From positions 124,001 to 188,000 of the forward strand of contig DATMBG010000044.1 of NCBI GenBank assembly GCA_035559535.1: a DNA stretch of 64,000 bases, read 5' to 3'. The number at the start of each line of letters is the position of its first letter. Position 1 is the first letter of the stretch. Of the stretch, positions 1 through 64,000 are shown piece after piece. Under the pieces are notes generated by a model. The model was given only the letters and a program-made list of their open reading frames with translations. It had not been told where the DNA came from and made no database searches. This stretch comes from Candidatus Limnocylindrales bacterium. GTDB lineage: Bacteria > Moduliflexota > Moduliflexia > Moduliflexales > JAUQPW01. A program made the translations under genes and the position numbers.

Positions 1-1312
1 AACCGTTAGATTCCAAAATATCCGAAACAATCCGAATAGTATAGGGGAACTCTTCACTGGTGGGAATAACCGGGGCTAAGGCTCGCTCAGCCAGATAACC
101 GTGACCTATTTCCCGTCTGCCAGGTCCTCGAAGGAATTCTACCTCACCGACGCAGAAGGGAGGAAAGTTATAATGGAGCATGAATCGCTTAGAAGCTTCC
201 CCTTGTAAATCATCTAGCCGTTGTTCATCCTCCGCAGTCCCTAAGGTAGATACTACCAGGGCCTGGGTTTGACCTCGGGTGAACAAAGCGGATCCATGGG
301 TCCGGGGTAAAAGGCCTACTTCACAGGTAATGGGACGAATATCCTTGGGTCCTCTCCCATCCGCCCGTCTTCCTTCCTCGAGAACCGCTTTACGAAGCAC
401 CTCTCTCTCTGTTTTATGGAAAGCTTCCTTGATCTCCAGGGATAAAGCTTCCAACTCTTCTTCTTCAAATCCGGCAATGGTATCCTCATAGATTTTTTTA
501 ATCTGATTCTGGTATTCCACTTTATCCGGGTAACTCTCGGCCAAATAAACCGCTTGACGGATCTTATCCATAGCCAGACTACTGACCTTCAAGGCAATGC
601 TTTGATCTTTCTCTACGGGCTTTATCTCCTGTTTGGTCACAGGGATCTGTGCAGCCAAGTCTTTCTGAAGCTTTACAATTTGCTTGATTTTTTCCTGTCC
701 ATACTCAATGGCTTCTAACATGTCTTCTTCGGGTACCTCCCTGGCATCTCCCTCCATCATAACCACAGCGTCTTCGGTCCCGGCCATCACCAAATTAATA
801 TCACTCTTCTCCAACTGCTTGTAAGGGGGATTCAGGACCCATTTCTTATCAATACGACCTATCCGAACAGCTCCTATAGGACCCATAAAAGGAATATCTG
901 AAATGGTAAGAGCTGCAGAAGCTCCAATAATAGCCAGGATATCCGGACTGTTGATTTGATCTACAGACAGGACGGTTGCAATGATTTGAATTTCATGATG
1001 ATAACCTTCTGGAAAGAGGGGTCGTACCGGTCGATCGATGAGTCTGGAAATTAAAACTTCTCGGTCACTGGGTTTACCTTCTCGCTTGATAAAACCACCT
1101 GGAATTTTACCCGCTGCATAGGCTTTCTCTCTGTACTCAACCATTAGAGGAAAGAAGTCAATGCCTTCCCGAGGTTCTTTACTTGAAACTGCCGTGACTA
1201 AAACAATGGTATCTCCCGATTGAACCCATACGGCCCCGTTGGCCTGCTTAGCCACTTTGCCGGTTTCCAGGGATAATATTCTTCCCTCTAAATCTAATTC
1301 TACTCTATACAT
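1..1312 (-). CDS. pnp: Polyribonucleotide nucleotidyltransferase (PNPase), 3' end cut by window edge
   Basis: The frame is open from the ATG at 1312 to the left edge, giving the N-terminal ~437 residues. PNPase degrades RNA phosphorolytically from the 3' end and works with RNase E or other degradosome partners in the cytoplasm. The start (MYRVELDLEGR) and the first RNase PH core (GKIPGGFIKREG, then RLIDRPVRPLFPEGY) are typical. They are followed by the helical linker and the beginning of the second core (ADGRGPKDIRPI, then LPRTHGSALFTRGQTQ). The catalytic half, KH and S1 domains lie outside the window. The gene sits 19 nt downstream of rpsO, the classical rpsO-pnp arrangement, so co-transcription is expected. 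Identification is secure. Confidence 0.97.
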   Translation of the reverse strand, partial: MYRVELDLEGRILSLETGKVAKQANGAVWVQSGDTIVLVTAVSSKEPREGIDFFPLMVEYREKAYAAGKIPGGFIKREGKPSDREVLISRLIDRPVRPLFPEGYHHEIQIIATVLSVDQINSPDILAIIGASAALTISDIPFMGPIGAVRIGRIDKKWVLNPPYKQLEKSDINLVMAGTEDAVVMMEGDAREVPEEDMLEAIEYGQEKIKQIVKLQKDLAAQIPVTKQEIKPVEKDQSIALKVSSLAMDKIRQAVYLAESYPDKVEYQNQIKKIYEDTIAGFEEEELEALSLEIKEAFHKTEREVLRKAVLEEGRRADGRGPKDIRPITCEVGLLPRTHGSALFTRGQTQALVVSTLGTAEDEQRLDDLQGEASKRFMLHYNFPPFCVGEVEFLRGPGRREIGHGYLAERALAPVIPTSEEFPYTIRIVSDILESNG

Positions 1313-1331
1313 TCTTTAAAACGCCTCCACG

Positions 1332-1601
1332 TTATTTACGTAATCCAAGTTCTTTAATAATAGCTTTATATCGCTCGATATCTTTTCTTTTAAGATATTC
1401 AAGAAGCCGACGTCGTTTACTCACTAACTTTAAAAGACCCCGCCTGGAGTGGTGATCTTTATGATGGATTTTAAAATGATCGGTTAAGTGATTAATTCGT
1501 TCAGTTAAAATAGCTATTTGGACTTCTGGGGAGCCGGTGTCGGTATCGTGCGTTTTATGGTGCTGGATAATTTCCTGCTTTCGCTCTTTAGTAACGGCCA
1601 T
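1332..1601 (-). CDS. rpsO: 30S ribosomal protein S15
   Basis: This 89-residue protein has the exact family length. It binds the central domain of 16S rRNA early in 30S assembly. The hallmark stretches are visible: [19 protein letters not shown] near the N-terminus, then [22 protein letters not shown] strong Shine-Dalgarno (GAGGAGGAGA) precedes the ATG. It lies between truB upstream and pnp downstream on the same strand, the conserved truB-rpsO-pnp order of many bacteria. Confidence 0.98.
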
Positions 1602-1748
1602 GGATTTCTCCTCCTCTCTGAAATTTTAAGGCTTGAAAAGTAAAATTATTCTCATTTCAATATACTCGTAAAATTTTTCTTGTAAAGAGAAAACTGTATA
1701 AATCTTGCATTAACCCTTTATGAAAAAGATAGTTGTACCACCCTGAAG

Positions 1749-2696
1749 TTACAACGGATAAATAACTTTTACAGGCTGTACCATCCAATCTCCCTCGGGA
1801 TTCGGTACAAGCTTTACCACTGCAAAAAAATTACCCCTTGCCTCATACCCCCGGTAATAACCCGGGGAAGGGTAACTATCCTGTTGGGATTGAAGAGACA
1901 AAGAAGGCAAAAGATTAAGGGACCCTTTTGATCGGTCCAACTTTACAAAGGCCCCCCGGGCCAGAAGCCGGCTTGTTTTTTCATCAAAATAAAGGGCAGG
2001 CAGAGTTGCTAAAGCCTTATCTATGGAAATCAAATATCTTTCTGCAATCCGCTCCGGGGAAAGGGATCTTAAAGTTTCAAAGGGTACGGCCTCATCCAGC
2101 CCAAAGGATCCTACGCGGGTTCTCCTCAATTCCCAAACACAAGCCCCGCATTTTAACCGCTCACCTAAGTCTGACACTAAAGTTCGTATATAAGTTCCAG
2201 GGGAGCAGGTAACCTGAAAACTTACAAAAGGAAAACGAATCTCCAGAATCTGGATCTCATAAATGATCACTTTCCTGGGAGGACGTTCAATTTCCTGATC
2301 CTGTCTGGCCAGTTCGTAAAGTCGCTGACCCTTTATCTTAATAGCCGAGAACATAGGAGGAATCTGCTTTATTTCTCCCACGAAGCTTTGGATTTGCTCC
2401 CTTAGTTCCTCCTCAGTGACAACCACGGGCTTTTCGCATAAAACCCGACCCGTGAGATCCTGGGTATCAGTGGTAACTCCCAACTTCATGGTTACCCTGT
2501 ATTCTTTGGTTAACTCGACCAGAAATTCGACAATTCGGGTCGCTTTCCCTATACATAGGACTAAAACTCCCGTTGCATAAGGATCGAGAGTTCCTGTATG
2601 ACCGATCTTTTTAATTTTGAGAAGTCTTCGAACTTGAAGAACGACTTCATGGGAAGTCAACCCCGCAGGTTTATCAATGGGAAGCACACCGTCCAT
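1749..2696 (-). CDS. truB: tRNA pseudouridine(55) synthase TruB
   Basis: TruB converts U55 in the T-loop of tRNAs to pseudouridine. The 315-residue product is normal length. The N-terminal DKPAGLTSHE and the catalytic motif GHTGTLDPYATGVL (catalytic Asp38) are clear, followed by the family segments FVGEIKQIPPMFSAIKI and GTYIRTLVSDLG. The last ~60 residues look like a C-terminal PUA-like domain. It is first of the truB-rpsO-pnp group; 147 nt separate it from rpsO. Confidence 0.96.
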   Translation of the reverse strand: MDGVLPIDKPAGLTSHEVVLQVRRLLKIKKIGHTGTLDPYATGVLVLCIGKATRIVEFLVELTKEYRVTMKLGVTTDTQDLTGRVLCEKPVVVTEEELREQIQSFVGEIKQIPPMFSAIKIKGQRLYELARQDQEIERPPRKVIIYEIQILEIRFPFVSFQVTCSPGTYIRTLVSDLGERLKCGACVWELRRTRVGSFGLDEAVPFETLRSLSPERIAERYLISIDKALATLPALYFDEKTSRLLARGAFVKLDRSKGSLNLLPSLSLQSQQDSYPSPGYYRGYEARGNFFAVVKLVPNPEGDWMVQPVKVIYPL

Positions 2697-2776
2697 ACGA
2701 CCTATACCTCATTCACTTATTGATTACCTTATATTATACACTCCCTGTTCAACAAAAGGCGATCTTCCGAATTTTT

Positions 2777-3289
2777 TTAATCTCTGGAGATAACGATCCA
2801 TTCGGCTCCCTCAACGGTTTTATTGGGAATAACATGGAGCTTCCCTTCGCTGTCCATAATTCGGGTTTTTCGAATGTCGATACGCTGGATAACTCCCTCG
2901 ACCCCGGCGGCTTTCACTTTATAGCCGATTTCAAAGTCGTCATCGGTGACTAAGAACAACCCGGCAATGATATCTGCCGTGGTTCCAGAGGCAGCATTGG
3001 CAACGGCCAGAGCTACAAGGGCCACAGAACCTGAAACCGCCAGGGCAATCTGACTGAGCCCGAGAACCTGAAATAGGGCAGAAATCAGAATGATCCAGGC
3101 CAATATCGTCACTCCCGAAACCCCTAAAGAAACAATACTCGGAGAGATTCTTAGAGAATTTAAGATCCGATGGATAAACTTTGTAAGGATACGAATTAAA
3201 AAGCTACCGATAGCTAGCGTAATGAGGGCCCCAAGAATTTTAGGGAAATAACTGAGAATTTCATAGGCAAGAACTTCTATTCGATCCAT
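2777..3289 (-). CDS. Small MscS-family mechanosensitive channel-like protein
   Basis: A 170-residue membrane protein. I chose the ATG at 3289 (MDRIEVLAYE) because an AGGAGGT box sits just upstream; an upstream in-frame start would add 16 residues and place the ribosome site inside the gene. Three hydrophobic segments (about residues 12-35, 45-68 and 70-95) precede an MscS beta-domain with ANAASGTTADIIAGLF and the DDDFEIGYKV segment. It ends soon after the beta domain, so it lacks the large C-terminal alpha/beta vestibule of E. coli MscS (286 residues). It probably acts in osmotic pressure release, but such short forms are poorly studied. Confidence 0.8.
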   Translation of the reverse strand: MDRIEVLAYEILSYFPKILGALITLAIGSFLIRILTKFIHRILNSLRISPSIVSLGVSGVTILAWIILISALFQVLGLSQIALAVSGSVALVALAVANAASGTTADIIAGLFLVTDDDFEIGYKVKAAGVEGVIQRIDIRKTRIMDSEGKLHVIPNKTVEGAEWIVISRD

Positions 3290-3550
3290 ACTTACCTCCT
3301 GATGGGATGATAATAAAAACTTCCTTTGAGACTCCAAAGCCGAAATAACCTCCTACCAAGTTGCATTATAATTATTACGAGGAGCAAAGCAACAAAACAA
3401 TCCCTACCTGGAAAGATTGCTTTCGCGGAGTTTAACTCTGAGGTATCGAAGGGTTCACAATCACAACATCCTTTAAAAGGACAGGGGTACAAATCATTAT
3501 AGTACTTACCTCAAGGTTGTAAAGTTTCTCTTCAAAGTATGTAACTATAC

Positions 3551-3684
3551 CAATTTAGTAGGTGTCACTTTTTCTGTCTGAACACCCCCCATCCCCCCTC
3601 CAGGGGGGACTGACATAGGGTTGCTGCTGCTGAATCCCCCCTGGAGGGGGGATGGGGGGTGTTTCTTTTTCCACCTACTAAATG
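3551..3684. repeat. Palindromic MITE-like element A, copy 1
   Basis: Ends are CAATTTAGTAGGTG on the left and its near-perfect inverse on the right (13 of 14). Inside lie a near-symmetric subterminal segment (TTTTTCTG / GTTTCTTTTT) and a G/C-rich perfect inverted repeat of about 27 bp around a 27-nt centre. A second copy is at 55546-55647. There is no coding capacity. The shape suits a non-autonomous mobile element or an RNA hairpin. Confidence 0.75.
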
Positions 3685-3954
3685 GATACGGATATTCAAA
3701 GTATCGGTACTTCATAATTTCTTATTGACACTGCAATTAAACCATTGAAGTATAGAAGGGATGAAAGTGTTTGGCAAACCAACCAGAGACTCCACTCTTG
3801 ACGGCAGACGAAGACTTTGGTGAATGAGCTTTTCGTCAACGTCCTGTTTTTATGGGCGTAGACTGCTACACCTGGTCGGATTATCCACCGGCAGTAAAAG
3901 CGGAAGTGGGTTCCGCGAACATGCTACTAAACTTTTGGAGTGTTTACGAGTACA

Positions 3955-4100
3955 CTGTTTACTTAATTTTGACCTCATAGGGCTGCTTTCACCCCTCAGC
4001 TCCCCTCTTCCGCAGCATGGGAGAGGGGCCGGGGGTGAGGGTCACTTAAACATTAAGCAAAATTAAAGTAACAAAGCACTAGTACCTTGTAAAGTTAATC
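3955..4100. repeat. Repeat family B, copy 1 (GC-rich imperfect palindrome with AT-rich ends)
   Basis: A C-rich arm (CACCCCTCAGCTCCCCTC) faces a G-rich arm (GGGAGAGGGGCCGGGGGTGA) across a short loop. It is bounded by imperfect inverted ends (TTACTTAATTTTG / CAAAATTAAAGTAA) and followed by CCTTGTAAAGTTAA. Related sequence is at 28361-28590 and 19796-19857. It lies just upstream of the VOC gene. Confidence 0.6.
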
Positions 4101-4152
4101 TGGATAAATCCTTAAAAGCTCCGTCAGGAGCTGATTGTTTGGGGGCAGAAGA

Positions 4153-4560
4153 ATGAAAAAGCCAAAACTTGATCACTGCGTGATTACAGTTTCCGATTGG
4201 GAACGCTCGAATCGTTTTTATCGCGATGTACTCGGCGCGGAACTTGTGCCACTTACAACGGGCTGGGCCTACCGCTTTGGTACAGAGCAACTGAATGTTC
4301 ACGGTCCGGGGGTGCCTGGCGACCCAAATGCACGTATTCCGGTCCCTCCGGGCGGTAGCGATCTGTGCTTTGAGTGGTTAGGATCCATCGAAGAAGCGAT
4401 GGAACATCTGCGTGGGCAGAAAGTACCTATTGAAGTTGGACCAGTCGTAAGAACCGGTGCGAAAGGCAAGGGTATCAGCATCTACTTTCGAGATCCGGAT
4501 GGATCGTTAATAGAGTTTATCTCGTATGAGAGCTATCGCAAGATTGAAGAAAGAGCCTAA
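4153..4560 (+). CDS. VOC-fold (glyoxalase/dioxygenase-like) protein
   Basis: A 135-residue vicinal-oxygen-chelate protein. The N-terminal KPKLDHCVITVSDWERSNRFY and C-terminal ISIYFRDPDGSLIEFISY are typical. Candidate metal ligands are His7 of the LDH motif and the Glu of LIEF. Such proteins bind a divalent metal and act as lyases, dioxygenases or resistance proteins; the substrate cannot be read here. I chose the ATG at 4153 (MKKPKLDH) by family alignment. A TTG at 4135 would sit 4 nt from a CAGGAG box. Codon choice looks more GC-rich than the neighbours and the gene is isolated among repeats, so it may have been acquired. Confidence 0.8.
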   Translation: MKKPKLDHCVITVSDWERSNRFYRDVLGAELVPLTTGWAYRFGTEQLNVHGPGVPGDPNARIPVPPGGSDLCFEWLGSIEEAMEHLRGQKVPIEVGPVVRTGAKGKGISIYFRDPDGSLIEFISYESYRKIEERA

Positions 4561-4947
4561 CCGGGTGTCAGAGCCAAGCTTCCAGCCGTCGTACCCATAA
4601 GCTAAAAATTTAGACTATCACCTATCCCTTTAAACTTATTTTTGTATCGACAGGATAAGGAGGTGTTTTACTATTTTTAGATGAACATCTTTTCTATTAC
4701 AAAGGAGAGAGTTACAAAGTAAAGTAATGGATTAACCAGATGGATAATAGAAGCGTACAAACCCGCCGGACGGAAGTTTGGGCGAGCGGAGCTACCTATG
4801 AACTTGCGGGATACGCTAAAAGATAGGATTCAGACGACGGGGAAAATCAGGGATGATCTATATGATTACATGGCGTTTAAGGGAGTACGGTAAAATCAGC
4901 TCTCCGAAGTAACCGTTAGCTCAATCTGAATTCTGAGGACTTGGAAC
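4561..4947. other. Gene-free stretch with possible gene debris
   Basis: No complete gene. At 4740-4826 a 28-codon frame reads MDNRSVQTRRTEVWASGATYE, which recalls the beginning of some class I SAM-dependent methyltransferases (WxSGxxYE). From 4798 an overlapping frame of 31 codons ends in GKIRDDLYDYMAFKGVR. Both stop within 100 nt. This could be the eroded ends of a methyltransferase-type gene, but I hold that loosely. Confidence 0.3.
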
Positions 4948-5133
4948 TTACTCCTTTGGTGGAATCCCTTGCTTTTTTATCTCTTTCTCCGCTTCAGATT
5001 TGATCCGATCTCGCTCCCCTACGGCTTCTTGCCGAATTTTCTCAGAACAGGATTTACAAATGGAAGTAGTTTCCACCTCCACGATCCCACAAATCATACA
5101 AAGCTTTTTTTTAGCTTTTTTATTTTTATCCAT
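4948..5133 (-). CDS. Small putative zinc-ribbon protein (61 aa)
   Basis: A lysine-rich protein with two CxxC pairs (CMIC at residues 12-15 and CKSC at 26-29), followed by a charged helix (EKIRQEAVGERDRIKSEAEK). The pairs suit a single zinc site. I recall similar short proteins as uncharacterised in Deltaproteobacteria-like genomes; function unknown. The ATG at 5133 has only a weak upstream purine stretch. The charged, non-repetitive composition and paired cysteines argue for a real gene. Confidence 0.6.
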   Translation of the reverse strand: MDKNKKAKKKLCMICGIVEVETTSICKSCSEKIRQEAVGERDRIKSEAEKEIKKQGIPPKE

Positions 5134-5208
5134 TTTTTGGAGTCCGTTGTCCTTTCCGTGATCCGTTGGGGTTCATTACTTCCGATTATTTTTCTGGATC
5201 AGAGCTTA

Positions 5209-5856
5209 TTAATCCCGGACGAGGGGCTGAGGACTCCGGACTACTAAAGGTTTAAACGCTCTAAAGGTCTGGACACCTTCCTCAACCAGGCTTTTATTAT
5301 TTAAAACATCATCTTCTAAATCCACGAAACGTTGAAGTTTTAGAAAACTCTTTTCTTTTAATAAAGGGACTACCTGGGATTTATTGACGTGTTGGAGGGG
5401 AACCACATATTCGACATCCCGGACCCATTCCCAGGGACTTTGGTAGGTAGACAGGTAAAAGCCCTTATCGGCAAAGTCATCGTAGAGTTGGATAAGATTC
5501 TCTCGATGAGCTTCGGAATGTGGTCCCTGGGTCATAAGAGCAAATATAAAATAGTGACCCCACCAGAGCATCCATCGAAAGGTTAAGATATTTACTTTGT
5601 TGAAACACTTGGGATAATCCAGATAAATATAAGGAAATCCCCGATAGTGCTCCCCCTTAACAAACTGGCTATTCTTCAAATCAAATTCGGGAGGGGCAAT
5701 AAACTGAAGGTCCCGAACTTCACTTTTGAGCCGTTGATGAAGCTCCGTTAATAACGTCAGGACTTTTTGGGTAATCGAGGTTTTTAACCTGAAGAACTCA
5801 ATATTTCTTAAAACTGCTTTCTCTTCCGGGGTGAAGGTTATGAATTCAGAGTTCAT
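5209..5856 (-). CDS. Hypothetical protein (215 aa)
   Basis: I do not recognise the family. It appears soluble: a helical N-terminal half (EEKAVLRNIEFFRLKTSITQ) followed by an aromatic-rich segment (YRGFPYIYLDYPK, then LTFRWMLWWGHYFIFAL) and a WEWVRDVEYV stretch. The last residues (VVRSPQPLVRD) come from a GTCCG-type low-complexity repeat that also occupies 5140-5240, so the native C-terminus may have been replaced or extended by the repeat. No clear ribosome site precedes the ATG at 5856. A 14-bp inverted repeat lies just upstream. Confidence 0.6.
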   Translation of the reverse strand: MNSEFITFTPEEKAVLRNIEFFRLKTSITQKVLTLLTELHQRLKSEVRDLQFIAPPEFDLKNSQFVKGEHYRGFPYIYLDYPKCFNKVNILTFRWMLWWGHYFIFALMTQGPHSEAHRENLIQLYDDFADKGFYLSTYQSPWEWVRDVEYVVPLQHVNKSQVVPLLKEKSFLKLQRFVDLEDDVLNNKSLVEEGVQTFRAFKPLVVRSPQPLVRD

Positions 5857-5863
5857 GTAAGAT

Positions 5864-5932
5864 CTATACCTTTGCAGCGGTTTTAGACTTTTGTTAACTT
5901 TTAAGATCTTATCAAAAACTGCAAAGGTATAG
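5864..5932. repeat. Perfect 14-bp inverted repeat, CTATACCTTTGCAG arms
   Basis: The arms lie at 5864-5877 and 5919-5932 and are perfectly complementary around a 41-nt AT-rich centre. The left arm is 8 nt upstream of the 215-aa gene's start and the right arm is 26 nt past the Rieske gene's stop. It may be a transcription-termination or protein-binding element; no T-tract is visible. Confidence 0.5.
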
Positions 5933-5957
5933 CTAAACCCTCCCTTTACAGGCAGGA

Positions 5958-6263
5958 TTAATCGGCTATATAAACATCCGATCCTTCTACTTTAACCCTA
6001 TAGGTTTTAACCTTAGACGCCGGGTTTATGGTATTGATCCCGGTACGTACATCAAAGCGCCATCCATGCCAGGGACAGGTCACCACCGTACCATTTAAGG
6101 AACCTTCTCCGACAGGACCTCCCCGGTGGGGACAGACGGCACCAATGGCATAGCAAGTTCCATTGATCTTGAAAAGACCGACCTCTTCGCCGTTGAAATC
6201 AACAATCATCCCTTGATCTGCTGGAATCTCCTCGATTCTTGCAACCTTTACGAATTCACTCAT
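5958..6263 (-). CDS. Rieske [2Fe-2S] ferredoxin
   Basis: A 101-residue single Rieske domain of the non-haem dioxygenase-ferredoxin/NirD-like class. Cluster ligands are Cys44 and His46 (CPHRGGP) and Cys63 and His66 (CPWHGWRF). It has no membrane anchor, so it is a soluble electron carrier. It lies 60 nt downstream of an alcohol dehydrogenase gene on the same strand. No oxygenase or reductase partner is visible in this window. AGGAGGG precedes the ATG. Confidence 0.92.
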   Translation of the reverse strand: MSEFVKVARIEEIPADQGMIVDFNGEEVGLFKINGTCYAIGAVCPHRGGPVGEGSLNGTVVTCPWHGWRFDVRTGINTINPASKVKTYRVKVEGSDVYIAD

Positions 6264-6323
6264 GTTAAATCCCTCCTTCTCTTTTGGAAATCCGTTTTTC
6301 CCTGAGAAAACGGATTTCCCTGG

Positions 6324-7343
6324 CTAGGGAATCATAATCACCTTCATCGCTTTCTTCTCTGTTAAAAGTTGGATACCTTGAGAAAAGTACTCCAGGGGGA
6401 GCCGATGGGTAATCAGAGGGGTTACGTTGATCTTTCCAATTTCCAGGTACTTTAAAGCATGGGCCAGATCTGTGGGAGCTGAAGAATAACTACCGTACAG
6501 CGTAATTTCTCGATGATAGAGAACATTAGGATCTAAGAGAGCCATGGAACCGGGCGAGACACTGGCAAAACTATTGATCACCCCTCCATCTCTTACCAAT
6601 TCCAGGGACTGCATCAAGGTTTCTCCGGTTCCTGCCGTAAGTATCACAGCATCTACCCCACGTCCTTCCGAAAGCTCCAGAACCGTTCTTTTAATTTCTT
6701 CCGGTTGAGCTTTCACAACTTTAACTGCACCGGCCTGAAGGCCCATTTCAAGCCGATAATCTACAAGGTCCACACCGATAACTTGAACCTGGAACAGGCC
6801 CATCAACTGAACCATCATAAGGCCCATGGGGCCTAACCCTACAACCAGGGCTGTATCACCCGGTTGAAAATTACATCGCCTGATGCTTTTAAGGCAACAG
6901 GCCAGCGGTTCCATAAAAATCGCCTGATCATAGGATAACTGCGGAGGAATCAAAAAGGTAGTTTGATTGGTATGAAGTTCTGGAACGCGGATGTACTCAG
7001 AAAATCCGCCAGGATCTACATTTGAGGCCTTGTAGAACCGACACATGGCGTAATTTTGATGTCGGCAATAATGACAGTTGTAACAGGGGACATGATGGGC
7101 AACTACGACACGGTCCCCGACTTTAAATCGTTTGACCTGAGTCCCGGTCTTTACGACTTCACCGGCTATCTCATGGCCCAAAATGGCAGGGGGGGTAACT
7201 TTCCGGTTTAAAATTTTGACCAGGTCTGTCCCACAAATACCGCTCGCCCGGACCCTGACCAATAATTCTCCTGGACCGATTTCCGGCTCTTGCAAATTCT
7301 CAACCCGAATATCCTCTTTATCGTAATAAACCGCTACTCTCAA
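6324..7343 (-). CDS. Zinc-dependent medium-chain alcohol dehydrogenase
   Basis: A 339-residue MDR-family dehydrogenase. Catalytic zinc ligands are Cys37 (ICGTD) and the His57-Glu58 pair (GHEIAGEV). The structural zinc lobe has Cys87, Cys90, Cys93 and Cys101. The nucleotide site (VVGLGPMGLM, about residues 167-176) is followed by an acidic residue in GVDL, which favours NAD. It oxidises an alcohol or polyol; the sorbitol/threonine dehydrogenase branch is the nearest likeness, but the substrate cannot be read. It is upstream of the Rieske gene and may share its transcript. Confidence 0.88.
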   Translation of the reverse strand: MRVAVYYDKEDIRVENLQEPEIGPGELLVRVRASGICGTDLVKILNRKVTPPAILGHEIAGEVVKTGTQVKRFKVGDRVVVAHHVPCYNCHYCRHQNYAMCRFYKASNVDPGGFSEYIRVPELHTNQTTFLIPPQLSYDQAIFMEPLACCLKSIRRCNFQPGDTALVVGLGPMGLMMVQLMGLFQVQVIGVDLVDYRLEMGLQAGAVKVVKAQPEEIKRTVLELSEGRGVDAVILTAGTGETLMQSLELVRDGGVINSFASVSPGSMALLDPNVLYHREITLYGSYSSAPTDLAHALKYLEIGKINVTPLITHRLPLEYFSQGIQLLTEKKAMKVIMIP

Positions 7344-7364
7344 GTTCCGAAACTTTTTATCAAT

Positions 7365-7446
7365 CAGTATGGGAGACTAGGGAACCAGGCTATAAAAATA
7401 GCTGCCTACACCCTCGACCTCCCACACTCCCATACGCTGAGCCCTC
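7365..7446. repeat. Low-complexity array D, copy 1 (TATGGGAG / CTCCCATA units)
   Basis: A short imperfect palindrome of TATGGGAG and CTCCCACACTCCCATA units between the alcohol dehydrogenase and radical SAM genes. The same unit occurs at 29803-29872, 50930-51022 and 54285-54420. Confidence 0.5.
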
Positions 7447-7448
7447 TG

Positions 7449-9110
7449 CTAGCTCACAGCCTGACTTCGTTGATACTCCCTTGCAAGCCTTTCCTGTTCT
7501 CGGGGATTCGAGATGAATTCCCAGGGCAAAGGGGTTGAGGAAAGATTAGATCTTCCGGCCAGGCAGGCTTCCCAATTCAACCCTATTTCTTTAGCGGCCC
7601 GTTCCCAGTTTCCCCGACATGCATGGATGGCTATTAGAAATTGACCCATGCTTCGGTCTCCACGGGACAAAATTCCTTCCAGATAGGCCGTTCGCAAACT
7701 CTCTGGTTTTAATTCAACATTCCTGACCTGACCCAGTCTTTTCCGAATATACTCCAGTTTACGTTTAACCTCCTTCATACTGACCATGGGACTCCACTGA
7801 AAAGGTGTGAGGGGTTTGGGAATAAAAGGATTAATGCTTAGGCTGAGCTTTCCGAGCTTCCCAGTGGTTTTGGCTTTTTCTAACATTTTCTGCCGGATTT
7901 TTAAAGTAATTTCAATCAAACTGTCTAAATCTTCATCGGTTTCTGTGGGAAGCCCGATCATAAAATAAAGCTTTAAATTGGGAACTCCCCGGTCCAGAAT
8001 TCTCTCAGCTCCTTCTATCACTTCCTCATCGGTCATCTCTTTTCGGATAACCCTTCTCAACCTTTCTGAACCGGCTTCTGGCGCAATAGCCAAAGTCTGA
8101 ATACCACTATACGCGATGGCATCCAGGAGCACATCCGGAAGCCGATCAATACGAAAAGAAGACACAGAAACCTTGACACCTAACTCCCTAAGCCCTTGAC
8201 AAAGTGTATCTAATCCCCGATAATCACAAATATCTGAACTCACCAACCCTACCTTTTGAATCGGTGGAAATCCTCGTTCCGCATCCATCCGAAGTCGCTC
8301 TCGAATAATATCAATAACAAAATCCGGTGGGAGCATCCGAAACTTGGGGTAAACATAACTTACGGCACAAAAACGGCAGAGTAAAGGGCAACCTCGGGAT
8401 ACCTCGATAAGGAACATCTCGCTGAACTCCGTTTCATCGGTAATAATGGCCGAGTAAGCAGGATACAACTTAAAATCAGAAACTTTTTGTTTCTCGATGG
8501 TTATGCGGGAAGAAGTCAGAGAGGGAACATATACACCCGGTATCTGAGCAGCCCGTTCCAGATGTTTTTTTCTTGGAATCCCCCCATCCTCCAGGAATAG
8601 GGAGAGATATTCCTCTAAAACCTCCTCACCATCCCCGATGATCATCAGGTCGGCAAAATCTGCCAGGGGTTCCGGGTTGATGTAGGTAATCGCTCCTCCG
8701 ATTAGAATAAGGGGATAACGCTCATCCCGATCTACTGACTTAAAAGGTATGCGGGCCAGCTCCAGGATTTTGAGAAGATTCACATAATCATTCTCAAAAG
8801 AGACTGAAAAAGCCAGAATATCTACGTCGGTTACCAACCGTTGAGATTCCAGGGTTAGAAGAGGAATATTCTGACGCAGGTAGATGTCCTCATCCTCCGG
8901 GTCCGGGAGAAAAACCCGTTCACAGCGGGTATCCGGTCTCAAATTAAGGTACTTATAGATGGTCTGGAATCCTAAATTAGACATGCCCACATAATAGGTA
9001 TTGGGGTAAGCTAGGGCAAGGGTTAAAGAAGATCCCATCGAATCTTTAAAGGGCATGGACCTTTCTTTACTTAGCAGAGCCTGATATTTCTTTTTTAATT
9101 TCCAGTTCAT
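7449..9110 (-). CDS. B12-binding-domain radical SAM protein
   Basis: A 553-residue protein with an N-terminal cobalamin-binding-like region (residues ~30-160, with SVSFENDYVNLLKIL and LIGGAITYINPEPLADFADL) and a radical SAM core carrying Cys241, Cys245 and Cys248 (CPLLCRFC). The later EAGSERLRRVIRKEMT and SINPFIPKPLTPFQW motifs are typical of the widespread YgiQ/TIGR03960-like group. These proteins probably carry out methyl transfer or other radical chemistry; the substrate is unknown. It ends 36 nt before the moaA stop side and shares its strand. Confidence 0.88.
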   Translation of the reverse strand: MNWKLKKKYQALLSKERSMPFKDSMGSSLTLALAYPNTYYVGMSNLGFQTIYKYLNLRPDTRCERVFLPDPEDEDIYLRQNIPLLTLESQRLVTDVDILAFSVSFENDYVNLLKILELARIPFKSVDRDERYPLILIGGAITYINPEPLADFADLMIIGDGEEVLEEYLSLFLEDGGIPRKKHLERAAQIPGVYVPSLTSSRITIEKQKVSDFKLYPAYSAIITDETEFSEMFLIEVSRGCPLLCRFCAVSYVYPKFRMLPPDFVIDIIRERLRMDAERGFPPIQKVGLVSSDICDYRGLDTLCQGLRELGVKVSVSSFRIDRLPDVLLDAIAYSGIQTLAIAPEAGSERLRRVIRKEMTDEEVIEGAERILDRGVPNLKLYFMIGLPTETDEDLDSLIEITLKIRQKMLEKAKTTGKLGKLSLSINPFIPKPLTPFQWSPMVSMKEVKRKLEYIRKRLGQVRNVELKPESLRTAYLEGILSRGDRSMGQFLIAIHACRGNWERAAKEIGLNWEACLAGRSNLSSTPLPWEFISNPREQERLAREYQRSQAVS

Positions 9111-9146
9111 GGCTATACCATCGGTCCCTTACCTATCACTTCCGGT

Positions 9147-10145
9147 TTATCCCCCTATTTGAGACATGGTCCGGGTCGTTCGTTTAAAGGAGTTGTCGTT
9201 GATATGATGTTTTAACTCTTTTCCTTTCACGGCCTTAAGTAGAATTTGTTCTAACTCCTCATCTGAACAGCCATTTCGGAGAGGGGTCCTCAGGTCAGTC
9301 TCCACCTGGGAGAATAAGCAGGTACGGAACATTCCGTCTGCCGTCATCCGGATTCGGTTACACGTGGAACAAAAGGGTTCACTGACCGGATTAATAAAGC
9401 CAATCTGACCAATACCATCCTCAAACTGATAATTTTTAGACGTAGAGCTGGGATCCTCTCCCCCCAGGGGAACCAATTTCATATACGTAGTGTTAATCTT
9501 CTCCAAAATTTCCTTCCCCGTCAGGACATCTTCTTTCCTCCAAATTCGATCCGCTTCCAGTGGCATAAACTCTATGAATCGAATAATGTAAGGTTTCCTT
9601 CTGGCCAGCCTGGCAAAATCAATGATTTCATCTTCTGTAAATCCCCTCATGGCCACCACATTCACCTTAATAGGCCGTATTTGCGGGTACTTTTCTAGCT
9701 CCTCCAAACCTTCCATGACTTTATGAAGGGCATTTCGTCGGGTAAGCTTGAAAAATTTTTCCTTAACCAGGGAATCCAAACTCACATTGATGCGTTTAAG
9801 TCCGGCAGCGGCCAAATCCCCCGCCAACTCCTTAAGAAGAAAACCGTTGGTCGTTAAACTTAAATCTTCAAGGCCTTCAATTTGAGATAATCTTCTAATG
9901 AGATCAGCAACCCCTTTTCGAACCAGGGGTTCTCCACCGGTTAGACGAATCTCCTTAACCCCCATCCTTACCACAATCCGAACAATTCGCTCAATCTCAT
10001 CAAAGGTCAACAGCTTCTTACTATCAAACCAGTCTAATCCTTCTTCAGGCATACAGTATACACATCGGAAATTACAACGGTCGGTTATCGAAACCCGCAT
10101 GCTTCCCATCTGTCGATTATAACTATCGATTAGCTTTAATTGCAT
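9147..10145 (-). CDS. moaA: GTP 3',8-cyclase MoaA
   Basis: MoaA catalyses the first step of molybdenum-cofactor synthesis, the radical rearrangement of GTP. The 332-residue protein has the N-terminal [4Fe-4S] motif (Cys24, Cys28, Cys31 in TDRCNFRCVYCMPEEG), the SAM-binding LTGGEPLVRKG, and the C-terminal cluster cysteines in PFCSTCNRIR with the later CLFS. It ends in Gly-Gly, as MoaA requires. No other Mo-cofactor gene is nearby. An AGGAGG box lies 12 nt before the ATG, slightly far. Confidence 0.97.
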   Translation of the reverse strand: MQLKLIDSYNRQMGSMRVSITDRCNFRCVYCMPEEGLDWFDSKKLLTFDEIERIVRIVVRMGVKEIRLTGGEPLVRKGVADLIRRLSQIEGLEDLSLTTNGFLLKELAGDLAAAGLKRINVSLDSLVKEKFFKLTRRNALHKVMEGLEELEKYPQIRPIKVNVVAMRGFTEDEIIDFARLARRKPYIIRFIEFMPLEADRIWRKEDVLTGKEILEKINTTYMKLVPLGGEDPSSTSKNYQFEDGIGQIGFINPVSEPFCSTCNRIRMTADGMFRTCLFSQVETDLRTPLRNGCSDEELEQILLKAVKGKELKHHINDNSFKRTTRTMSQIGG

Positions 10146-10451
10146 AAATCCTGACCGCCTCCTGGAGATTCGTGCTGGTGATAAATCTCAAAATTTTTAT
10201 CTTCTTCCAAGGTTTTTGATAAGAATTTACACCTTTATGTTAAGATAATACCTCATCATTCTGGAGAGTAGATCGGTTCTATAAGTCGTCGTGAAAATGC
10301 AGGAATTTTAAAGGAGATCAGAAAATCCGAGCTTGCTTGAGCCTTTAAGTTTAACTGTAAGAACCTTATTTGACCAGAATGCGCTTTAAAGAAGTTAAGA
10401 TCCGAATTTGTAAGGTAGAAGGGCCTACTTCCGGGTAGGGCAAGTATGCCA
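10146..10451. other. Intergenic stretch upstream of moaA
   Basis: About 300 nt without a gene. It contains only a small weak hairpin (GAGATT/AATCTC near 10165-10190) in the moaA leader. I looked for the molybdenum-cofactor (Moco) RNA motif and did not see it. Confidence 0.5.
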
Positions 10452-10709
10452 TTAAGATGGAGGTTGAGTTTTTACTTTCTCCGGTTTGGATTCAGCCACT
10501 TCTACCCCTTTCGGTTGCTTGTTGGTCGATCCGGGTTTCTGAAAGCGTCCTTTACTACGTTTTTTGTTGCGCTTTTTGAAAGACTTGGGACCTTTTTTAG
10601 CTTCAGCCTCCTCAGGATTCGATCTATATTTACCATCTACAATCATCTTAGCTAAGGGAGAATCGGATTCCTTAGCCGCTTCCAATAATTTCTTTCCTAA
10701 GCTTTTCAT
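10452..10709 (-). CDS. Small basic hypothetical protein (85 aa)
   Basis: A lysine-rich soluble protein. The N-terminal 35 residues (MKSLGKKLLEAAKESD, then PLAKMIVDGKYRS) could form a helix. The rest (FKKRNKKRSKGRFQK and a Pro/Lys/Glu tail) looks disordered and could bind nucleic acid. A clear AGGAGG ribosome site precedes the ATG at 10709, which is the main reason to accept it as real. It follows the fumarase gene on the same strand. Function unknown. Confidence 0.6.
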   Translation of the reverse strand: MKSLGKKLLEAAKESDSPLAKMIVDGKYRSNPEEAEAKKGPKSFKKRNKKRSKGRFQKPGSTNKQPKGVEVAESKPEKVKTQPPS

Positions 10710-10768
10710 TAAAATTTGCCTCCTAAAAATGAATTTTCTAAACTCAAGGTGTTAAGTTCTCTCGCTTG

Positions 10769-11611
10769 TCAGAAGACCATTTCCTTATGACGATGGGCAT
10801 GGCAATCCAGGTTCACGGCGACAGGGAGGCTTGCTATATGGCAAGGAAAAACCTCCATATGAACGTCTAAAGTCGTCACCCTACCTCCCATGCCTTGAGG
10901 ACCTATACCCAGGTTATTAATTTTTTCAATCAATTGTTCTTCTAACTGAGCATAAAAAGGGTCCGGGTGTCTTTGGCCCAGAGGCCGAAACAGGGCTTTT
11001 TTGGCTAGAAGAGCACTCTTCTCAAAGTTTCCACCAATTCCTACCCCTACGACCAGAGGGGGACAGGCGTTAGGACCGGCCTTTTTTACCACCTCCAACA
11101 CAAAATTCATAATACCTGGAAGACCATCGGCAGGACGTAGCATCCTTAAGGCGCTCATATTTTCCGCTCCCCCGCCTTTGGCCGCAACCATAATTTTTAA
11201 TTTATCTCCAGGTACAAGATCAATATGTACAATGGCCGGCGTGTTATCCTGTGTGTTTTGACGCCGTAAGGGATCACGGACCATGGATTTTCGAAGATAA
11301 CCTGTCTGATAGCCCTCTGCAACTCCTTGATTAATCGCCTCGATCAATCCAGATCCCTCGAAGCATACTTCCTCTCCCAGTTCTACAAAGACTACAGTAA
11401 CACCCGTATCCTGACACATGGGAACAAATTCTGCCGTAGCAATTTGTGCATTTTCTATAATCTGGGTCAATACTTCTATTCCAATAGGAGATTCTTCCTG
11501 TTGCAGAGCCTTTTGAAATCCAATGCTCATCTCTTCGTTCACCAAACAACAGGCTTCCATACACAACCTTTTTACAGCTTCTGTAACTTCCGACAGCCTG
11601 ATTTTCCGCAC
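10769..11611 (-). CDS. Class I fumarate hydratase, alpha subunit (or related tartrate dehydratase)
   Basis: A 280-residue protein matching the stand-alone alpha subunit of the two-subunit iron-sulfur fumarases. Conserved parts are PMCQDTGV, RRNTQDNTPA-like RRQNTQDNTP, KGGGAENMS, NACPPLVVGVGIGG and LPVAVNLDCHAHRH. The cysteines in these segments are the expected [4Fe-4S] ligands. The enzyme hydrates fumarate to malate in the cytoplasm. The beta subunit gene is not adjacent, although it usually follows directly; it must lie elsewhere if the enzyme is functional. Confidence 0.9.
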   Translation of the reverse strand: MRKIRLSEVTEAVKRLCMEACCLVNEEMSIGFQKALQQEESPIGIEVLTQIIENAQIATAEFVPMCQDTGVTVVFVELGEEVCFEGSGLIEAINQGVAEGYQTGYLRKSMVRDPLRRQNTQDNTPAIVHIDLVPGDKLKIMVAAKGGGAENMSALRMLRPADGLPGIMNFVLEVVKKAGPNACPPLVVGVGIGGNFEKSALLAKKALFRPLGQRHPDPFYAQLEEQLIEKINNLGIGPQGMGGRVTTLDVHMEVFPCHIASLPVAVNLDCHAHRHKEMVF

Positions 11612-11693
11612 GCTTTACTTATCCTCTCCTCCAACCCTTTGTCCCTGCAGGGAAGGAAGTTTCCCCTGGTCCCTGGTAGCAGGTCCGGTGAGT

Positions 11694-12842
11694 TTAATTT
11701 ATAATCTTGAGCACGGATTTCTCATAATTTACCATACTTAATTGAGCAGCCATGGCTTTGGCAATTTCCATAAACTGTCGGGCTTGCTGGGAATCAGGAT
11801 GGGATTTAATAATGGGAATACCTTGATCTCCTCCAACGGGAATATCCGGGTTAAGGGAAATTTCCCCCAGAAAAGGAATTCCGTATTGCTGGCTGGCCCT
11901 ACGGCCCCCCCCATGCTTAAAAAGATCAATCCTTTCATGGCAATGGGGACATTCCAGGTAGCTCATATTTTCGATAATACCTAAGACCGGAATATTTACC
12001 TTCTTGAACATATTAACGGCTTTAATCACATCGAGAAGGGCCACATCTTGAGGGGTTGTCACCACCACGGCTCCACTCACAGCAACCTTCTGAGCCAGAC
12101 TTAACTGAGCATCCCCGGTACCCGGAGGTAAATCCACTACCAGGTAATCCAGCTCTCCCCATTCTACATCGGTTAAAAGCTGATCAACCGCTTTACCGAC
12201 CATAGGTCCGCGCCAGACGACCGGGGTCGAAGTATCAGGTAGAAGAAATCCCAACGAAATAAGCTTTACTCCATAACGGATCGGGGGAATCATTTTATTT
12301 CCATGGGAAGGAGGAAGATCTTTAGAACTTACGCCCATCATCATCGCCAGACTGGGTCCATAAATATCTGCATCCATAAGTCCTACCGAAGCTCCACACT
12401 CGGCGAGAGCCACGGCCAGATTAACTGCTACGGTAGATTTTCCAACTCCCCCCTTACCGCTTCCCACCGCGATAATATTTTTGACCCCTGGAACCGGTGA
12501 ATGGTCACCAAATCCAGCCGATTGCACCCGTGAGGTCATCTTGACCTCCACTTGGGTAACCCCGGGAATCGCCATCACAGCATTTCGAGCTTCACTCTCA
12601 AGCTTCGCCTTGACCGGACAGGCCGGCGTGGTTAACTCTATGGTGAAACTTACCTTAGAACCCTCGACAGAAAGATCCTTAATGAAGTTTAGAGAAACCA
12701 AATCACGATGTAAATCAGGATCTTTCACTTGACTCAAGGCAGCTAAAACCTGAGCCGGAGTAATCCCATTTCCGGATAGCTCTTGACCATTTCCTGTCGG
12801 TTTCTCTCCCGACGAAGATTTTTTCGACCAGAACATGCCCAT
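11694..12842 (-). CDS. mrp: Mrp/ApbC-type P-loop iron-sulfur carrier ATPase
   Basis: A 382-residue protein with an N-terminal MIP18/DUF59 domain (ITPAQVLAALSQVKDPD, then TTPACPVK) and a Mrp/NBP35 ATPase domain. The deviant Walker A is GSGKGGVGKST at residues 128-138. DADIYGPSLAMMMG and the late CPHC pair (in YLECPHCHERI), which bridges an Fe-S cluster at the dimer interface, are present. It carries and transfers Fe-S clusters in the cytoplasm. The ATG at 12842 or one six bases inside (12836) are both possible. It ends 82 nt before the fumarase start; fumarase is an Fe-S enzyme and a plausible client. Confidence 0.94.
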   Translation of the reverse strand: MGMFWSKKSSSGEKPTGNGQELSGNGITPAQVLAALSQVKDPDLHRDLVSLNFIKDLSVEGSKVSFTIELTTPACPVKAKLESEARNAVMAIPGVTQVEVKMTSRVQSAGFGDHSPVPGVKNIIAVGSGKGGVGKSTVAVNLAVALAECGASVGLMDADIYGPSLAMMMGVSSKDLPPSHGNKMIPPIRYGVKLISLGFLLPDTSTPVVWRGPMVGKAVDQLLTDVEWGELDYLVVDLPPGTGDAQLSLAQKVAVSGAVVVTTPQDVALLDVIKAVNMFKKVNIPVLGIIENMSYLECPHCHERIDLFKHGGGRRASQQYGIPFLGEISLNPDIPVGGDQGIPIIKSHPDSQQARQFMEIAKAMAAQLSMVNYEKSVLKIIN

Positions 12843-13228
12843 CGATTTATCTGACCTAAAGCCTCATACAGAATCCGGGGAATTTCCTGATCATCTTCCC
12901 ATGACCTCTTCCTCTTTAATTCCTGTATGGCGCTTTAGATCCTCGATTAAGGATCCTTTAAAAAATCTCTTAAATTTTATCCTCTCTCCGTATTTATCTC
13001 CTAGACCAGATCCCGGTCCCTTCATCCTCTACTTTAAAACGGCTGGATTGTAGAAGAACTGGAATTTTTTCTCACCTCGGTTGATCTTCCACTGCAGGTC
13101 TGGTCGGGTTAAATCCATGACTTGACTCTTTTCGGAGTTGGAGTATGGAAATTCGGGGAGATCTTCACTGACTCTCCTGTATTAGGATACGGTCAGGGAC
13201 GGTTTTTGTCAAGGAAAAGAAATCCTAC

Positions 13229-13257
13229 TTGACAAAGCAAAGTCCAAGCTGTTAATT
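13229..13257 (+). promoter_or_regulatory. Possible sigma70-type promoter for the peroxiredoxin operon
   Basis: A perfect -35 TTGACA at 13229-13234 is followed after 17 nt by TTAATT, a poor -10. It lies about 100 nt upstream of the selenoprotein ATG. Confidence 0.35.
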
Positions 13258-13295
13258 TCATAGCTAACAAAGATATTTGCTAAAACTTCATGCGT

Positions 13296-13330
13296 AATAG
13301 ATAGAGCGGCAAATGGCTTATCTATCTATT
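13296..13330 (+). repeat. Inverted repeat AATAGATAG / CTATCTATT upstream of the peroxiredoxin gene
   Basis: Nine-bp perfect outer arms plus AGC/GCT inner pairs surround an 8-nt loop. It sits 28 nt before the ATG and could act on transcription or translation of the operon. It lacks a T-tract. Confidence 0.45.
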
Positions 13331-13357
13331 AGGCAGGACTGAGATCATAACCTTTTC

Positions 13358-13804
13358 ATGGAACCCTTACCAATCGGTATCGATGCACCTCGATTCTCCC
13401 TTCCGGCAACAGGTGGAGGAACCGTAGCCCTGGAAGATTTTTTGGGTCGAAAAAATCTGGTTCTCGTTTTCTACTGCAAAAATAAAACCCCAGGGTGAAA
13501 TAGACAACTCTCATCCCTGCGGGATGACAAGGAACAATTCGAACAATTGGATACGGAAATTCTAGGCATTAACCCGGGTTCTCTTAAATCCCATGAGAAT
13601 TATGTACGGGATCTTCAACTCAATTTTAAACTCCTGAGCGATTCTCAATGTACCATGACCAGGGCCTATAATGCCCTCAAAGAAGATGGTAAAAGTGTCC
13701 AGAGAACCGTTTACATTATAGATAAAACCGGAAAGATTCGATATGCAAAACAGGGTATGCCTTCAGATCAGGAACTTTTAGAAACTCTTAAATCCCTGGG
13801 TTAA
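13358..13804 (+). CDS. Selenocysteine-containing peroxiredoxin (TGA = Sec47)
   Basis: A 148-residue AhpC/TSA (BCP/PrxQ-like) peroxiredoxin read from the ATG at 13358 through an in-frame TGA at 13496-13498. Upstream, IGIDAPRFSLPATGG and LVLVFYCKNKTPG match the family; downstream, SSLRDDKEQFEQLDTEILGI and RTVYIIDKTGKIRYAKQG continue it without any frame change. The TGA stands exactly where the peroxidatic cysteine belongs in TPxC (here Thr44-Pro45-Gly46-Sec47). It is followed by a hairpin of bacterial SECIS shape (13511-13527). The enzyme would reduce peroxides in the cytoplasm. The usual proline four residues before Thr is Cys40. Standard gene callers would report only 13547-13804. Four genes follow in the same direction. 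Confidence 0.88.
13496..13527 (+). promoter_or_regulatory. Candidate bacterial SECIS element after the in-frame TGA
   Basis: A perfect 7-bp stem TCATCCC / GGGATGA (13511-13517 and 13521-13527) closes a TGC loop. The stem begins 12 nt after the TGA, and the loop starts about 20 nt after it. Published bacterial SECIS models ask for a small loop with a G in its first two positions about 16-37 nt from the UGA; the G is second here. The hairpin lies inside the coding sequence, as in bacteria. Confidence 0.75.
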
Positions 13805-13834
13805 ATCTTTGAGACTTTTGAAAAGCTTGAAAAG

Positions 13835-14158
13835 ATGGAATGGCGTGAACTAAATCGGTTAAAGAAATTCTCTGACGAGAAGTTTCAAAAGATCAATGTG
13901 TTTGAAAGCGAACGAATGTTTTGCGATATTTACTGTTTCAAACCGGGCCAGGAACAAAAAATCCATAAACATGAAGGCTCCGACAAGATTTATTACATCT
14001 TAGAAGGGCAGGGTCGCTTCAAAGTTGGATCTGAAGAAAAAGAGTTTCGAGCCGGAACATCCATCTGGATTCCCCCAGGAGTTGAACACGGAGTCAGAAA
14101 CTCAGGATCGGACCCTCTGGTTACCCTGGTCTTTATGGCTCCTAAACCCTCCCACTAA
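13835..14158 (+). CDS. Cupin-domain protein
   Basis: A 107-residue single-cupin protein. Motif 1 (GQEQKIHKHEGSDKIYYILEG) offers His and Glu metal ligands, and motif 2 (AGTSIWIPPGVEHGVRNSG) gives the last His. It binds a metal and could be an isomerase, dioxygenase or sensor; the reaction cannot be read. It begins 30 nt after the selenoperoxiredoxin stop and is probably co-transcribed. Confidence 0.88.
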   Translation: MEWRELNRLKKFSDEKFQKINVFESERMFCDIYCFKPGQEQKIHKHEGSDKIYYILEGQGRFKVGSEEKEFRAGTSIWIPPGVEHGVRNSGSDPLVTLVFMAPKPSH

Positions 14159-14193
14159 ACTTTATAGATAACAGGGGCTGATGAACTGAGGAA

Positions 14194-14595
14194 ATGGCTG
14201 CAAAAATTTTCACTCTTGAAGAAGCTAACCGATTAATTCCGCAATTACGGGCTATCTTAACAGGAATCATGGAGAAGCGAGACAAAATCGCCGCCCGGCA
14301 AAAGGAAGTTTATGCGATTCGCAGGATTATAGACGGTAATGGGCATAATCCAGAAGCTTTAGGCTTCGCGGCCAAGGAACGGGAGTTAAAAGAGCTGATC
14401 AACCAACTCAATGAAGATATTGAAAAGATCAACAGTTTAGGATGTGAACTTAAAGATATTCACCTGGGTTTAGTGGATTTTCGCTCTATTCGGGAAGGAC
14501 GAGAGGTTTACCTGTGCTGGAAGTTCGATGAAGATGAGATCAGTTTCTGGCATGATCTCCACACCGGATTTGCCGGTAGACAACCCCTTTTTTGA
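14194..14595 (+). CDS. DUF2203 family protein
   Basis: A 133-residue soluble, helical protein. It opens with KIFTLEEANRLIPQLRAI and ends with LGLVDFRSIREGREVYLCWK and ISFWHDLHTGFAGRQPL, the signature segments of the DUF2203 family, whose role is unknown. It lies 35 nt downstream of the cupin gene. Confidence 0.88.
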   Translation: MAAKIFTLEEANRLIPQLRAILTGIMEKRDKIAARQKEVYAIRRIIDGNGHNPEALGFAAKERELKELINQLNEDIEKINSLGCELKDIHLGLVDFRSIREGREVYLCWKFDEDEISFWHDLHTGFAGRQPLF

Positions 14596-14609
14596 TAAAT
14601 GAAGATATA

Positions 14610-14733
14610 AGAACATGGGGACTGGGAGATGTGGGGGTTTTGGAACACGGAGACGCGGGGACTGGGAGACGCTTCAGATTTCCCCGCGTCTCCGCGTACC
14701 TGTGTCCCCGCGTTCCAAAATCCCGCGTCTCCA
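14610..14733. repeat. Low-complexity palindrome C (GGGGAC / GAGACGCG units)
   Basis: Degenerate units such as GGAGACGCGGGGACTGGGA on the left are mirrored by GCGTCTCCGCGTACC and GTCCCCGCGTTCC on the right. It fills the gap between the DUF2203 and ferredoxin genes and is open in the ferredoxin frame. Similar units are known as intergenic repeats in cyanobacteria and other bacteria. Confidence 0.6.
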
Positions 14734-14750
14734 TATTATATATTATTTCA

Positions 14751-15053
14751 TTGAATCTTCCCTTTAAAAAACAGGTTCTTATTTGCGTGGGTCCCCATTG
14801 TGGGGGTCGGCGTGGCTCAAGTAAAATTCGATCTGCTTTTCGCCAGGAGATCCTGGTGAGAAGGCTTCACGACGAAATCAAAGAGACCCAGTGTATTTGT
14901 TTTGGATTGTGTAATTTCGGTCCTAACATTGTTATCTATCCCGATGGGATCTGGTATCACGGAGTTACCCCGGAAGATGTTCCTGAAATCATAGAAGATC
15001 ATCTCATAGGTGGAAAGGTTATCCAGCGACTTCTGTTTAACGAATCTACTTAA
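14751..15053 (+). CDS. Thioredoxin-like [2Fe-2S] ferredoxin, start uncertain
   Basis: About 100 residues of the thioredoxin-fold (2Fe-2S) ferredoxin family. VLICVGPHCGGRRGS supplies the first cysteines and CICFGLCNFGPNIVIYPDG the last pair; the WYHGVTPEDVPEIIEDHL end is typical. It is a soluble electron carrier. The start is unclear. No ATG occurs near the domain; the TTG at 14751 is the closest usable codon, and no good ribosome site is visible because repeat C fills the upstream 130 nt. The frame stays open back through the repeat to 14592, so a repeat-derived N-terminal extension is possible. It is the last small gene before allB. Confidence 0.78.
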   Translation: MNLPFKKQVLICVGPHCGGRRGSSKIRSAFRQEILVRRLHDEIKETQCICFGLCNFGPNIVIYPDGIWYHGVTPEDVPEIIEDHLIGGKVIQRLLFNEST

Positions 15054-15131
15054 ATCTGAGGTGAGAACAGGCAGAAATGGGTAGAAGGGATCGGCCGGGC
15101 TGCCTTACTACCCAGTTCCTAACTAAAGATC

Positions 15132-16496
15132 ATGCCGTATGACTTGTTACTTAAGAATGGAATCCTCACAACGGATTATGGGGTCTTTAAAGCCGACGTA
15201 GGAATAAAGGACGGGAAGATAGCTTTTCTAGGAAATCTGGATTCGCCCTTTCCAGGGGAAGTCCGGGAAACGATAGACCTTCAAGGTAAATACCTTTTCC
15301 CCGGTGTTGTAGACCCTCATTGCCATTTCGGTGAACCCGGCACAGCCGAGCGGGAAGATTTCGGTACAGGTACTCGAAGTGCCGCAGCAGGAGGGGTTAC
15401 GACTGTTATTGAAATGCCGCTTTGCTTTCCCCCCACAGATAACCCTGAGCACTTCTACCTCAAGCTAGCCCTGGCCCAGGAAAAAGCTGTGGTGGATTTT
15501 AGCTTGTGGGGAGGTCTGGTTCCGAATAATCAGGAAGAAATCCCAAAGCTTTTTGAATTGGGAGTTCAGGCCTTTAAAGCCTTCATGTGCTATACTTCTC
15601 ACTATCCTCAGGTCACAGATGGAGAGCTCCTGCAAGGGATGAAAATAATCGCCGATCTGGGCGGGTTAGTTGGTGTTCATGCCGAGAATGATGGAATTAT
15701 CAAATATTATACCCAACAGCTCAAAAAAGCCGGACGTACCGATGGTAAAGCCCATGCTGAAGCACGTCCTCCCATTGCAGAATATGAAGCCATCTCCCGG
15801 GCCATTCTTTTGGCTAAAGAGGCTGAAGTAAATCTGCACATTCTCCATATGGGAATTGCCAGTGGAGCTAAACTCATCCACGAAGCAAAACAATCGGGAA
15901 TTCCCGTAACTTTTGAAACCTGTCCCCATTATTTAACCCTGACGGAGGAGGATCTTCTTCGACTGGGGCCTTATGCCAAGTGCAATCCGCCTCTGAGGAG
16001 CCGGGAAAATGTAGACGCACTTTGGGAGTATGTTCTCAATGGGACCCTGGATATGATCGTCTCCGACCATGCTCCTTATACCATTGAAGATAAAAATAAG
16101 GGTTGGCAGGAAATCTTTGCAGCTCCCTCGGGTATTAACGGAATCCAGACTCTACTGCCTCTAATGATCAGTGAAGGCGTCCACAAACGCGGCTTGAACC
16201 TCGTTCACTTAGTCCGTCTCGTCTCGACCAATCCTGCCAGGCGGTTCAAATTGTATCCTAAAAAAGGAACCATCCGTATCGATTCAGATGCAGATCTGGT
16301 AGTTGTGGATCTGGATGCCCCATGGACGGTTAAAAAAGAAGATCTCTTCTATAAAAATCTCTGGAGCCCTTACGAAGGATGGACCCTCAAGGGAAAGGTT
16401 CTTACGACCTTCGTCCGTGGAAAAAAAGTCTTCGAGGAGGGGAAAATCCTTGCAGAACCCGGCTACGGTAAATGGATAGCCATGGGAAGCAGCTAA
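15132..16496 (+). CDS. allB: Allantoinase / hydantoinase-family cyclic amidohydrolase
   Basis: A 454-residue amidohydrolase. The binuclear metal site is complete: HxH in VVDPHCHFGEPG, the carboxylated lysine in FKAFMCYTSH, histidines in VGVHAEN and LHILHMG, and the aspartate in IVSDHAPY. Length and spacing fit allantoinase AllB, which opens allantoin; dihydropyrimidinase or hydantoinase are alternatives. It is cytoplasmic and hydrolyses a cyclic amide ring. No other purine-degradation gene is visible in the window. It is convergent with the next gene, with only 4 nt between stops. Confidence 0.82.
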   Translation: MPYDLLLKNGILTTDYGVFKADVGIKDGKIAFLGNLDSPFPGEVRETIDLQGKYLFPGVVDPHCHFGEPGTAEREDFGTGTRSAAAGGVTTVIEMPLCFPPTDNPEHFYLKLALAQEKAVVDFSLWGGLVPNNQEEIPKLFELGVQAFKAFMCYTSHYPQVTDGELLQGMKIIADLGGLVGVHAENDGIIKYYTQQLKKAGRTDGKAHAEARPPIAEYEAISRAILLAKEAEVNLHILHMGIASGAKLIHEAKQSGIPVTFETCPHYLTLTEEDLLRLGPYAKCNPPLRSRENVDALWEYVLNGTLDMIVSDHAPYTIEDKNKGWQEIFAAPSGINGIQTLLPLMISEGVHKRGLNLVHLVRLVSTNPARRFKLYPKKGTIRIDSDADLVVVDLDAPWTVKKEDLFYKNLWSPYEGWTLKGKVLTTFVRGKKVFEEGKILAEPGYGKWIAMGSS

Positions 16497-16500
16497 ACGC

Positions 16501-16899
16501 TCATTCTAGAAATCGTTCTTTCAATTCCGGGGTCGGAACCCGGCACGTTTCCGTTTTACCAAACCAGCTATAACGATTTCTGGCAATGAAGTCATAAACC
16601 GCATCACGAATAAACGGTGGAACTACAATAAAAATGTATAACAGGGGCCAGAGTCCCTGTAACCTCTTGGCTATTCGCAGAGCCGCTGCCGATCTGGTAT
16701 AAAACTTTTCCCCCTCTATAAGAATCAGGGTATCCAGGGCTGTTGGGGAAAGATTAAATTTTTTCAATAATCTTTGACCGGCTTCGGATTGTAAAGGCGC
16801 AAAGCGAATATGTTTTTCTGGATCTCGATCCATGACAAAGTTTACACTGGCATTGCAAAAATTGCAAACCCCGTCGAATAAAACGATGGCCTGGTCCAT
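16501..16899 (-). CDS. DCC-family (DUF393) thiol-disulfide oxidoreductase-like protein
   Basis: A 132-residue protein opening with IVLFDGVCNFCNASVNFVMDR, whose C-x-x-C pair (VCNFC) gives the DCC family its name, followed by IRFAPLQSEAGQRLL and a hydrophobic PLLYIFIVVPPFIRD segment. Predicted redox protein; partners unknown. I chose the ATG at 16899. An upstream TTG at 16929 would overlap the lipocalin-like gene, which ends at 16911. Confidence 0.85.
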   Translation of the reverse strand: MDQAIVLFDGVCNFCNASVNFVMDRDPEKHIRFAPLQSEAGQRLLKKFNLSPTALDTLILIEGEKFYTRSAAALRIAKRLQGLWPLLYIFIVVPPFIRDAVYDFIARNRYSWFGKTETCRVPTPELKERFLE

Positions 16900-16910
16900 A
16901 CCCTGTCTTT

Positions 16911-17453
16911 TTACTTTAAACGTTCCCAAACCAGGATCAGAATCTGCTGATCACCGGCTTGCTGGAAGGGAGGGGTTTTAAGTGTCAATCGATCTCCGGA
17001 AAACTCGAAGAATCGTTTCTGATCGGTGCCGATCCAATTGGGATACATACTGAGCTTCAAATGATGAACCACAAAACCTCCTTTTTCGTTAACTTCGTAA
17101 GTACCGCAGTAGGCAAAATACCCCTCGAAAGCTGACTTTATCTCTTCGGGAGTCCCCCCTAAAAAGTTATTGGAAGCAAACTTTGGGCGATTGGCACGGG
17201 TCAGTTGTACACACATGTGACCTTTCCCATCATACATGATCCAACCATCGGCATCGGGACCCATAGGATAGCTTACCTCTCCATTGGATTTTACCTGTTG
17301 GAAAGAAACCAGCTTCCAGGTCCCTGTAAATTGTTCCTCTGATTTTCCCAAAGACTTGGGGGAACCTGAAGAAGATTCCTGTTGGCCCAGGGCATAATTT
17401 GTAACCAAAATGAAACCCCCAATAAGAACCGCTATATGGAGATATTTCTTCAT
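16911..17453 (-). CDS. Secreted lipocalin-like domain protein
   Basis: A 180-residue protein with a signal peptide (first ~23 residues, cleaved near YALG-QQ). The body begins FTGTWKLVSFQQVKSNGEVSYPMGPDADG and contains WIMYDGKGHMCVQLTR, the pattern of the lipocalin-like (PF13924-type) domain. It is probably periplasmic and binds a small hydrophobic ligand; function unknown. A paralogue without signal peptide is encoded at 19256-19723, on the other side of an M20 hydrolase gene. Confidence 0.8.
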   Translation of the reverse strand: MKKYLHIAVLIGGFILVTNYALGQQESSSGSPKSLGKSEEQFTGTWKLVSFQQVKSNGEVSYPMGPDADGWIMYDGKGHMCVQLTRANRPKFASNNFLGGTPEEIKSAFEGYFAYCGTYEVNEKGGFVVHHLKLSMYPNWIGTDQKRFFEFSGDRLTLKTPPFQQAGDQQILILVWERLK

Positions 17454-17841
17454 AGACCTATCCCTGTCGTTACCCTCCGGGGAAACGCCTTCAATCCTCT
17501 ACCTGAAAGGAGGCTGAGGGAGTTCCTGAGGTCATATTCATCTATCTTTTTAACTCCAGGCCTTCATCCCCAGCCTCCCCCAGGCGCCAAGACAAGAAGG
17601 TTAGCCCCGGCGGGGCAACCTGTTTCCCAGGTCGCTCCTCTGGAACCTGAAAAAAATTCTGACTGACTGAAACCCCCGACTTGCGTCAGGGGCTACCCAC
17701 GGTTCGCCCCTGACGGGGCTTTTCAGCTTAACCTGGCGCATAGGGGGTGTAGGGGCGAAGGTAGAACAGTTATTCAATTTAACTCTCGGCTTTGGTTCAG
17801 CATAAATAACAGGAAGATTTTCGATTACAAAGTCCATAGGA
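17454..17841. other. Gene-free stretch with palindromic repeat
   Basis: About 390 nt. The only structure is an inverted repeat at 17684-17715 (CGTCAGGGGC / GCCCCTGACG) with outer C- and G-runs. Downstream of the M20 gene on the minus strand, it could act as a terminator, but the same kind of palindrome is a common intergenic repeat in several phyla. Confidence 0.45.
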
Positions 17842-19188
17842 TTATTCTACCACCAATTTCTTCACCATCTCGTATAACATCCGGGTGCCGAATCTTACAT
17901 TTTCTACTGAGATGCGCTCATCGTTTCCATGGAAGAGGGCCAGATCCTGGTCGGCAAGTTTAAAAGGTACGAATCCATAGCTGGGAATCCCCTTTTTTCG
18001 GAAGTAATGAGAATCGGTAAATCCGACCAGAAGGGGTCTGGTCACTACCGCTCCGGGATGGTATTCTTTGGCAATCTCCCGAATGACTCGGATGAGTTCT
18101 GAATCGGCCGGAGAGGCACTGGTTGGGGTAAAAGCCAGAATAGGTTCAATGTTGATGGAGTCATCTTTAATAACCTTCCGAATCTCTTCCAGAAAGGCTA
18201 CAGGATCCTCGCCGGGGAGGAGTCGGACATCAATCTGAGCGGAAGCTTCCGGTGGAATAACATTGATTTTGTTCGAGCCTTCCAACATGGTTACTGAAAT
18301 AGTATTCCGAATTTCAGCGTTTGAACGGAGGTTCCTGGTAAACTGGGCGACAAAAGCGGGATCCTGGAGGGCCGATTTCAAATCCTTTAACTTTTCTCGA
18401 AAAGGCCCGGGTGCAAAATCGGCAAGATCGGCATAAAAACTCTGAACATCCGGGACTACCTTAATAGGGGTTTGATATTCGAGGAGTCTATGGAGCGCCT
18501 CGATTAATTTATTTACCGATGAATCGGCTCTGGGCATTGACCCATGACCAGGGGTACCTGTAGCCGTCAATCTTAACCAGAAGGGGGTTTTTTCAGAGAC
18601 TGCTATACCATAATGTTCAACTTTTCCATCCCTCACGTAGATCCATCCAAACTCGTTCAATACAACCCCTGCATCCCGGATAAGGTCGAAGTGTTGATCA
18701 ATCATGTAACCGACACCGTAGCGACCTCCGGCTTCTTCATCGGCTGTTCCCAAGAAGATAACGTCTCCTTTCAAAGGAATCTCCTGGCGTTTTAGAATCA
18801 AGACGGTCATGAGTTCTAGAATTCCCATTCCCTTCATGTCGATGGCTCCCCGTCCCCAAATATAGCCATCCTGGATCACGCCACTGAAAGGTTCCATGGA
18901 CCAGAACCGCCGATCTGCCGGAACGACGTCCATATGATTCAACAAAATGATCGGTTTCTTCGAGCCATTTCCTTTAAGACGAACATAGATGTTTCCTCGT
19001 CCAGGTGCCGACTCAAAGATCTGGCTTTCGATTCCTTCCCGATCAAAAATAGATTTGAAAAATTGGGCGGCCAGAATCTCGTTTCCAGGTGGATTGGTCG
19101 TGTCAATTTGAAGATACTGGCTTAGAAGAGAAATGGCTTCTTCTTCCAACGCTTTCCAATCTGGACTGCCTTCTTGGTACTTTACCAT
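17842..19188 (-). CDS. M20-family metallopeptidase / deacylase
   Basis: A 448-residue protein of the M20 (ArgE/DapE/carboxypeptidase) family. Metal-site motifs are in order: ILLNHMDVVPAD (His, Asp), WGRGAIDMKG (bridging Asp) and GTADEEAGGRYG (catalytic Glu pair), then a dimerisation domain starting ATGTPGHGSMPRADSSVN, and the final LALFHGNDERISVENV His. It hydrolyses an amide bond of a peptide or N-acyl amino acid; the substrate is not clear. No signal peptide. An AGGAGG-like site precedes the ATG at 19188. Confidence 0.9.
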   Translation of the reverse strand: MVKYQEGSPDWKALEEEAISLLSQYLQIDTTNPPGNEILAAQFFKSIFDREGIESQIFESAPGRGNIYVRLKGNGSKKPIILLNHMDVVPADRRFWSMEPFSGVIQDGYIWGRGAIDMKGMGILELMTVLILKRQEIPLKGDVIFLGTADEEAGGRYGVGYMIDQHFDLIRDAGVVLNEFGWIYVRDGKVEHYGIAVSEKTPFWLRLTATGTPGHGSMPRADSSVNKLIEALHRLLEYQTPIKVVPDVQSFYADLADFAPGPFREKLKDLKSALQDPAFVAQFTRNLRSNAEIRNTISVTMLEGSNKINVIPPEASAQIDVRLLPGEDPVAFLEEIRKVIKDDSINIEPILAFTPTSASPADSELIRVIREIAKEYHPGAVVTRPLLVGFTDSHYFRKKGIPSYGFVPFKLADQDLALFHGNDERISVENVRFGTRMLYEMVKKLVVE

Positions 19189-19255
19189 AGGACCTCCTTC
19201 TCTATTATAAACCCTTCTATCGGTTTCCAGAAGTACTTCCCTTGTTTATCGGCGG

Positions 19256-19723
19256 TTATTTCCAACGCTCCCAAATTAAACGCGAACTTACCGTATCACC
19301 GGTCATGGGAAAGGTCAGGATTAACCGATCCTCAGAAACCTGGAAAAACCGTTTTCGAACGGTATTTACCCAGTTCGGAACCAGACTACCTTCCAGATAG
19401 TGTGTTACACTTCCCTCCTCCTCGTTAACCGTATAAGTACCCCAATAAGCAAGATATCCCTCAAATGCCGCTATTTTTTCTTCTGAAGTGGCTGCCAAAG
19501 GATCATTTGAGGTAAACTTCCGAAGATCGGTACGCATCAATTGTACCGACATGTGGCCCCTTCCATCATAACTGATATAACCCTTAACTTCTCGTCCCAT
19601 GGGATAAACCGGGGTTCCATCTGCTCGCTGTTCCTCAAAAGAAACCAATCTCCACGTACCTGCAATAGGATCTCGAGTTTTTATATCTGAATTCACACTC
19701 AGTCGATAAAAGAAGAAACACAT
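19256..19723 (-). CDS. Lipocalin-like domain protein, cytoplasmic paralogue
   Basis: About 155 residues with the same pattern as the gene at 16911: IAGTWRLVSFEEQRADGTPVYPMG and YISYDGRGHMSVQLMRTD. I chose the ATG at 19723, which follows a purine-rich stretch (GGGGGGAAGAAGG). The open frame continues to 19825, but those 34 extra codons are translated repeat B sequence and are unlikely to be native. There is no signal peptide, unlike its paralogue. Function unknown. Confidence 0.75.
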   Translation of the reverse strand: MCFFFYRLSVNSDIKTRDPIAGTWRLVSFEEQRADGTPVYPMGREVKGYISYDGRGHMSVQLMRTDLRKFTSNDPLAATSEEKIAAFEGYLAYWGTYTVNEEEGSVTHYLEGSLVPNWVNTVRKRFFQVSEDRLILTFPMTGDTVSSRLIWERWK

Positions 19724-19795
19724 CCTTCTTCCCCCCAGGAGGGATTTACGGGATATCCCTCCTGCTGCCCCCTGGAGGGGAAGGTAAGGGTAACT

Positions 19796-19857
19796 CTCTC
19801 TCCTCACCCCCGGCCCCTCTCCCACGCTGAGGAGAGGGGCCGGGGGTGAGGAGAGAG
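19796..19857. repeat. Repeat family B core, copy 3: perfect 27-bp hairpin
   Basis: Arms at 19796-19822 and 19831-19857 are perfectly complementary around an 8-nt loop. The core (CACCCCCGGCCCCTCTCC and its inverse) is shared with 3980-4040 and 28480-28550. It lies just upstream of the lipocalin-like gene and extends its open frame. Confidence 0.7.
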
Positions 19858-19973
19858 AACTCTACTCAAACCGATACAAATACCTCTTTTCTTATACTAT
19901 GTGACTCCGACCCTGTCAAGGAGGATTTAGGACTCAGGTAACAGTCCAGCAGTACCGTTTTCTACGGGTTAAA

Positions 19974-20005
19974 ACAAATAAGGGCACGCGGTTGCGTGCC
20001 CTTAG
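19974..20005 (-). terminator. Rho-independent terminator of the secreted basic protein gene
   Basis: The stem AAGGGCACGC / GCGTGCCCTT with a 4-nt loop is followed, on the minus strand, by TTTGTTTT. It lies 41 nt past the stop of the gene ending at 20046. Confidence 0.75.
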
Positions 20006-20045
20006 ACCCGGCTTTATAGGTTGCAGAAGGATTCTTTGTATTTTC

Positions 20046-20549
20046 TTACGCCTTCTTCATACTGGTAGCTTTTTTCGAGCTGGTAGACTTTTTTGAACCG
20101 GTGGTGCGGCGGATTTTTACCGTTTGGGCAACCTTGGAGCCACCTTCCTCTTTATACCAGACGGTTACCTGTTCGCCTGCCTTAAGGTCCGCAGTGCTAC
20201 CCCCTCTTACTTTGGTCTTGTCAGTAAGGGTAATAGAGATAGGTTCCGGAGTCGTAGCACTTTTGCCCTTCGCCGGCGTTAGGGTAAGGGTATTCCCAGA
20301 AACCTCTTTAACAGTTCCATAGACCTTTTCAAGACCTGTAGATTTTTTCTTTTGACGGGGAGTTGTAGCTTTCTCACCGGTTGCAGTTCCAGACTTCATC
20401 TCAGGCTGTTGACCGGGCTGTGCAGATGGCTGGCTCGTCTGACCCGCCGGATTACTACTCTGGCTACTCGGTTGTTGAGCATAACTTATCCCTATCCAGG
20501 TTACGGTTACAACTAAAACTAATGTTAAGATCCCTAATTTCCTGATCAT
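20046..20549 (-). CDS. Secreted basic OB-like protein (167 aa)
   Basis: The signal peptide (first ~24 residues, ending SYAQQ) is followed by a disordered Ser/Pro/Gln stretch and a small beta domain with VYGTVKEVSGNTLTLTPAKG and LTDKTKVRG, resembling DUF5666-type OB folds. The C-terminus is a Lys/Ser/Thr tail (KKSTSSKKATSMKKA). It is probably periplasmic; function unknown. An AGGAGG box precedes the ATG, and a strong terminator follows the gene, so it is likely transcribed alone. Confidence 0.8.
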   Translation of the reverse strand: MIRKLGILTLVLVVTVTWIGISYAQQPSSQSSNPAGQTSQPSAQPGQQPEMKSGTATGEKATTPRQKKKSTGLEKVYGTVKEVSGNTLTLTPAKGKSATTPEPISITLTDKTKVRGGSTADLKAGEQVTVWYKEEGGSKVAQTVKIRRTTGSKKSTSSKKATSMKKA

Positions 20550-20932
20550 TTTTTCCTCCTAAATGGCTTCAGATAAAAAATCACGTGATGTGATCTTTTC
20601 TCCAAAGATGTTGGTCTCCTGTGATTGTTTTACACCAATTCCTTATAGGAACCTGCCGTCAGAAATTTCCTTCCTCTGAAGGCTGGTTTCAGAATGGAAT
20701 TGGTATCAGAAATACGCTTCAGATTAAGAAATCTAGGTATGTTAGATTTCCTACCGGATTTAAAAGCTAGTTTTGTGCCAGCCCCCATAAAGCAACAAAT
20801 TATTTATAAGCTATTATAAATTAAAAGCTTATTGTAAAGGTTAAAACTATCAGTAGGGTAAATTCCTCCTATAAACCTCTAAATCTCCAGGCTAACAGAT
20901 AGATTCCCAAAAGGTTTACCAATAAAACCTGA

Positions 20933-21121
20933 TCAGTTTGGCCGAAGAAGGTCATGGCTTAAATAAGGTATGGAAACCTTAAAAGAGGTATAACGTCCCT
21001 CTAAAATAAACCTCCCATCTGGTGAAGAAAGTGTCTTCAAAATTTGTTGATTTATCGTTGAATTCTCAGATTTATCGTAGTAAACTTTCCAACAGGGTTT
21101 CTTATTTAATCGGATAGCCAT
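20933..21121 (-). CDS. Doubtful small ORF (62 aa)
   Basis: It encodes MAIRLNKKPCWKVYYDKSEN and a Ser/Leu-rich remainder. No family recognised. The ATG has no convincing ribosome site and the frame is short, so this may be chance. I list it because the surrounding 800 nt have no other gene and the composition is not repeat-derived. Confidence 0.25.
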   Translation of the reverse strand: MAIRLNKKPCWKVYYDKSENSTINQQILKTLSSPDGRFILEGRYTSFKVSIPYLSHDLLRPN

Positions 21122-21154
21122 TTCAGATGGAAAGCTGTAAATCCCTTTCCTAGG

Positions 21155-21193
21155 CCCTTCGACTTTGCTCAGGACAGGCCTGTCGAAGCAGGG
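21155..21193. repeat. Palindromic intergenic repeat (CCTTCGAC / GTCGAAG with GACAGGCCTGTC centre)
   Basis: The outer arms CCTTCGAC and GTCGAAGCAGG flank GACAGGCCTGTC, itself a perfect palindrome. Very similar sequences are common dispersed repeats in several bacterial phyla. Confidence 0.6.
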
Positions 21194-21392
21194 AGGGTAT
21201 TTACCCTTGGCTAGGCTTTAGATAAAGAGGGAGGAGCCATCTGCCTAAGCCGATGATCAAAGTTTTTTATTTTCCAGGCTATAAGCAGATTACTCCAGTG
21301 GGGGTAAACCCCGAGACTTATCTACAATCGATTAAATAAGTATTCATATTGGACATACCCCGTGGAATTATTTAACCAGGAGGCGTACTGTT

Positions 21393-22775
21393 ATGAGGAA
21401 TCAAAACTTATTACAATTACTAGCGGCCCGTGCCGAATCTGGCAATCCACTCCGGGTTGGACTTATTGGGGCCGGTAAATTTGGGACCATGTTTTTGAGT
21501 CAAGCCCTTCGCGTGAAGGGCCTGCATGTATTAGGTATTGCCGATTTATCGGTAGAACGTATTCGCAATGCCTTACTTCGTGCAGGCTGGCCCCCAGAGC
21601 AATTTACAGCTAGTAGTTTCGTTGAAGCGTTCAAAACGGGTAAGACCTATTTAACCGATAATAGTGAAAAGCTCATTCAGGCTGAAGGGTTAGAGGTTTT
21701 GGTTGAAGCAACGGGGATTCCCACTGTTGGGATAAGGCATGCCCTTAAGGCCTTTGAAAATGGCCGCCATGTGGTCATGGTCAATGTAGAAGCCGATGTA
21801 TTGGCAGGACCTCTGTTGGCCGAGCGTGCAGCTACAGCAGGCGTTGTTTATAGTCTGGCTTATGGAGATCAGCCCGCCTTGATTTGTGAGTTGGTGGAAT
21901 GGGCACGGGCTTGTGGCTTTGAAGTTATCTGTGCAGGTAAAGGAACTAAATATCTTCCACTTTACCATACTTCGACCCCGGATACAGTGTGGGAGTATTT
22001 TGGCATCAAGCGGGAAAGGGCTCTGGAGGATAATCTCAATCCACGTATGTTCAATTCCTTCCTGGACGGAACCAAATCAGCTATTGAAATGGCAGCTGTG
22101 GCCAATGCGACCGGGTTGATTCCCCAACCGGAAGGTCTGAACTTCCCACCTTGTGGAGTAGATGATTTAGCCCATGTATGTCGCCCTCGAAGTGAAGGAG
22201 GTCAACTCAGTCATCCTGGTACGGTAGAAGTGGTCTCCAGCCTGGAGCGAGACGGGCGACCTGTCTTTCGGGACTTACGATGGGGAGTTTATGTGACTTT
22301 TGCGGCCCCCAACGACTATGTTAAACGTTGTTTTGTCGATTATGGCTTAAAGGTCGATTCCACAGGACGTTATGCGGCCATGTATAAGCCCTTCCATCTC
22401 ATTGGATTGGAAGTCCCGATCAGTGTTCTGAGAGTAGGCTTACGTAGGGAAGCGACAGGTACTGCGACGGGATTCCGAGGAGATGTTGCAGCCATTGCCA
22501 AACGGGATCTGGCCGTCGGGGAGATCCTGGATGGAGAAGGGGGTTATTGCATCTATGGTCGATTGATGCCGGCCACTCAGGCTCTGAAATCAGGTACCCT
22601 TCCCATAGGTCTGGCCCACCACCTAAAACTCAAAAATAAGGTAGCCGCAGGCCAACCGGTTCGCTGGTCGGATGTGGAATACGATGAAACCGACCTGGCA
22701 GTGCGAATTCGGCGGGAAATGGAACAGAGATTTGGTAGCCAAAAACCCGATACGCCACTACGAGAGGCTCTTTGA
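21393..22775 (+). CDS. NAD(P)-binding oxidoreductase with C-terminal SAF domain
   Basis: A 460-residue protein. The Rossmann motif VGLIGAGKFGTMFL lies at residues 22-35, and VEATGIPTVGIRHALKA follows, as in homoserine-dehydrogenase-like and Gfo/Idh-like enzymes. From about residue 370, IAKRDLAVGEILDGEGGYCIYG has the look of an SAF (FlgA/antifreeze-like) domain. Such fused proteins are widespread and often annotated only as SAF-domain oxidoreductases acting on sugar-acid-like substrates. No transport or kinase genes nearby give the substrate. An AGGAGG site precedes the ATG. Confidence 0.82.
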   Translation: MRNQNLLQLLAARAESGNPLRVGLIGAGKFGTMFLSQALRVKGLHVLGIADLSVERIRNALLRAGWPPEQFTASSFVEAFKTGKTYLTDNSEKLIQAEGLEVLVEATGIPTVGIRHALKAFENGRHVVMVNVEADVLAGPLLAERAATAGVVYSLAYGDQPALICELVEWARACGFEVICAGKGTKYLPLYHTSTPDTVWEYFGIKRERALEDNLNPRMFNSFLDGTKSAIEMAAVANATGLIPQPEGLNFPPCGVDDLAHVCRPRSEGGQLSHPGTVEVVSSLERDGRPVFRDLRWGVYVTFAAPNDYVKRCFVDYGLKVDSTGRYAAMYKPFHLIGLEVPISVLRVGLRREATGTATGFRGDVAAIAKRDLAVGEILDGEGGYCIYGRLMPATQALKSGTLPIGLAHHLKLKNKVAAGQPVRWSDVEYDETDLAVRIRREMEQRFGSQKPDTPLREAL

Positions 22776-22822
22776 TAAAGCTCAAAAATCCCCTGAACTT
22801 ATCAAAGGAGGATAAACCCTTT

Positions 22823-22862
22823 CATGAAGCAATCTCGGCTCGTTTCAAGGGATTGCTTCATG
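22823..22862. terminator. Bidirectional terminator-like inverted repeat
   Basis: Perfect 12-bp arms CATGAAGCAATC and GATTGCTTCATG with a 16-nt loop lie between two convergent genes. No long T-tract, so termination strength is uncertain. Confidence 0.5.
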
Positions 22863-22914
22863 TGTAGATGGGTCTTCGCAAGATTTATATTCAGGATCCA
22901 GACAATTCCATAGA

Positions 22915-25900
22915 TCAACCCTGGGGAATGATATATTCCATCACCTTATAGATTTGAACCGGGCCATCCCGATAAACTTCCTTAAAAAGGTCCTTTGCCT
23001 GCTCAAATTTCTCTAACCCCGCTTTGGGATAAGTCCTTCGCTCGGTGTTTCCAATATAGATATAAGATACATCATATTTTAATAGCAGTCGCAGGATATG
23101 TTCTAGGTTAGAACTGCTATAGATGGTTTGAACGGCCTGTCTTCGCTCACCGGATAGTCCCCAGTGTTCCCGTTGTTCGGCGTGGCTTGGCCATCCCAGA
23201 ACAGTAGGTAATCCCGTATTTGAAGAAATACGATTGAACTCATAGAGGTAATCATCTCCAACCGCCTCCAGGATAACCGGACTTCCTTCAACCTGTTGAT
23301 TTAACCAGGCAATAGCCCGATATTCCCAAGGATCTTTTACTTTCAGGTAAGCGAGTCCGTCCCAGGTGGGAGGAAGATGAATCCGGTTATAGTTATCGTG
23401 GTATTTCCGTCCGTAAACTCCCATTACGGTAAAAACCAGGGAACCTCCTATCAAGATGAATAAACCGGCCCACCAGACAGGTTTAAGACTTCGAGCAATT
23501 ACCCTGAAAGGTAATCGGGCCAAAACCCCGGATCCGGGACGCTCGGGTAATCCCAAAAGCCAGTAAGGGGATATACGAAATTCAGAAGAGGTGGAAAGAA
23601 CTCCTGAACGGTTAAAAAGGAGGTAAAGCAGGTAGGTGGAAGCAAGGGATAACAGAAACCAGGCCTGCATATAGAATTTAAAAATGGTATTCATACGTCG
23701 CCATTCCCCGTTGTATTCGGCTATAGTCAATTCAAGCATCTTAAAAGACTTAAAAAAGGGAATCGTTTGTCTCCAGATTTCTTCTCCCTGAAGAAAATCC
23801 CGGACGAAAATCCACTCACATCCTAAGGGAATGATCAACCCGAGCATCAAGCAAAGAAATATAAACCCATCGGATAGGGACTGAATCCGTCGTGGAAAAA
23901 TAAACAGGACAAGGGCTAAAAGAAAAAGCAGCAGAACCGTAACCAGATAAGATACATCGGAAAGTAAACTTATGGAAAACCCCACCAGGAAAAGAATAAG
24001 CAGGCTATAAAAGACTTTCTTAAATCGAGGGGAATCTTTAGAAAGGGTAAAACCGGTCTTCAAGAAATAGGAAAGGATTATAAAGATAAACAGGCCAAAG
24101 AAAATGAGAAAGGAAGAAAGGGGTGTGACGGCTTTTCCTACAAGCCCTAGACCCATTTGTTGACGGTAAAAGTTTTGATAAAAAGGTAGATAAAGTAGAA
24201 GACTGAGCGGGACTAATATTCCAAATACACCTGTTATCGGTTTGAGCAGGAACCGATATAGTTTATAAAAAAATCCCTTACCCGGGAAAGATTCATAAAG
24301 GTAGGAAATTCGGCTTTGGTAAAGAGCTACAAACAACAGGAAGATAACCGCTGTGGGATAGTCCCAACTGCTGATAACGGAAAGGGTACCCAGGCCAAGA
24401 GCGTAAATCATCCAGGAGAGGAGACTTAACGGTACCTGTAACGAGGCCAAACGGGGCCAGGAGGGAATTTTCTCTTCTTCAAATAGAAGCTGAAGCCCGA
24501 TCAATAGAATAAAAAGAAAGAAAGGCATGTTCAGGACATGGGCATGGAGGTCTACGAAAATGAAACTCCAGAAGGGAAATTCATGAACCGTATAAGGAAG
24601 GACCTCGTGGGCACTCCGAAAGAAGCGAAAAACGGCTTCCTTACCGCGATAAATATCGTATAACTGAACCAGTCCATCCAGATTGCCTAGGACACAGGAG
24701 AATAGAACTCCTAGAAGACCGTATCGGTATTTAGAGGTCAGGTTAAAGAGCAAACTAAAAACTTCAGATATGACCAGGGCCGGGATCAGCGCAAAGGCCA
24801 GGTTGTAGGTAATCTGGGCAGGAATTCCGGTAAGTTTGGTCAGGGTTGCAACCAGGTAGTGACCAAAGTAGTAGTAATTCAACGGAAAGCCTGATAACCA
24901 GGGATCTTGGGGAGGAAACCACTCGGATCGAATGACTGAGTTAATAAAAGAAAAATCCATGGAGCTTTCACTCCAGAATATATCGGGATTGTAAGCCCGA
25001 AAGATGAGGAAGCCGATAAACGCTGTTAAAAAAACGGCTTCGTTTATGAGAAAGTGAGAGATACGACGAGGGAAAAAAGTGTGGAGAAAATCTCGTGTAA
25101 GGCAAGTTATATAAACAGAGATTACTAGGCATAATCCCAGGGTACCCAAGATGAGGATTCTGGAATATCTAAATATACCCCAACTGACCGTAAACCAGGT
25201 TAAATAGGCCGGGATGAGAATCCCTAAAACTTTCGCTAAAGGATATCCCCCATCTGGAAGTTTTCGAAAAATCAGCACCGTGATAGGTAGAAAAATGAGC
25301 CCCATCAGTTCGATGGTTACCAGCCAGAGGATCCAACCATATCGCTCATAAAAGGGCGTCAAGGGTTCAACTTCCATTTCCCCTTTTGGAGTTCCAGGTT
25401 TAACGAAAAGGTTTTGTGAAGGATTTTCAACCTGCCGACCCAGATCTGAACGGGAGCCAGATCTGGGGCTGGTCTCCAGGGGAGTTGGTCTTAAACCCAT
25501 GGACCCTGCCCCGGTATCTGTAACCGGAGGTTTCAAACCTCCTCCTGTTGTTGTGGTACCTTCGAGTTCTTCGAAGTTCTCTTCCAGGTCTTCGAAACCC
25601 GTAGGGAACAGAAGCTCCAGGGGAGGTTTTTCAACGGTCAACATTCTACTTAACAGGGCAAAGGAATCATAAACAGGGGCTGCTTCCTTTAGAATAGTTT
25701 GAATCTCAGAAGCCGACAGGTTTTTTGTTTTCTTAAATAAGAGGATCTTAGGATGATCGTAAACTGAAAAACTCTCATCGGCAAAACGGTCCTTGAAGGT
25801 TATGCGCCAGCCGGTCTTTTGAAAGGAAAGGGTCGGATATCGCGTAACGACTTCTACCAGACTAAATCCGAGTTTCCCCTCGAAAAGGAGTTTATAGTAT

Positions 25901-27519
25901 TTAGATGTAATAGGATATCGATCTGGAACTCGCAGAATCGAGCCGTAAACCCGTTGACTGGCCAGAGCTACCAGGGTGGCACGGGATAATTTTTGAGAAA
26001 GATCCTCGAGCTTTCTCGTGTCATCGGGATGATAAAGACTTAAGGAAATTACCTGATAAATCCTGGGATCCAATCCATCGATGGGAATTGGGAGAGTTAG
26101 ATCCCAATCTTCTCCAAGGATAATAGAGCCCGGTGGAATATTTACATAGATCCATTTGGAAGCAGTCGCCCGGGTATTTTCTTTTCCATAAATGGAAACA
26201 AAAGCAACGGCATAGACAGCAGAAAACAGAAACACCCCCATACCCAGAACGAAAGCAACACGATTCTTCAGGATCCTTCTTCCGGTCAGGGAAGGAACTT
26301 CCCCTGTTTTCTTGAGGTGACTTTCCCACTCTGCCAGAGCAACAGCACCCAACAAACAAAGGAAGGGGAAGATAGGGAGCAGATATCGGATAAATTTAAC
26401 CTGAAGTCCGGCTGTTAGAAGAAAGTATCCCACCGTCCAGGCCAGGATGAGAGTATTAATTTTTTGATAGACTGGAGAGTTTTGATCTCTCCCCGGAAAC
26501 CCTTCCGACATCTTAAACCCATAACCCCTTGCCAGGAGACTTTGGATGGGGAACTCCGGAACCCGTCTATTATCTTTGAAGACCTGAACCCATCTCTTGA
26601 GGGTCACAAAGCTCATCCAGGCAACACCGGCCAATGTTAGAATGCCCAGGAGGATCCCCATGCTATAACCGGTGAGATTTCTTAGATGATAAAAATAGGG
26701 AACCGTTTTTTCGTATTGAAGAGTATAGGGATACTGAATCACGCCTCGGACCAGATCGCTCTGTTCTTTAACCTGCCGGAAAAATTCTGAATAATCCAGT
26801 AACGCATAGGGTTGCGTGAGGAGGGCGGTTATTCCAGCAGCAAGAAAAGCCAGAATCAGAAGACTCAAACCTTTGAGAGAAAGAGCCTTTTTAATGAAAA
26901 GGAAAGTCTGTCCTGGGCCGAGAAAGGCCAGGATATGAGCCAAAACCAGAACTCCAAAGAGGGAAAGAGCACTGAACTTGGTAGCCAGAGCCATTCCTGT
27001 AAAAATACCGGTTAAAATATAATATCGAGCCTGTGCAGGTTGCTCAATTAAGCGGGCTCCAAAATAAACGGCCACCGTAACAAAGAAGGTGAGCATTCCA
27101 TCTACAGTCAAAAAGTGAGAAAGCTGAATGTGAAGGACCGTCACAGCCAAAAAGGCCGCAGCAAAGAAACCTACTTTCCAGGAATAAAATTCCTTCCCTA
27201 ATCTATAAAGAACCAGTAATGTGGCAGATCCCAATAAGGCCGAGAGGGCCCTTCCGGCCAGGAAGAAAGCTTCATAAGGAGATAGGCTAGGAAAAAATAG
27301 AAGGGTAAGCTGTTGACTGAGTTTGAGTAGATAGATCGGTAAGGACCCATAAGCAAAGAAGTGAGGATTCAGATTTTTCGTTGAAATTTCCTCAACGGCA
27401 TAGAAGAGTCGAAGCTCATCGGGATGAAAGGCATAACTCGGGGCTCCCCAGTTCAATCCATAAAAACGAAGAATAACCCCTAACAACAAGATTAAACAAA
27501 AAAGATAATTCCGTTTCAT
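22915..27519 (-). CDS. Giant membrane glycosyltransferase: GT39-like domain fused to DUF2298 domain
   Basis: About 1534 residues with many membrane segments. Residues ~1-600 resemble an ArnT/PMT (GT39-type) glycosyltransferase: ILRFYGLNWGAPSYAFHPDE carries the acidic catalytic motif after the first membrane helix, and the later KFIRYLLPIFPFLCLLGA is typical. A ~130-residue low-complexity linker (Gly/Pro/Thr-rich, about residues 640-770) follows. Residues ~770-1534 match the DUF2298 (YYY) membrane family, with NPDIFWSESSMDFSFIN and NYYYFGHYLVATLTKLTG. Both halves probably use lipid-linked sugars. The ATG at 27519 is preferred to a TTG at 27531. DUF2298 proteins usually occur as separate proteins, so the fusion is notable. 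Confidence 0.85.
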   Translation of the reverse strand: MKRNYLFCLILLLGVILRFYGLNWGAPSYAFHPDELRLFYAVEEISTKNLNPHFFAYGSLPIYLLKLSQQLTLLFFPSLSPYEAFFLAGRALSALLGSATLLVLYRLGKEFYSWKVGFFAAAFLAVTVLHIQLSHFLTVDGMLTFFVTVAVYFGARLIEQPAQARYYILTGIFTGMALATKFSALSLFGVLVLAHILAFLGPGQTFLFIKKALSLKGLSLLILAFLAAGITALLTQPYALLDYSEFFRQVKEQSDLVRGVIQYPYTLQYEKTVPYFYHLRNLTGYSMGILLGILTLAGVAWMSFVTLKRWVQVFKDNRRVPEFPIQSLLARGYGFKMSEGFPGRDQNSPVYQKINTLILAWTVGYFLLTAGLQVKFIRYLLPIFPFLCLLGAVALAEWESHLKKTGEVPSLTGRRILKNRVAFVLGMGVFLFSAVYAVAFVSIYGKENTRATASKWIYVNIPPGSIILGEDWDLTLPIPIDGLDPRIYQVISLSLYHPDDTRKLEDLSQKLSRATLVALASQRVYGSILRVPDRYPITSKYYKLLFEGKLGFSLVEVVTRYPTLSFQKTGWRITFKDRFADESFSVYDHPKILLFKKTKNLSASEIQTILKEAAPVYDSFALLSRMLTVEKPPLELLFPTGFEDLEENFEELEGTTTTGGGLKPPVTDTGAGSMGLRPTPLETSPRSGSRSDLGRQVENPSQNLFVKPGTPKGEMEVEPLTPFYERYGWILWLVTIELMGLIFLPITVLIFRKLPDGGYPLAKVLGILIPAYLTWFTVSWGIFRYSRILILGTLGLCLVISVYITCLTRDFLHTFFPRRISHFLINEAVFLTAFIGFLIFRAYNPDIFWSESSMDFSFINSVIRSEWFPPQDPWLSGFPLNYYYFGHYLVATLTKLTGIPAQITYNLAFALIPALVISEVFSLLFNLTSKYRYGLLGVLFSCVLGNLDGLVQLYDIYRGKEAVFRFFRSAHEVLPYTVHEFPFWSFIFVDLHAHVLNMPFFLFILLIGLQLLFEEEKIPSWPRLASLQVPLSLLSWMIYALGLGTLSVISSWDYPTAVIFLLFVALYQSRISYLYESFPGKGFFYKLYRFLLKPITGVFGILVPLSLLLYLPFYQNFYRQQMGLGLVGKAVTPLSSFLIFFGLFIFIILSYFLKTGFTLSKDSPRFKKVFYSLLILFLVGFSISLLSDVSYLVTVLLLFLLALVLFIFPRRIQSLSDGFIFLCLMLGLIIPLGCEWIFVRDFLQGEEIWRQTIPFFKSFKMLELTIAEYNGEWRRMNTIFKFYMQAWFLLSLASTYLLYLLFNRSGVLSTSSEFRISPYWLLGLPERPGSGVLARLPFRVIARSLKPVWWAGLFILIGGSLVFTVMGVYGRKYHDNYNRIHLPPTWDGLAYLKVKDPWEYRAIAWLNQQVEGSPVILEAVGDDYLYEFNRISSNTGLPTVLGWPSHAEQREHWGLSGERRQAVQTIYSSSNLEHILRLLLKYDVSYIYIGNTERRTYPKAGLEKFEQAKDLFKEVYRDGPVQIYKVMEYIIPQG

Positions 27520-27709
27520 AGTCAACGCCAAGATATCAGGTCCAGGAAATTACGTCAAGATTTTCCTGGGGAAGGGTTTAAATTTGAAAGTCCTGGAATT
27601 TAAAATTTTATTTTCCTACTTTCCAAAAAAAGTCTTGACGCTATATTATACTGTGTAGTAATTAACCTTCAATCCATTTCAGATAGAAAATCTCTCAATT
27701 TATAAATAC

Positions 27710-27979
27710 GTGAGTCAGGAGGATAAATGGAAACCGCTCCGACAGGTGGGGCAACTTAGCTCGCTGGGAATAGCAATGGCCATGTCCATTGTCATTGGCG
27801 TTGCTATTGGACTGTATCTGGATAGTCTCCTGGGAACTAAACCCTGGATGTTTTTACTTTTTATGATCTTTGGAATTGCGGCAGGGTTTAGTATCGTCAT
27901 TAAAGAGGTAACTAAACTTGGTAAAGAGGACTCCCGTGAAAAGTTCGAAGGAGGTGACAAACCCCCGACAAGGGATTAG
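27710..27979 (+). CDS. atpZ: AtpZ-like F1F0-ATPase accessory protein
   Basis: An 89-residue protein with two membrane helices (LSSLGIAMAMSIVIGVAIGLYLD and the WMFLLFMIFGIAAGFSIVI segment) and a charged C-terminus, the pattern of AtpZ-type accessory subunits (Mg2+/Ca2+ or assembly role) that head many F0 operons. The start is odd. The fitting start is GTG at 27710 without a ribosome site, whereas a good AGGAGG lies inside the first codons and points to an out-of-frame ATG at 27727 that stops after ten codons. It overlaps atpI. Confidence 0.75.
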   Translation: MSQEDKWKPLRQVGQLSSLGIAMAMSIVIGVAIGLYLDSLLGTKPWMFLLFMIFGIAAGFSIVIKEVTKLGKEDSREKFEGGDKPPTRD

Positions 27980-28361
27980 CATCCGACAAATCGAAGTAAA
28001 CTACGCCCGGCTATTGGTGGCTGTGGTAGTGGCCAGCTTAATTTTTCAAAATCTTTACTTTACGCTGGGCATTTTAATCGGAGGGGGAGTTTGTCTACTT
28101 AATTTTCGAGGACTTACCTTCTCGGTGCGAAGGACGTTAATTCCTCATCGAATTCCTGCAAAGGTTAACCTTCTTTATTTTCTTGGATTCTTCTTTCGAT
28201 TCGGACTGATTGCCCTGGCAACTCTCTATGTTTTTAAACTCAAAACAGGCGGGTTGATAGGCTTTATTTTGGGACTATCCTTAATTCTGATGGCTATAAC
28301 CCTGACGGGAATCGGTCAGGCCATTCAAGAACAGAGGCAAAAGAAATCACAACGTTTGTAA
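27918..28361 (+). CDS. atpI: ATP synthase subunit I
   Basis: About 147 residues with four hydrophobic helices (ARLLVAVVVASLIFQN, LGILIGGGVCLLNF, LLYFLGFFFRFGLIALATLYV, LIGFILGLSLILMAI), as in AtpI, which helps assemble the c-ring. The start may be TTG at 27918, which has AAAGAGGT eight bases upstream, or GTG at 27954, which overlaps an AAGGAGGTGA box. Either way it overlaps the end of atpZ, which suggests coupled translation. Confidence 0.78.
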   Translation: MVKRTPVKSSKEVTNPRQGISIRQIEVNYARLLVAVVVASLIFQNLYFTLGILIGGGVCLLNFRGLTFSVRRTLIPHRIPAKVNLLYFLGFFFRFGLIALATLYVFKLKTGGLIGFILGLSLILMAITLTGIGQAIQEQRQKKSQRL

Positions 28362-28590
28362 TGCCTTGTAAAGTTAAATTTGAATAGCTATTCTGCCCTC
28401 CCCCCCAACCCCCTCGCCTGAGGCTTCAGGCGAGGGGGTTGGGGAGTTGACCCGGAGATCTTCTCGCTCTCCTCTTCGCCCCTACCCCTTCCTTCCCCGT
28501 CCACGGGGAGGGTGAGGGAGGGGGAGAGGGGTCGGGGGTTAGGGCTACTTAAAAGTCAAGCAAAACTAAGTAAACAGAGTAGTAACAACG
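28361..28590. repeat. Repeat family B, copy 2, with two strong hairpins
   Basis: Starts CCTTGTAAAGTTAA, as the sequence flanking copy 1. It contains a perfect 19-bp stem at 28403-28444 (CCCCAACCCCCTCGCCTGA arm) and a second G/C-rich palindrome at 28481-28550 that matches the family core. It ends in GTCAAGCAAAACTAAGTAAAC. It separates atpI from atpB and extends the atpB frame upstream to 28512. Confidence 0.7.
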
Positions 28591-28631
28591 GACATTGTTA
28601 CTACCTTCAGGGTAAAGATCATCCAAAAGAA

Positions 28632-29342
28632 ATGGAAAAACTCGAACATCCGACACTCATCGGTACTTTGTTGAGCTGGATTGGTCTACATATACCGGAA
28701 CATGTGCTCATGACGTGGCTGGTCATGATCATTTTAATAGGCTTGGGGTACTTTATATCCAGGAATATCACTTTTATTCCTTCACGGCTTCAATCGGTTA
28801 TTGAGATTTTAGTCCTGGCCCTGGATAACTTATTAGAAGATACGGTTGGGCCCAAAGGAAGAAAATATCTACCTCTGGTAGGAACACTGGCTTTGTATAT
28901 TTTTCTCTCCAATATTCTTGGGCTAATCCCCGGTTTCAAGTCTCCGACCAGCAGTTTAAATACAACGGCATCATGTGCTCTGGTTGTTTTTATTTACTAC
29001 AACTATCAGGGAATTCGAGAGCATGGGGCCTGGAATTATATCCGGCACTTTATGGGACCTGGTCTTGGGGAGAAAAACATTCCCTGGTTGGCTCCCCTGA
29101 TGTTCCCGGTGGAAATTATTAGCCATGTTGCCCGACCTCTTTCTCTGTCGATGCGTCTTTTTGGCAATATCATGGGTGAGGATCTGGTTCTTGCCGTACT
29201 CATGGTTTACATTACCCCCCTTGTGGTTCCCCTACCCATGATGTTTATGGCTGTTTTCACGAGTCTTATTCAGACCTTCATCTTCGTTCTTCTAACTTGC
29301 CTGTACCTTGCCGGTGCTGTAGCTGGGGAGGAAGAACATTAA
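28632..29342 (+). CDS. atpB: ATP synthase F0 subunit a
   Basis: A 236-residue subunit a. It forms the half-channels that carry ions to the c-ring. The essential arginine is Arg175 in the motif RPLSLSMRLFGN, and the LSNILGLIPGFKSPTSSLNTT segment is typical. I chose the ATG at 28632 (MEKLEHPTLI). The longer open frame from 28512 is repeat-derived. The ribosome site is weak, and 270 nt of palindromic repeat lie between atpI and this gene, so its expression may be set separately. Confidence 0.95.
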   Translation: MEKLEHPTLIGTLLSWIGLHIPEHVLMTWLVMIILIGLGYFISRNITFIPSRLQSVIEILVLALDNLLEDTVGPKGRKYLPLVGTLALYIFLSNILGLIPGFKSPTSSLNTTASCALVVFIYYNYQGIREHGAWNYIRHFMGPGLGEKNIPWLAPLMFPVEIISHVARPLSLSMRLFGNIMGEDLVLAVLMVYITPLVVPLPMMFMAVFTSLIQTFIFVLLTCLYLAGAVAGEEEH

Positions 29343-29423
29343 AAGGATAAGGGAGGAATAGAGGGATCTGGAGTATCTATTTCTCCCTTATCCTTATATA
29401 ACTAGAAAAAAGGAGGAAAACAC

Positions 29424-29789
29424 GTGTTCTCAAAGAAAACCCTTGTTGTAACTGCCTTTGTAATGTTGATTGCTTTTGTTGCATTACCGGTTTTGGCTGC
29501 TGAAAAAACCGCTGAGGAGTCTGCGGGCGGGGCTAATCGAATTACTTACTTTTCCGTAGCCGTTTTTACCGGTGGATTCGCCATGGCCATCGGCTCTTTG
29601 ATTACCAGTTTAAGCCAGGGACGCGCCATTGTAAGTGCCTGCGATGGAATTGCCAGAAACCCTGGGGCAGCACCACGAATCCAAACGGCTATGATTATCG
29701 GTCTGGCCTTTATCGAATCTATTGCTATTTACGTGTTGGTTACCGTACTGATTATCTTCTTTGTCGATCCCTTTGGTTTACTGGGTTAA
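29424..29789 (+). CDS. atpE: ATP synthase F0 subunit c with cleavable leader
   Basis: A 121-residue c subunit. The first ~26 residues are a signal-peptide-like leader (ending VLAAEK), as known from Deltaproteobacteria-type c subunits; the mature hairpin follows. The ion-binding carboxylate is Glu98. Gln65, Glu98, Ser99 and Tyr103 have the spacing of the sodium ligands Gln32, Glu65, Ser66 and Tyr70 of Ilyobacter, but Thr67 is replaced by Ile100. GTG start with AGGAGG seven bases upstream. The b, delta, alpha, gamma, beta and epsilon genes do not follow, so F1 is encoded elsewhere. Confidence 0.94.
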   Translation: MFSKKTLVVTAFVMLIAFVALPVLAAEKTAEESAGGANRITYFSVAVFTGGFAMAIGSLITSLSQGRAIVSACDGIARNPGAAPRIQTAMIIGLAFIESIAIYVLVTVLIIFFVDPFGLLG

Positions 29790-29802
29790 ATCCAAGAAAT
29801 AC

Positions 29803-29872
29803 GGAAGTGTGGGAGTCCTCCCACACTCCCAAACTCCCATACCCCCATATCCCTACACTCCCATACTTACTT
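29803..29872. repeat. Low-complexity array D, copy 2
   Basis: Units GTGTGGGAG and CTCCCACACTCCC, then CTCCCATAC repeats, between the convergent atpE and rluB genes. It contains a small hairpin GTGTGGGAG/CTCCCACAC and overlaps the last codons of rluB (stop at 29867). Confidence 0.5.
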
Positions 29873-30616
29873 AGCTTTGGTTTTCTTCCGGCTGAGTTTT
29901 TCCACGTATTTCTTGAGGGAAGTAACTTCTTCAGGGGTTAAGAACCGATAGCTTCCCTTCTCAAGTCCTTGCAGGGTTAAAGGCCCCAGAGCTACCCGTA
30001 TCAACCGAGAAACAGGATGTCCCACCGCCTCACACATACGTCGAACCTGGCGTTTTTTACCTTCATAAATTGTTATTTGAAGCCAGGCATTTTTCCCGGT
30101 TGTTCGTAAAAGCCGGACTTTAGCCGGTTTTGTTTTCCCATCTTCCAGTCGGATTCCTTGGGATAGCCGATTGAGATCCTTCTCATCGGGAATGCCATGT
30201 ACCCGTACCTCATAGGTTTTAGGAACTTCAAATTTAGGATGTTGGAGAATATAGGCCAGCTCTCCATCATCGGTCAAAAAGACCAGGCCTTCGGAATTAA
30301 AATCCAGTCTTCCCACGGGAAAGACCCGACCCTTTAGCTTGGGAAGCAAATCGGCCAGGGTCGGCTTGGTTTCATCTGTTTTGAAGGTTGTCAAATACCC
30401 AGCCGGTTTATAGAGGAGGAGGTAATGGTAAGATTTTTTAAGAGAGATCTGCTTTCCGTCTACCTGGATAATATCCTGGGTTGGGTCTACTTTGGTTCCC
30501 AGTTGGGTAACAATTTTACTGTTGACCATAACCCGACCCTCTTTAATCAGCCGCTCACTCTCCCGCCGAGAAGCAATTCCTGCCCTTGCTAAAACCTTTT
30601 GTAATCTTTCCATCAT
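29867..30616 (-). CDS. rluB: 23S rRNA pseudouridine synthase, RluB/RsuA family
   Basis: A 249-residue protein with an N-terminal S4 RNA-binding domain (LQKVLARAGIASRRESERLI) and the RsuA-type catalytic core; the catalytic Asp105 lies in GRLDFNSEGLVFLT. KKRQVRRMCEAVGHPVSRLIR is a second family signature. It isomerises a uridine in rRNA, most likely in 23S; RluB rather than RsuA or RluE is judged from overall form only. Its ATG overlaps the scpB stop by 4 nt, so the two genes are translationally coupled, the common scpB-rluB pairing. Confidence 0.93.
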   Translation of the reverse strand: MMERLQKVLARAGIASRRESERLIKEGRVMVNSKIVTQLGTKVDPTQDIIQVDGKQISLKKSYHYLLLYKPAGYLTTFKTDETKPTLADLLPKLKGRVFPVGRLDFNSEGLVFLTDDGELAYILQHPKFEVPKTYEVRVHGIPDEKDLNRLSQGIRLEDGKTKPAKVRLLRTTGKNAWLQITIYEGKKRQVRRMCEAVGHPVSRLIRVALGPLTLQGLEKGSYRFLTPEEVTSLKKYVEKLSRKKTKAK

Positions 30617-31143
30617 GATACCATTTCTTCAAACTCATCGGGCTCAGGCAGCTCGGATAAATCATTTAACCCGAAGTGTCGGAGAAATTCTGGGGTTGTT
30701 CCGTACACAGCCGGTCGGCCCGGCACTTCCTTTTTACCGATAATACGGATCAATCCACGCTCTAAAAGGGTTTTGATAACCCCATCAACATTAACACCGC
30801 GAATCTCTTCGATCTCGGGCTTTGTAATGGGTTGTTTATATGCTATAATCGCCAGGGTTTCTAGAGAAGGAAGAGACAATTTGGAGCGTTTTTTGAGGAT
30901 ATTTAACTTTTTGATCCAGCGGGCATACTCGAGTTTGGTTGCCAATTGATAACCTCCTGCCACTCGAACCATTCGAAACCCTCGTCCCGGCTCCTGATAC
31001 TCCCGATCTAACTGGCTTAGCATGGCGGAGATACTCTGGGGGTCTACCCCTTCTAAAACCTCGCAGATTCTATCCAAAGTAAGGGGTTCTGGGGATGCAA
31101 AGAGAAGGGCCTCAAGGGTAGCTTTAATTTCCTGGGTATCCAT
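30613..31143 (-). CDS. scpB: Segregation and condensation protein B
   Basis: A 176-residue winged-helix protein, usual length. IKATLEALLFASPEPLT at the start and LSLPSLETLAIIAYKQPITKPEIEEIRGV, then GRPAVYGTTPEFLRHFGL, are unmistakable. ScpB works with ScpA and SMC in chromosome condensation. scpA is not next to it in this window. It is the promoter-proximal gene of the scpB-rluB pair. Confidence 0.96.
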   Translation of the reverse strand: MDTQEIKATLEALLFASPEPLTLDRICEVLEGVDPQSISAMLSQLDREYQEPGRGFRMVRVAGGYQLATKLEYARWIKKLNILKKRSKLSLPSLETLAIIAYKQPITKPEIEEIRGVNVDGVIKTLLERGLIRIIGKKEVPGRPAVYGTTPEFLRHFGLNDLSELPEPDEFEEMVS

Positions 31144-31267
31144 ATTCCTTCGGACGTTGAAACTTTTTAAGATTAAAGGTTGAGAACTTATTACTTACAA
31201 AATAAACCTTTGTCAAGGGTTTTGGTCTTTAAAATTGTAGAATCAGGAATTGAGAGTGAAAAAGGTA

Positions 31268-31298
31268 TTGACAAAATCGAACCAGGAACCCTTATATA
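31268..31298 (+). promoter_or_regulatory. Sigma70-type promoter for ppiC
   Basis: TTGACA at 31268-31273 is followed, after 18-19 nt, by TTATAT/TATATA at 31292-31298. It lies about 100 nt upstream of the peptidyl-prolyl isomerase gene in an otherwise empty intergenic region. Confidence 0.55.
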
Positions 31299-31399
31299 GT
31301 AAAGGGAGACAGATATTTTGGCTATAAGATTCACTCACTAAAACAATCAGTTAACTAAGGACCTCGAATTAAGAATTAACATCGTAAGCAGGTAGGGAG

Positions 31400-32278
31400 A
31401 TGATGGGTATAGGGTTCTTCTTGTTTACTACAATCCTCTTCTCCCTGTTCTCTACCTTCAGCCAGGCAGAAAATTCTCCTTCCCCTATACTGGCTAAAAT
31501 CGACGGGATTGAAATAACCGTAGAAGAGTTTAAAGCCTCCTTTGATAATCTTCCGGCAGAAACTAAAAAGAAGTACTCCACCCCAGAGGGCAAGGAAAAA
31601 TTCTTGGAAGAGTTGATAAATCAAAAAATTCTCTTAAAAGAGGCAGAAAGTCGAGGTATTCCTGAAAGGAAAGAAGTTATTCAACAAATTAAGGAGGCCA
31701 CTGCACAAATTATCATTGTCAACCTCATAAATGAGCTCAAACGGGATGTTAAAATCACCGAAGCCGAAGCGCGCCAATACTATGAAGAGCACAAGGATGA
31801 ATTCCGCACCATAGACCAGGTTCGAGTTCGTCATATCTTGATCAGGCCAGCTTCTGCAGATTCAGATGCCGATACAAAAGCTAAGGAAAAAGCCGAAAAA
31901 ATTCTAGAGTTGATTCGAAGTGGAGCTGACTTCGGCACCATGGCCAAGCAGATCTCGGAGGATAAAGTTTCCGGTCAAAAAGGAGGAGATTTAGGCTATT
32001 TAACCCGGGAGCAGATGGATCCCGAGGTAGCCAGATTCGTCTTCTCTATGAACCCTGGAGAAATTGCCGGACCGATCAAAACCAATGTGGGTTATCATAT
32101 TATCAAATTAGATGAGAAAAAGTTGGGAGATCAGTTGGATTTTGAGAGGGTTGAGAATAAGGTACGGGATAGAGCTTTGCTGGACAAACAATCCCGAGTT
32201 GCCGGTGAACTTCTGGCCTCTTTGAAGAAAAATTTAAAAATTGTACTTGACAAGGAGCAGTTAGATTTGATTAAGTAA
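31400..32278 (+). CDS. Periplasmic parvulin-type peptidyl-prolyl isomerase (SurA/PpiC-like)
   Basis: A 292-residue protein with a signal peptide (about 23 residues, ending SQAEN). The N-terminal chaperone-like helices are typical of SurA/PrsA proteins. The parvulin domain spans ~125-220, with VRVRHILIRP, GGDLGYLTREQMDPEVARFVF and GYHIIKLDEK. It probably helps fold exported and outer-membrane proteins. No lipobox is visible, so it is likely soluble in the periplasm. A GGTAGGGAG site precedes the ATG pair. Confidence 0.9.
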   Translation: MMGIGFFLFTTILFSLFSTFSQAENSPSPILAKIDGIEITVEEFKASFDNLPAETKKKYSTPEGKEKFLEELINQKILLKEAESRGIPERKEVIQQIKEATAQIIIVNLINELKRDVKITEAEARQYYEEHKDEFRTIDQVRVRHILIRPASADSDADTKAKEKAEKILELIRSGADFGTMAKQISEDKVSGQKGGDLGYLTREQMDPEVARFVFSMNPGEIAGPIKTNVGYHIIKLDEKKLGDQLDFERVENKVRDRALLDKQSRVAGELLASLKKNLKIVLDKEQLDLIK

Positions 32279-32317
32279 ACCTTTGTAAGGAGATGTTTCA
32301 AAGTTACTTTAAGTTAG

Positions 32318-32329
32318 AAAGGAGGTGAT
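32318..32329 (+). promoter_or_regulatory. Orphan perfect Shine-Dalgarno (AAAGGAGGTGAT)
   Basis: Twelve bases complementary to the usual 16S rRNA 3' end, about 110 nt before the start of the next gene, which has its own AAGGAGG. No ATG follows at normal distance. A TTG-started frame of 25 codons begins too far downstream. It may be a ribosome standby or leader-peptide site. Confidence 0.4.
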
Positions 32330-32437
32330 AGGGGTTAACTTTTGTTAAGTCAAGGGTTTAAAGTGTGCGTCGTTTGTTTATTTATTAATGTTACCGGTGT
32401 TTTAATGTTTCAAAGGTGATAATCAAGGAGGTGCCTT

Positions 32438-33313
32438 ATGAAGATCAAACAGGTTGTTGCTTTGATCCTCGCTATTCTAGCTATTTCCTTTGTTTTTTCT
32501 ACCGGCAAAGCAAGTGCTGCAGAATCGGCCAAGTTTGATAAGTTATATTGTGTTAATTTTGCCACTCTGGCAAATTATCCGTTAGATGCTCTATTATTTG
32601 GAGTTGGAAGAGGCGAGAAAGTCAATGTTCCTTTCCAGCTTTGCCTTGCCAAGAGCGGAAATACGGTGGTAGCCCTGGATTCTGGCTTCACCAACATGGA
32701 AATAGGTCAGAAATGGGGTGCTAAAGATTACGTTGATTATAAAACTGCCTTTGCAAAAACCGGCATTAAGCCCGAAGATGTTAATTACGTAACCATTGGA
32801 CATGCTCACTGGGATCATGCCGGGGGTACTGGCGCTTTCCCCAATGCCAAGTTTATCATCCAAACCAGGGAATTGGAATTTGCAGCGGGCTCTATGACTC
32901 AAAATAAACAAGCTAAAGCAGGTTTTGAACCGGCCGACATCCTGAACCTGGTCAAATTGAACTGGGAAGGAAGAGTGATCCTGGTCGATGGAGATGTTCA
33001 AGATGTTATTCCCGGTCTAAGCGTCTATCTGACTCCAGGTCATACAGCCGGAACTCAAACTGTCTGCTTAGAAACGACCAAAGGAAGAGCCTGCTATACT
33101 TCGGATGCCGTTTATATGTACCGGAATATAAATGAAGACATTCCCCTTGGATTCGGTTTAAATTTGTATCAAATGGTTGAATCTTATAAGAAGATTCGTG
33201 CGGCAGTCGGTAACGGTTTACTCATTCCCGGTCATGAACCCCTCCTTTACTCTGAACCTGAGAAACATGGGTTCAAGAAAATTGACGATCGTACTATCGC
33301 AGTCGTTGAATAA
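32438..33313 (+). CDS. Secreted metallo-beta-lactamase-fold lactonase-like protein
   Basis: A 291-residue protein with a signal peptide (~27 residues, ending GKASA). The dinuclear zinc motif HxHxDH is His122-Ala-His124-Trp-Asp126-His127 (GHAHWDHAGG); LTPGHTAGTQ, CYTSDAVY and the final IPGHEPLL supply the other ligands. Its overall plan resembles AiiA-type N-acyl-homoserine lactonases, but a periplasmic location suggests that other lactones or esters are possible. AAGGAGGT precedes the ATG. It has its own terminator. Confidence 0.82.
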   Translation: MKIKQVVALILAILAISFVFSTGKASAAESAKFDKLYCVNFATLANYPLDALLFGVGRGEKVNVPFQLCLAKSGNTVVALDSGFTNMEIGQKWGAKDYVDYKTAFAKTGIKPEDVNYVTIGHAHWDHAGGTGAFPNAKFIIQTRELEFAAGSMTQNKQAKAGFEPADILNLVKLNWEGRVILVDGDVQDVIPGLSVYLTPGHTAGTQTVCLETTKGRACYTSDAVYMYRNINEDIPLGFGLNLYQMVESYKKIRAAVGNGLLIPGHEPLLYSEPEKHGFKKIDDRTIAVVE

Positions 33314-33360
33314 GCAAGGGTCTTTTCGATAGAGAGCAATGGGTCCATGACCCCTTTTAG

Positions 33361-33402
33361 AAATTCGTCTCCCTTTAGTTTTGAGGGAGACGAATTTTTT
33401 TT
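33361..33402 (+). terminator. Rho-independent terminator
   Basis: The 14-bp stem AAATTCGTCTCCCT / AGGGAGACGAATTT with a 9-nt loop is followed by a run of T. It ends the lactonase-like gene's transcript and lies just upstream of the lipoprotein gene. Confidence 0.88.
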
Positions 33403-33420
33403 CGAGTATATTTTTAAACC

Positions 33421-34146
33421 ATGAAGGTCACAGAAATTATTCTTATTCTAACCCTGGGAACTGTAATGTCCTTTCCACTCCTTTTCGGATGTAATTCCGA
33501 TAAAGCCGGAAAGCAAACTTCCGAAAAACAAAAAGGGTCCTCTCCCGGTGAACAAAAGGTTGACAAAACCGCTTCCCAGAATGTAAACTCGGTAAAGGAG
33601 TCGGATACTTCTCGTACGAATTTAACCGCCGAGCGGGAAAAATGGCTTGCTCAGGTTAAGGCACAATCCAAAGATCCTCAAGTTTATTTGCAGCTTGGGT
33701 TAAGTTATTACCAGGAAGCCCAGGCCTTAAACAATCCTAAAAGGGAAACTTTAGAAGAATTATACAAACAAGCTATTGAAAACTTAGAAATGGCTAAGTC
33801 CCTCTTTGAAGATAGGAAACAACCCCTTCAATTATATCAGGCATTATGGGAAAGCTATCGGAATTTAGCTTATCTTCCCGTTACTTTTAATCAAGGCACA
33901 GACCCCGATTATGGAGTGGTCCCTTTCAACATGAAAAACATGAAAAAGGCTATAGAGACTTACGAAGAAGCCAAAGCCAGGTATCCTTCGGACCCTGCTA
34001 CTGCTCCAGAAACAGGAAACCGGCTTTCCACAGATCTGAAGAATCTAGAAGCTGTTTATCTGGCCAACGTCCAGAGACAATGGAACGAAATGAATGAATC
34101 GGGTTATCGTAAACCGGAGACCTATCAAGAGAAAGTGCATCGTTAA
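33421..34146 (+). CDS. Lipoprotein with helical repeat-like body
   Basis: A 241-residue protein. The signal ends in LLFGC, giving a lipobox with Cys24 as the lipidated residue. A disordered Lys/Ser stretch follows, then an all-helical part (AQSKDPQVYLQLGLSYYQEAQAL, then KQAIENLEMAKSLF and MKKAIETYEEAKARYPSDP) that looks like two to three TPR units. It is probably anchored in the outer membrane. It starts 18 nt after a terminator with no clear ribosome site. It precedes the RND genes with the same orientation. Confidence 0.78.
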   Translation: MKVTEIILILTLGTVMSFPLLFGCNSDKAGKQTSEKQKGSSPGEQKVDKTASQNVNSVKESDTSRTNLTAEREKWLAQVKAQSKDPQVYLQLGLSYYQEAQALNNPKRETLEELYKQAIENLEMAKSLFEDRKQPLQLYQALWESYRNLAYLPVTFNQGTDPDYGVVPFNMKNMKKAIETYEEAKARYPSDPATAPETGNRLSTDLKNLEAVYLANVQRQWNEMNESGYRKPETYQEKVHR

Positions 34147-34194
34147 GACCTTTCTTTTAGAAGCATACCTGGAAGAAACGAGAGTTAAAAGGTT

Positions 34195-35343
34195 ATGCCG
34201 TCTAAAAGTTTTTTTTCCAAAGTCGTTCCCCTTCTCATTTTAATTCTTTTATTTATCCTGGTGGTATTTACCTTAAAACCGCGGTCCATTTCCAGGGTTC
34301 CTGAAACAGGTGAAAAAGGAATTGCCTTGGTTGAAACGGCTCGGGTGGTAAGAGGAAACCTGGAACCTCTCTTCTCAGCCCTGGGAAGTATTGAACCGCG
34401 CCAGCAGGCCAGTGTCTTCTCCCTGGTAACCGGACAGTTAGACAAAGTTCTGGTTAATGTAGGGGATAAAGTGCAGGCTGGAGATGTGCTGGCGGTTATC
34501 AATTCCAGCGGAATCGAAGCAGAGCTCAAGCGAGTTGAAACAGAACTGGAACTTGCAAAAGCGGCTCCCATAACCGAATTAGATCCCTCGAAGGATGGTT
34601 TTTTACAGGCCCTTCGAATAAAACAACAGGTGGCACGGGAAGCCGAGTTACGTCAAAGGTTAAACGATTATACAATTCGGGCTCCCATTTCCGGCATGGT
34701 GGTAAAGAAAAACGTCCATGCTGGAGATACCGTGGCCGCTTTGGGGACTGTAGCTTCTCCTGAGCCACTTTTTGTAATTGAAGATATAGAATCGGTTTAT
34801 GCTCGGGCTGGAATTCCGGAGAAATTTATTTCCCAGGTTCAGGTTGGAATGAAGGCAAAGGTTCGGGTAGGGGCCTATCCCCTGGAGAACTTTCCTTTGG
34901 CGATCTTTCAGGGACAACTGGCCCGTATCAGTCCCACCATCAATCCAGAAACCCGAACCCTGGATATCTGGGTAGAAATTCCCAATAAAGATGGTAAGCT
35001 CAGACCCGGTATGTCTTCCGAAGTGGGATTGGTGATCGAGCATTATAAAAATGTCCTTCTGGTTCCCAAGGAAGCTATTGTTAAATCAGAATTTCAAGCA
35101 ACTGAAGCAACCATCGTGTATGTTATAGAAGATAAGGAAGCCATTGCTCAGGGAAAAAGTTCTCCGGTGGTAGCCCGAGGGGTTAATCTGGGGTTAAGCG
35201 ATGGAGTCAACTATATGATTGAAGAAACAGGTAAGGCTGGAGCTCAAGAAAAAGAGACCAGTTGGTTAAAGGAAGGAGATCTTGTGGTCACTATCGGAGC
35301 TCCTACGCTCGTTGACGGACAATTGGTCCGGGCCATTCGGTAA
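34195..35343 (+). CDS. RND efflux periplasmic adaptor (HlyD/MFP family)
   Basis: A 382-residue membrane-fusion protein. An N-terminal anchor (residues ~10-27) is followed by the lipoyl half-motif (LGSIEPRQQASVFSLVTGQL), a short coiled coil, the second lipoyl half (IRAPISGMVVKKNVHAGDTV) and the beta-barrel segment IEDIESVYARAGIPEKFIS. It links the inner-membrane pump encoded next to an outer-membrane channel, which is not in this window. ATG at 34195. Confidence 0.92.
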   Translation: MPSKSFFSKVVPLLILILLFILVVFTLKPRSISRVPETGEKGIALVETARVVRGNLEPLFSALGSIEPRQQASVFSLVTGQLDKVLVNVGDKVQAGDVLAVINSSGIEAELKRVETELELAKAAPITELDPSKDGFLQALRIKQQVAREAELRQRLNDYTIRAPISGMVVKKNVHAGDTVAALGTVASPEPLFVIEDIESVYARAGIPEKFISQVQVGMKAKVRVGAYPLENFPLAIFQGQLARISPTINPETRTLDIWVEIPNKDGKLRPGMSSEVGLVIEHYKNVLLVPKEAIVKSEFQATEATIVYVIEDKEAIAQGKSSPVVARGVNLGLSDGVNYMIEETGKAGAQEKETSWLKEGDLVVTIGAPTLVDGQLVRAIR

Positions 35344-35425
35344 GAACAAGATCCGGTCTGAAGTCTAAAGTCTGAAGTCCGATATCTGAACTTCAAACTT
35401 CGGATTTCAGACTCTCAAACGTTTT
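35343..35425. repeat. Low-complexity palindrome E (GTCTGAAGTC units)
   Basis: Units GTCTGAAGTCTAAAGTCTG and, inverted, CTTCGGATTTCAGAC fill the gap between the adaptor and pump genes. Related GTCCG units occur at 5140-5240, 38520-38580 and 49135-49165. Confidence 0.5.
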
Positions 35426-35428
35426 CCA

Positions 35429-38400
35429 GTGTATCTTTCGGATTTATCTATACGACAGCCTGTACTCACCACCATGGTGACTGCTGCCTTGATTGTCCTC
35501 GGCCTGGTTTCGCTTTCTCTGTTGAGCGTAGAGCGTTTTCCGGATGTTTTCCCTCCTGTGGTTTTGATTACCATTCAATATCCCGGCTCCAGTGCCGAGG
35601 AAATTGAAAACCTTATTACCAAGCCTGTGGAAGAAGCAGTAGCCCCCATTGGAGGGGTTACCAATATCCTCTCGACTTCCAATGAAGGAGTTGCCGAGGT
35701 GAAGGTTGAGTTTACCCTGGAAACCCCTAAAGATCAGGCGGCAAACCGGGTACGAGAGGCTCTTTCTGCCATCAGGCATATCCTGCCTCAAGGAATTGAG
35801 GAACCTAAAATTCAAAGATTCGATCCAGCTTTCCACCCTATGATGCTTTATGCCTTAATGGGAGAAAGCGATGATCGGACCGTTGATCAACTTTGGGTTC
35901 TTATTCATCGGTACATAAAACCCCAACTGGAAAGTATAGAAGGAGTGGCGGCGATAGATATCATGGGAGGATTGGAAAGGGAGATCCAAATCAACCTGGA
36001 TCCCAACAAATTGGCCGTCCGAGGAATTCCGTTTCAGTTGGTTGTGGACCGGGTTAGGGAAGAAATGTCGGTTGTCCCAGGAGGACGGATTAAAGAGAGG
36101 AAGAAAGAACTGGTTTTGAGAACGCGGGGTGAGATAACCGATCTTGCGGAACTGGATAATATCATCTTAAAGTATGAGAAGGGATCTCCCATTTATCTGA
36201 GGGATGTGGGATATACGTACGATTACTACAAAGAGGTCCGCTTATTAACCCGTGTCAACCGAGACAAAGCGGTTGCCTTTGGAGTTCGAAGACAACAGGG
36301 GAGTAATGCCCTGACCGTAGCCCAACAGGTACGTACAAAATTGGCCGAACTCTCCAAAACCTTTCCCTCGGATGTTAAGGTCTTATTGATGCGGGACGAT
36401 TCTTTAAGGATTGCCAGCTCTGTTCGGGATGTGTATTACAGTCTCTTGATCGGTACGGCCCTGGTGGTTCTTATTGTATTTCTTTTCATGCGGGATTGGC
36501 GAAGCACATTTATCGTCTCGCTAACCTTACCGACAGCCGTCATTGCAACCTTTACCTTTATGTATTTTCAGGGTTATAGTATTAATTTAATGACCCTGAT
36601 GGGGTTATCCCTGGCTATAGGTCTCATTGTAGATGATGCCATTGTAGTCCGTGAAAATATCTTCCGGCATATGGAAATGGGGAAAAATCCTTTTCAAGCG
36701 GCCCGGGAAGGAACCGCCGAGGTGGGTCTGGCCGTTATGGCCTCCACCTTTACCATTGTTGCCGTATTTGTACCTGTTGTTTTCATGACCGGTACCGGGG
36801 GAAGGTTCTATAAAGAACTGGGAATAACGGTCATCGTTTCGGTTCTTTTATCCCTCTTTGTTGCTTTTACCCTGGATCCGATGCTTTCATCCCGTTTCAT
36901 GAAAGTCATGGGGAAGAAGGGGGCAATAGGAGAATGGGAGAACGGGAGGGTGGAGGCACGTCCGTTCATCCATTCTCCCCCTCGCCCCTTTTATCTCTCT
37001 CTTTATGAACGTATTTTAAACTGGGCACTGGATAATCGGGGAAAGGTGCTTTATGGGGCCGGGGTTATGTTTTTGTTGAGTTTACTCTTAATTCCCTTCC
37101 TGGGAAGTGAATTCCTTCCCACTCCTGATAGTGGAGAATTCAGTATTTTGCTGGAATTACCCCTGGGGTCTACCATTAATCAAATGAATGATGTGGTCTA
37201 CGATGTAGAAGAGTTTTTGGATGCAGACTGGAATAAGTCCTGTGTTCCCTGCCGGGATATCCAGGATATACTCTCCATTGTAGGATCTACCTCAGGGGTT
37301 GAGCGAACCGAAATTAAAGTTAAACTGAAACCACCCTCTGAGAGAAAAATGTCCCAAGACGAAATTATTACCCAACTTCGGAGAGATTTTCCTAAATTTC
37401 CCGGCCTGAGGGTTGCCTTTATTCCTGTCGGGGCTTTTGGAGAGGAAATCCAGGAATTTCCGATCCTGCTCCATCTTCGAGGTGAGAAGCTTGAAGTCCT
37501 GAGAAGTCTGGCCAATGATGTTTTTAAAGTATTGGCAACAACTCCAGGTACAGCAGATATTAAAATTCTGTCGGCCAGAGGACGGCAAGAATTTGAAATC
37601 AAGATCGATCAGAAAAAAGCGGCTGATTTCGGCCTTGGAGTGCGGGAAGTGGCCAACTTGATCCGCTCTATGGTAGAAGGAGTTGTCCCGGCTAAATTCC
37701 GGGAAGGTGGTTATACCCATGATATCCGGATTCACATACAGGAATCGGAGCGACGTTCAACCGAGGATCTGGGTAAATTAACTATTTTAACTCCTAAAGG
37801 AGAGAAAATCCAACTCCAGGACATTGCCACCTTTGGTTATTCATCCGGGGTGACCCGAATTGAGCGGCTCAATCGAACCCACCAGATCACCCTCGCCAGT
37901 CAAGTGGCTGAAGGCCGATCCCTGGGAGAAGTAGTTAACGATCTCAAGGCAAGACTAGCCCAGATAGATTTTCCGCCGGGTTATTCCTATACCTTTGGAA
38001 GCCAGGTACGACAAATGGTGGAATCCTTCCGCTCTTTGTACTTTGCCCTTTTCTTGTCGGTCATTTTTATTTATATGGTTTTGGCTTCACAATTCGGTTC
38101 CTTTATCCATCCCTTTACCATTATGCTTTCACTCCCTTTAGCCATTATCGGGGCCCTGTTGGCACTTTTCCTGGCAAGACAGACCCTTAACCTGATGTCC
38201 CTGATCGGAATGGTTCTCTTAATGGGACTGGTTACTAAAAATGCCATTTTGCTGATCGAATTTGCCATCTCGTTGAAAGAACAAGGTCTACCTCGACGAG
38301 AATCTGTCCTATCTGCAGCCTTAATCCGCTTTCGCCCCATCTTGATGACCTCTTTAACGACTATTTTTGGTATGATTCCTTTGGCCGTAGGACTGGGATC

Positions 38401-38587
38401 CGAGTTTGAAATCCGCCAACCTATGGCCATAGGTATTATCGGAGGAATGTTGAGTTCTACCTGCCTGACCCTGGTGGTTATACCGGTAGTTTACACTTTA
38501 ATCGATGAAAAAATAGAAAAATGGTCCATGGTCCGCCGTCCGTTGTCCGTTGTCCGGGATCCTTTGTCCCTTTCGACAGACAATTGA
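35429..38587 (+). CDS. RND-family efflux pump, inner-membrane subunit
   Basis: A 1052-residue AcrB/MdtC-like transporter driven by the proton gradient. The start YLSDLSIRQPVLTTM, the TM4 region LMGLSLAIGLIVDDAIVVREN with the two proton-relay aspartates, the TM10 block GLVTKNAILLIEFA and FRPILMTSLTTIFGMIPLA are classic. GTG start at 35429. About 25 residues (495-519, GEWENGRVEARP and PFIHSPPRP) in the cytoplasmic loop between the halves look like translated intergenic repeat. The last ~17 residues (VRRPLSVVRDPLS) are also repeat-derived. Substrates cannot be read. Confidence 0.95.
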   Translation: MYLSDLSIRQPVLTTMVTAALIVLGLVSLSLLSVERFPDVFPPVVLITIQYPGSSAEEIENLITKPVEEAVAPIGGVTNILSTSNEGVAEVKVEFTLETPKDQAANRVREALSAIRHILPQGIEEPKIQRFDPAFHPMMLYALMGESDDRTVDQLWVLIHRYIKPQLESIEGVAAIDIMGGLEREIQINLDPNKLAVRGIPFQLVVDRVREEMSVVPGGRIKERKKELVLRTRGEITDLAELDNIILKYEKGSPIYLRDVGYTYDYYKEVRLLTRVNRDKAVAFGVRRQQGSNALTVAQQVRTKLAELSKTFPSDVKVLLMRDDSLRIASSVRDVYYSLLIGTALVVLIVFLFMRDWRSTFIVSLTLPTAVIATFTFMYFQGYSINLMTLMGLSLAIGLIVDDAIVVRENIFRHMEMGKNPFQAAREGTAEVGLAVMASTFTIVAVFVPVVFMTGTGGRFYKELGITVIVSVLLSLFVAFTLDPMLSSRFMKVMGKKGAIGEWENGRVEARPFIHSPPRPFYLSLYERILNWALDNRGKVLYGAGVMFLLSLLLIPFLGSEFLPTPDSGEFSILLELPLGSTINQMNDVVYDVEEFLDADWNKSCVPCRDIQDILSIVGSTSGVERTEIKVKLKPPSERKMSQDEIITQLRRDFPKFPGLRVAFIPVGAFGEEIQEFPILLHLRGEKLEVLRSLANDVFKVLATTPGTADIKILSARGRQEFEIKIDQKKAADFGLGVREVANLIRSMVEGVVPAKFREGGYTHDIRIHIQESERRSTEDLGKLTILTPKGEKIQLQDIATFGYSSGVTRIERLNRTHQITLASQVAEGRSLGEVVNDLKARLAQIDFPPGYSYTFGSQVRQMVESFRSLYFALFLSVIFIYMVLASQFGSFIHPFTIMLSLPLAIIGALLALFLARQTLNLMSLIGMVLLMGLVTKNAILLIEFAISLKEQGLPRRESVLSAALIRFRPILMTSLTTIFGMIPLAVGLGSEFEIRQPMAIGIIGGMLSSTCLTLVVIPVVYTLIDEKIEKWSMVRRPLSVVRDPLSLSTDN

Positions 38588-38609
38588 TGAGACGGTTGAT
38601 TGAAGCCTT

Positions 38610-39332
38610 ATGGAATATAAGTATCATAAAACTTTTATATGTGGCTTTTTAATTTCTTTGATCTTTTGTTGGATTGAAACTCCTCAACCAGTGCTGGCCA
38701 AACACTACGAAGGCTTTGAATTTGATACAGCTAAATGGACGGAAACCTTAATCCATGTGGATTATGATGGGAGAACCCTGGATACAGTCACTTCTAAAAT
38801 TTGGATCAAAAATGGAGGTAAACTGGAGCGAATTGAAAAAGTTAGGGAAGTTACCTCCGCACCCAATCAACCCAAGGGGTTAAGTTTTATTATTATCCAT
38901 GACCATGATAAGTATACCTCTACCAATACCTATAGCGATGGGACCATAAAATTGACCAAAACAGATTTGGAAGCGGAATCTGTACTTTATGATGAAAAAT
39001 GGATAACCAAAAAGAACCTGCAAAAGGTGGGGACAGAAACCGTCGATGGAAAAGAGTGCGAGGTCTATACCTACGATTCAGAACATAATCTAGGGGGGTT
39101 AGTAACGATTCGGAGTAGTGTTAAAGAATGTCGATGGCGTGGGCTTTCTTTGAAAACGATCTCTCGTATGCTACCTCCTCCAGATGGCTCTGGAGATTCT
39201 TACATTACTATTCTCAAAGATGTAGAGGTGAATATTCCTATTCCTGATGATCTCTTTCAACTCCCCCCAGGTGCCCAGATAGAGGAAAAAGTTTTGCCTA
39301 CTCTCAATCCACCCCCATTGAAAAAACAATGA
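38610..39332 (+). CDS. Secreted LolA-like / outer-membrane lipoprotein-sorting-type protein
   Basis: A 240-residue protein with a signal peptide ending near VLAKH. The body has repeated beta strands (SKIWIKNGGKLERIEKV, GTETVDGKECEVYTYDS, VTIRSSVKECRWRGLSLKT) in the pattern of LolA/LolB-type half-barrels. It is likely periplasmic and may bind a lipid chain. It starts 22 nt after the pump gene and 10 nt before the next, so it belongs to the same operon. The family call rests on pattern only. Confidence 0.65.
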   Translation: MEYKYHKTFICGFLISLIFCWIETPQPVLAKHYEGFEFDTAKWTETLIHVDYDGRTLDTVTSKIWIKNGGKLERIEKVREVTSAPNQPKGLSFIIIHDHDKYTSTNTYSDGTIKLTKTDLEAESVLYDEKWITKKNLQKVGTETVDGKECEVYTYDSEHNLGGLVTIRSSVKECRWRGLSLKTISRMLPPPDGSGDSYITILKDVEVNIPIPDDLFQLPPGAQIEEKVLPTLNPPPLKKQ

Positions 39333-39342
39333 AAGATGGCCT

Positions 39343-39903
39343 ATGTGGAGGATTCTTAAACTTTTAACCACGCAGGGAAGAGCTAAGGTACCGGGGGGCT
39401 CTCTCTTCCTCTGCCTGCTCTTAGGTGTGATCATAGAGGTACTTTCGACTACCCCGTCTAAGAGCTTCGGCCATGATAGTTCCAACCCTCAAGCTCAAGC
39501 CTTTGAACTTGCCAAGGACTTTAACGGAAAGATGGATCCCCTACTCGCGGTAGGTTTAAGAATGGGTGAATATGCCATGAAAAAATTGGGAGTTAAAAAA
39601 CATGAACTCAAGGTGATTGCCGAGCTTAATTTAGAACCCCCCCAATCTTACATCCTGGATGGTCTCCAGATTATCACAGGGGCTACCTTCGGTAACCGAC
39701 AGATTGAAGTGCTACCTTCGGCTGAACCTAAAATTACCTTTATTAACCTCAATGATGGAGGAGGAAAAGTGACGCTTACGCTATCCAAAAACTTTAGTGA
39801 AAAACTAAATGGGTGGATGAAGGATTGGGGTGACGCGGAGATTGTTTCCTTGTATATTTATACCCTGCCGACTAATGAGGATATTTTTCAAGAAGTTCCT
39901 TAG
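39343..39903 (+). CDS. Exported FmdE-like domain protein without the usual metal ligands
   Basis: A 186-residue protein with an N-terminal hydrophobic export signal (GGSLFLCLLLGVIIEVL). The body aligns with the FmdE domain: AVGLRMGEYAMKKLGV and ILDGLQIITGATFGNRQI match GLxxGxRxGxxAMxxLG and DxIQxxTGCTFGxxN. Normal FmdE proteins have HGHxCPG and a cysteine before DAIQ; here these read NGKMDPL (61-67) and Tyr103, and TGCT is TGAT (Ala114). It therefore probably does not bind the usual metal. Last gene of the RND operon; its 3' end overlaps the convergent ATP-grasp gene by 32 nt. Confidence 0.7.
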   Translation: MWRILKLLTTQGRAKVPGGSLFLCLLLGVIIEVLSTTPSKSFGHDSSNPQAQAFELAKDFNGKMDPLLAVGLRMGEYAMKKLGVKKHELKVIAELNLEPPQSYILDGLQIITGATFGNRQIEVLPSAEPKITFINLNDGGGKVTLTLSKNFSEKLNGWMKDWGDAEIVSLYIYTLPTNEDIFQEVP

Positions 39904-41113
39904 GGGGTTGCTTCTCCGGGGAGTCGTGGATCAAACCAAAAGATGTCAGATCGGCCTTTAACTTTTCGGCTTTTCCTACCAACTCTCTATAACAGGCTTC
40001 TCGAGTCGAGCCACAGGCAAAAAGGGTGCAAACAGGTTCTCCTTTGTAGATAAGCTCCCCTTCCAGGGGAATATCCCGGATTCCCTTCTCAAACCAATCT
40101 CTTTGAATGGGGGGGACTTTCAAATCTTTTTCGGCAAAGAGAATAGCCTTACCCCAATATCCCTTCTCCAGATAGGTCATAAGATTAAAAGCCGGCAGGT
40201 AACCTTCCAAAGAATTCAGATGGGCCTCCACAATCGGCAGATGGTAGGCTTTTTCAATCAGCTCCATGGCTGCCGTGTAACGAGGGTTGACTTCTAAAAG
40301 ATAGGGGACTCCATCTTTTAAGATAAAATCGATTCCATTAGCTCCCCGGAGTTTAAATTCCCGGGTTAAAAGGGTCGTAATTTCTGCCAGCTCTCCCAGG
40401 AGGTGAGGGCCTTCAGTTTCTCTCCAGACCTTTCCCAGGATGTTTCCACAGTACCTGAATCCCCGGCTACCAAATTCCTCAAGGCCGATAAGTTGTTCTG
40501 TTAAGCCGATCAATACACTATCTTGACCGTTAGCCAGGAACAGGGCAGAGCAAGGCAGACCCGGGATATACTCCTGGATAACCTGTCGAGCTTTTTTTTC
40601 TGGCGCGCTTATCTGGGTAATCCCAAACCCACCCCCGCTACAAATCGGTTTTTGTAAGAATATAGATTGCGAAAATCCAGGATCGCTCTGTTCAATCTTC
40701 CCTTTTCGATCTTCAAAATAGGTTTTGGGGTGGGGAATTTCGGTTCTTTCCAGAAAGGGGAAGAAAATCTTGGGATTACGAATTCGGGAGAGGGTTTTAG
40801 GGGAATTACCCAGCAGAATACTCTTACGCTGAAATTTCTTTAGGAGGGAGGGATAATTTTCCAGATTTGAGGTATAGATAACCGCCTGGAAAGATAAATA
40901 CTGACTGGCAGAAAACAGATTCGAAGCCGTAAAGGGCCTGGAGAAGGTCCGTTTAAGGGAGTAATTCTCACAAAGTCCCTGCAAGTCGTAATCACCGAAG
41001 TAATCCAGGGAGAGAATCTTCCGGGCAGGAAGACTTTTCAAGGCGGATTCGACCATTGCCCGCGTGCTGACTCCAGTTAAAAGGATTCTCATGGAATTCG
41101 ACTTAATCCCCAT
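39872..41113 (-). CDS. ATP-grasp protein of the H4MPT-linked C1 cluster
   Basis: A 413-residue ATP-grasp family protein: an N-terminal pre-ATP-grasp domain (MRILLTGVSTRAMVESAL), the nucleotide loop in FLQKPICSGGGFGITQI, and metal-binding NGIDFILKDGVPYLLEVNPRYTAAMEL. It ligates a carboxylate to an amine or thiol using ATP. Comparable ATP-grasp genes sit in methanopterin clusters of Methylobacterium (orfY-type) and probably act in cofactor synthesis; the substrate is unknown. A second Met (41092) is an equally good start. It lies 72 nt downstream of the MBL gene. Confidence 0.8.
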   Translation of the reverse strand: MGIKSNSMRILLTGVSTRAMVESALKSLPARKILSLDYFGDYDLQGLCENYSLKRTFSRPFTASNLFSASQYLSFQAVIYTSNLENYPSLLKKFQRKSILLGNSPKTLSRIRNPKIFFPFLERTEIPHPKTYFEDRKGKIEQSDPGFSQSIFLQKPICSGGGFGITQISAPEKKARQVIQEYIPGLPCSALFLANGQDSVLIGLTEQLIGLEEFGSRGFRYCGNILGKVWRETEGPHLLGELAEITTLLTREFKLRGANGIDFILKDGVPYLLEVNPRYTAAMELIEKAYHLPIVEAHLNSLEGYLPAFNLMTYLEKGYWGKAILFAEKDLKVPPIQRDWFEKGIRDIPLEGELIYKGEPVCTLFACGSTREACYRELVGKAEKLKADLTSFGLIHDSPEKQPPKELLEKYPH

Positions 41114-41185
41114 AGGTTGACTCAGATTTTAAGCTTATCCAGAATCTGAAGAGAAGGATCTCTTTTTATCCAATTTTTATCGTCT

Positions 41186-42022
41186 TCAAAGCTCCAACAT
41201 AGTCCCTTCGATTCCCGGGATGAGCTGAAAGGTTAAATCAAAAGAGTTTTGGACACCCTGGATGAGGTAATCTAAAAGGAAATCTGTATGACTGGGGTCA
41301 TGGTGGAAGGTAACAAGCCGTTTGACGCCTGTAACGGTAGCAAATTGGATGGTATGGGAAATGGCGCTGTGTCCCCATCCGATACGCTTAGAATACTCCT
41401 CCGGCGTATATTGTGCATCATGGATGAGAAGATCCACCCCTTCGGCCAGGCTAAATCCGGATATCCAATCCGGTTCTCCTGGAAATTCTTTCGCCCCGAG
41501 AGCTGGTTCATGATCCGGCAAGTAGGCGATTGAAGTAGAGCCTTCGGTAATCCGAAAACCCAAGGTCGGTCCGGGGTGACAAACGAGAGAGGCCATAATC
41601 TGAAATCCTCCAATCTGGAAACTGCCTAGAGAGATGTCATGAAGTGTAAGTTGGCAGGGTAAATCCCGTAGCCATACCGGAAAAAGGGGGGGTGAAAGGT
41701 ATCGGGCCAGGCGGGCATGTAAATCCAAGGTTATGGAGGGAGGCCCCCAAATATGGACTTCTTGATCGGGCTGATCTAAGGGTTTGAAAAATCCCAATCC
41801 CTGGATATGATCCATATGAAGATGGGTCAGGAGAAGATCGATACGGGGTACTTCGGGTCCGATAGTGGCCCCCAGACGCCGGATGCCGGTCCCTGCATCC
41901 AGAACTAAGAGAGTCCCATCGGCTCCCCTTACCTCCACACAAGAAGTATTACCTCCGTAGCGGACAGTTTCAGGACCTGGAGCTGCCAGGGAGCCCCGGG
42001 TTCCCCACAGGGTGATTCTCAT
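41186..42022 (-). CDS. MBL-fold metal-dependent hydrolase
   Basis: A 278-residue protein starting at the ATG at 42022 (MRITLWGTRGSLAAPGPETV). The GTRGS start and the TSCVEVRGADGTLLVLDAGTG block are typical of RNase Z-like/PhnP-like beta-lactamase-fold hydrolases. The zinc motif is TLLTHLHMDHIQG-like (LLTHLHMDHIQG), with later His/Asp ligands in LVCHPGPTLGFR, LLIHDAQYTPEEY and FHHDP. Its ATG overlaps the PAS gene stop (ATGA), so the two are translationally coupled. Such hydrolases are often found beside PAS or signalling modules; substrate unknown. Confidence 0.85.
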   Translation of the reverse strand: MRITLWGTRGSLAAPGPETVRYGGNTSCVEVRGADGTLLVLDAGTGIRRLGATIGPEVPRIDLLLTHLHMDHIQGLGFFKPLDQPDQEVHIWGPPSITLDLHARLARYLSPPLFPVWLRDLPCQLTLHDISLGSFQIGGFQIMASLVCHPGPTLGFRITEGSTSIAYLPDHEPALGAKEFPGEPDWISGFSLAEGVDLLIHDAQYTPEEYSKRIGWGHSAISHTIQFATVTGVKRLVTFHHDPSHTDFLLDYLIQGVQNSFDLTFQLIPGIEGTMLEL

Positions 42023-42852
42023 AAAGGGTTCTCTTCCTCCCAAAAGATTGCCACGGCACCTAGATGCCGATTTCCTTCTCCTTCCAGTGGAAATGCTGTC
42101 ACTGCAATTCTTCTGAAAATTCCATCCAGACTTCGGATCCAGAATGAACGATGGTCTGCTCGATACTTCTGGAGAGCAATGCTCAGGGGGAGATCCTCGG
42201 GGGAAATAGGAGAACCATCTTCGGCCGTTGGAGTGAAAATGGTAGACCACTCCTCAAAAGGCATTTCACCGGTTTCATTATATCGATGGCCCAGAAGCCT
42301 TTCGGCGGATTCATTGTAAAAAAGCAGGTTTCCGACCGGATCTACCAGGAAGATCGACATGGCAAGATAACTTGAAAGCTGTCGCATGAGGATGACTTCT
42401 ATACACCTGGAAACTTTGAGGTTTTCTACGTTTTGGGCAGCATTTACTACCTGCCTAGGTAGAGGATTTACCTCCCAGAAGATGGATACCGCACCCAGGT
42501 ATCGACCCGCCATTCCCTTTAGGGGGAAGGCGGTAATCTTAATTTTTTTGAAGAGGTTGTTAAAGGTACGAATCCAATAGGCCCGATGGGTTGCCTGGTG
42601 CTTCTGAAGAGCGATTAGTAAGGGTCTGTCTTCCATGGGGAGGGGTGAGCCTTCCTCGGTAATTGCCGGAATCATAGAAGACCATTTTTGCAGAGATACT
42701 TCCCCGATTTCTTTGTATTGACAACCCAGCACTTCTTCAGCCGAACCATTGCAAAAAATTAAGGTTTCACCGGAATCTGCAATAAGGGTGGGTATGGCAA
42801 GATAACTCGCAAGTTGCCGCATTAGAATAATTTCAATATCTTTCTGGGGCAT
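42019..42852 (-). CDS. Double-PAS domain protein
   Basis: 277 residues made of two tandem copies of the same ~135-residue unit (1-135 and 142-277). Each starts IEIILMRQLxSYLA, continues with a PAS core (NGSAEEVLGCQYKEIGE / NESAERLLGHRYNETGE) and ends GRYLGAVSIFWE / NRHLGAVAIFWE. There is no kinase, cyclase or DNA-binding output domain. It is probably a cytoplasmic sensor that acts through a partner, perhaps the coupled MBL-fold hydrolase. Confidence 0.85.
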   Translation of the reverse strand: MPQKDIEIILMRQLASYLAIPTLIADSGETLIFCNGSAEEVLGCQYKEIGEVSLQKWSSMIPAITEEGSPLPMEDRPLLIALQKHQATHRAYWIRTFNNLFKKIKITAFPLKGMAGRYLGAVSIFWEVNPLPRQVVNAAQNVENLKVSRCIEVILMRQLSSYLAMSIFLVDPVGNLLFYNESAERLLGHRYNETGEMPFEEWSTIFTPTAEDGSPISPEDLPLSIALQKYRADHRSFWIRSLDGIFRRIAVTAFPLEGEGNRHLGAVAIFWEEENPL

Positions 42853-42913
42853 AAATCCCCTTTCCGCTCATGGAGGCTTTAGCTGGTCGGGTGGTTTAAG
42901 GATATGTTACTTT

Positions 42914-42947
42914 AAAGTAGAGACGTTGTTGGCAACGTCTCTACTTT
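42914..42947. terminator. Strong perfect 15-bp hairpin, bidirectional terminator-like
   Basis: Arms at 42914-42928 (AAAGTAGAGACGTTG) and 42933-42947 are perfectly complementary with a 4-nt loop, flanked by A and T runs. It lies between the PAS gene and the small ORF after fae. The GTAGAGACGTTG palindrome is also a common dispersed repeat. Confidence 0.75.
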
Positions 42948-43130
42948 TTATCCCCCAAAAAGTTTACCAAAAAAGCGGGTCAGTTTAGCTAACAAACCTG
43001 CGGGGGCCTCTGTTGGTTTGATTTCCTCGGGTTTTACTGGTTCAGCAGGCTTTGTTTGCTGAGGGGGACCGGCTTTTTCAGCAGATTTTGAGGGTTCTTG
43101 TTGGGTATCATCTAAGGCTGCTTTTTTAAT
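42948..43130 (-). CDS. Putative 60-aa ORF downstream of fae with no standard start
   Basis: The frame 43130-42948 encodes KKAALDDTQQEPSKSAEK, a Pro/Lys/Glu-rich middle, and an amphipathic end LLAKLTRFFGKLFGG. The composition looks coding, but the only possible start is ATT at 43130, directly after a GGGGGATAATCCCCC hairpin that follows the fae stop. It is in +1 frame relative to fae, 16 nt past its stop. It may be an independently translated small protein, a frameshift extension of Fae, or a gene remnant. Confidence 0.4.
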   Translation of the reverse strand: MKKAALDDTQQEPSKSAEKAGPPQQTKPAEPVKPEEIKPTEAPAGLLAKLTRFFGKLFGG

Positions 43131-43146
43131 GGGGGATTATCCCCCA

Positions 43147-43638
43147 TCAAGCGAAGGGGTGTTTGGCCGTGTCCTTCTTGGCCAGTACTTCATCGATACT
43201 CGGTTCATTTTTCATGGCTCGGGCAATCGCTTGTTTGGTCGCCTCGTAATTATAATCGTAAATTTTCTTCTTATCCTTGGCATCCCAGTGAATAAATACC
43301 CCGACCACAATCACAATATCTTCGACCAATCCTTTAGGAATTACACCGGCTTCAACTGAATCGGCAACGGCTTTAGCCACTGCTGCCTGGGCCGGACCAA
43401 ACATCAATACCGCTTGGTCTCCCCCCTTGATGGTAACCTTATTCACAATAACGGTCGCCGGTTTTGGTTGGAGGTTTGGGGTTAAGACGGCCAGAAGAGC
43501 GGTATGACCCATTCGCGGCGATACAAGGGTTTGGGCAAAGGCCTGACCTACTGGACCTGTTTTGGAACCTATCAGCAAATCTATATGGGCTACTTCATTT
43601 CCATCCCCAACTAGGGATTCACCGATACGCATATCCAT
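43147..43638 (-). CDS. fae: Formaldehyde-activating enzyme
   Basis: A 163-residue Fae. It condenses formaldehyde with tetrahydromethanopterin to give methylene-H4MPT in the cytoplasm. The start MDMRIGESLVGDGNEVAHIDLLIG and GKTGPVGQAF-like SKTGPVGQAFA, plus TVIVNKVTIKGGDQAVLMFGPAQAAVA, are diagnostic; the catalytic His is His18 of EVAHIDL. I chose the ATG at 43638, behind AGGAGGG, over an upstream in-frame start at 43686. It lies 186 nt downstream of mtdB on the same strand. Confidence 0.97.
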   Translation of the reverse strand: MDMRIGESLVGDGNEVAHIDLLIGSKTGPVGQAFAQTLVSPRMGHTALLAVLTPNLQPKPATVIVNKVTIKGGDQAVLMFGPAQAAVAKAVADSVEAGVIPKGLVEDIVIVVGVFIHWDAKDKKKIYDYNYEATKQAIARAMKNEPSIDEVLAKKDTAKHPFA

Positions 43639-43824
43639 AAGAAGTCCCTCCTTTTCTTTAATTAGACCAGACTGGTAAAGATCCAATAAAGGGCGCTCCT
43701 AAAATCTATACCAGCCCGGTAAGGGTTTACAAATTTGTAGGAAAAGCCCATCAGGCTACCTACACCAGGATCTGATGCGCCCATCAAAGATTCTCTTTTT
43801 TATAAGTAGAGACTCACTTTGCTG

Positions 43825-44724
43825 CTAAAGTCGTTTTTTCGCTGCCTCATAGGCAAATTGAAAATCAACAACCGTCATTTTCTCTGCCGTTCTTATCTTA
43901 TCCAGCATGTCCATTTCCACCTTGTATTTTAAGTCTCCAATAACTAAGGCTCCGATGCCCAAGATGCCTGGAACAATCTCGGCTAAATCTTGATTAGAGG
44001 CAAGTCCCTCAATCCCTGACGGAGGTACGGCATTGACATCTGCCACGATTTTACCCGGTGGGAGCTTTTCCAGAATAGCTTTGGAAAGAACCTGAATACC
44101 GGCTTTAGCCGTTGAGAAGATAAGATGAGCCTCTTTAAGAATATCCAGTTTCTTCTCAGGAGTCCAGGCATAATCTCCCTCTACCGAGACCCCATATCGC
44201 TCCTTAAGGGTTTTGGCAATCGTCTCGGCAAATTCCGGACTTCGAGAAGGATCGGTCTCTACAATCTTCGTATGACAACCGTTTTTTGCACACAGCACAG
44301 CAGCTATACGACCGACCGGGCCGGTACCGCCCAGTATAGCCACATTCTTACCCGCTAAATTACCCATTTTGCAAACTTCAAGGGACTTTTCAACCTTGGC
44401 CAGCAAAGCAGAGGCTGTCGAATAAGCTCCTTTGGGATCAATCATGATGGAAACCTGGAAGGGTGGAAACATGTTTTTCTCCACGGCTTTCCAGATATCC
44501 TCTGCTAAATTGAGATCACTTCCTCCTATGAAAATACTTGAAAATTTAGTCCCCCCGACACCCCGAGAAAAAATAATATCTTGAGCCAAAAGCCCGCCGA
44601 TTTGGGGAGTTACATGGGTATAGGGGATAACAATATCGAATCCCACATCATAGGCCATATTAATATCGAAGGGACTTGCATAATCATCAGTTGTAAACAT
44701 ATACAAAAGGTGTTTTCTTTCCAT
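43825..44724 (-). CDS. mtdB: NAD(P)-dependent methylene-tetrahydromethanopterin dehydrogenase
   Basis: A 299-residue MtdA/MtdB family enzyme that oxidises methylene-H4MPT to methenyl-H4MPT. The N-terminal LLYMFTTDDYASPFDINMAYDVGFD and the Rossmann loop VAILGGTGPVGRIAAVLCAKNG are typical. ADVNAVPPSGIEG follows. MtdB rather than MtdA is inferred from the H4MPT gene context. A good promoter lies about 150 nt upstream, and fae follows, so mtdB-fae probably form a transcript for formaldehyde oxidation. Confidence 0.93.
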   Translation of the reverse strand: MERKHLLYMFTTDDYASPFDINMAYDVGFDIVIPYTHVTPQIGGLLAQDIIFSRGVGGTKFSSIFIGGSDLNLAEDIWKAVEKNMFPPFQVSIMIDPKGAYSTASALLAKVEKSLEVCKMGNLAGKNVAILGGTGPVGRIAAVLCAKNGCHTKIVETDPSRSPEFAETIAKTLKERYGVSVEGDYAWTPEKKLDILKEAHLIFSTAKAGIQVLSKAILEKLPPGKIVADVNAVPPSGIEGLASNQDLAEIVPGILGIGALVIGDLKYKVEMDMLDKIRTAEKMTVVDFQFAYEAAKKRL

Positions 44725-45068
44725 AGGTGAAAATTAGTCTCCCTTTTGAAATTCAAAGTTTAGCACATCCACCAGCTCCTTACGGGACTCGGTGAATAAT
44801 CCCCATATCCTCATATCGGGAAGGATGAAATTTCAGGATAATCTGGATGTCAGAAATTAAATCTTAGAGAAAATTAAATAAAGAATCTCAAGCCCTGTCA
44901 AGATAATTTTTTGAATTTTTTACCCAGAGGATATACCCGTCCTGCCGAATTTGGCATATTTTAATAAAAGGGGTTACTTGAGGAGTTGCCTGCTCTCTAT
45001 AGTATTCTAGCTATCTTGTTCCAGGGGAATAGTAGGGGGTATCAACCAACGGAGGACATAAACTTTCC
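44725..45068. other. Divergent control region between mtdB and mptA
   Basis: About 340 AT-rich nt without a gene, between divergent transcripts. A promoter facing mtdB is listed separately. Towards mptA a CGGAGG box lies 13 nt before the ATG and a weak TTGAGG/TAGTAT pair lies near 44975-45005. Confidence 0.6.
44873..44901 (-). promoter_or_regulatory. Sigma70-type promoter for mtdB-fae
   Basis: On the minus strand TTGACA (44901-44896), 17 nt, then TTTAAT (44878-44873): a perfect -35 and a 5-of-6 -10 at ideal spacing. It predicts a leader of about 140 nt. Confidence 0.65.
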
Positions 45069-46028
45069 ATGAAACCTGTAAGAGATATTCAAGGAATGCG
45101 ACCTAACGTTCCTATCAGCTTAAGTCGCGTCGGGGTGATAGGAGTCAAGAAAATTATTCCCATTAAGCATGATCGGGGAGCGGATCTTTTTTACTCGGAA
45201 ATGGATTTGTATGCAGACCTGTCTCCTGAGCAAAAGGGTCTCCATATGTCCCGATTCAGTACCATCGTCAATGAGATCATCGATGAGGTGATACGATCGG
45301 CTTCCATGGATCTGGAATCCTTTGCAAAAACCGTTGCAGAGAGAATTAATCGAGAACAGAATACCCTGAAATCCGAAGTAGTCATTCGGGCTAAATATCC
45401 TAGAGACCGTCAAACTCCTGTATCTAACCAGGTTTCTCAGGAAATCTATTCTTTAATCAGTATTGCCGTAAGCACGAAGAACCGAACCCGGACCATTGTG
45501 GGTGGGGAAGCCCAGGGTATGACGGTATGTCCCTGTGCGCAGGAAATGGTCCGGGAACATTCCAGGAAAAAACTCTGGGAAGCCGGATTTACCGAAGAGG
45601 ACATTGAAAAAATCTTAGCCACCGTACCGCTTTCCTCCCATAATCAACGAGGAGAAGGAACCCTGTTTGTCGGAACAGACCTGAAAATCAATGTGGACGA
45701 TCTGGTAGATATTGTAGAAGCCTCCATGAGCTCTCAGATTTATCAACTTTTAAAAAGACCGGACGAATTCTTTATCGTACACAAAGCCCATACCCATCCC
45801 ATGTTTGTAGAAGATGTAGTCCGAGAGATGCTTCGAGCGGTCCTGGTTAAATACCCGAACCTCTCCGATGAGAGTTTTCTCCTGGCCAGGCAGCGAAATT
45901 TTGAAACCATCCATAGCCATGACGTCTTTGCAGAACGATACGGTACGGTCAAAGAGATCCGCGAAGAACTCTTTCAGGGAAAGTATCTTACCCGACATAC
46001 TACCCTGCGGAGCTGGTTGGAGGATTAA
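45069..46028 (+). CDS. mptA: GTP cyclohydrolase MptA (methanopterin-type)
   Basis: A 319-residue tunnel-fold cyclohydrolase of the MptA/FolE2 family. It opens GTP to a 7,8-dihydroneopterin cyclic phosphate, the first step towards methanopterin. HMSRFSTIV (His59), GMTVCPCAQEM (Cys154, Cys156) and SSHNQRGEGTLFV are the metal and active-site segments; the CPCAQ form is that of archaeal MptA rather than bacterial FolE2. Placement in an H4MPT cluster supports this. The gene is divergent from mtdB. Confidence 0.92.
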   Translation: MKPVRDIQGMRPNVPISLSRVGVIGVKKIIPIKHDRGADLFYSEMDLYADLSPEQKGLHMSRFSTIVNEIIDEVIRSASMDLESFAKTVAERINREQNTLKSEVVIRAKYPRDRQTPVSNQVSQEIYSLISIAVSTKNRTRTIVGGEAQGMTVCPCAQEMVREHSRKKLWEAGFTEEDIEKILATVPLSSHNQRGEGTLFVGTDLKINVDDLVDIVEASMSSQIYQLLKRPDEFFIVHKAHTHPMFVEDVVREMLRAVLVKYPNLSDESFLLARQRNFETIHSHDVFAERYGTVKEIREELFQGKYLTRHTTLRSWLED

Positions 46029-46131
46029 AAACCCGGTAGCACATCGGATCTGTTTTTCTTTCAAAACCATTATCCAAAGCAAAGAAAGGAACCAAAAAGT
46101 TCGCAACTTTTAAGCCTTTCGTAAGAGATTT

Positions 46132-46866
46132 TTACCGAATAGCTTCCAGATCCTCCCGGGTAATCCTCCCATTATGGAAAGCGGTAGCAATTAAAGCTCC
46201 TCTAACCCCCAGTTCCTTTAAGGAAATAAGGTCTTCTACTCCCCTGATCCCTCCTCCTACCAGGAGCGTGATATCGGGGTGTTCTCGAAGAATATCCTTG
46301 AGGAGCTCCCCGGCTATGCCGCTCTCTGTTCCAACTTTCGCCAACTCCAGGAAGATAAATTGCCCTATACCCATCGACTTAATTCGATGGATAAGCGAAA
46401 CAGGATCCAAACTTCGAAGTTCCTCGGATTCAGAAAGGACTTTTCCCTCTTTCATATCAAGACTGAATAGGACCCGATCAGAAGGCACCTCTTTTAAAAT
46501 AGAAGCAAGTTCCCATAAACCGCTTAACGTTTCAGAACCCACGATCAATTGATGAATTCCCAAACCCATTACCTGTAAAGCCGATTCCAGATTATTCACT
46601 CCCGCATCTACCATGATCTGACCGTCCGGCAGGTTCTGCACAATCTCTGACAAAATCTTATCAGGCTTTCTTTTCCTTTGAATGGCATCCAAATCGGCTA
46701 TATAAAACCGGGAACATCCCAGTTTATCTTGAAAAGCCTTTAGTACGGCAAGAGGTTCTGCGCTATCCACCAAAATACTTTGAATTTTCTCATATCGGTC
46801 ACGTTCTCCTTTTTTAGCATGGACCACGTAACCACCCTTGAGATCTATCACCGGAATGACTTGCAT
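46132..46866 (-). CDS. HisA/HisF-related TIM-barrel protein of H4MPT clusters
   Basis: A 244-residue half-barrel-repeat protein. VIPVIDLKGGYVVHAKKGERD, FYIADLDAIQ and LLVGGGIRGVEDL show the phosphate-binding barrel of HisA/HisF. It is not a histidine gene by context: no his gene is nearby, and archaeal and bacterial C1 clusters carry this HisA-related paralogue (hisAF_rel type). A role in pterin or furan cofactor synthesis is likely but unproven. It is convergent with mptA and divergent from mfnD. Confidence 0.85.
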   Translation of the reverse strand: MQVIPVIDLKGGYVVHAKKGERDRYEKIQSILVDSAEPLAVLKAFQDKLGCSRFYIADLDAIQRKRKPDKILSEIVQNLPDGQIMVDAGVNNLESALQVMGLGIHQLIVGSETLSGLWELASILKEVPSDRVLFSLDMKEGKVLSESEELRSLDPVSLIHRIKSMGIGQFIFLELAKVGTESGIAGELLKDILREHPDITLLVGGGIRGVEDLISLKELGVRGALIATAFHNGRITREDLEAIR

Positions 46867-47089
46867 AACCGATTTACTCGTTTGTATATTTTTCGGTCTG
46901 TTATTCCTTGTATTCTATTCTCCAGGACCTGACGGCTTATAGGGGTAAAAAGAGAGTTAAATGGGTTTTCATCTTAACTCAGGACGTCTTCGAGTGTAAC
47001 AGCGTTGAAATAAAAGTCAACCTTATTTTTAGAACCTTTCTGATTCTTTAATTGACAAGAACCGGGAAAGGACTTTAAATTTCATCCAA

Positions 47090-48094
47090 ATGAAAATCTT
47101 TGTCCATGAATTTATAACAGGGGGTGGATTGATAGGGGAAGAGCTACCGGCCAGTCTTATGAGAGAGGGTGCCTGGATGTTGGAGGCGATTTTACAGGAT
47201 TTTTTATTACTCCCCCAACATCAGATTTTCACATCCTATGATGAACGTTTGCGTCTGACATTACCGGTTCATCAAAAAGTTCCGGTAAAGAGGGATGGTT
47301 ACCTGGAAACTTTTTTATCTTTGGTTCAAGCAACCGATGCCACCCTATTGATTGCACCGGAAACAGACGGGATCCTTGCAAAGCTAACCAGATGGGTAGA
47401 GAAAGAAGGTAAACTTTTATTGGGTTCTACGGCAGAGGGTATTGAATGGACCGGGGATAAGCTATCGACTTATAAACGATTCGAGGCCTTGGGGATACCC
47501 TTTCCTAAAACCCAGGAAGCCAATTTTGGGGAAAACCTTTTGGAAAAAGTCAAGGTCTTGGATCTTCCCCTCATTCTTAAACCTGTAGATGGGGCTGGCT
47601 GTTCCGGAGTATTCCTCCTGAGAAGGATCGAGGACATCCCATCGATCCTTGCCCAACTGGCCCAGGAAACCCGTCACAACCGGTTTCTTATCCAGGAGTA
47701 CATTGCCGGTATTCATGCTAGTGTCTCCGTAATTTCCAACGGAATTCACGCCGTTCCACTTACATTGAATGCCCAGTTTATCGAGGAATCCCAGCGATTA
47801 ATCTATAAAGGTGGATTGGTGCCACTTCCTCATCCTTTAAAGCAAGAAGTTTTTCGCCTGGTCCGGAGTTTACCCACCTGGATTAAAGGTCTTCAGGGTT
47901 ATCTGGGCGTAGATCTGATTTTAACCGAAGATCGGCCCGTCTTCATCGAAATAAATCCGCGTTTAACCACCTCTTACGTGGGAATCCGGCAGGTACTCCC
48001 TTTCAATCTGGCTGAGGCCATTCTGCGTGCCGTTATGAAGAGAGAACTCCCTGAGGAGGTGGAGGTTAGAGGTCAGGTGAAATTTGCCTCATGA
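47090..48094 (+). CDS. mfnD: ATP-grasp ligase, MfnD-like (tyramine-glutamate ligase family)
   Basis: A 334-residue ATP-grasp protein. MKIFVHEFITGGGLIGEELP at the start and LPLILKPVDGAGCSGVFLL, LIQEYIAGIHASVSVI and GVDLILTEDRPVFIEINPRLTTSYVG match MfnD, which joins glutamate to tyramine in methanofuran synthesis. The bacterial cofactor is likely a methylofuran-type relative. It overlaps the next gene (mfnF-like) by 4 nt. Confidence 0.88.
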   Translation: MKIFVHEFITGGGLIGEELPASLMREGAWMLEAILQDFLLLPQHQIFTSYDERLRLTLPVHQKVPVKRDGYLETFLSLVQATDATLLIAPETDGILAKLTRWVEKEGKLLLGSTAEGIEWTGDKLSTYKRFEALGIPFPKTQEANFGENLLEKVKVLDLPLILKPVDGAGCSGVFLLRRIEDIPSILAQLAQETRHNRFLIQEYIAGIHASVSVISNGIHAVPLTLNAQFIEESQRLIYKGGLVPLPHPLKQEVFRLVRSLPTWIKGLQGYLGVDLILTEDRPVFIEINPRLTTSYVGIRQVLPFNLAEAILRAVMKRELPEEVEVRGQVKFAS

Positions 48095-49149
48095 TTACCG
48101 TAATAGGTTGGGACATTGGAGGGGTTAATACGAAAGGTGCCATTCTGAGATATGAGAAAGGACAAATAGTAGATTTTAAAGTAACCAGTCGGTATTTTGA
48201 AATATGGAAGGATTCAACGGCCCTTGCTTCCGTGCTTAAATCTATAGAACAGGAACTGATAGAAGGGAATTCCGAATCCCGGATTGCTATGGCTCTGACC
48301 ATAACGGCAGAATTGTCCGATATTTTTAGGACCAAGCGGGAAGGGATTGAATTTATCTTAGATTGCATTCAAAATACCTTTACCGAAACATCCCTTTATG
48401 CTTTGGATATCGAAGGGCAGTTGATCAGCTTACAGGAGATTAAAGATCCTGTACGTCTGGCCGCAACGAATTGGCTGGCAACGGCTTTGTTCCTGGGTAA
48501 ATGGTATAAGAACGGTTTACTGATAGATATCGGAAGTACCACAACGGATATCATCCCCCTGAGAGATGGAAAAGTAGCCGCGCAAGGTCGAACGGATATG
48601 AATCGGCTTATAACGGGGGAGCTGGTCTATACCGGGGTCCTGCGGACTCCGATTAGCTCGGTGGTTTCACAGGTTCCTGTAAGAGGCGAGTTTTGCCGTA
48701 TTTCCCCGGAGTACTTCGCCATTTTGGGGGATGTTTATTTAATCCTTGGATATATTCAGGACTCCGATTATGTATGTGAAACCCCAGATAAACGTCCCAA
48801 AACCCGGCAATTTGCCGGAGAACGGTTAGCCCGAATCGTTTGTGCCGATGGAGAGATGCTGGGTGAAGAAGAGATTACCACACTAGCCCGTTATATCTAC
48901 GAAAAACAAATCCAACAAATCACAGAGGCTTTGATGCAGGTTCTCTCCCGTTTCCCAGACGCCTACAACTTCCCGGTGATTACCTGTGGTCTAGGAGAGT
49001 TCCTTGCTAAAAAATGCTGTGAGCGATTGGGATTGAAAGTTGAAGGAGTTACAGAGATTTTAGGCTCTCAGGCCTCTCGGGTTGCCCCCTGTGTGGCTCT
49101 GGCTTATCTGTTGGCTGAAAAACTGGATCAGGCCGTCCGTTGTTCCTGA
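48091..49149 (+). CDS. mfnF: MfnF-like H4MPT-linked C1-transfer pathway protein
   Basis: A 352-residue protein of the actin/hydantoinase-A-like family specific to H4MPT organisms. VIGWDIGGVNTKGAILRYEKG and LLIDIGSTTTDIIPLRDG are the two phosphate-binding loops. In methanogens MfnF couples the furan phosphate with glutamyl-tyramine to form methanofuran. Start overlaps the mfnD stop (ATGA), which supports coupled translation. The terminus runs into GTCCG-type low-complexity sequence. Confidence 0.9.
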   Translation: MITVIGWDIGGVNTKGAILRYEKGQIVDFKVTSRYFEIWKDSTALASVLKSIEQELIEGNSESRIAMALTITAELSDIFRTKREGIEFILDCIQNTFTETSLYALDIEGQLISLQEIKDPVRLAATNWLATALFLGKWYKNGLLIDIGSTTTDIIPLRDGKVAAQGRTDMNRLITGELVYTGVLRTPISSVVSQVPVRGEFCRISPEYFAILGDVYLILGYIQDSDYVCETPDKRPKTRQFAGERLARIVCADGEMLGEEEITTLARYIYEKQIQQITEALMQVLSRFPDAYNFPVITCGLGEFLAKKCCERLGLKVEGVTEILGSQASRVAPCVALAYLLAEKLDQAVRCS

Positions 49150-49176
49150 CAGGACAATGGATGGGACAATAGATCA

Positions 49177-49857
49177 ATGACTATAGATACGGTGATAAAA
49201 ATAGGAGGAAGCCTCAGCGCCGGTGGGAATCTACATCCCCTCATGCAAACCGTTGCGACTCTGGCCCATGACCATAACCTTTTGGTCGTTCCGGGAGGAG
49301 GAGGATTTGCCGATACGATTCGCTATTACTATCGAAAATACCGTTTGAGTGAGATAACTTCTCATCATATGGCCATTTTAGCTATGGATCAATTTGGACT
49401 CCTTCTCCACGATATAACCCCCCACAGCCAAGCGGTTAGGACGATTTCCGAGGCCAGACAAGCTCTGGCCCATAAGCAATTACCCATTTTGCTCCCTTCT
49501 ACACTCTTATTTAACCTGGATCCTTTACCCCATTCCTGGAGTGTTACCTCAGATTCCCTCGCAGCCTATATTACCCGAATCATAAAAGCGCGCAGGCTCA
49601 TTTTAATAAAGGATGTCGATGGAATTCTCTCTTTGGACCATAACCTTCTTCGTACTTCAGAAGAAAAACAGATTTTACCTGTACTTTTACGGTCCGTATC
49701 CATCTCGGATCTTCATCAATATAAATGTGTAGATAGTTACTTTTCTAAGGCTTTAGAAGGCATCTCAGAATGCTGGATTCTCAACGGAAACCATCCGGAA
49801 CGATTAACCCAGCTTTTAGAACAGGGTCAGGCCCTGGGAACACAAATACGATTTTAA
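49177..49857 (+). CDS. mfnE: MfnE-like amino-acid-kinase family protein
   Basis: A 226-residue kinase of the amino-acid-kinase fold. VIKIGGSLSAGGNLHPL, VVPGGGGFADTIR, WSVTSDSLAAY and LIKDVDGIL are the phosphate-binding and ligand loops. In methanogens MfnE phosphorylates the aminomethylfuran-methyl phosphate before MfnF acts. The order mfnD-mfnF-mfnE here gives three consecutive cofactor steps. Only 6 nt separate it from the next gene. Confidence 0.85.
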   Translation: MTIDTVIKIGGSLSAGGNLHPLMQTVATLAHDHNLLVVPGGGGFADTIRYYYRKYRLSEITSHHMAILAMDQFGLLLHDITPHSQAVRTISEARQALAHKQLPILLPSTLLFNLDPLPHSWSVTSDSLAAYITRIIKARRLILIKDVDGILSLDHNLLRTSEEKQILPVLLRSVSISDLHQYKCVDSYFSKALEGISECWILNGNHPERLTQLLEQGQALGTQIRF

Positions 49858-49863
49858 AACCTT

Positions 49864-50778
49864 ATGACAGCCATTGAAGTTAAAGATTTGGTAAAAAAAT
49901 ATGATTCCATTACCGCCGTAAACGGAATTTCTTTAGAAGTTAAACCAGGAGAGTTTTTTGGATTTCTGGGTCCTAACGGGGCAGGGAAAACAACGACCAT
50001 CCATATCCTGTGCACGCTTCTTAAACCGACGAGCGGAAGTGCTAAAGTTAATGGATATGACTGTATCACGCAGGCTCTGCAGGTCCGTAGTTCCATCGGA
50101 CTTGTATTTCAGGAAACTACCCTGGATCGAGAACTCAGTGTTTATGAAAACCTGCTTTTCAATTGTTATCTTTACAACTTAAAGAAAAAAGTTACAGAAG
50201 CCCGAATCGACGAAATCCTGGAAGTTTCCGGCTTAAAAGATCGCAAGCATCACTCCATCATGAAGCTTTCCGGCGGGATGCGCCGGAACCTGGATATAGC
50301 CAGAGGCATTCTACACCGTCCCAAGATCCTTTTCCTGGATGAACCGACCATTGGACTGGATCCTCAAGCCCGTATTCATATCTGGGATTTTATTAATAAA
50401 CTCCGTAAGCAAGAAGCCATGACTGTCTTTCTCACCACACACTATATGGAAGAGGCCGAGAAGTGTGATAGAATCGGAATTATCGATCATGGTCGGTTGA
50501 TAGCTTTGGGAACTCCTGCCGAGTTAAAGCGAATGATTAAAGGAGATGTTATTCATCTTCGGACAACTCGGGATCTTGAAGTTGAACAACTGATCCAAAA
50601 ACAGTTCCAACTCAGTACCAAACGTACACCGGAAGGGATTTTTTTGGAAGTAGATTCCAGTGAAGCTTTTATTCCCCTTCTCTTTAAAACTTTTGGAGAT
50701 CAAATTCAGGCTATCAATATCAACCGACCTTCCTTAAATGATGTATTTCTTCATTTAACGGGAAGGGAGTTTAAGTAA
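49864..50778 (+). CDS. ABC-2 type exporter, ATP-binding subunit
   Basis: A 304-residue DrrA/CcmA-like ATPase. Walker A GPNGAGKTT (residues ~39-47), signature LSGGMRRNLDIA, Walker B ILFLDEPTIGLDPQ and the switch HYMEEAEKCDRIGI are complete. It energises export by the permease encoded at 51023. It begins 6 nt after mfnE and may be co-transcribed with the cofactor operon, although its cargo is unknown. A 38-bp direct duplication of its 3' end follows at 50839. Confidence 0.95.
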   Translation: MTAIEVKDLVKKYDSITAVNGISLEVKPGEFFGFLGPNGAGKTTTIHILCTLLKPTSGSAKVNGYDCITQALQVRSSIGLVFQETTLDRELSVYENLLFNCYLYNLKKKVTEARIDEILEVSGLKDRKHHSIMKLSGGMRRNLDIARGILHRPKILFLDEPTIGLDPQARIHIWDFINKLRKQEAMTVFLTTHYMEEAEKCDRIGIIDHGRLIALGTPAELKRMIKGDVIHLRTTRDLEVEQLIQKQFQLSTKRTPEGIFLEVDSSEAFIPLLFKTFGDQIQAININRPSLNDVFLHLTGREFK

Positions 50779-50876
50779 ACTAAAGTGTCTTTTAAGCACC
50801 TGAGGGGGATTTCGTTTCCATATCTTATGTTGGTGGTAAGTTTAAGTAAACTAAAGTGTCTTTTAAGCACCTGAGG
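50768..50876. repeat. 38-bp perfect direct repeat at the end of the ABC ATPase gene
   Basis: 50768-50805, which includes the last codons and stop of the ABC ATPase gene, is repeated exactly at 50839-50876 with 33 nt between. It looks like a recent local duplication (period 71). Confidence 0.85.
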
Positions 50877-50929
50877 TGGCAAAAGTCTCTACCTTGCTGT
50901 TTTTAAATATTTATCTTGAAGGATCGTGA

Positions 50930-51022
50930 AGAGTGTATAAGGAAGTATAGGAGTAGAGGGGTAAATTCTCCTCACTTCCATACTCTTATACTCCCATACT
51001 TCTCTACTTCCACACCTCCACT
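50930..51022. repeat. Low-complexity array D, copy 3
   Basis: Units GGAAGTATAGGAGTAGAGG and, inverted, CTTCCATACTCTTATACTCCC with CATACTTCTCTACTTCC fill the gap before the ABC permease ATG at 51023. Confidence 0.55.
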
Positions 51023-51826
51023 ATGTTGGCTTTTAAACCTATTTATATTATAATGGTTCGGGAATTTAAGCGGTTTTTTCGTCAGAAAGGACGATTTTTC
51101 AGCGCATTGGCCCGACCTTTGATATGGCTTTTTGTGATTGGATCAGGCCTTGCCCAAATCGTCCAGGCACCTGACGGATTTTCTTATAAACAGTTTATTT
51201 TTCCCGGAATTCTAGGCATGGTTGTCCTTTTTCAGTCCATGCTTTCTTCTTTATCCACTGTGTACGATAGGGAATTTGGAATTGTCCGTCTATTGCTTGT
51301 CGCTCCGATCACAAAATTAACGGTTGTCATTGGAAAAATAGCCAGTGGTTCCTTTTTGGCTACTACCCAGGGGGTTATTTTATTGATTCTGGCCCCTTTT
51401 TTAGGGATTAAGATTGGATTTGTGCAGTTCCTCAGCATGTTAATCTTTCTCATCCTCACGGCCATCGCAATCAGTTCTCTGGGAATGCTGATAGCGACCC
51501 AGATGAACTCCCTGGAGAATTTTGCTGGAGTCATGAATTTTGTTATTTTCCCTATGTTTTTTCTGAGCGGTGGGCTCTATCCGGTAAAACTCCTTCCTAG
51601 GGTCCTTCAAGTCATTGTGTATATCAATCCCCTTACCTATGGAATTGACCTCTTCAAACATACGTTACTTCCTGAGATTTACCGTACCGGAAGAGGTACC
51701 GATTTTCCGATGGAATTTGATATTTTTATGCTGTTACTCTTTACCACGGTCATGGCCTCCCTGGCCGTAGCGTTCTTCAATAGGGAAGGAAAATTGGTTT
51801 TATTGGGGCGGAGACCGAGGGGATAA
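51023..51826 (+). CDS. ABC-2 type exporter, permease subunit
   Basis: A 267-residue membrane protein with six predicted helices. MVREFKRFFRQKGRFFSALARPLIWLFVIG at the start, SLSTVYDREFGIVRLLLVAP in the middle and MFFLSGGLYPVKLLPRVLQ with NPLTYGIDLFKH near the end are classic ABC-2 features. It partners with the upstream ATPase, from which it is separated by 244 nt of duplicated and low-complexity DNA. Confidence 0.94.
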   Translation: MLAFKPIYIIMVREFKRFFRQKGRFFSALARPLIWLFVIGSGLAQIVQAPDGFSYKQFIFPGILGMVVLFQSMLSSLSTVYDREFGIVRLLLVAPITKLTVVIGKIASGSFLATTQGVILLILAPFLGIKIGFVQFLSMLIFLILTAIAISSLGMLIATQMNSLENFAGVMNFVIFPMFFLSGGLYPVKLLPRVLQVIVYINPLTYGIDLFKHTLLPEIYRTGRGTDFPMEFDIFMLLLFTTVMASLAVAFFNREGKLVLLGRRPRG

Positions 51827-51861
51827 GAGGATAGAAAAGGCAAAGAAAGATCTTAAGGTGT

Positions 51862-53271
51862 TCAGCCTGTCATCGAACTATAGACAGTTTTGGCCGGGAG
51901 TTGTTTAAGCTCTACTGGAGTTAAGGGATAAGACTCTTGGGAAGGGGGAAGAAAGTCTATTAATGTTCCCCAGTTATTGCAAAAATGACAGTAATCTCGC
52001 CACGTATCATACAAAGCCTTACATACCTCGCATTCAAAATGAATCAGCCTGGAGTCTGTAAGTTTCATGGCGGTTTGATAGGCTTCAAGGGCGGCTTCGG
52101 TTTTAGAAGAGCGCTGATAGAGAGTTGCCAAAAGGTAATATATCTGAGGGATCTCAGGATTTTTAGCCTGTAGATCTAGAAGTTTTTCTTCGGCCTGTTC
52201 TCGCATTTCCAATCTCAAATAAAGTCTGGCCAGTGCTAATTTAAGCTGGGGTAGATCTTGCTTGGTTAAAAGATCTTGATAGAGGGCAATCGCTTGCTGG
52301 GGCTTACCTTGCTGGTAATAATAATCTTCTATTTTCTTTAAAACCACAGTAGATAGGGTATTCTCCAGACTTTTTTCCCAGATCTTGCGGGCATTTTTCT
52401 GCTGATCTTCGCTCAGGTAGAGGTCTGTAAGCGCCAAAATTGCCGGCACAAAGTTGGACATAACCTCTAAGCTACTCTCCAGAGAGGATCGGGCTTTTTC
52501 TTTCTCCCCCTGATCCCTTTGCCGTAAGCCCAGCCTATAATAAAGAGAAGCTAACAGACGTTGATCTGCTTTGGACCGACTCCGTATCCGTGTAAAGGTT
52601 TCAATGGCTTCTTCATAAAGTCCTGCTTTCTCCTGTAATTCCAGAAGTTTACTTATAACTGCGGGGGCATAATAATTTATCTCCAGAACCTTTCGATAAG
52701 TTTTAATAGCCTCTATGAAATTACCCAGCAACGTCCAATCTTCGGCAGCACCCAGGAGTGCAGAAATGTTTTCGGGATCTTTAGAGAGTACGAAACTATC
52801 ATGTTCCAGGGCACTTTTATAATCCTGTTTTTGTCGATAAACCTCTGCCAACTCCAGATGAAGCTCCGGTTCATCGGGCATCCTCTTAAGAATTTTTTGA
52901 TAGTCCGCAATTGCCTTATCATACTCTCCCATTAAACTGCTGGCTTTGGCTCGGGCTCGAAGCGTTAAGATGGTCTGCTCTCGACTTTCAGCACGTTTTC
53001 GTTTCAGATAAGGATATAAAGCCAGAAGTGCAGCTCCCAGGGAGAGAAGAAAGGCTGCAAGGACACCAAAAAAGAAGGACATTAACACTACCACCGCAAC
53101 TGAAACCTCCCCTGTTCGCCACTCCTTGTCCAAAAGAAACGGAATATGAAGATGGTAGCGCAGCTCTAGAGTACCTGGATTTTGAAAAGTAAAAATGCCT
53201 ACCAAGATACAGGCGATAAGGAACATCAAAACGGTTGGAATGATAACAGCCATTGCAGGCAAACGTTTCAT
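51862..53271 (-). CDS. lapB: LapA-LapB fusion: envelope-assembly TPR protein
   Basis: A 469-residue protein. Residues ~1-95 form a LapA/DUF1049-like unit: two membrane helices with IFTFQNPGTLELRYHLHIP between them, then LMSFFFGVLAAFLLSLG. Residues ~105-400 are about eight TPR units (GEYDKAIADYQKILKRMPDEPE, then similar). Residues ~418-445 carry a rubredoxin-like metal site (CEVC and CHFC), the mark of LapB/YciM. LapA and LapB control lipopolysaccharide synthesis through LpxC turnover and are normally two genes. Here they form one chain. It is followed by two genes of unknown role. Confidence 0.85.
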   Translation of the reverse strand: MKRLPAMAVIIPTVLMFLIACILVGIFTFQNPGTLELRYHLHIPFLLDKEWRTGEVSVAVVVLMSFFFGVLAAFLLSLGAALLALYPYLKRKRAESREQTILTLRARAKASSLMGEYDKAIADYQKILKRMPDEPELHLELAEVYRQKQDYKSALEHDSFVLSKDPENISALLGAAEDWTLLGNFIEAIKTYRKVLEINYYAPAVISKLLELQEKAGLYEEAIETFTRIRSRSKADQRLLASLYYRLGLRQRDQGEKEKARSSLESSLEVMSNFVPAILALTDLYLSEDQQKNARKIWEKSLENTLSTVVLKKIEDYYYQQGKPQQAIALYQDLLTKQDLPQLKLALARLYLRLEMREQAEEKLLDLQAKNPEIPQIYYLLATLYQRSSKTEAALEAYQTAMKLTDSRLIHFECEVCKALYDTWRDYCHFCNNWGTLIDFLPPSQESYPLTPVELKQLPAKTVYSSMTG

Positions 53272-53287
53272 AATCAGGCAGTTCTTT

Positions 53288-53989
53288 TTACGATTGTTCT
53301 GGTTTCTTGGTTGGGGTCCCAGTGGGTTTTTCTTCAGGGCCGGGGACCGATTGGGTTTCAGGTTTTACAGGTGGCGTATTGTTTACGTTTCCGAGCTTAT
53401 CCAGGATGTCGCTTAAAAGCTTGGCAACAGAAGGAGTCGGATTTTGAAGTTGAACCGCTATATCCTGCAGAGATTGCTGAAGTTTTTGAATACTGAGCTT
53501 TTGATCTCCTGCCAAAGTTTCTGAAATTTTAGATAATCGATTCCTGGCTTTCTCAATTTCGCCGGCTGCTTTCGCATAATCCCCATCCCTCAAAATAGCC
53601 ATATGGGCATGTTCTATAAAACTATAAACTCCCTGAAGCTGGATAAGCGCATTTATCTGATTCACCCGTGCTTCCGTAAGCTTTATTTGTTGATCAATCT
53701 GAGATTTTGCCGATTGAATCTCATCGCTTAAAGCCTTAGATACTAACTTAACATTCTTGTCTGTATCTTGTTGGATTTTGGTTAAGTTTTGTTCGGTTTC
53801 CAACAGCTTACCTTGTAAAATCTCAATTAAAGCAGAATGTCTCATGACTTCCGATTTATAAGAAAAAGCTACGACCAGGGAGAAGAGGCTTATAATAACC
53901 GAAATAAGGGTGAGACCCTTCCAAAACAATTGGGAGGAATATCTTGTATTTTGCTTAATCCCTTGGGAGATATTTTCTGGAATTGTCAT
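53288..53989 (-). CDS. Membrane-anchored coiled-coil protein (HemX-like plan)
   Basis: About 233 residues. One membrane helix (GLTLISVIISLFSLVVAFSYK) is followed by a long coiled coil (LLETEQNLTKIQQDTDKNVKL on to INALIQLQ) and a second helical part (KAAGEIEKARNRLSKISETLAG), then a Pro-rich tail. This recalls HemX-like or other inner-membrane coiled-coil proteins exposed to the periplasm. The start could also be 54025. It lies 16 nt upstream of the LapA-LapB gene on the same strand and may act with it. Confidence 0.65.
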   Translation of the reverse strand: MTIPENISQGIKQNTRYSSQLFWKGLTLISVIISLFSLVVAFSYKSEVMRHSALIEILQGKLLETEQNLTKIQQDTDKNVKLVSKALSDEIQSAKSQIDQQIKLTEARVNQINALIQLQGVYSFIEHAHMAILRDGDYAKAAGEIEKARNRLSKISETLAGDQKLSIQKLQQSLQDIAVQLQNPTPSVAKLLSDILDKLGNVNNTPPVKPETQSVPGPEEKPTGTPTKKPEQS

Positions 53990-54031
53990 GCTCTTGAACA
54001 AAGGGTAAACTAGTCTTTTGAACACTCAGCT

Positions 54032-54283
54032 TTATTTAAGCTCCAGGCTCAACTTACTAATTTCCCGATCCTGTTCCGCAAGTTCTTCAATCAAGCTTTT
54101 AAGTGAAGGATCCAGGGAAGCATCCGATACTCTGTTTACAGCCGCATTAAAAACGAGCTTACCTAATTCCTTAAACTTTTTTAATCTGGTCCTTCTCAGA
54201 TGGGCAAGACGTACTTTTATTGAAATTCTTCGGGTAAAATCACCGATATACCTTCTTATTTCTGAAATCCAATCTTTTACCAC
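54032..54283 (-). CDS. Small helical protein (~84 aa), start uncertain
   Basis: It encodes VVKDWISEIRRYIGDFTRR, then SIKVRLAHLRRTRLKKFKELGKLVFNAAV and a C-terminal coiled coil (LIEELAEQDREISKLSLELK). Basic in the middle, acidic at the end. Function unknown. The frame is open up to 54349, but those first residues (PLLPYPHTPIPLTP) are translated repeat D. GTG at 54283 is a guess; no ribosome site is visible. It lies between two coiled-coil genes on the same strand. Confidence 0.55.
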   Translation of the reverse strand: MVKDWISEIRRYIGDFTRRISIKVRLAHLRRTRLKKFKELGKLVFNAAVNRVSDASLDPSLKSLIEELAEQDREISKLSLELK

Positions 54284-54284
54284 A

Positions 54285-54420
54285 GATGGAGTAAGGGGTA
54301 TGGGAGTGTGGGGGTATGGAAGTAGGGGGGTATTAAAAATTTCTCCCACACTTTTCTACTCCCACACTCCCATACTTCTCACTCCTACCCTCCCATCCTG
54401 ACACTCCGCTACTTCTCTAT
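54285..54420. repeat. Low-complexity array D, copy 4
   Basis: GGTATGGGAGTGTGGGGG units on the left are mirrored by CTCCCACACTCCCATAC on the right around a short AT-rich centre. It overlaps the 5' side of the gene at 54032-54283 and lies 6 nt from the next gene's stop. Confidence 0.6.
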
Positions 54421-54425
54421 ATCGG

Positions 54426-55403
54426 TTATACAAGTACCCATAAAATACCCATGGAATGAACAGTAATATCTAATTTCTCGGGCTTTATTTGAATACTCTC
54501 GGTCAACTTCAAATATTCTTTAAACCTCTCTTCAATGGCTACAACTTCCTGCTCTAATTCGAAGTTGAGGTCATAAAGCTGTTGTCTCAGTTCATCAAAT
54601 GGGTCCAGTTTATCTGGCCTATTTTTCACTTTGTTCAGATTATCATGATCTTTCCCACTTTGAACTATCTCATCCACGGATCTCCTTCCCTGTAAGAAGG
54701 CCAAGACAGGTTCCCCGGCGGTCAAGAGCACTTCACGTTTTCTGGCTGTATACTCCATCTCATCGGATATAAGCACATCTTTCTCACTCATGAATCTCTT
54801 TTCTATTTGGTCAAAGCGTCTTTGGTAAACATTTCGGAGATTTTCAATGGCATCTTGAATTTTCTCATCAATAATCCCTTCACATTTAAGCTGAAACTCC
54901 TCCAGAGATTCTTTTAAGCCAGAGTAAATTTGTAGTCCAGGGTTATAATATATAACCAAAAAATAGTCCCTGTAAAGATGTTCTTTAAGCTCTTTCTCAA
55001 GCTCCGTGAAATCATTCATTTTACTTAAAGCACTGGGAAGTCTATCGTGAAGGGCATCCTCCTCAGGGGTAGCCTGTAAATCTGCTTTAGAGATCTGGAA
55101 GGAACTCCGGCTCCAGTCTACAAAGGGATAAAAATCCATGAATGGAGCGGCGAGATGGAACTCCTTAGACACATGAATATTGGCGCGTTTATAATCAAAA
55201 TTAATCTCAACTCTGGCATAAATAGCAGGTTTATAAAGCTTTTTCCCCTTAGCTCCTTCTCGCCAGTCATCAAAAGACTTTAAGAATTTATCTGCTTCTT
55301 CTTTCAACAGAGCAGAACTTTTTAAATAAAGCTGATCCCCTGTTAACAAAGTTGAAAGCAAATGTTGAGATCTACCCTGCTTATGCATTGTAATAAAACT
55401 CAC
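54426..55403 (-). CDS. Hypothetical coiled-coil protein (325 aa)
   Basis: Soluble and largely helical. The middle (LEEFQLKCEGIIDEKIQDAIENL, then EKRFMSEKDVLISDE) and the part before the end (LRQQLYDLNFELEQEVVAIEERF) look like coiled coils. The C-terminus IKPEKLDITVHSMGILWV resembles the closing strand of some HerA/DUF87-type ATPases, but there is no P-loop here. It may be a companion or detached portion of such an ATPase. Function unknown. Transcribed with the two genes downstream. Confidence 0.6.
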   Translation of the reverse strand: MSFITMHKQGRSQHLLSTLLTGDQLYLKSSALLKEEADKFLKSFDDWREGAKGKKLYKPAIYARVEINFDYKRANIHVSKEFHLAAPFMDFYPFVDWSRSSFQISKADLQATPEEDALHDRLPSALSKMNDFTELEKELKEHLYRDYFLVIYYNPGLQIYSGLKESLEEFQLKCEGIIDEKIQDAIENLRNVYQRRFDQIEKRFMSEKDVLISDEMEYTARKREVLLTAGEPVLAFLQGRRSVDEIVQSGKDHDNLNKVKNRPDKLDPFDELRQQLYDLNFELEQEVVAIEERFKEYLKLTESIQIKPEKLDITVHSMGILWVLV

Positions 55404-55761
55404 TTTAAGAGCAGATTATCCATAGGTTAAAAACCTATATTAACTTTAATGTGTAAAGCTCAGAGTTATTTTTCAAAATAACAACCCTATCATAAAAGGA
55501 AATATTTTGCCTTGTCAATAATAAAGTTGTAAGACGTAACTGTAACAATTTAGTAGATGTCACTTTTTCTGTCTGAATACCCCCCCCCGCTAGCCTCCCT
55601 CCAGGGGGGCCAGCGGGGGGGTGTTTCTTTTTCCATCTACTAAATTGATATGAATACTTTCAAGACTAACTGAAAGGCGTAAGGAAGGAAGTAGTCCTTG
55701 ATGAGTTCTCTCTACCTGTGACTTTTCATCAAAGAGTACTTCATCTTATGATTCTACAGGA
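55404..55761. other. Intergenic stretch with repeat A copy 2
   Basis: About 360 nt between divergent genes. It holds element A copy 2 (55546-55647); otherwise AT-rich with no gene. Confidence 0.6.
55546..55647. repeat. Palindromic MITE-like element A, copy 2
   Basis: Perfect 14-bp inverted ends CAATTTAGTAGATG / CATCTACTAAATTG, the subterminal CACTTTTTCTGTCTGAA and GTGTTTCTTTTTCCA shared with copy 1 at 3551, and a shorter G/C-rich hairpin core. Where copy 1 has GGTG/CACC at the ends, this copy has GATG/CATC. Confidence 0.75.
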
Positions 55762-56922
55762 ATGATATCTAAAAAAGCGATGGAAATATCTCCCTTTATT
55801 GTTATGGAAGTTCTAGAAAGGGCCCATGAGATAGAAAAGCAGGAAAAAGGTTCGGTCATTCACCTGGAGGTTGGGGAGCCTGATTTTAACACCCCTTCCT
55901 GCATTATCGAAGCTGCCGTAGAAGCCCTTCGACAGGGAGATACCCACTACACCCATAGCATGGGGCTTCTAGAACTTCGAGAAGCCATTGCCCGGCATTA
56001 TCAGGAAAAGTATCAAGTTTGTATTTCACCGGACCAGATTATTGTAACTTCAGGAACGTCCCCGGCTCTATTTCTCATTTTTGCTTCCCTCCTTGAACCT
56101 GGGGATGAAGTTATTTTATCTAATCCTTGCTATGCCTGTTATCCCAATTTTATAACCCTGCTAGGTGGAGTTCCCTGCTATGTGGAGGTTGAAGAAAAAG
56201 AAGGGTTCCAATATACGCCGGAGAAAATTAACGAAAAACTCTCCAAACGGACCAAGGCTATTTTACTTAACTCTCCCTCAAATCCTACCGGCAACCTGTT
56301 ATCTGCAGAAACCATGCAACGTATCGCTTGTTTTTCGCCTTTTATTATTTCAGATGAAATTTACCATGGTCTGGTTTATGAAGGAAGGGAACATTCTATC
56401 TTAGAATTTACCCGTCGTGCTTTTGTTTTAAACGGATTTTCCAAGCTATACGCTATGACAGGATGGCGTTTAGGTTATGTAATAGCTCCCCCGGAATTTG
56501 TTCGTCCCATGCAGAAAATTCAGCAGAACTTTTTTATCTCTGCCAGTTCCTTTGCTCAACGGGGTGGAATTGCAGCTTTAACTCTTCCTCAGGTTAAAGA
56601 AGAAGTTCAGAGGATGGTCGATCTCTACAATATAAGAAGAAAACTCATGCTAAGAAAATTACGAGAGGGTGGATTTGAAATTACCGTGGACCCTACCGGT
56701 GCCTTTTATGTATTTGCCCGCGCCGATAGGTTTGGAAAGGATTCCTATAAACTGGCCTTTGATATTTTAGAAAATGCCCATGTGGCCGTTACCCCTGGAA
56801 TTGATTTCGGAAAAAAAGGAGAAGGATATCTGCGATTTTCCTATGCTAACTCCATAGAGAACATCGAAGAAGGTCTTCGAAGAATAAATCAGTATCTTCA
56901 TCAAAGAATCCCCCTGGGTTAG
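55762..56922 (+). CDS. Class I/II pyridoxal-phosphate aminotransferase
   Basis: A 386-residue fold-type I aminotransferase. HLEVGEPDFNTPSCI near the start, SPSNPTGNLLS, ISDEIYHGLVYEG and the lysine in LNGFSKLYAMTGWRLGY (Schiff base) are complete, followed by a C-terminal ITPGIDFG-like VTPGIDFGKKGEGYLRFSYA with the substrate arginine. It transfers amino groups between an amino acid and a 2-oxo acid; aspartate- or alanine-type is likely. Isolated in its orientation, with its own upstream region. Confidence 0.93.
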   Translation: MISKKAMEISPFIVMEVLERAHEIEKQEKGSVIHLEVGEPDFNTPSCIIEAAVEALRQGDTHYTHSMGLLELREAIARHYQEKYQVCISPDQIIVTSGTSPALFLIFASLLEPGDEVILSNPCYACYPNFITLLGGVPCYVEVEEKEGFQYTPEKINEKLSKRTKAILLNSPSNPTGNLLSAETMQRIACFSPFIISDEIYHGLVYEGREHSILEFTRRAFVLNGFSKLYAMTGWRLGYVIAPPEFVRPMQKIQQNFFISASSFAQRGGIAALTLPQVKEEVQRMVDLYNIRRKLMLRKLREGGFEITVDPTGAFYVFARADRFGKDSYKLAFDILENAHVAVTPGIDFGKKGEGYLRFSYANSIENIEEGLRRINQYLHQRIPLG

Positions 56923-56945
56923 TTAAAGAATGTCAAAATTTTTTC

Positions 56946-56975
56946 TTGACTTTAGATAGATAAGTCTTTTATAAC
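56946..56975 (+). promoter_or_regulatory. Sigma70-type promoter for the monohaem cytochrome gene
   Basis: TTGACT at 56946-56951, then 17-18 nt, then TTATAA/TATAAC at 56969-56975. It lies about 120 nt before the GTG at 57093. Confidence 0.5.
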
Positions 56976-57092
56976 AATCCGCGTAGCAGTTCTACCCTGG
57001 AAGCTATAGGTTGGGATATGGATAGGCTTCCAGGGGAGTAACTAAATAGCGTGCTGTTCCCAAAATTCAGATTACTGGAAAGGAGGGTTGGA

Positions 57093-57485
57093 GTGATAAG
57101 GGAAATCTTGAGGAGGACAGGTTATGGGATGGTGGCTTTTGTGCTCATGATAGCAGGTATCATGCCTCACGTGATATCTGCTGCTGAAGGAAATCCGCCT
57201 GCAGCCGGAGATCCCGAACATGGAAAAGCACTTTTTCTTAGATATTGTCAGGGGTGCCATGGCCCAGATGGAAGGGGAGGAGCCCAGACTTTTATGCCCC
57301 ACGTGGATAATCTCACCCGAAAGGGATACATCGAGAAGCTTTCTGATGAGTATCTGTTTCAGGTAATATCCAAAGGAGGAGCTGCCATGGGAAAAAGTGC
57401 TTATATGCCAGCCTGGGAAAAAGTATTGCAGAGGCAAGATATCTTGGATGTGATTGCCCATATCCGGAAACTTCCTACCTATTGA
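57093..57485 (+). CDS. Secreted monohaem cytochrome c
   Basis: About 130 residues. The GTG at 57093 (VIREILRRTGYG) follows an AAGGAGG box and is preferred to an ORF start at 57051. The signal segment (MVAFVLMIAGIMPHVISAAEG) is followed by the haem motif CQGCH within YCQGCHGPDGRGG and a later Met (AYMPAW) as the likely sixth ligand. Class I periplasmic electron carrier. It precedes, on the same strand, the sorbosone-dehydrogenase-like gene and could accept its electrons. Confidence 0.9.
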   Translation: MIREILRRTGYGMVAFVLMIAGIMPHVISAAEGNPPAAGDPEHGKALFLRYCQGCHGPDGRGGAQTFMPHVDNLTRKGYIEKLSDEYLFQVISKGGAAMGKSAYMPAWEKVLQRQDILDVIAHIRKLPTY

Positions 57486-57866
57486 TATGTTTATACTCGA
57501 GTTCTAGACGGGAGTCGATCCGGGACCGGGGAAAGATGATAGGGAATCCTAAAGAAATGGAAAAACCTGGTCTTTTTCTTATCCCTCAATCTTCGATCCT
57601 CTCTCCTCGATCTTCAAACCGTTTAGTACAAAAGTTCAGTGTCTAAAGTCACCTGATGGCTTATGCGGTAAGGTGATTCAAAGAATCGGTAAAGTTTTGT
57701 AATTGGCTGGATAGAAGGTGTTGGAGAGGTTTATGCTTTTGATCTATTTCTAAAAAGATACTCATGAAAGTAGCTATATAGGTCTTCTCCTTTCTCCCAG
57801 GGCATAGAAGAGGAATGAGGAGCGGGGATAACCTGAATAGTTACAATCAGGAAGAAGGAGAAAATA
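57486..57866. other. Intergenic stretch before the propeller gene
   Basis: About 380 nt with no gene and no strong hairpin. An AAGGAGA ribosome site lies at its end. Confidence 0.5.
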
Positions 57867-59507
57867 ATGAAAAATTTTACCTGGTTAGTACTTGCTGGGA
57901 TTGTAGGGATTTTTGCTATCATGATACCAACCGATTTACAAGGAGCCAGTAAGTCTGGGGATTGGACCAGGCGTACCGCTGTAAAACCGGATCCATCAAA
58001 GATTGTAATAGCTCCCGGCTACAAAGTAGAAGTTTTTGTGGCCGGATTGGATACTCCTTCCTCTGCAACCGTTGATAAAGACGGCAATGTTTGGGTAGCG
58101 ATTTCAGGGCCTTTGTTTGGAGGTCCAGACCCGACCGAGCCACCCCATGTAAAGGTTTTCGATAAAAACGGTAAACTTCTGAAAGAAATTGGCAAGGGGG
58201 TCTTCAAGACGGTAATGAATGAAATCGGATACTGCCCGGATAATAGTATTACCTATATTCCCGAATATGGCGAGAAGATTTGGGAGATCGAAGGAGTTAA
58301 TGGAGAGTTACGTCTGATTATCAAAGATCTCTTTATAGGGGATCACCGTAATGGTGGGATCACCTGTAAGGATGGATGGTTATACTTTGCTCTGGGTTTT
58401 CCCAGCAATACCGGCTTTGCGGATCCAGATAATCATGGATGGACCGATATTCCCAACGATCCCTTCTGGGTCAAACACCCGGATGGGTTAGGCACCACCC
58501 CCCATGACCCCGTCTGTCGGGATATTGTCCATACAGGGTTAAACATTAAATCCTCCGATGGCCGGATGACGGGTGCCTTGATGCCGGTAGGTGTGCCGGC
58601 TAAACCTGGGCAGATCGTCAAAGCGCAGGTTCCCTGTGGTGGATCTATTATGCGGGTGAAAATTAGCGATAAGGGTCCGGATGGGATTTATCCCCATGAA
58701 AAGATGGAAGTCTATGCCTTTGGCTTCCGGAATCAATCGGGAGTTGCCTTTGGGCCCAAGGGGACGCGATTCGAAAATGCTCTGGCAGTCACCGATAACG
58801 GTGCCAATGACCTGGGTCACCGTCGGATTGCCAATGGTGCTGAAAAACTATTTATCGTAACGGAAAAGGGTCAGGATGCCGGCTTCCCCGACAAGGAAGG
58901 CTTTGGCTTTGTAACCAACAAGCGCTTTGGTTGGGAAATGTATGAAGGTAATCCGGTCAAAAATCCTTATCCTAACCTCTATATCGGGGACAAACCCTTC
59001 GTCCCTACGGTTTGGCCCTATCGCTTCCAGGTCCATGTGAGTGGTACTCGAGGAGTCCCTCTCATCGCTGCGAATCCTAATCCGAACGGTTATATCAACC
59101 CTGTTTTAGAATGGGATACCAATAACCCTATTGACGGTATTGCCTGGAGCTTCAGTGATCAGTTTGGATTCAAAGGAGACTTATTCGGGGCCGTGTACGG
59201 TATCCTGGATACGGGACCTGAGAGCCTGGTACCAACCTGGCCGGCCGTCCTCCGTATCCACTTCCTGGAACCTACCGGGGTGAAGTGGGAGTATTTCATG
59301 CGGAATATCGATATGGGACCTAACGCCTATCAGAAGCCTGAAAATGTTGGAGGGTTGGAACGCCCCAATGATGTCGTCTTTAGTCCCGACGGAAATATCA
59401 TGTATGTGGTAGATTATGGGGAAGTAGCTGTGGATTTCTATGAACCAAGACCCTTTTACACCACCCCGAAGTCCGGAGTAATCTGGAAAGTAACAAAAGC
59501 CCAATAA
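57867..59507 (+). CDS. Secreted sorbosone/PQQ-dehydrogenase-like beta-propeller
   Basis: A 546-residue protein with a signal peptide (~27 residues, ending LQGAS). IAPGYKVEVFVAGLDTPSSATVDKDGNVWVA, YAFGFRNQSGVAFGPKGTRF and LERPNDVVFSPDGNIMYVVDYGEV mark the sorbosone-dehydrogenase-like (YliI/glucose dehydrogenase B) propeller, which may bind PQQ. It likely oxidises an aldehyde, sugar or alcohol in the periplasm. It follows a cytochrome c gene and faces the methanol-dehydrogenase cluster. Its own substrate is unknown. Confidence 0.8.
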   Translation: MKNFTWLVLAGIVGIFAIMIPTDLQGASKSGDWTRRTAVKPDPSKIVIAPGYKVEVFVAGLDTPSSATVDKDGNVWVAISGPLFGGPDPTEPPHVKVFDKNGKLLKEIGKGVFKTVMNEIGYCPDNSITYIPEYGEKIWEIEGVNGELRLIIKDLFIGDHRNGGITCKDGWLYFALGFPSNTGFADPDNHGWTDIPNDPFWVKHPDGLGTTPHDPVCRDIVHTGLNIKSSDGRMTGALMPVGVPAKPGQIVKAQVPCGGSIMRVKISDKGPDGIYPHEKMEVYAFGFRNQSGVAFGPKGTRFENALAVTDNGANDLGHRRIANGAEKLFIVTEKGQDAGFPDKEGFGFVTNKRFGWEMYEGNPVKNPYPNLYIGDKPFVPTVWPYRFQVHVSGTRGVPLIAANPNPNGYINPVLEWDTNNPIDGIAWSFSDQFGFKGDLFGAVYGILDTGPESLVPTWPAVLRIHFLEPTGVKWEYFMRNIDMGPNAYQKPENVGGLERPNDVVFSPDGNIMYVVDYGEVAVDFYEPRPFYTTPKSGVIWKVTKAQ

Positions 59508-59603
59508 ATCTTAGCAGGGGTGACCCTCCCTGGTATCAAATTAAGGATTAGACCTGGCTCTAGAAGTGGAAATAAGGTTTCTCCCTTGCTCAGCTTAATA
59601 TTT

Positions 59604-59629
59604 AGGGGGTGATCTCAGAGTCACCCCCT
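59604..59629. terminator. Hairpin between convergent genes
   Basis: AGGGGGTGA / TCACCCCCT arms (59604-59612 and 59621-59629) with an 8-nt loop between the propeller gene and the dihaem cytochrome gene. No clear T-tract. Confidence 0.5.
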
Positions 59630-59765
59630 ACGGTCTCAAGAAAATCCTCTCCATACCTGGGTGCTTCTTCGGTTTTCTTTTTATCCCTACGAAACCCAGG
59701 TTATCCCGACCCTATTCCTCTGAGAAGTTAACAGGAATAATTAATTATAATCTTATCCCGATTTG

Positions 59766-60695
59766 CTATTTCAAAGTTAGCAAATAGGCGACAATGTCAT
59801 AAAGTTCTTGATCGGTTAGATTAATCGTGGGCATAAGGGATACATTTCGAGGAACCTTATTTTGAAGGTCATTCTTTGAAAAAATCAAAGATTCGTCCTG
59901 GGCAGTCCGAATTTGGATGGAGTAATCGTCCTCATGCTTGATAATCCCAATAAATCGCTTTCCCTCCTTGGTCACAATTTGTACGGGTGTAAATTCTGGA
60001 GCGATATAGGCGCTGGGATTTTGGATAGATTCTAGAAGATACTCTGGAGATCTATCTCCAATATGGCTCAAATCGGGTCCAACTTTTCCACCTTGCCCGT
60101 TTACGGTATGACAGTTAATACAGCCTGCCTTACCGTTTGGATCCTTAAATAAGGCTTCTCCGGCTTTGGGATCCGGTGTAATTCCGGCAGGAGGTTTCCA
60201 TTCTGAGGTGGTTACTTTTTGAACTTCTTTGGAGGGATAACGCTGAGCCCAATCTCCATAGGTTGCCTGACTTCGAAGGTAGGCAATGATCTTCCAGATT
60301 TTATCTTCATTCAGTTTCTCAGCCGTCAGAAAAGCCCCCATCTGAGTTCCGGGTCGTCCATGGGCGATGGTCTCAAACACTGCTTCATCCGTCCCTCCCC
60401 ATTTCCAAAACTCATCGGTTAAGTTAGGGCCTTTAGCCCCCCTGGCGCCTGTTCCATGACAAAAAGCGCAGTAGCTTTTGTAGAGGGCAGCTCCCTCCTC
60501 TACTGCCTGGGCATTCCCCTCGTAGGGATTTTTTACCCCAGAGCTCTGGACGGCCAAAGCAAGATTTTCGTTTAAAAATAGAAAACTAAATCCAAATATC
60601 CCCAGGAAAAGAAAAAAAATTAAAGCAGACTGACTGACCAAAGGCTTGAGAAGTTTTTTCACAACTATTCCTGTCCGTGTTCCTGAAACACTCAT
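59766..60695 (-). CDS. Dihaem cytochrome c of the PQQ dehydrogenase cluster (XoxG-like role)
   Basis: About 309 residues from the ATG at 60695 (MSVSGTRTG), which has a GAAAGGAG site; a start at 60725 is also open. A membrane-spanning signal (LVSQSALIFFLFLGIFGFSFLFL) is followed by two haem motifs, CAFCH (YCAFCHGTGARGAKGPNL) and CINCH (CINCHTVNGQGGKVGPDLSHIG). It probably takes electrons from the PQQ dehydrogenase encoded two genes upstream. Length and two haems differ from classical single-haem XoxG. Confidence 0.85.
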   Translation of the reverse strand: MSVSGTRTGIVVKKLLKPLVSQSALIFFLFLGIFGFSFLFLNENLALAVQSSGVKNPYEGNAQAVEEGAALYKSYCAFCHGTGARGAKGPNLTDEFWKWGGTDEAVFETIAHGRPGTQMGAFLTAEKLNEDKIWKIIAYLRSQATYGDWAQRYPSKEVQKVTTSEWKPPAGITPDPKAGEALFKDPNGKAGCINCHTVNGQGGKVGPDLSHIGDRSPEYLLESIQNPSAYIAPEFTPVQIVTKEGKRFIGIIKHEDDYSIQIRTAQDESLIFSKNDLQNKVPRNVSLMPTINLTDQELYDIVAYLLTLK

Positions 60696-60727
60696 AGCTT
60701 TGACTCCTTTCTTTTGAAGACCCACCG

Positions 60728-61585
60728 CTATTCCTCTGGAAAAGGAAGATAAAAAGGTACTCCGTATTTGGAGAGAATCTCTTTAATCTGTCCACCCTTT
60801 AAGAGCTCTTCTAATATGGAATCCAGAGCCTCTTTTAAATCTTTATCTTCTTTCCTTATGGCAACGGCAATGTTCCATCGTAAAGTAGCTTCAGGTGTGT
60901 AGTTCTCAACCAATTTAGCATTACTTTCCGGGTGTTCCTTTAACGAAGACCCTGCCATGGGGGCCCAAACCAGGGCCACCTCTAATTCTCCTTTTTTCAT
61001 AGCTTCCAGGATTTCAGGGACAAAGCGATATAAACTTCGCTCATATCCGTTCTTAAACAAATACCAATCGGCCGGGGTCGTCATCTCAACCCCTATCTTT
61101 TTCCCCTTGGCACTACTGAGATCCTTAATGGCATTATCATCCCGGCGGGTTAGAAGTATAAAACCGGTTCCGAAATAAGGTCTAGTAAGTATAAGCCCCT
61201 TTTCCTCCATTTCTTCCTCGGCTTCTTTACCGGTCGGTAAGCCCATAAAGGCCTCGCATTTTTTCTCTAAAATGGAGTTACGCAATGCACGCCCTAATCC
61301 ACCCCGTGTACCGGTATCAATCCAGAAAAATTGAGCCTGTACCCCAAGCTTTTGGGCAATTACGTTCGCTATTTCCACATCAAACCCTGGATTTCCCGGA
61401 TTATTAGCCGAAAAAGGAAAGTTGTAGGGATCTGCACAGAATGTAATCACCCCCATGGTTTTTATTCGTTCCAAGGCACTCCTTTTTTCTTCGGCTCCTT
61501 CAGAAATGGAGCAGAGTATAAGTAAGGATACAAAAAATGTTATCAATGGCTTTAGCATCGTATAGTCCTTCAGATAATTCTTCAC
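60728..61585 (-). CDS. xoxJ: Periplasmic solute-binding protein of the XoxJ/MxaJ type
   Basis: A 285-residue protein. The signal segment (KPLITFFVSLLILCSISEG) is followed by a type-II periplasmic-binding fold: GVITFCADPYNFPFSANNPGNPGFDVEIA and later GKKIGVEMTTPADW. XoxJ/MxaJ is required for the maturation or activity of PQQ methanol dehydrogenase. Start is GTG at 61585, with AAGGAGAT upstream. Position between the dehydrogenase and cytochrome genes fits xoxF-J-G order. Confidence 0.85.
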   Translation of the reverse strand: MKNYLKDYTMLKPLITFFVSLLILCSISEGAEEKRSALERIKTMGVITFCADPYNFPFSANNPGNPGFDVEIANVIAQKLGVQAQFFWIDTGTRGGLGRALRNSILEKKCEAFMGLPTGKEAEEEMEEKGLILTRPYFGTGFILLTRRDDNAIKDLSSAKGKKIGVEMTTPADWYLFKNGYERSLYRFVPEILEAMKKGELEVALVWAPMAGSSLKEHPESNAKLVENYTPEATLRWNIAVAIRKEDKDLKEALDSILEELLKGGQIKEILSKYGVPFYLPFPEE

Positions 61586-61606
61586 GTTACTTATCTCCTT
61601 TTAAAA

Positions 61607-61639
61607 GGAAGAAGGGCAGAGAAACTCTGCCCTTCTTCC
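61607..61639 (-). terminator. Perfect 15-bp hairpin between xoxF and xoxJ
   Basis: Arms at 61607-61621 (GGAAGAAGGGCAGAG) and 61625-61639 are perfectly complementary around AAA. On the minus strand it is followed by TTTTAAAAGG and then the xoxJ ribosome site. It probably ends part of the xoxF transcripts and lowers xoxJ-cytochrome expression, or protects the xoxF mRNA end. Confidence 0.75.
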
Positions 61640-61689
61640 CATAAAGATATACTCCTGGAGCGACCCGATCCTTGCCTGTGGGTGATCTT

Positions 61690-63411
61690 TTACTCAGGAA
61701 GACCGAATACAAATACCGCACCACCTTTGGATTGGGTCTTCATCCATTCTTTATAATGTAACGGCCATAATCCACCACCCCCAGGACCTACCACGATAGC
61801 TACCAGCTGTTTACCATTCGCCGTAAAGGTAGTGGGGTTACCATGAATACCGGTCCCTACGTTGAAGCTCCAGAGCATTTCACCTGTGGTATCATCTAAG
61901 GCCATAAACATACCCTGAGGGTTCCCGTAGAAGACCAGCCCTCCGGCTGTAGCGAGAACACCACTTGTGGAAGGTGTAGAATCGGCCCGCATCCATTTAA
62001 GCTGACCCGTAGCTGCATCGAAGGCCTTTAAAGCACCGTTTCCAGGATTCAAACGGATCACCTTTGCTCCCAGATACCATTCCCCGCGTTTCCAATCCAT
62101 TTTCAGAGCCTGGAGATCCATGGAAAAATTATAGGTAGGCACATAGGCCATCTGGGTTTTGGGGCTGTAGGCTATCGGATGCCATTCTTTCCCTCCATCC
62201 AGGGTCGGAGCGATATCCTTCGTAACTTTATCATAAACGACATCTTTCTCGGGCCAGTTCATCTCAGGTTTACAATTCTCACCAAATTTCTTGACCCAGT
62301 TCACACGTCCCAGAGGAACTACATAATTACACTTTGCAGTCGTCCGATCCACAGAGTAAAAATGGCCGTTTCGATCTCCATGAAGCCAGACTTTCTTTCC
62401 ACCTACATCGGCTAAAACCACCTCATTAACCCCATCATAATCATAGGGATCGTTGGGAGTATACTGGAAATACATTTTTATTTTACCTGTATCCGGATCT
62501 AAAACCAGGGTTGAATTGGTATAAAGGTTATCTCCAGGTCGGACATGCCGGTCAAAATCAGGACCCGGGTTACCCACCGGCCAGTAAAGGTTATTGAGCT
62601 CAGGATCATAGGAACCCGTAATCCAGGCAGAACCACCTCCGTATTTCCAGGACTCTCCACCCCAGGTCTCAGAACCCGGCTCACCGGCTGCAGGAATTGT
62701 GTAAGTTTTCCAGACCTGTTCTCCGGTCTCTGCATCCACAGCAGCAATCCAGCCCCGCACGCCATATTCTGCTCCAGAGGTTCCAATGATGATCTTACCT
62801 CGAAGGGCCATGGGCATAAGGGTCAAACTCTCCGAGTATTTATAATCCCCCATGGGTTTATCCCATACCACCTTTCCTGTAGCATTATCCAGGGCTACAA
62901 GATGGGCATCCAGCGTAGCCAGGTAAACCTTATCATGATAGAGGGCTACTCCACGGTTTACCACATCGCAGCAGAGATGGGGATAAAGATCTGCGGGCAG
63001 TTCACGTTCATATTTCCAGAAAACTTTTCCGGTTTCACAATCTGCTGCAAAAACCTTATTAAAAGAAGAAGTTACGTAACATCTTCCGTTATAAGCAACA
63101 ACTTGGCTGTCCTGACCCTCCAAAGCTCCAAAGGAAAGAGACCATTTGGGGACCAGTTTTTTCACATTGCTTTTATTGATCTGACTTAGAGGACTATACC
63201 GTGTGCTGGCATAATCTCGTCCGTACAGCAGCCAGTTATTGGGGTCTTTATCGGCATTGAGAAGCATATCATCGGTTACATATTCAGGACGTTGAACGGC
63301 TTCTATAACCTCCATACCCGGTATCTGAGCACGTACTGAAGCAGGTAACAACAGGACCAAAGATACAAACAGGACTACCACTGCTGTAGCAGAAAAAATA
63401 ACTTTTTTCAT
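61690..63411 (-). CDS. xoxF: PQQ-dependent alcohol/methanol dehydrogenase, lanthanide-type (XoxF-like)
   Basis: A 573-residue periplasmic quinoprotein with a signal peptide (ending SVRAQ). W-motif propeller repeats are present. The vicinal disulfide pair is Cys147-Cys148 (HLCCDVVNRG). Metal and PQQ ligands include Glu215 (SGAEYGVRGW), Asn281 (GNPGP) and catalytic Asp324; Asp326 two residues later (DYDGVNE) is the extra acid diagnostic of lanthanide-dependent enzymes. The segment GGGSAWITGSYDPELNNLYWPVG departs from the usual GGGTTWGWYSYDP, so methanol specificity is not certain. AGGGAGG precedes the ATG. Confidence 0.88.
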   Translation of the reverse strand: MKKVIFSATAVVVLFVSLVLLLPASVRAQIPGMEVIEAVQRPEYVTDDMLLNADKDPNNWLLYGRDYASTRYSPLSQINKSNVKKLVPKWSLSFGALEGQDSQVVAYNGRCYVTSSFNKVFAADCETGKVFWKYERELPADLYPHLCCDVVNRGVALYHDKVYLATLDAHLVALDNATGKVVWDKPMGDYKYSESLTLMPMALRGKIIIGTSGAEYGVRGWIAAVDAETGEQVWKTYTIPAAGEPGSETWGGESWKYGGGSAWITGSYDPELNNLYWPVGNPGPDFDRHVRPGDNLYTNSTLVLDPDTGKIKMYFQYTPNDPYDYDGVNEVVLADVGGKKVWLHGDRNGHFYSVDRTTAKCNYVVPLGRVNWVKKFGENCKPEMNWPEKDVVYDKVTKDIAPTLDGGKEWHPIAYSPKTQMAYVPTYNFSMDLQALKMDWKRGEWYLGAKVIRLNPGNGALKAFDAATGQLKWMRADSTPSTSGVLATAGGLVFYGNPQGMFMALDDTTGEMLWSFNVGTGIHGNPTTFTANGKQLVAIVVGPGGGGLWPLHYKEWMKTQSKGGAVFVFGLPE

Positions 63412-63539
63412 GACTTTATTCCCTCCCTGGTTAAAAAATCTTACCTTACAAGGAGAATTTTTTTACCGGCCTGTTAAAAATTCCCCTGTAAATTTCAGGT
63501 TTTCATTATTTATTTAACAATCCAACTATCCGACTTTAA

Positions 63540-63551
63540 ATCACCTCCTTC
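63540..63551 (-). promoter_or_regulatory. Orphan perfect Shine-Dalgarno in the xoxF leader
   Basis: On the minus strand GAAGGAGGTGAT about 130 nt before the xoxF ATG. Only trivial frames follow. xoxF has its own AGGGAGG. It could be a ribosome standby site or part of a leader structure. Confidence 0.4.
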
Positions 63552-63691
63552 CCATGGTGAAGACGCGGCTTAGGAAAATTATAACCACCTCAGATCAACC
63601 TATTTGGGTTATCATGGGTTGAACGATTAAAATCTGAATAAATTTCTTTAAAGAAACCTCGAAATCTCCTTTACTACCAGGAATACCAAGG

Positions 63692-63719
63692 ATTCTATCT
63701 ATTTAGCGAAATTTGTCAA
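63692..63719 (-). promoter_or_regulatory. Sigma70-type promoter for xoxF
   Basis: On the minus strand TTGACA (63719-63714), 16 nt, then TAGAAT (63697-63692), a perfect -35 and 5-of-6 -10. It predicts a ~270-nt leader. Confidence 0.6.
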
Positions 63720-63902
63720 CACAAAAAATTCCAAAATATCCCTGTCCATTAAATCGGTACTAGATTAACTCTTTTGGTGCAGTCTAAGTTTGATTGTTCT
63801 TCATAGAGCTTTCTAAGGTACCGACCAGATTAATACTGATACGCCTCCAGCATTGAAACCTATTTTCTTTGTAGTTTCTATAGTTCTAGAAAAGAAGGTG
63901 GG

Positions 63903-63930
63903 AACCAGCTGCCTTCTAGGGCAGCTGGTT
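63903..63930 (-). terminator. Terminator-like hairpin after the edge gene
   Basis: AACCAGCTGCC / GGCAGCTGGTT arms with a 6-nt loop lie 27 nt past the stop of the partial gene at 63957. On the minus strand the hairpin is followed by TTCCCACCTTCTTTT. Confidence 0.6.
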
Positions 63931-63956
63931 TGGAGAGAAGAAAGCTTTCAGGATAC

Positions 63957-64000
63957 TTATTCACTGAGTGCGAAGACCCAGATCACTCCACCTTGCAGGA
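63957..64000 (-). CDS. C-terminal end of a second PQQ dehydrogenase-like gene, cut by window edge
   Basis: The last 14 codons read LQGGVIWVFALSE and stop. This matches the end of the complete PQQ dehydrogenase at 61690 (KGGAVFVFGLPE), so a tandem paralogue probably starts beyond the right edge. Too short for firm assignment. Confidence 0.55.
   Translation of the reverse strand, partial: LQGGVIWVFALSE

Follow-up and report, generated by a model that had tools for sequence, protein, structure and literature searches.

A predicted selenocysteine peroxiredoxin with cysteine in place of the active-site motif proline

Introduction

Does an in-frame TGA break a peroxiredoxin gene, or does it encode the catalytic residue of the protein? 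The question arises in a 64,000-nucleotide stretch of DNA from Candidatus Limnocylindrales bacterium (contig DATMBG010000044.1, positions 124,001 to 188,000; hereafter the window). A standard list of open reading frames holds solely a truncated piece of this gene, 13547-13804, with a TTG start; this is exactly the piece to which a sequence-only reading had expected standard annotation to reduce it. Sec-containing peroxiredoxins (Prx, PF00578/COG1225, TxxU) have been described (PMC1088965, PMC1794560) and are listed in PMC13188914.

Results

When TGA was translated as selenocysteine (Sec, U), positions 13358-13804 gave 148 residues and ended in TAA; the only TGA inside the frame was at 13496-13498. 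The following features were assigned:

13358-13804, plus strand: predicted selenoprotein peroxiredoxin gene, assigned from the TGA=U translation, a Pfam AhpC-TSA match and purifying selection upstream as well as downstream of the TGA
13496-13498, plus strand: in-frame TGA, putative Sec47, at the peroxidatic Cys position (T44-P-G-U47), assigned from alignments and the sister copy
13703-13705, plus strand: codon for Arg116, the conserved active-site Arg of peroxiredoxins, in a nearly invariant column (Arg in 63 of 69 loci)

The Pfam AhpC-TSA model, searched with Cys at residue 47, matched the product over the whole domain (2.9e-34; 118 bits against a cut-off of 26), and the closest solved structures were AhpC/TSA and BCP-type proteins (1.8e-20 and 1.2e-17). 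Translation and whole-domain match agree with the earlier claim that the frame is continuous on either side of the TGA. The other active-site residues, Thr44 and Arg116, are retained. We confirm that 13358-13804 is a complete BCP/PrxQ-like AhpC/TSA peroxiredoxin gene and that the TGA is its sole interruption.

The position of the TGA within the protein is specific. Across 32 aligned homologues, the residue-47 column was invariantly Cys or TGA, and in 69 loci its codon was TGC in 34, TGT in 25 and TGA in 10. TAA, TAG or a different residue never occurred there, which is the outcome of the homologue alignment that the sequence-only reading had suggested as a check. The TGA also proved to occupy the peroxidatic Cys of TPxC, where that reading had placed it: the site reads TPGU, the TxxU arrangement (TGA at the peroxidatic Cys) that marks a Sec-containing peroxiredoxin.

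We compared the gene with its counterpart in the sole other genome of the same genus that was examined, a separate assembly (contig JAUQPW010000074.1). The two proteins are 95% identical in amino acids and the TGA position is the same. Upstream of the TGA, 9 codon changes were synonymous and 0 nonsynonymous; downstream, the numbers were 15 and 7. Third positions accounted for 24 of the 32 base changes, and dN/dS was about 0.08 overall and 0.12 downstream of the TGA. This pattern indicates that the peroxiredoxin frame is translated and under selection both before and after the TGA.

These observations bear on the idea that a recent Cys-to-stop mutation has left the locus a pseudogene or a truncated peroxiredoxin. 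Such an event would require only one base change, from TGC or TGT to TGA, and would account for the one in-frame stop, but a second species-level genome has the identical TGA, purifying selection extends to both sides of it with no further frame break, three paralogues have TGA at the equivalent column and the genome encodes a full Sec machinery (below). A chance nonsense mutation at the catalytic codon had already been judged unlikely, and with the TGA kept in the sister copy and the frame under selection we regard it as very improbable.

The host had been expected to carry selA/B/C/D, and a genome search returned the complete set. We found tRNA-Sec (74.5 bits, anticodon TCA), selA (622 bits), selB (408.6 bits, with the SECIS-binding winged helices SelB-wing_2 and SelB-wing_3) and selD (388.6 bits), in which a TGA also occurs in frame, in ECGGU; all four were above their cut-offs. 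The selD gene (L018, 1477-2427) thus likely encodes a selenoprotein itself; Sec-containing SelD is widespread among Sec-using bacteria (PMC1794560).

UGA might instead be read as a residue other than Sec, whether because the code has been reassigned or by ordinary read-through, and either would leave the frame open on both sides as observed. This, too, is highly unlikely: TGA ends 9 of the 29 long open reading frames in the window and serves there as an ordinary stop, which shows that the code has not been reassigned throughout, and a scan of the window for other in-frame TGA genes, judged by eye, gave none that was convincing beyond the peroxiredoxin. Moreover, every homologue without TGA has Cys at the residue-47 column, and the Sec system is present. 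Least probable is a sequencing or assembly error for TGC or TGT, for although this is a draft genome of 58 contigs, the separately assembled JAUQPW010000074.1 has TGA at the equivalent place, which makes an error at 13496-13498 very unlikely.

We conclude that 13358-13804 almost certainly encodes a BCP/PrxQ-like AhpC/TSA peroxiredoxin in which UGA 13496-13498 is read as Sec. What argues strongly for this reading is that the TGA coincides with the catalytic column, that a second genome retains it and that the Sec machinery is present; the frame, the TGA position, the conservation, the selection, the machinery genes and a hairpin are all seen directly in the DNA. The Sec peroxiredoxin reading first made from the sequence is therefore supported, and none of the contrary evidence named alongside it turned up.

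The hairpin lies shortly after the TGA:

13511-13527, plus strand: putative bacterial SECIS hairpin, TCATCCC[TGC]GGGATGA, assigned from its 7 bp, loop geometry, the sister copy and a published model

It has 7 Watson-Crick pairs and a 3-nt loop, TGC, with G at loop position 2. From the TGA to the loop is 19 nt, and the first 49 nt past the TGA have a minimum free energy (MFE) of -9.4 kcal/mol. These values fall within the published limits for bacterial SECIS elements (loop of 3-9 nt, stem of 4-16 bp, G in loop positions 1-2, spacing of 16-37 nt, MFE <= -7.5; PMC13188914), which bears out the earlier description of a perfect 7-bp hairpin with a TGC loop at SECIS distance. The hairpin is identical in the JAUQPW010000074.1 copy. 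A comparable hairpin of 7 Watson-Crick pairs within the permitted spacing follows 0.85% of the 1990 TGA triplets on both strands of the window, and 2.4% of synonymous recodings of the codons at the hairpin would create one, so that by itself the hairpin is no more than moderate evidence. Over a stretch of 56 nt, the folding energy was unexceptional (z -0.63). An Rfam SECIS_1 search found no match in this genome and none in any control genome either. Hairpins after the TGA in the paralogues at C10 and C22 fit the simple SECIS model less strictly.

The motif of Sec peroxiredoxins has been given as PxxxTxxU (PMC13188914). We therefore list the codon at its first position:

13475-13477, plus strand: TGC codon for Cys40, at the motif-Pro position of PxxxTxxC/U, a possible resolving residue, assigned from a 133-row alignment

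The motif Pro, which is highly conserved and lies outside the TxxU definition, is not present in the window protein, which has Cys40 at this position. The alignment comprised 60 Cys rows and 73 Sec rows, some of which duplicate one gene; Pro occupied the motif column in 116 of these 133 rows, and Cys occurred there solely in the window protein and its JAUQPW010000074.1 sister. Among the Sec rows, with the same duplication, the column held Val in 6/73 and Leu in 2/73. The sequence-only reading was correct in placing TPxC and the TGA, but the replacement of the motif Pro by Cys went unnoticed. Five residues after the peroxidatic position, Cys was found in 43 of the 60 Cys rows and 35 of the 73 Sec rows, and Ser in the window protein. 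A rule that Sec forms never keep this Cys was discarded on account of those 35 rows. Cys98 was also considered as the resolving residue but ruled out, since the sister has Arg at that position and the Cys is not conserved. The unusual feature of the protein in these alignments is Cys40 in place of the motif Pro, alongside the absent resolving Cys at +5.

In peroxiredoxin structures the motif Pro adjoins the peroxidatic residue, and Cys40 could for this reason resolve oxidised Sec47. A tentative proposal, which we consider rather unlikely and which draws on two closely related sequences, is that Cys40 might act as an intrinsic resolving residue by pairing with Sec47 in a selenenylsulfide, in a CxxxTxxU site, which would place the resolving Cys inside the active-site loop. 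A single-sequence AlphaFold model had a pLDDT of 40, too low for C40-U47 geometry or a fold search.

Downstream of the peroxiredoxin we noted a second gene:

13835-14158, plus strand: small cupin gene (Pfam Cupin_2, 2.1e-19), 30 bp downstream of the peroxiredoxin, possible operon partner

By eye, a cupin also stands beside the peroxiredoxin in JAUQPW010000074.1, read as the reverse complement. On the same strand and with short gaps, the window cupin is followed by a 133-aa open reading frame (14194-14595) that matched no NCBIfam model.

Discussion

We infer Sec insertion, peroxidase activity and a resolving step from the sequence, and the steps may be pictured as follows. SelB with Sec-tRNA-Sec would bind the hairpin 19 nt past the UGA, and the ribosome would then read 13496-13498 as Sec. 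Together with Thr44 and Arg116, Sec47 would attack hydroperoxides and be converted to a selenenic acid. Since the BCP-type Cys five residues later is absent, the thiol that resolves oxidised Sec47 would be either Cys40, at the motif-Pro position, or an external one.

The window protein resembles the Sec peroxiredoxin family (PF00578/COG1225) in fold family, in Sec at the peroxidatic position and in the Thr three residues earlier, and differs from its PxxxTxxU motif (PMC13188914) in reading CxxxTxxU. It is also close to bacterial BCP/PrxQ, the thioredoxin-dependent thiol peroxidase: its best NCBIfam model is PRK09437 (80 bits, against a model cut-off of 140) and its best solved relatives are AhpC/TSA and BCP-type proteins, but it has Sec for Cys and is without the Cys five residues later. 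PrxU is a Sec peroxiredoxin. The PrxU type (NF040737, peroxi_PrxU) is related, but the window protein is shorter and scores 35.8 bits, below the cut-off of 270, and is therefore not a PrxU equivalog.

TGA-containing relatives are numerous. The host genome contains another three TxxU peroxiredoxin genes, each of which has its TGA at the equivalent column, and 5 of the 14 AhpC-TSA matches in this genome contain TGA; the fifth of these lies at C32 (13457-13783, minus strand). Relatives bearing TGA occurred in all four genomes of the phylum examined (4/4). In two of them (G002 and G003) the TGA falls at the Thr44 column in a UxxC motif, which makes these proteins Prx-like of another described type. 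In another phylum, 74 of 85 genomes had a match, with TGA in most among the matches listed. A plasmid search gave remote annotated relatives only. Sec peroxiredoxins are thus common in the genome sets searched and belong to an already described family; the earlier statement that they are known in a few bacteria does not hold, and the locus is less novel than was claimed.

Standard annotation would lose or truncate the window peroxiredoxin and the three other TxxU peroxiredoxins of its genome. Their recognition adds a poorly known lineage (four genomes examined) to the Sec-using bacteria, and the active site offers a natural test of Pro-to-Cys replacement in a peroxiredoxin.

We also observed tandem peroxiredoxins in the phylum of genome G042 (loci L028 and L097-L126), many of them of about 335-345 residues. 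Each of their domains has an in-frame TGA, the two being about 150 codons apart, for example at residues 86 and 236 in L028 and 83 and 233 in L110; two AhpC-TSA domains were confirmed in L100. Prx is entered with one Sec in PMC13188914. The second domain of many of these tandems reads GRGU or GTGU, with Gly replacing the catalytic Thr.
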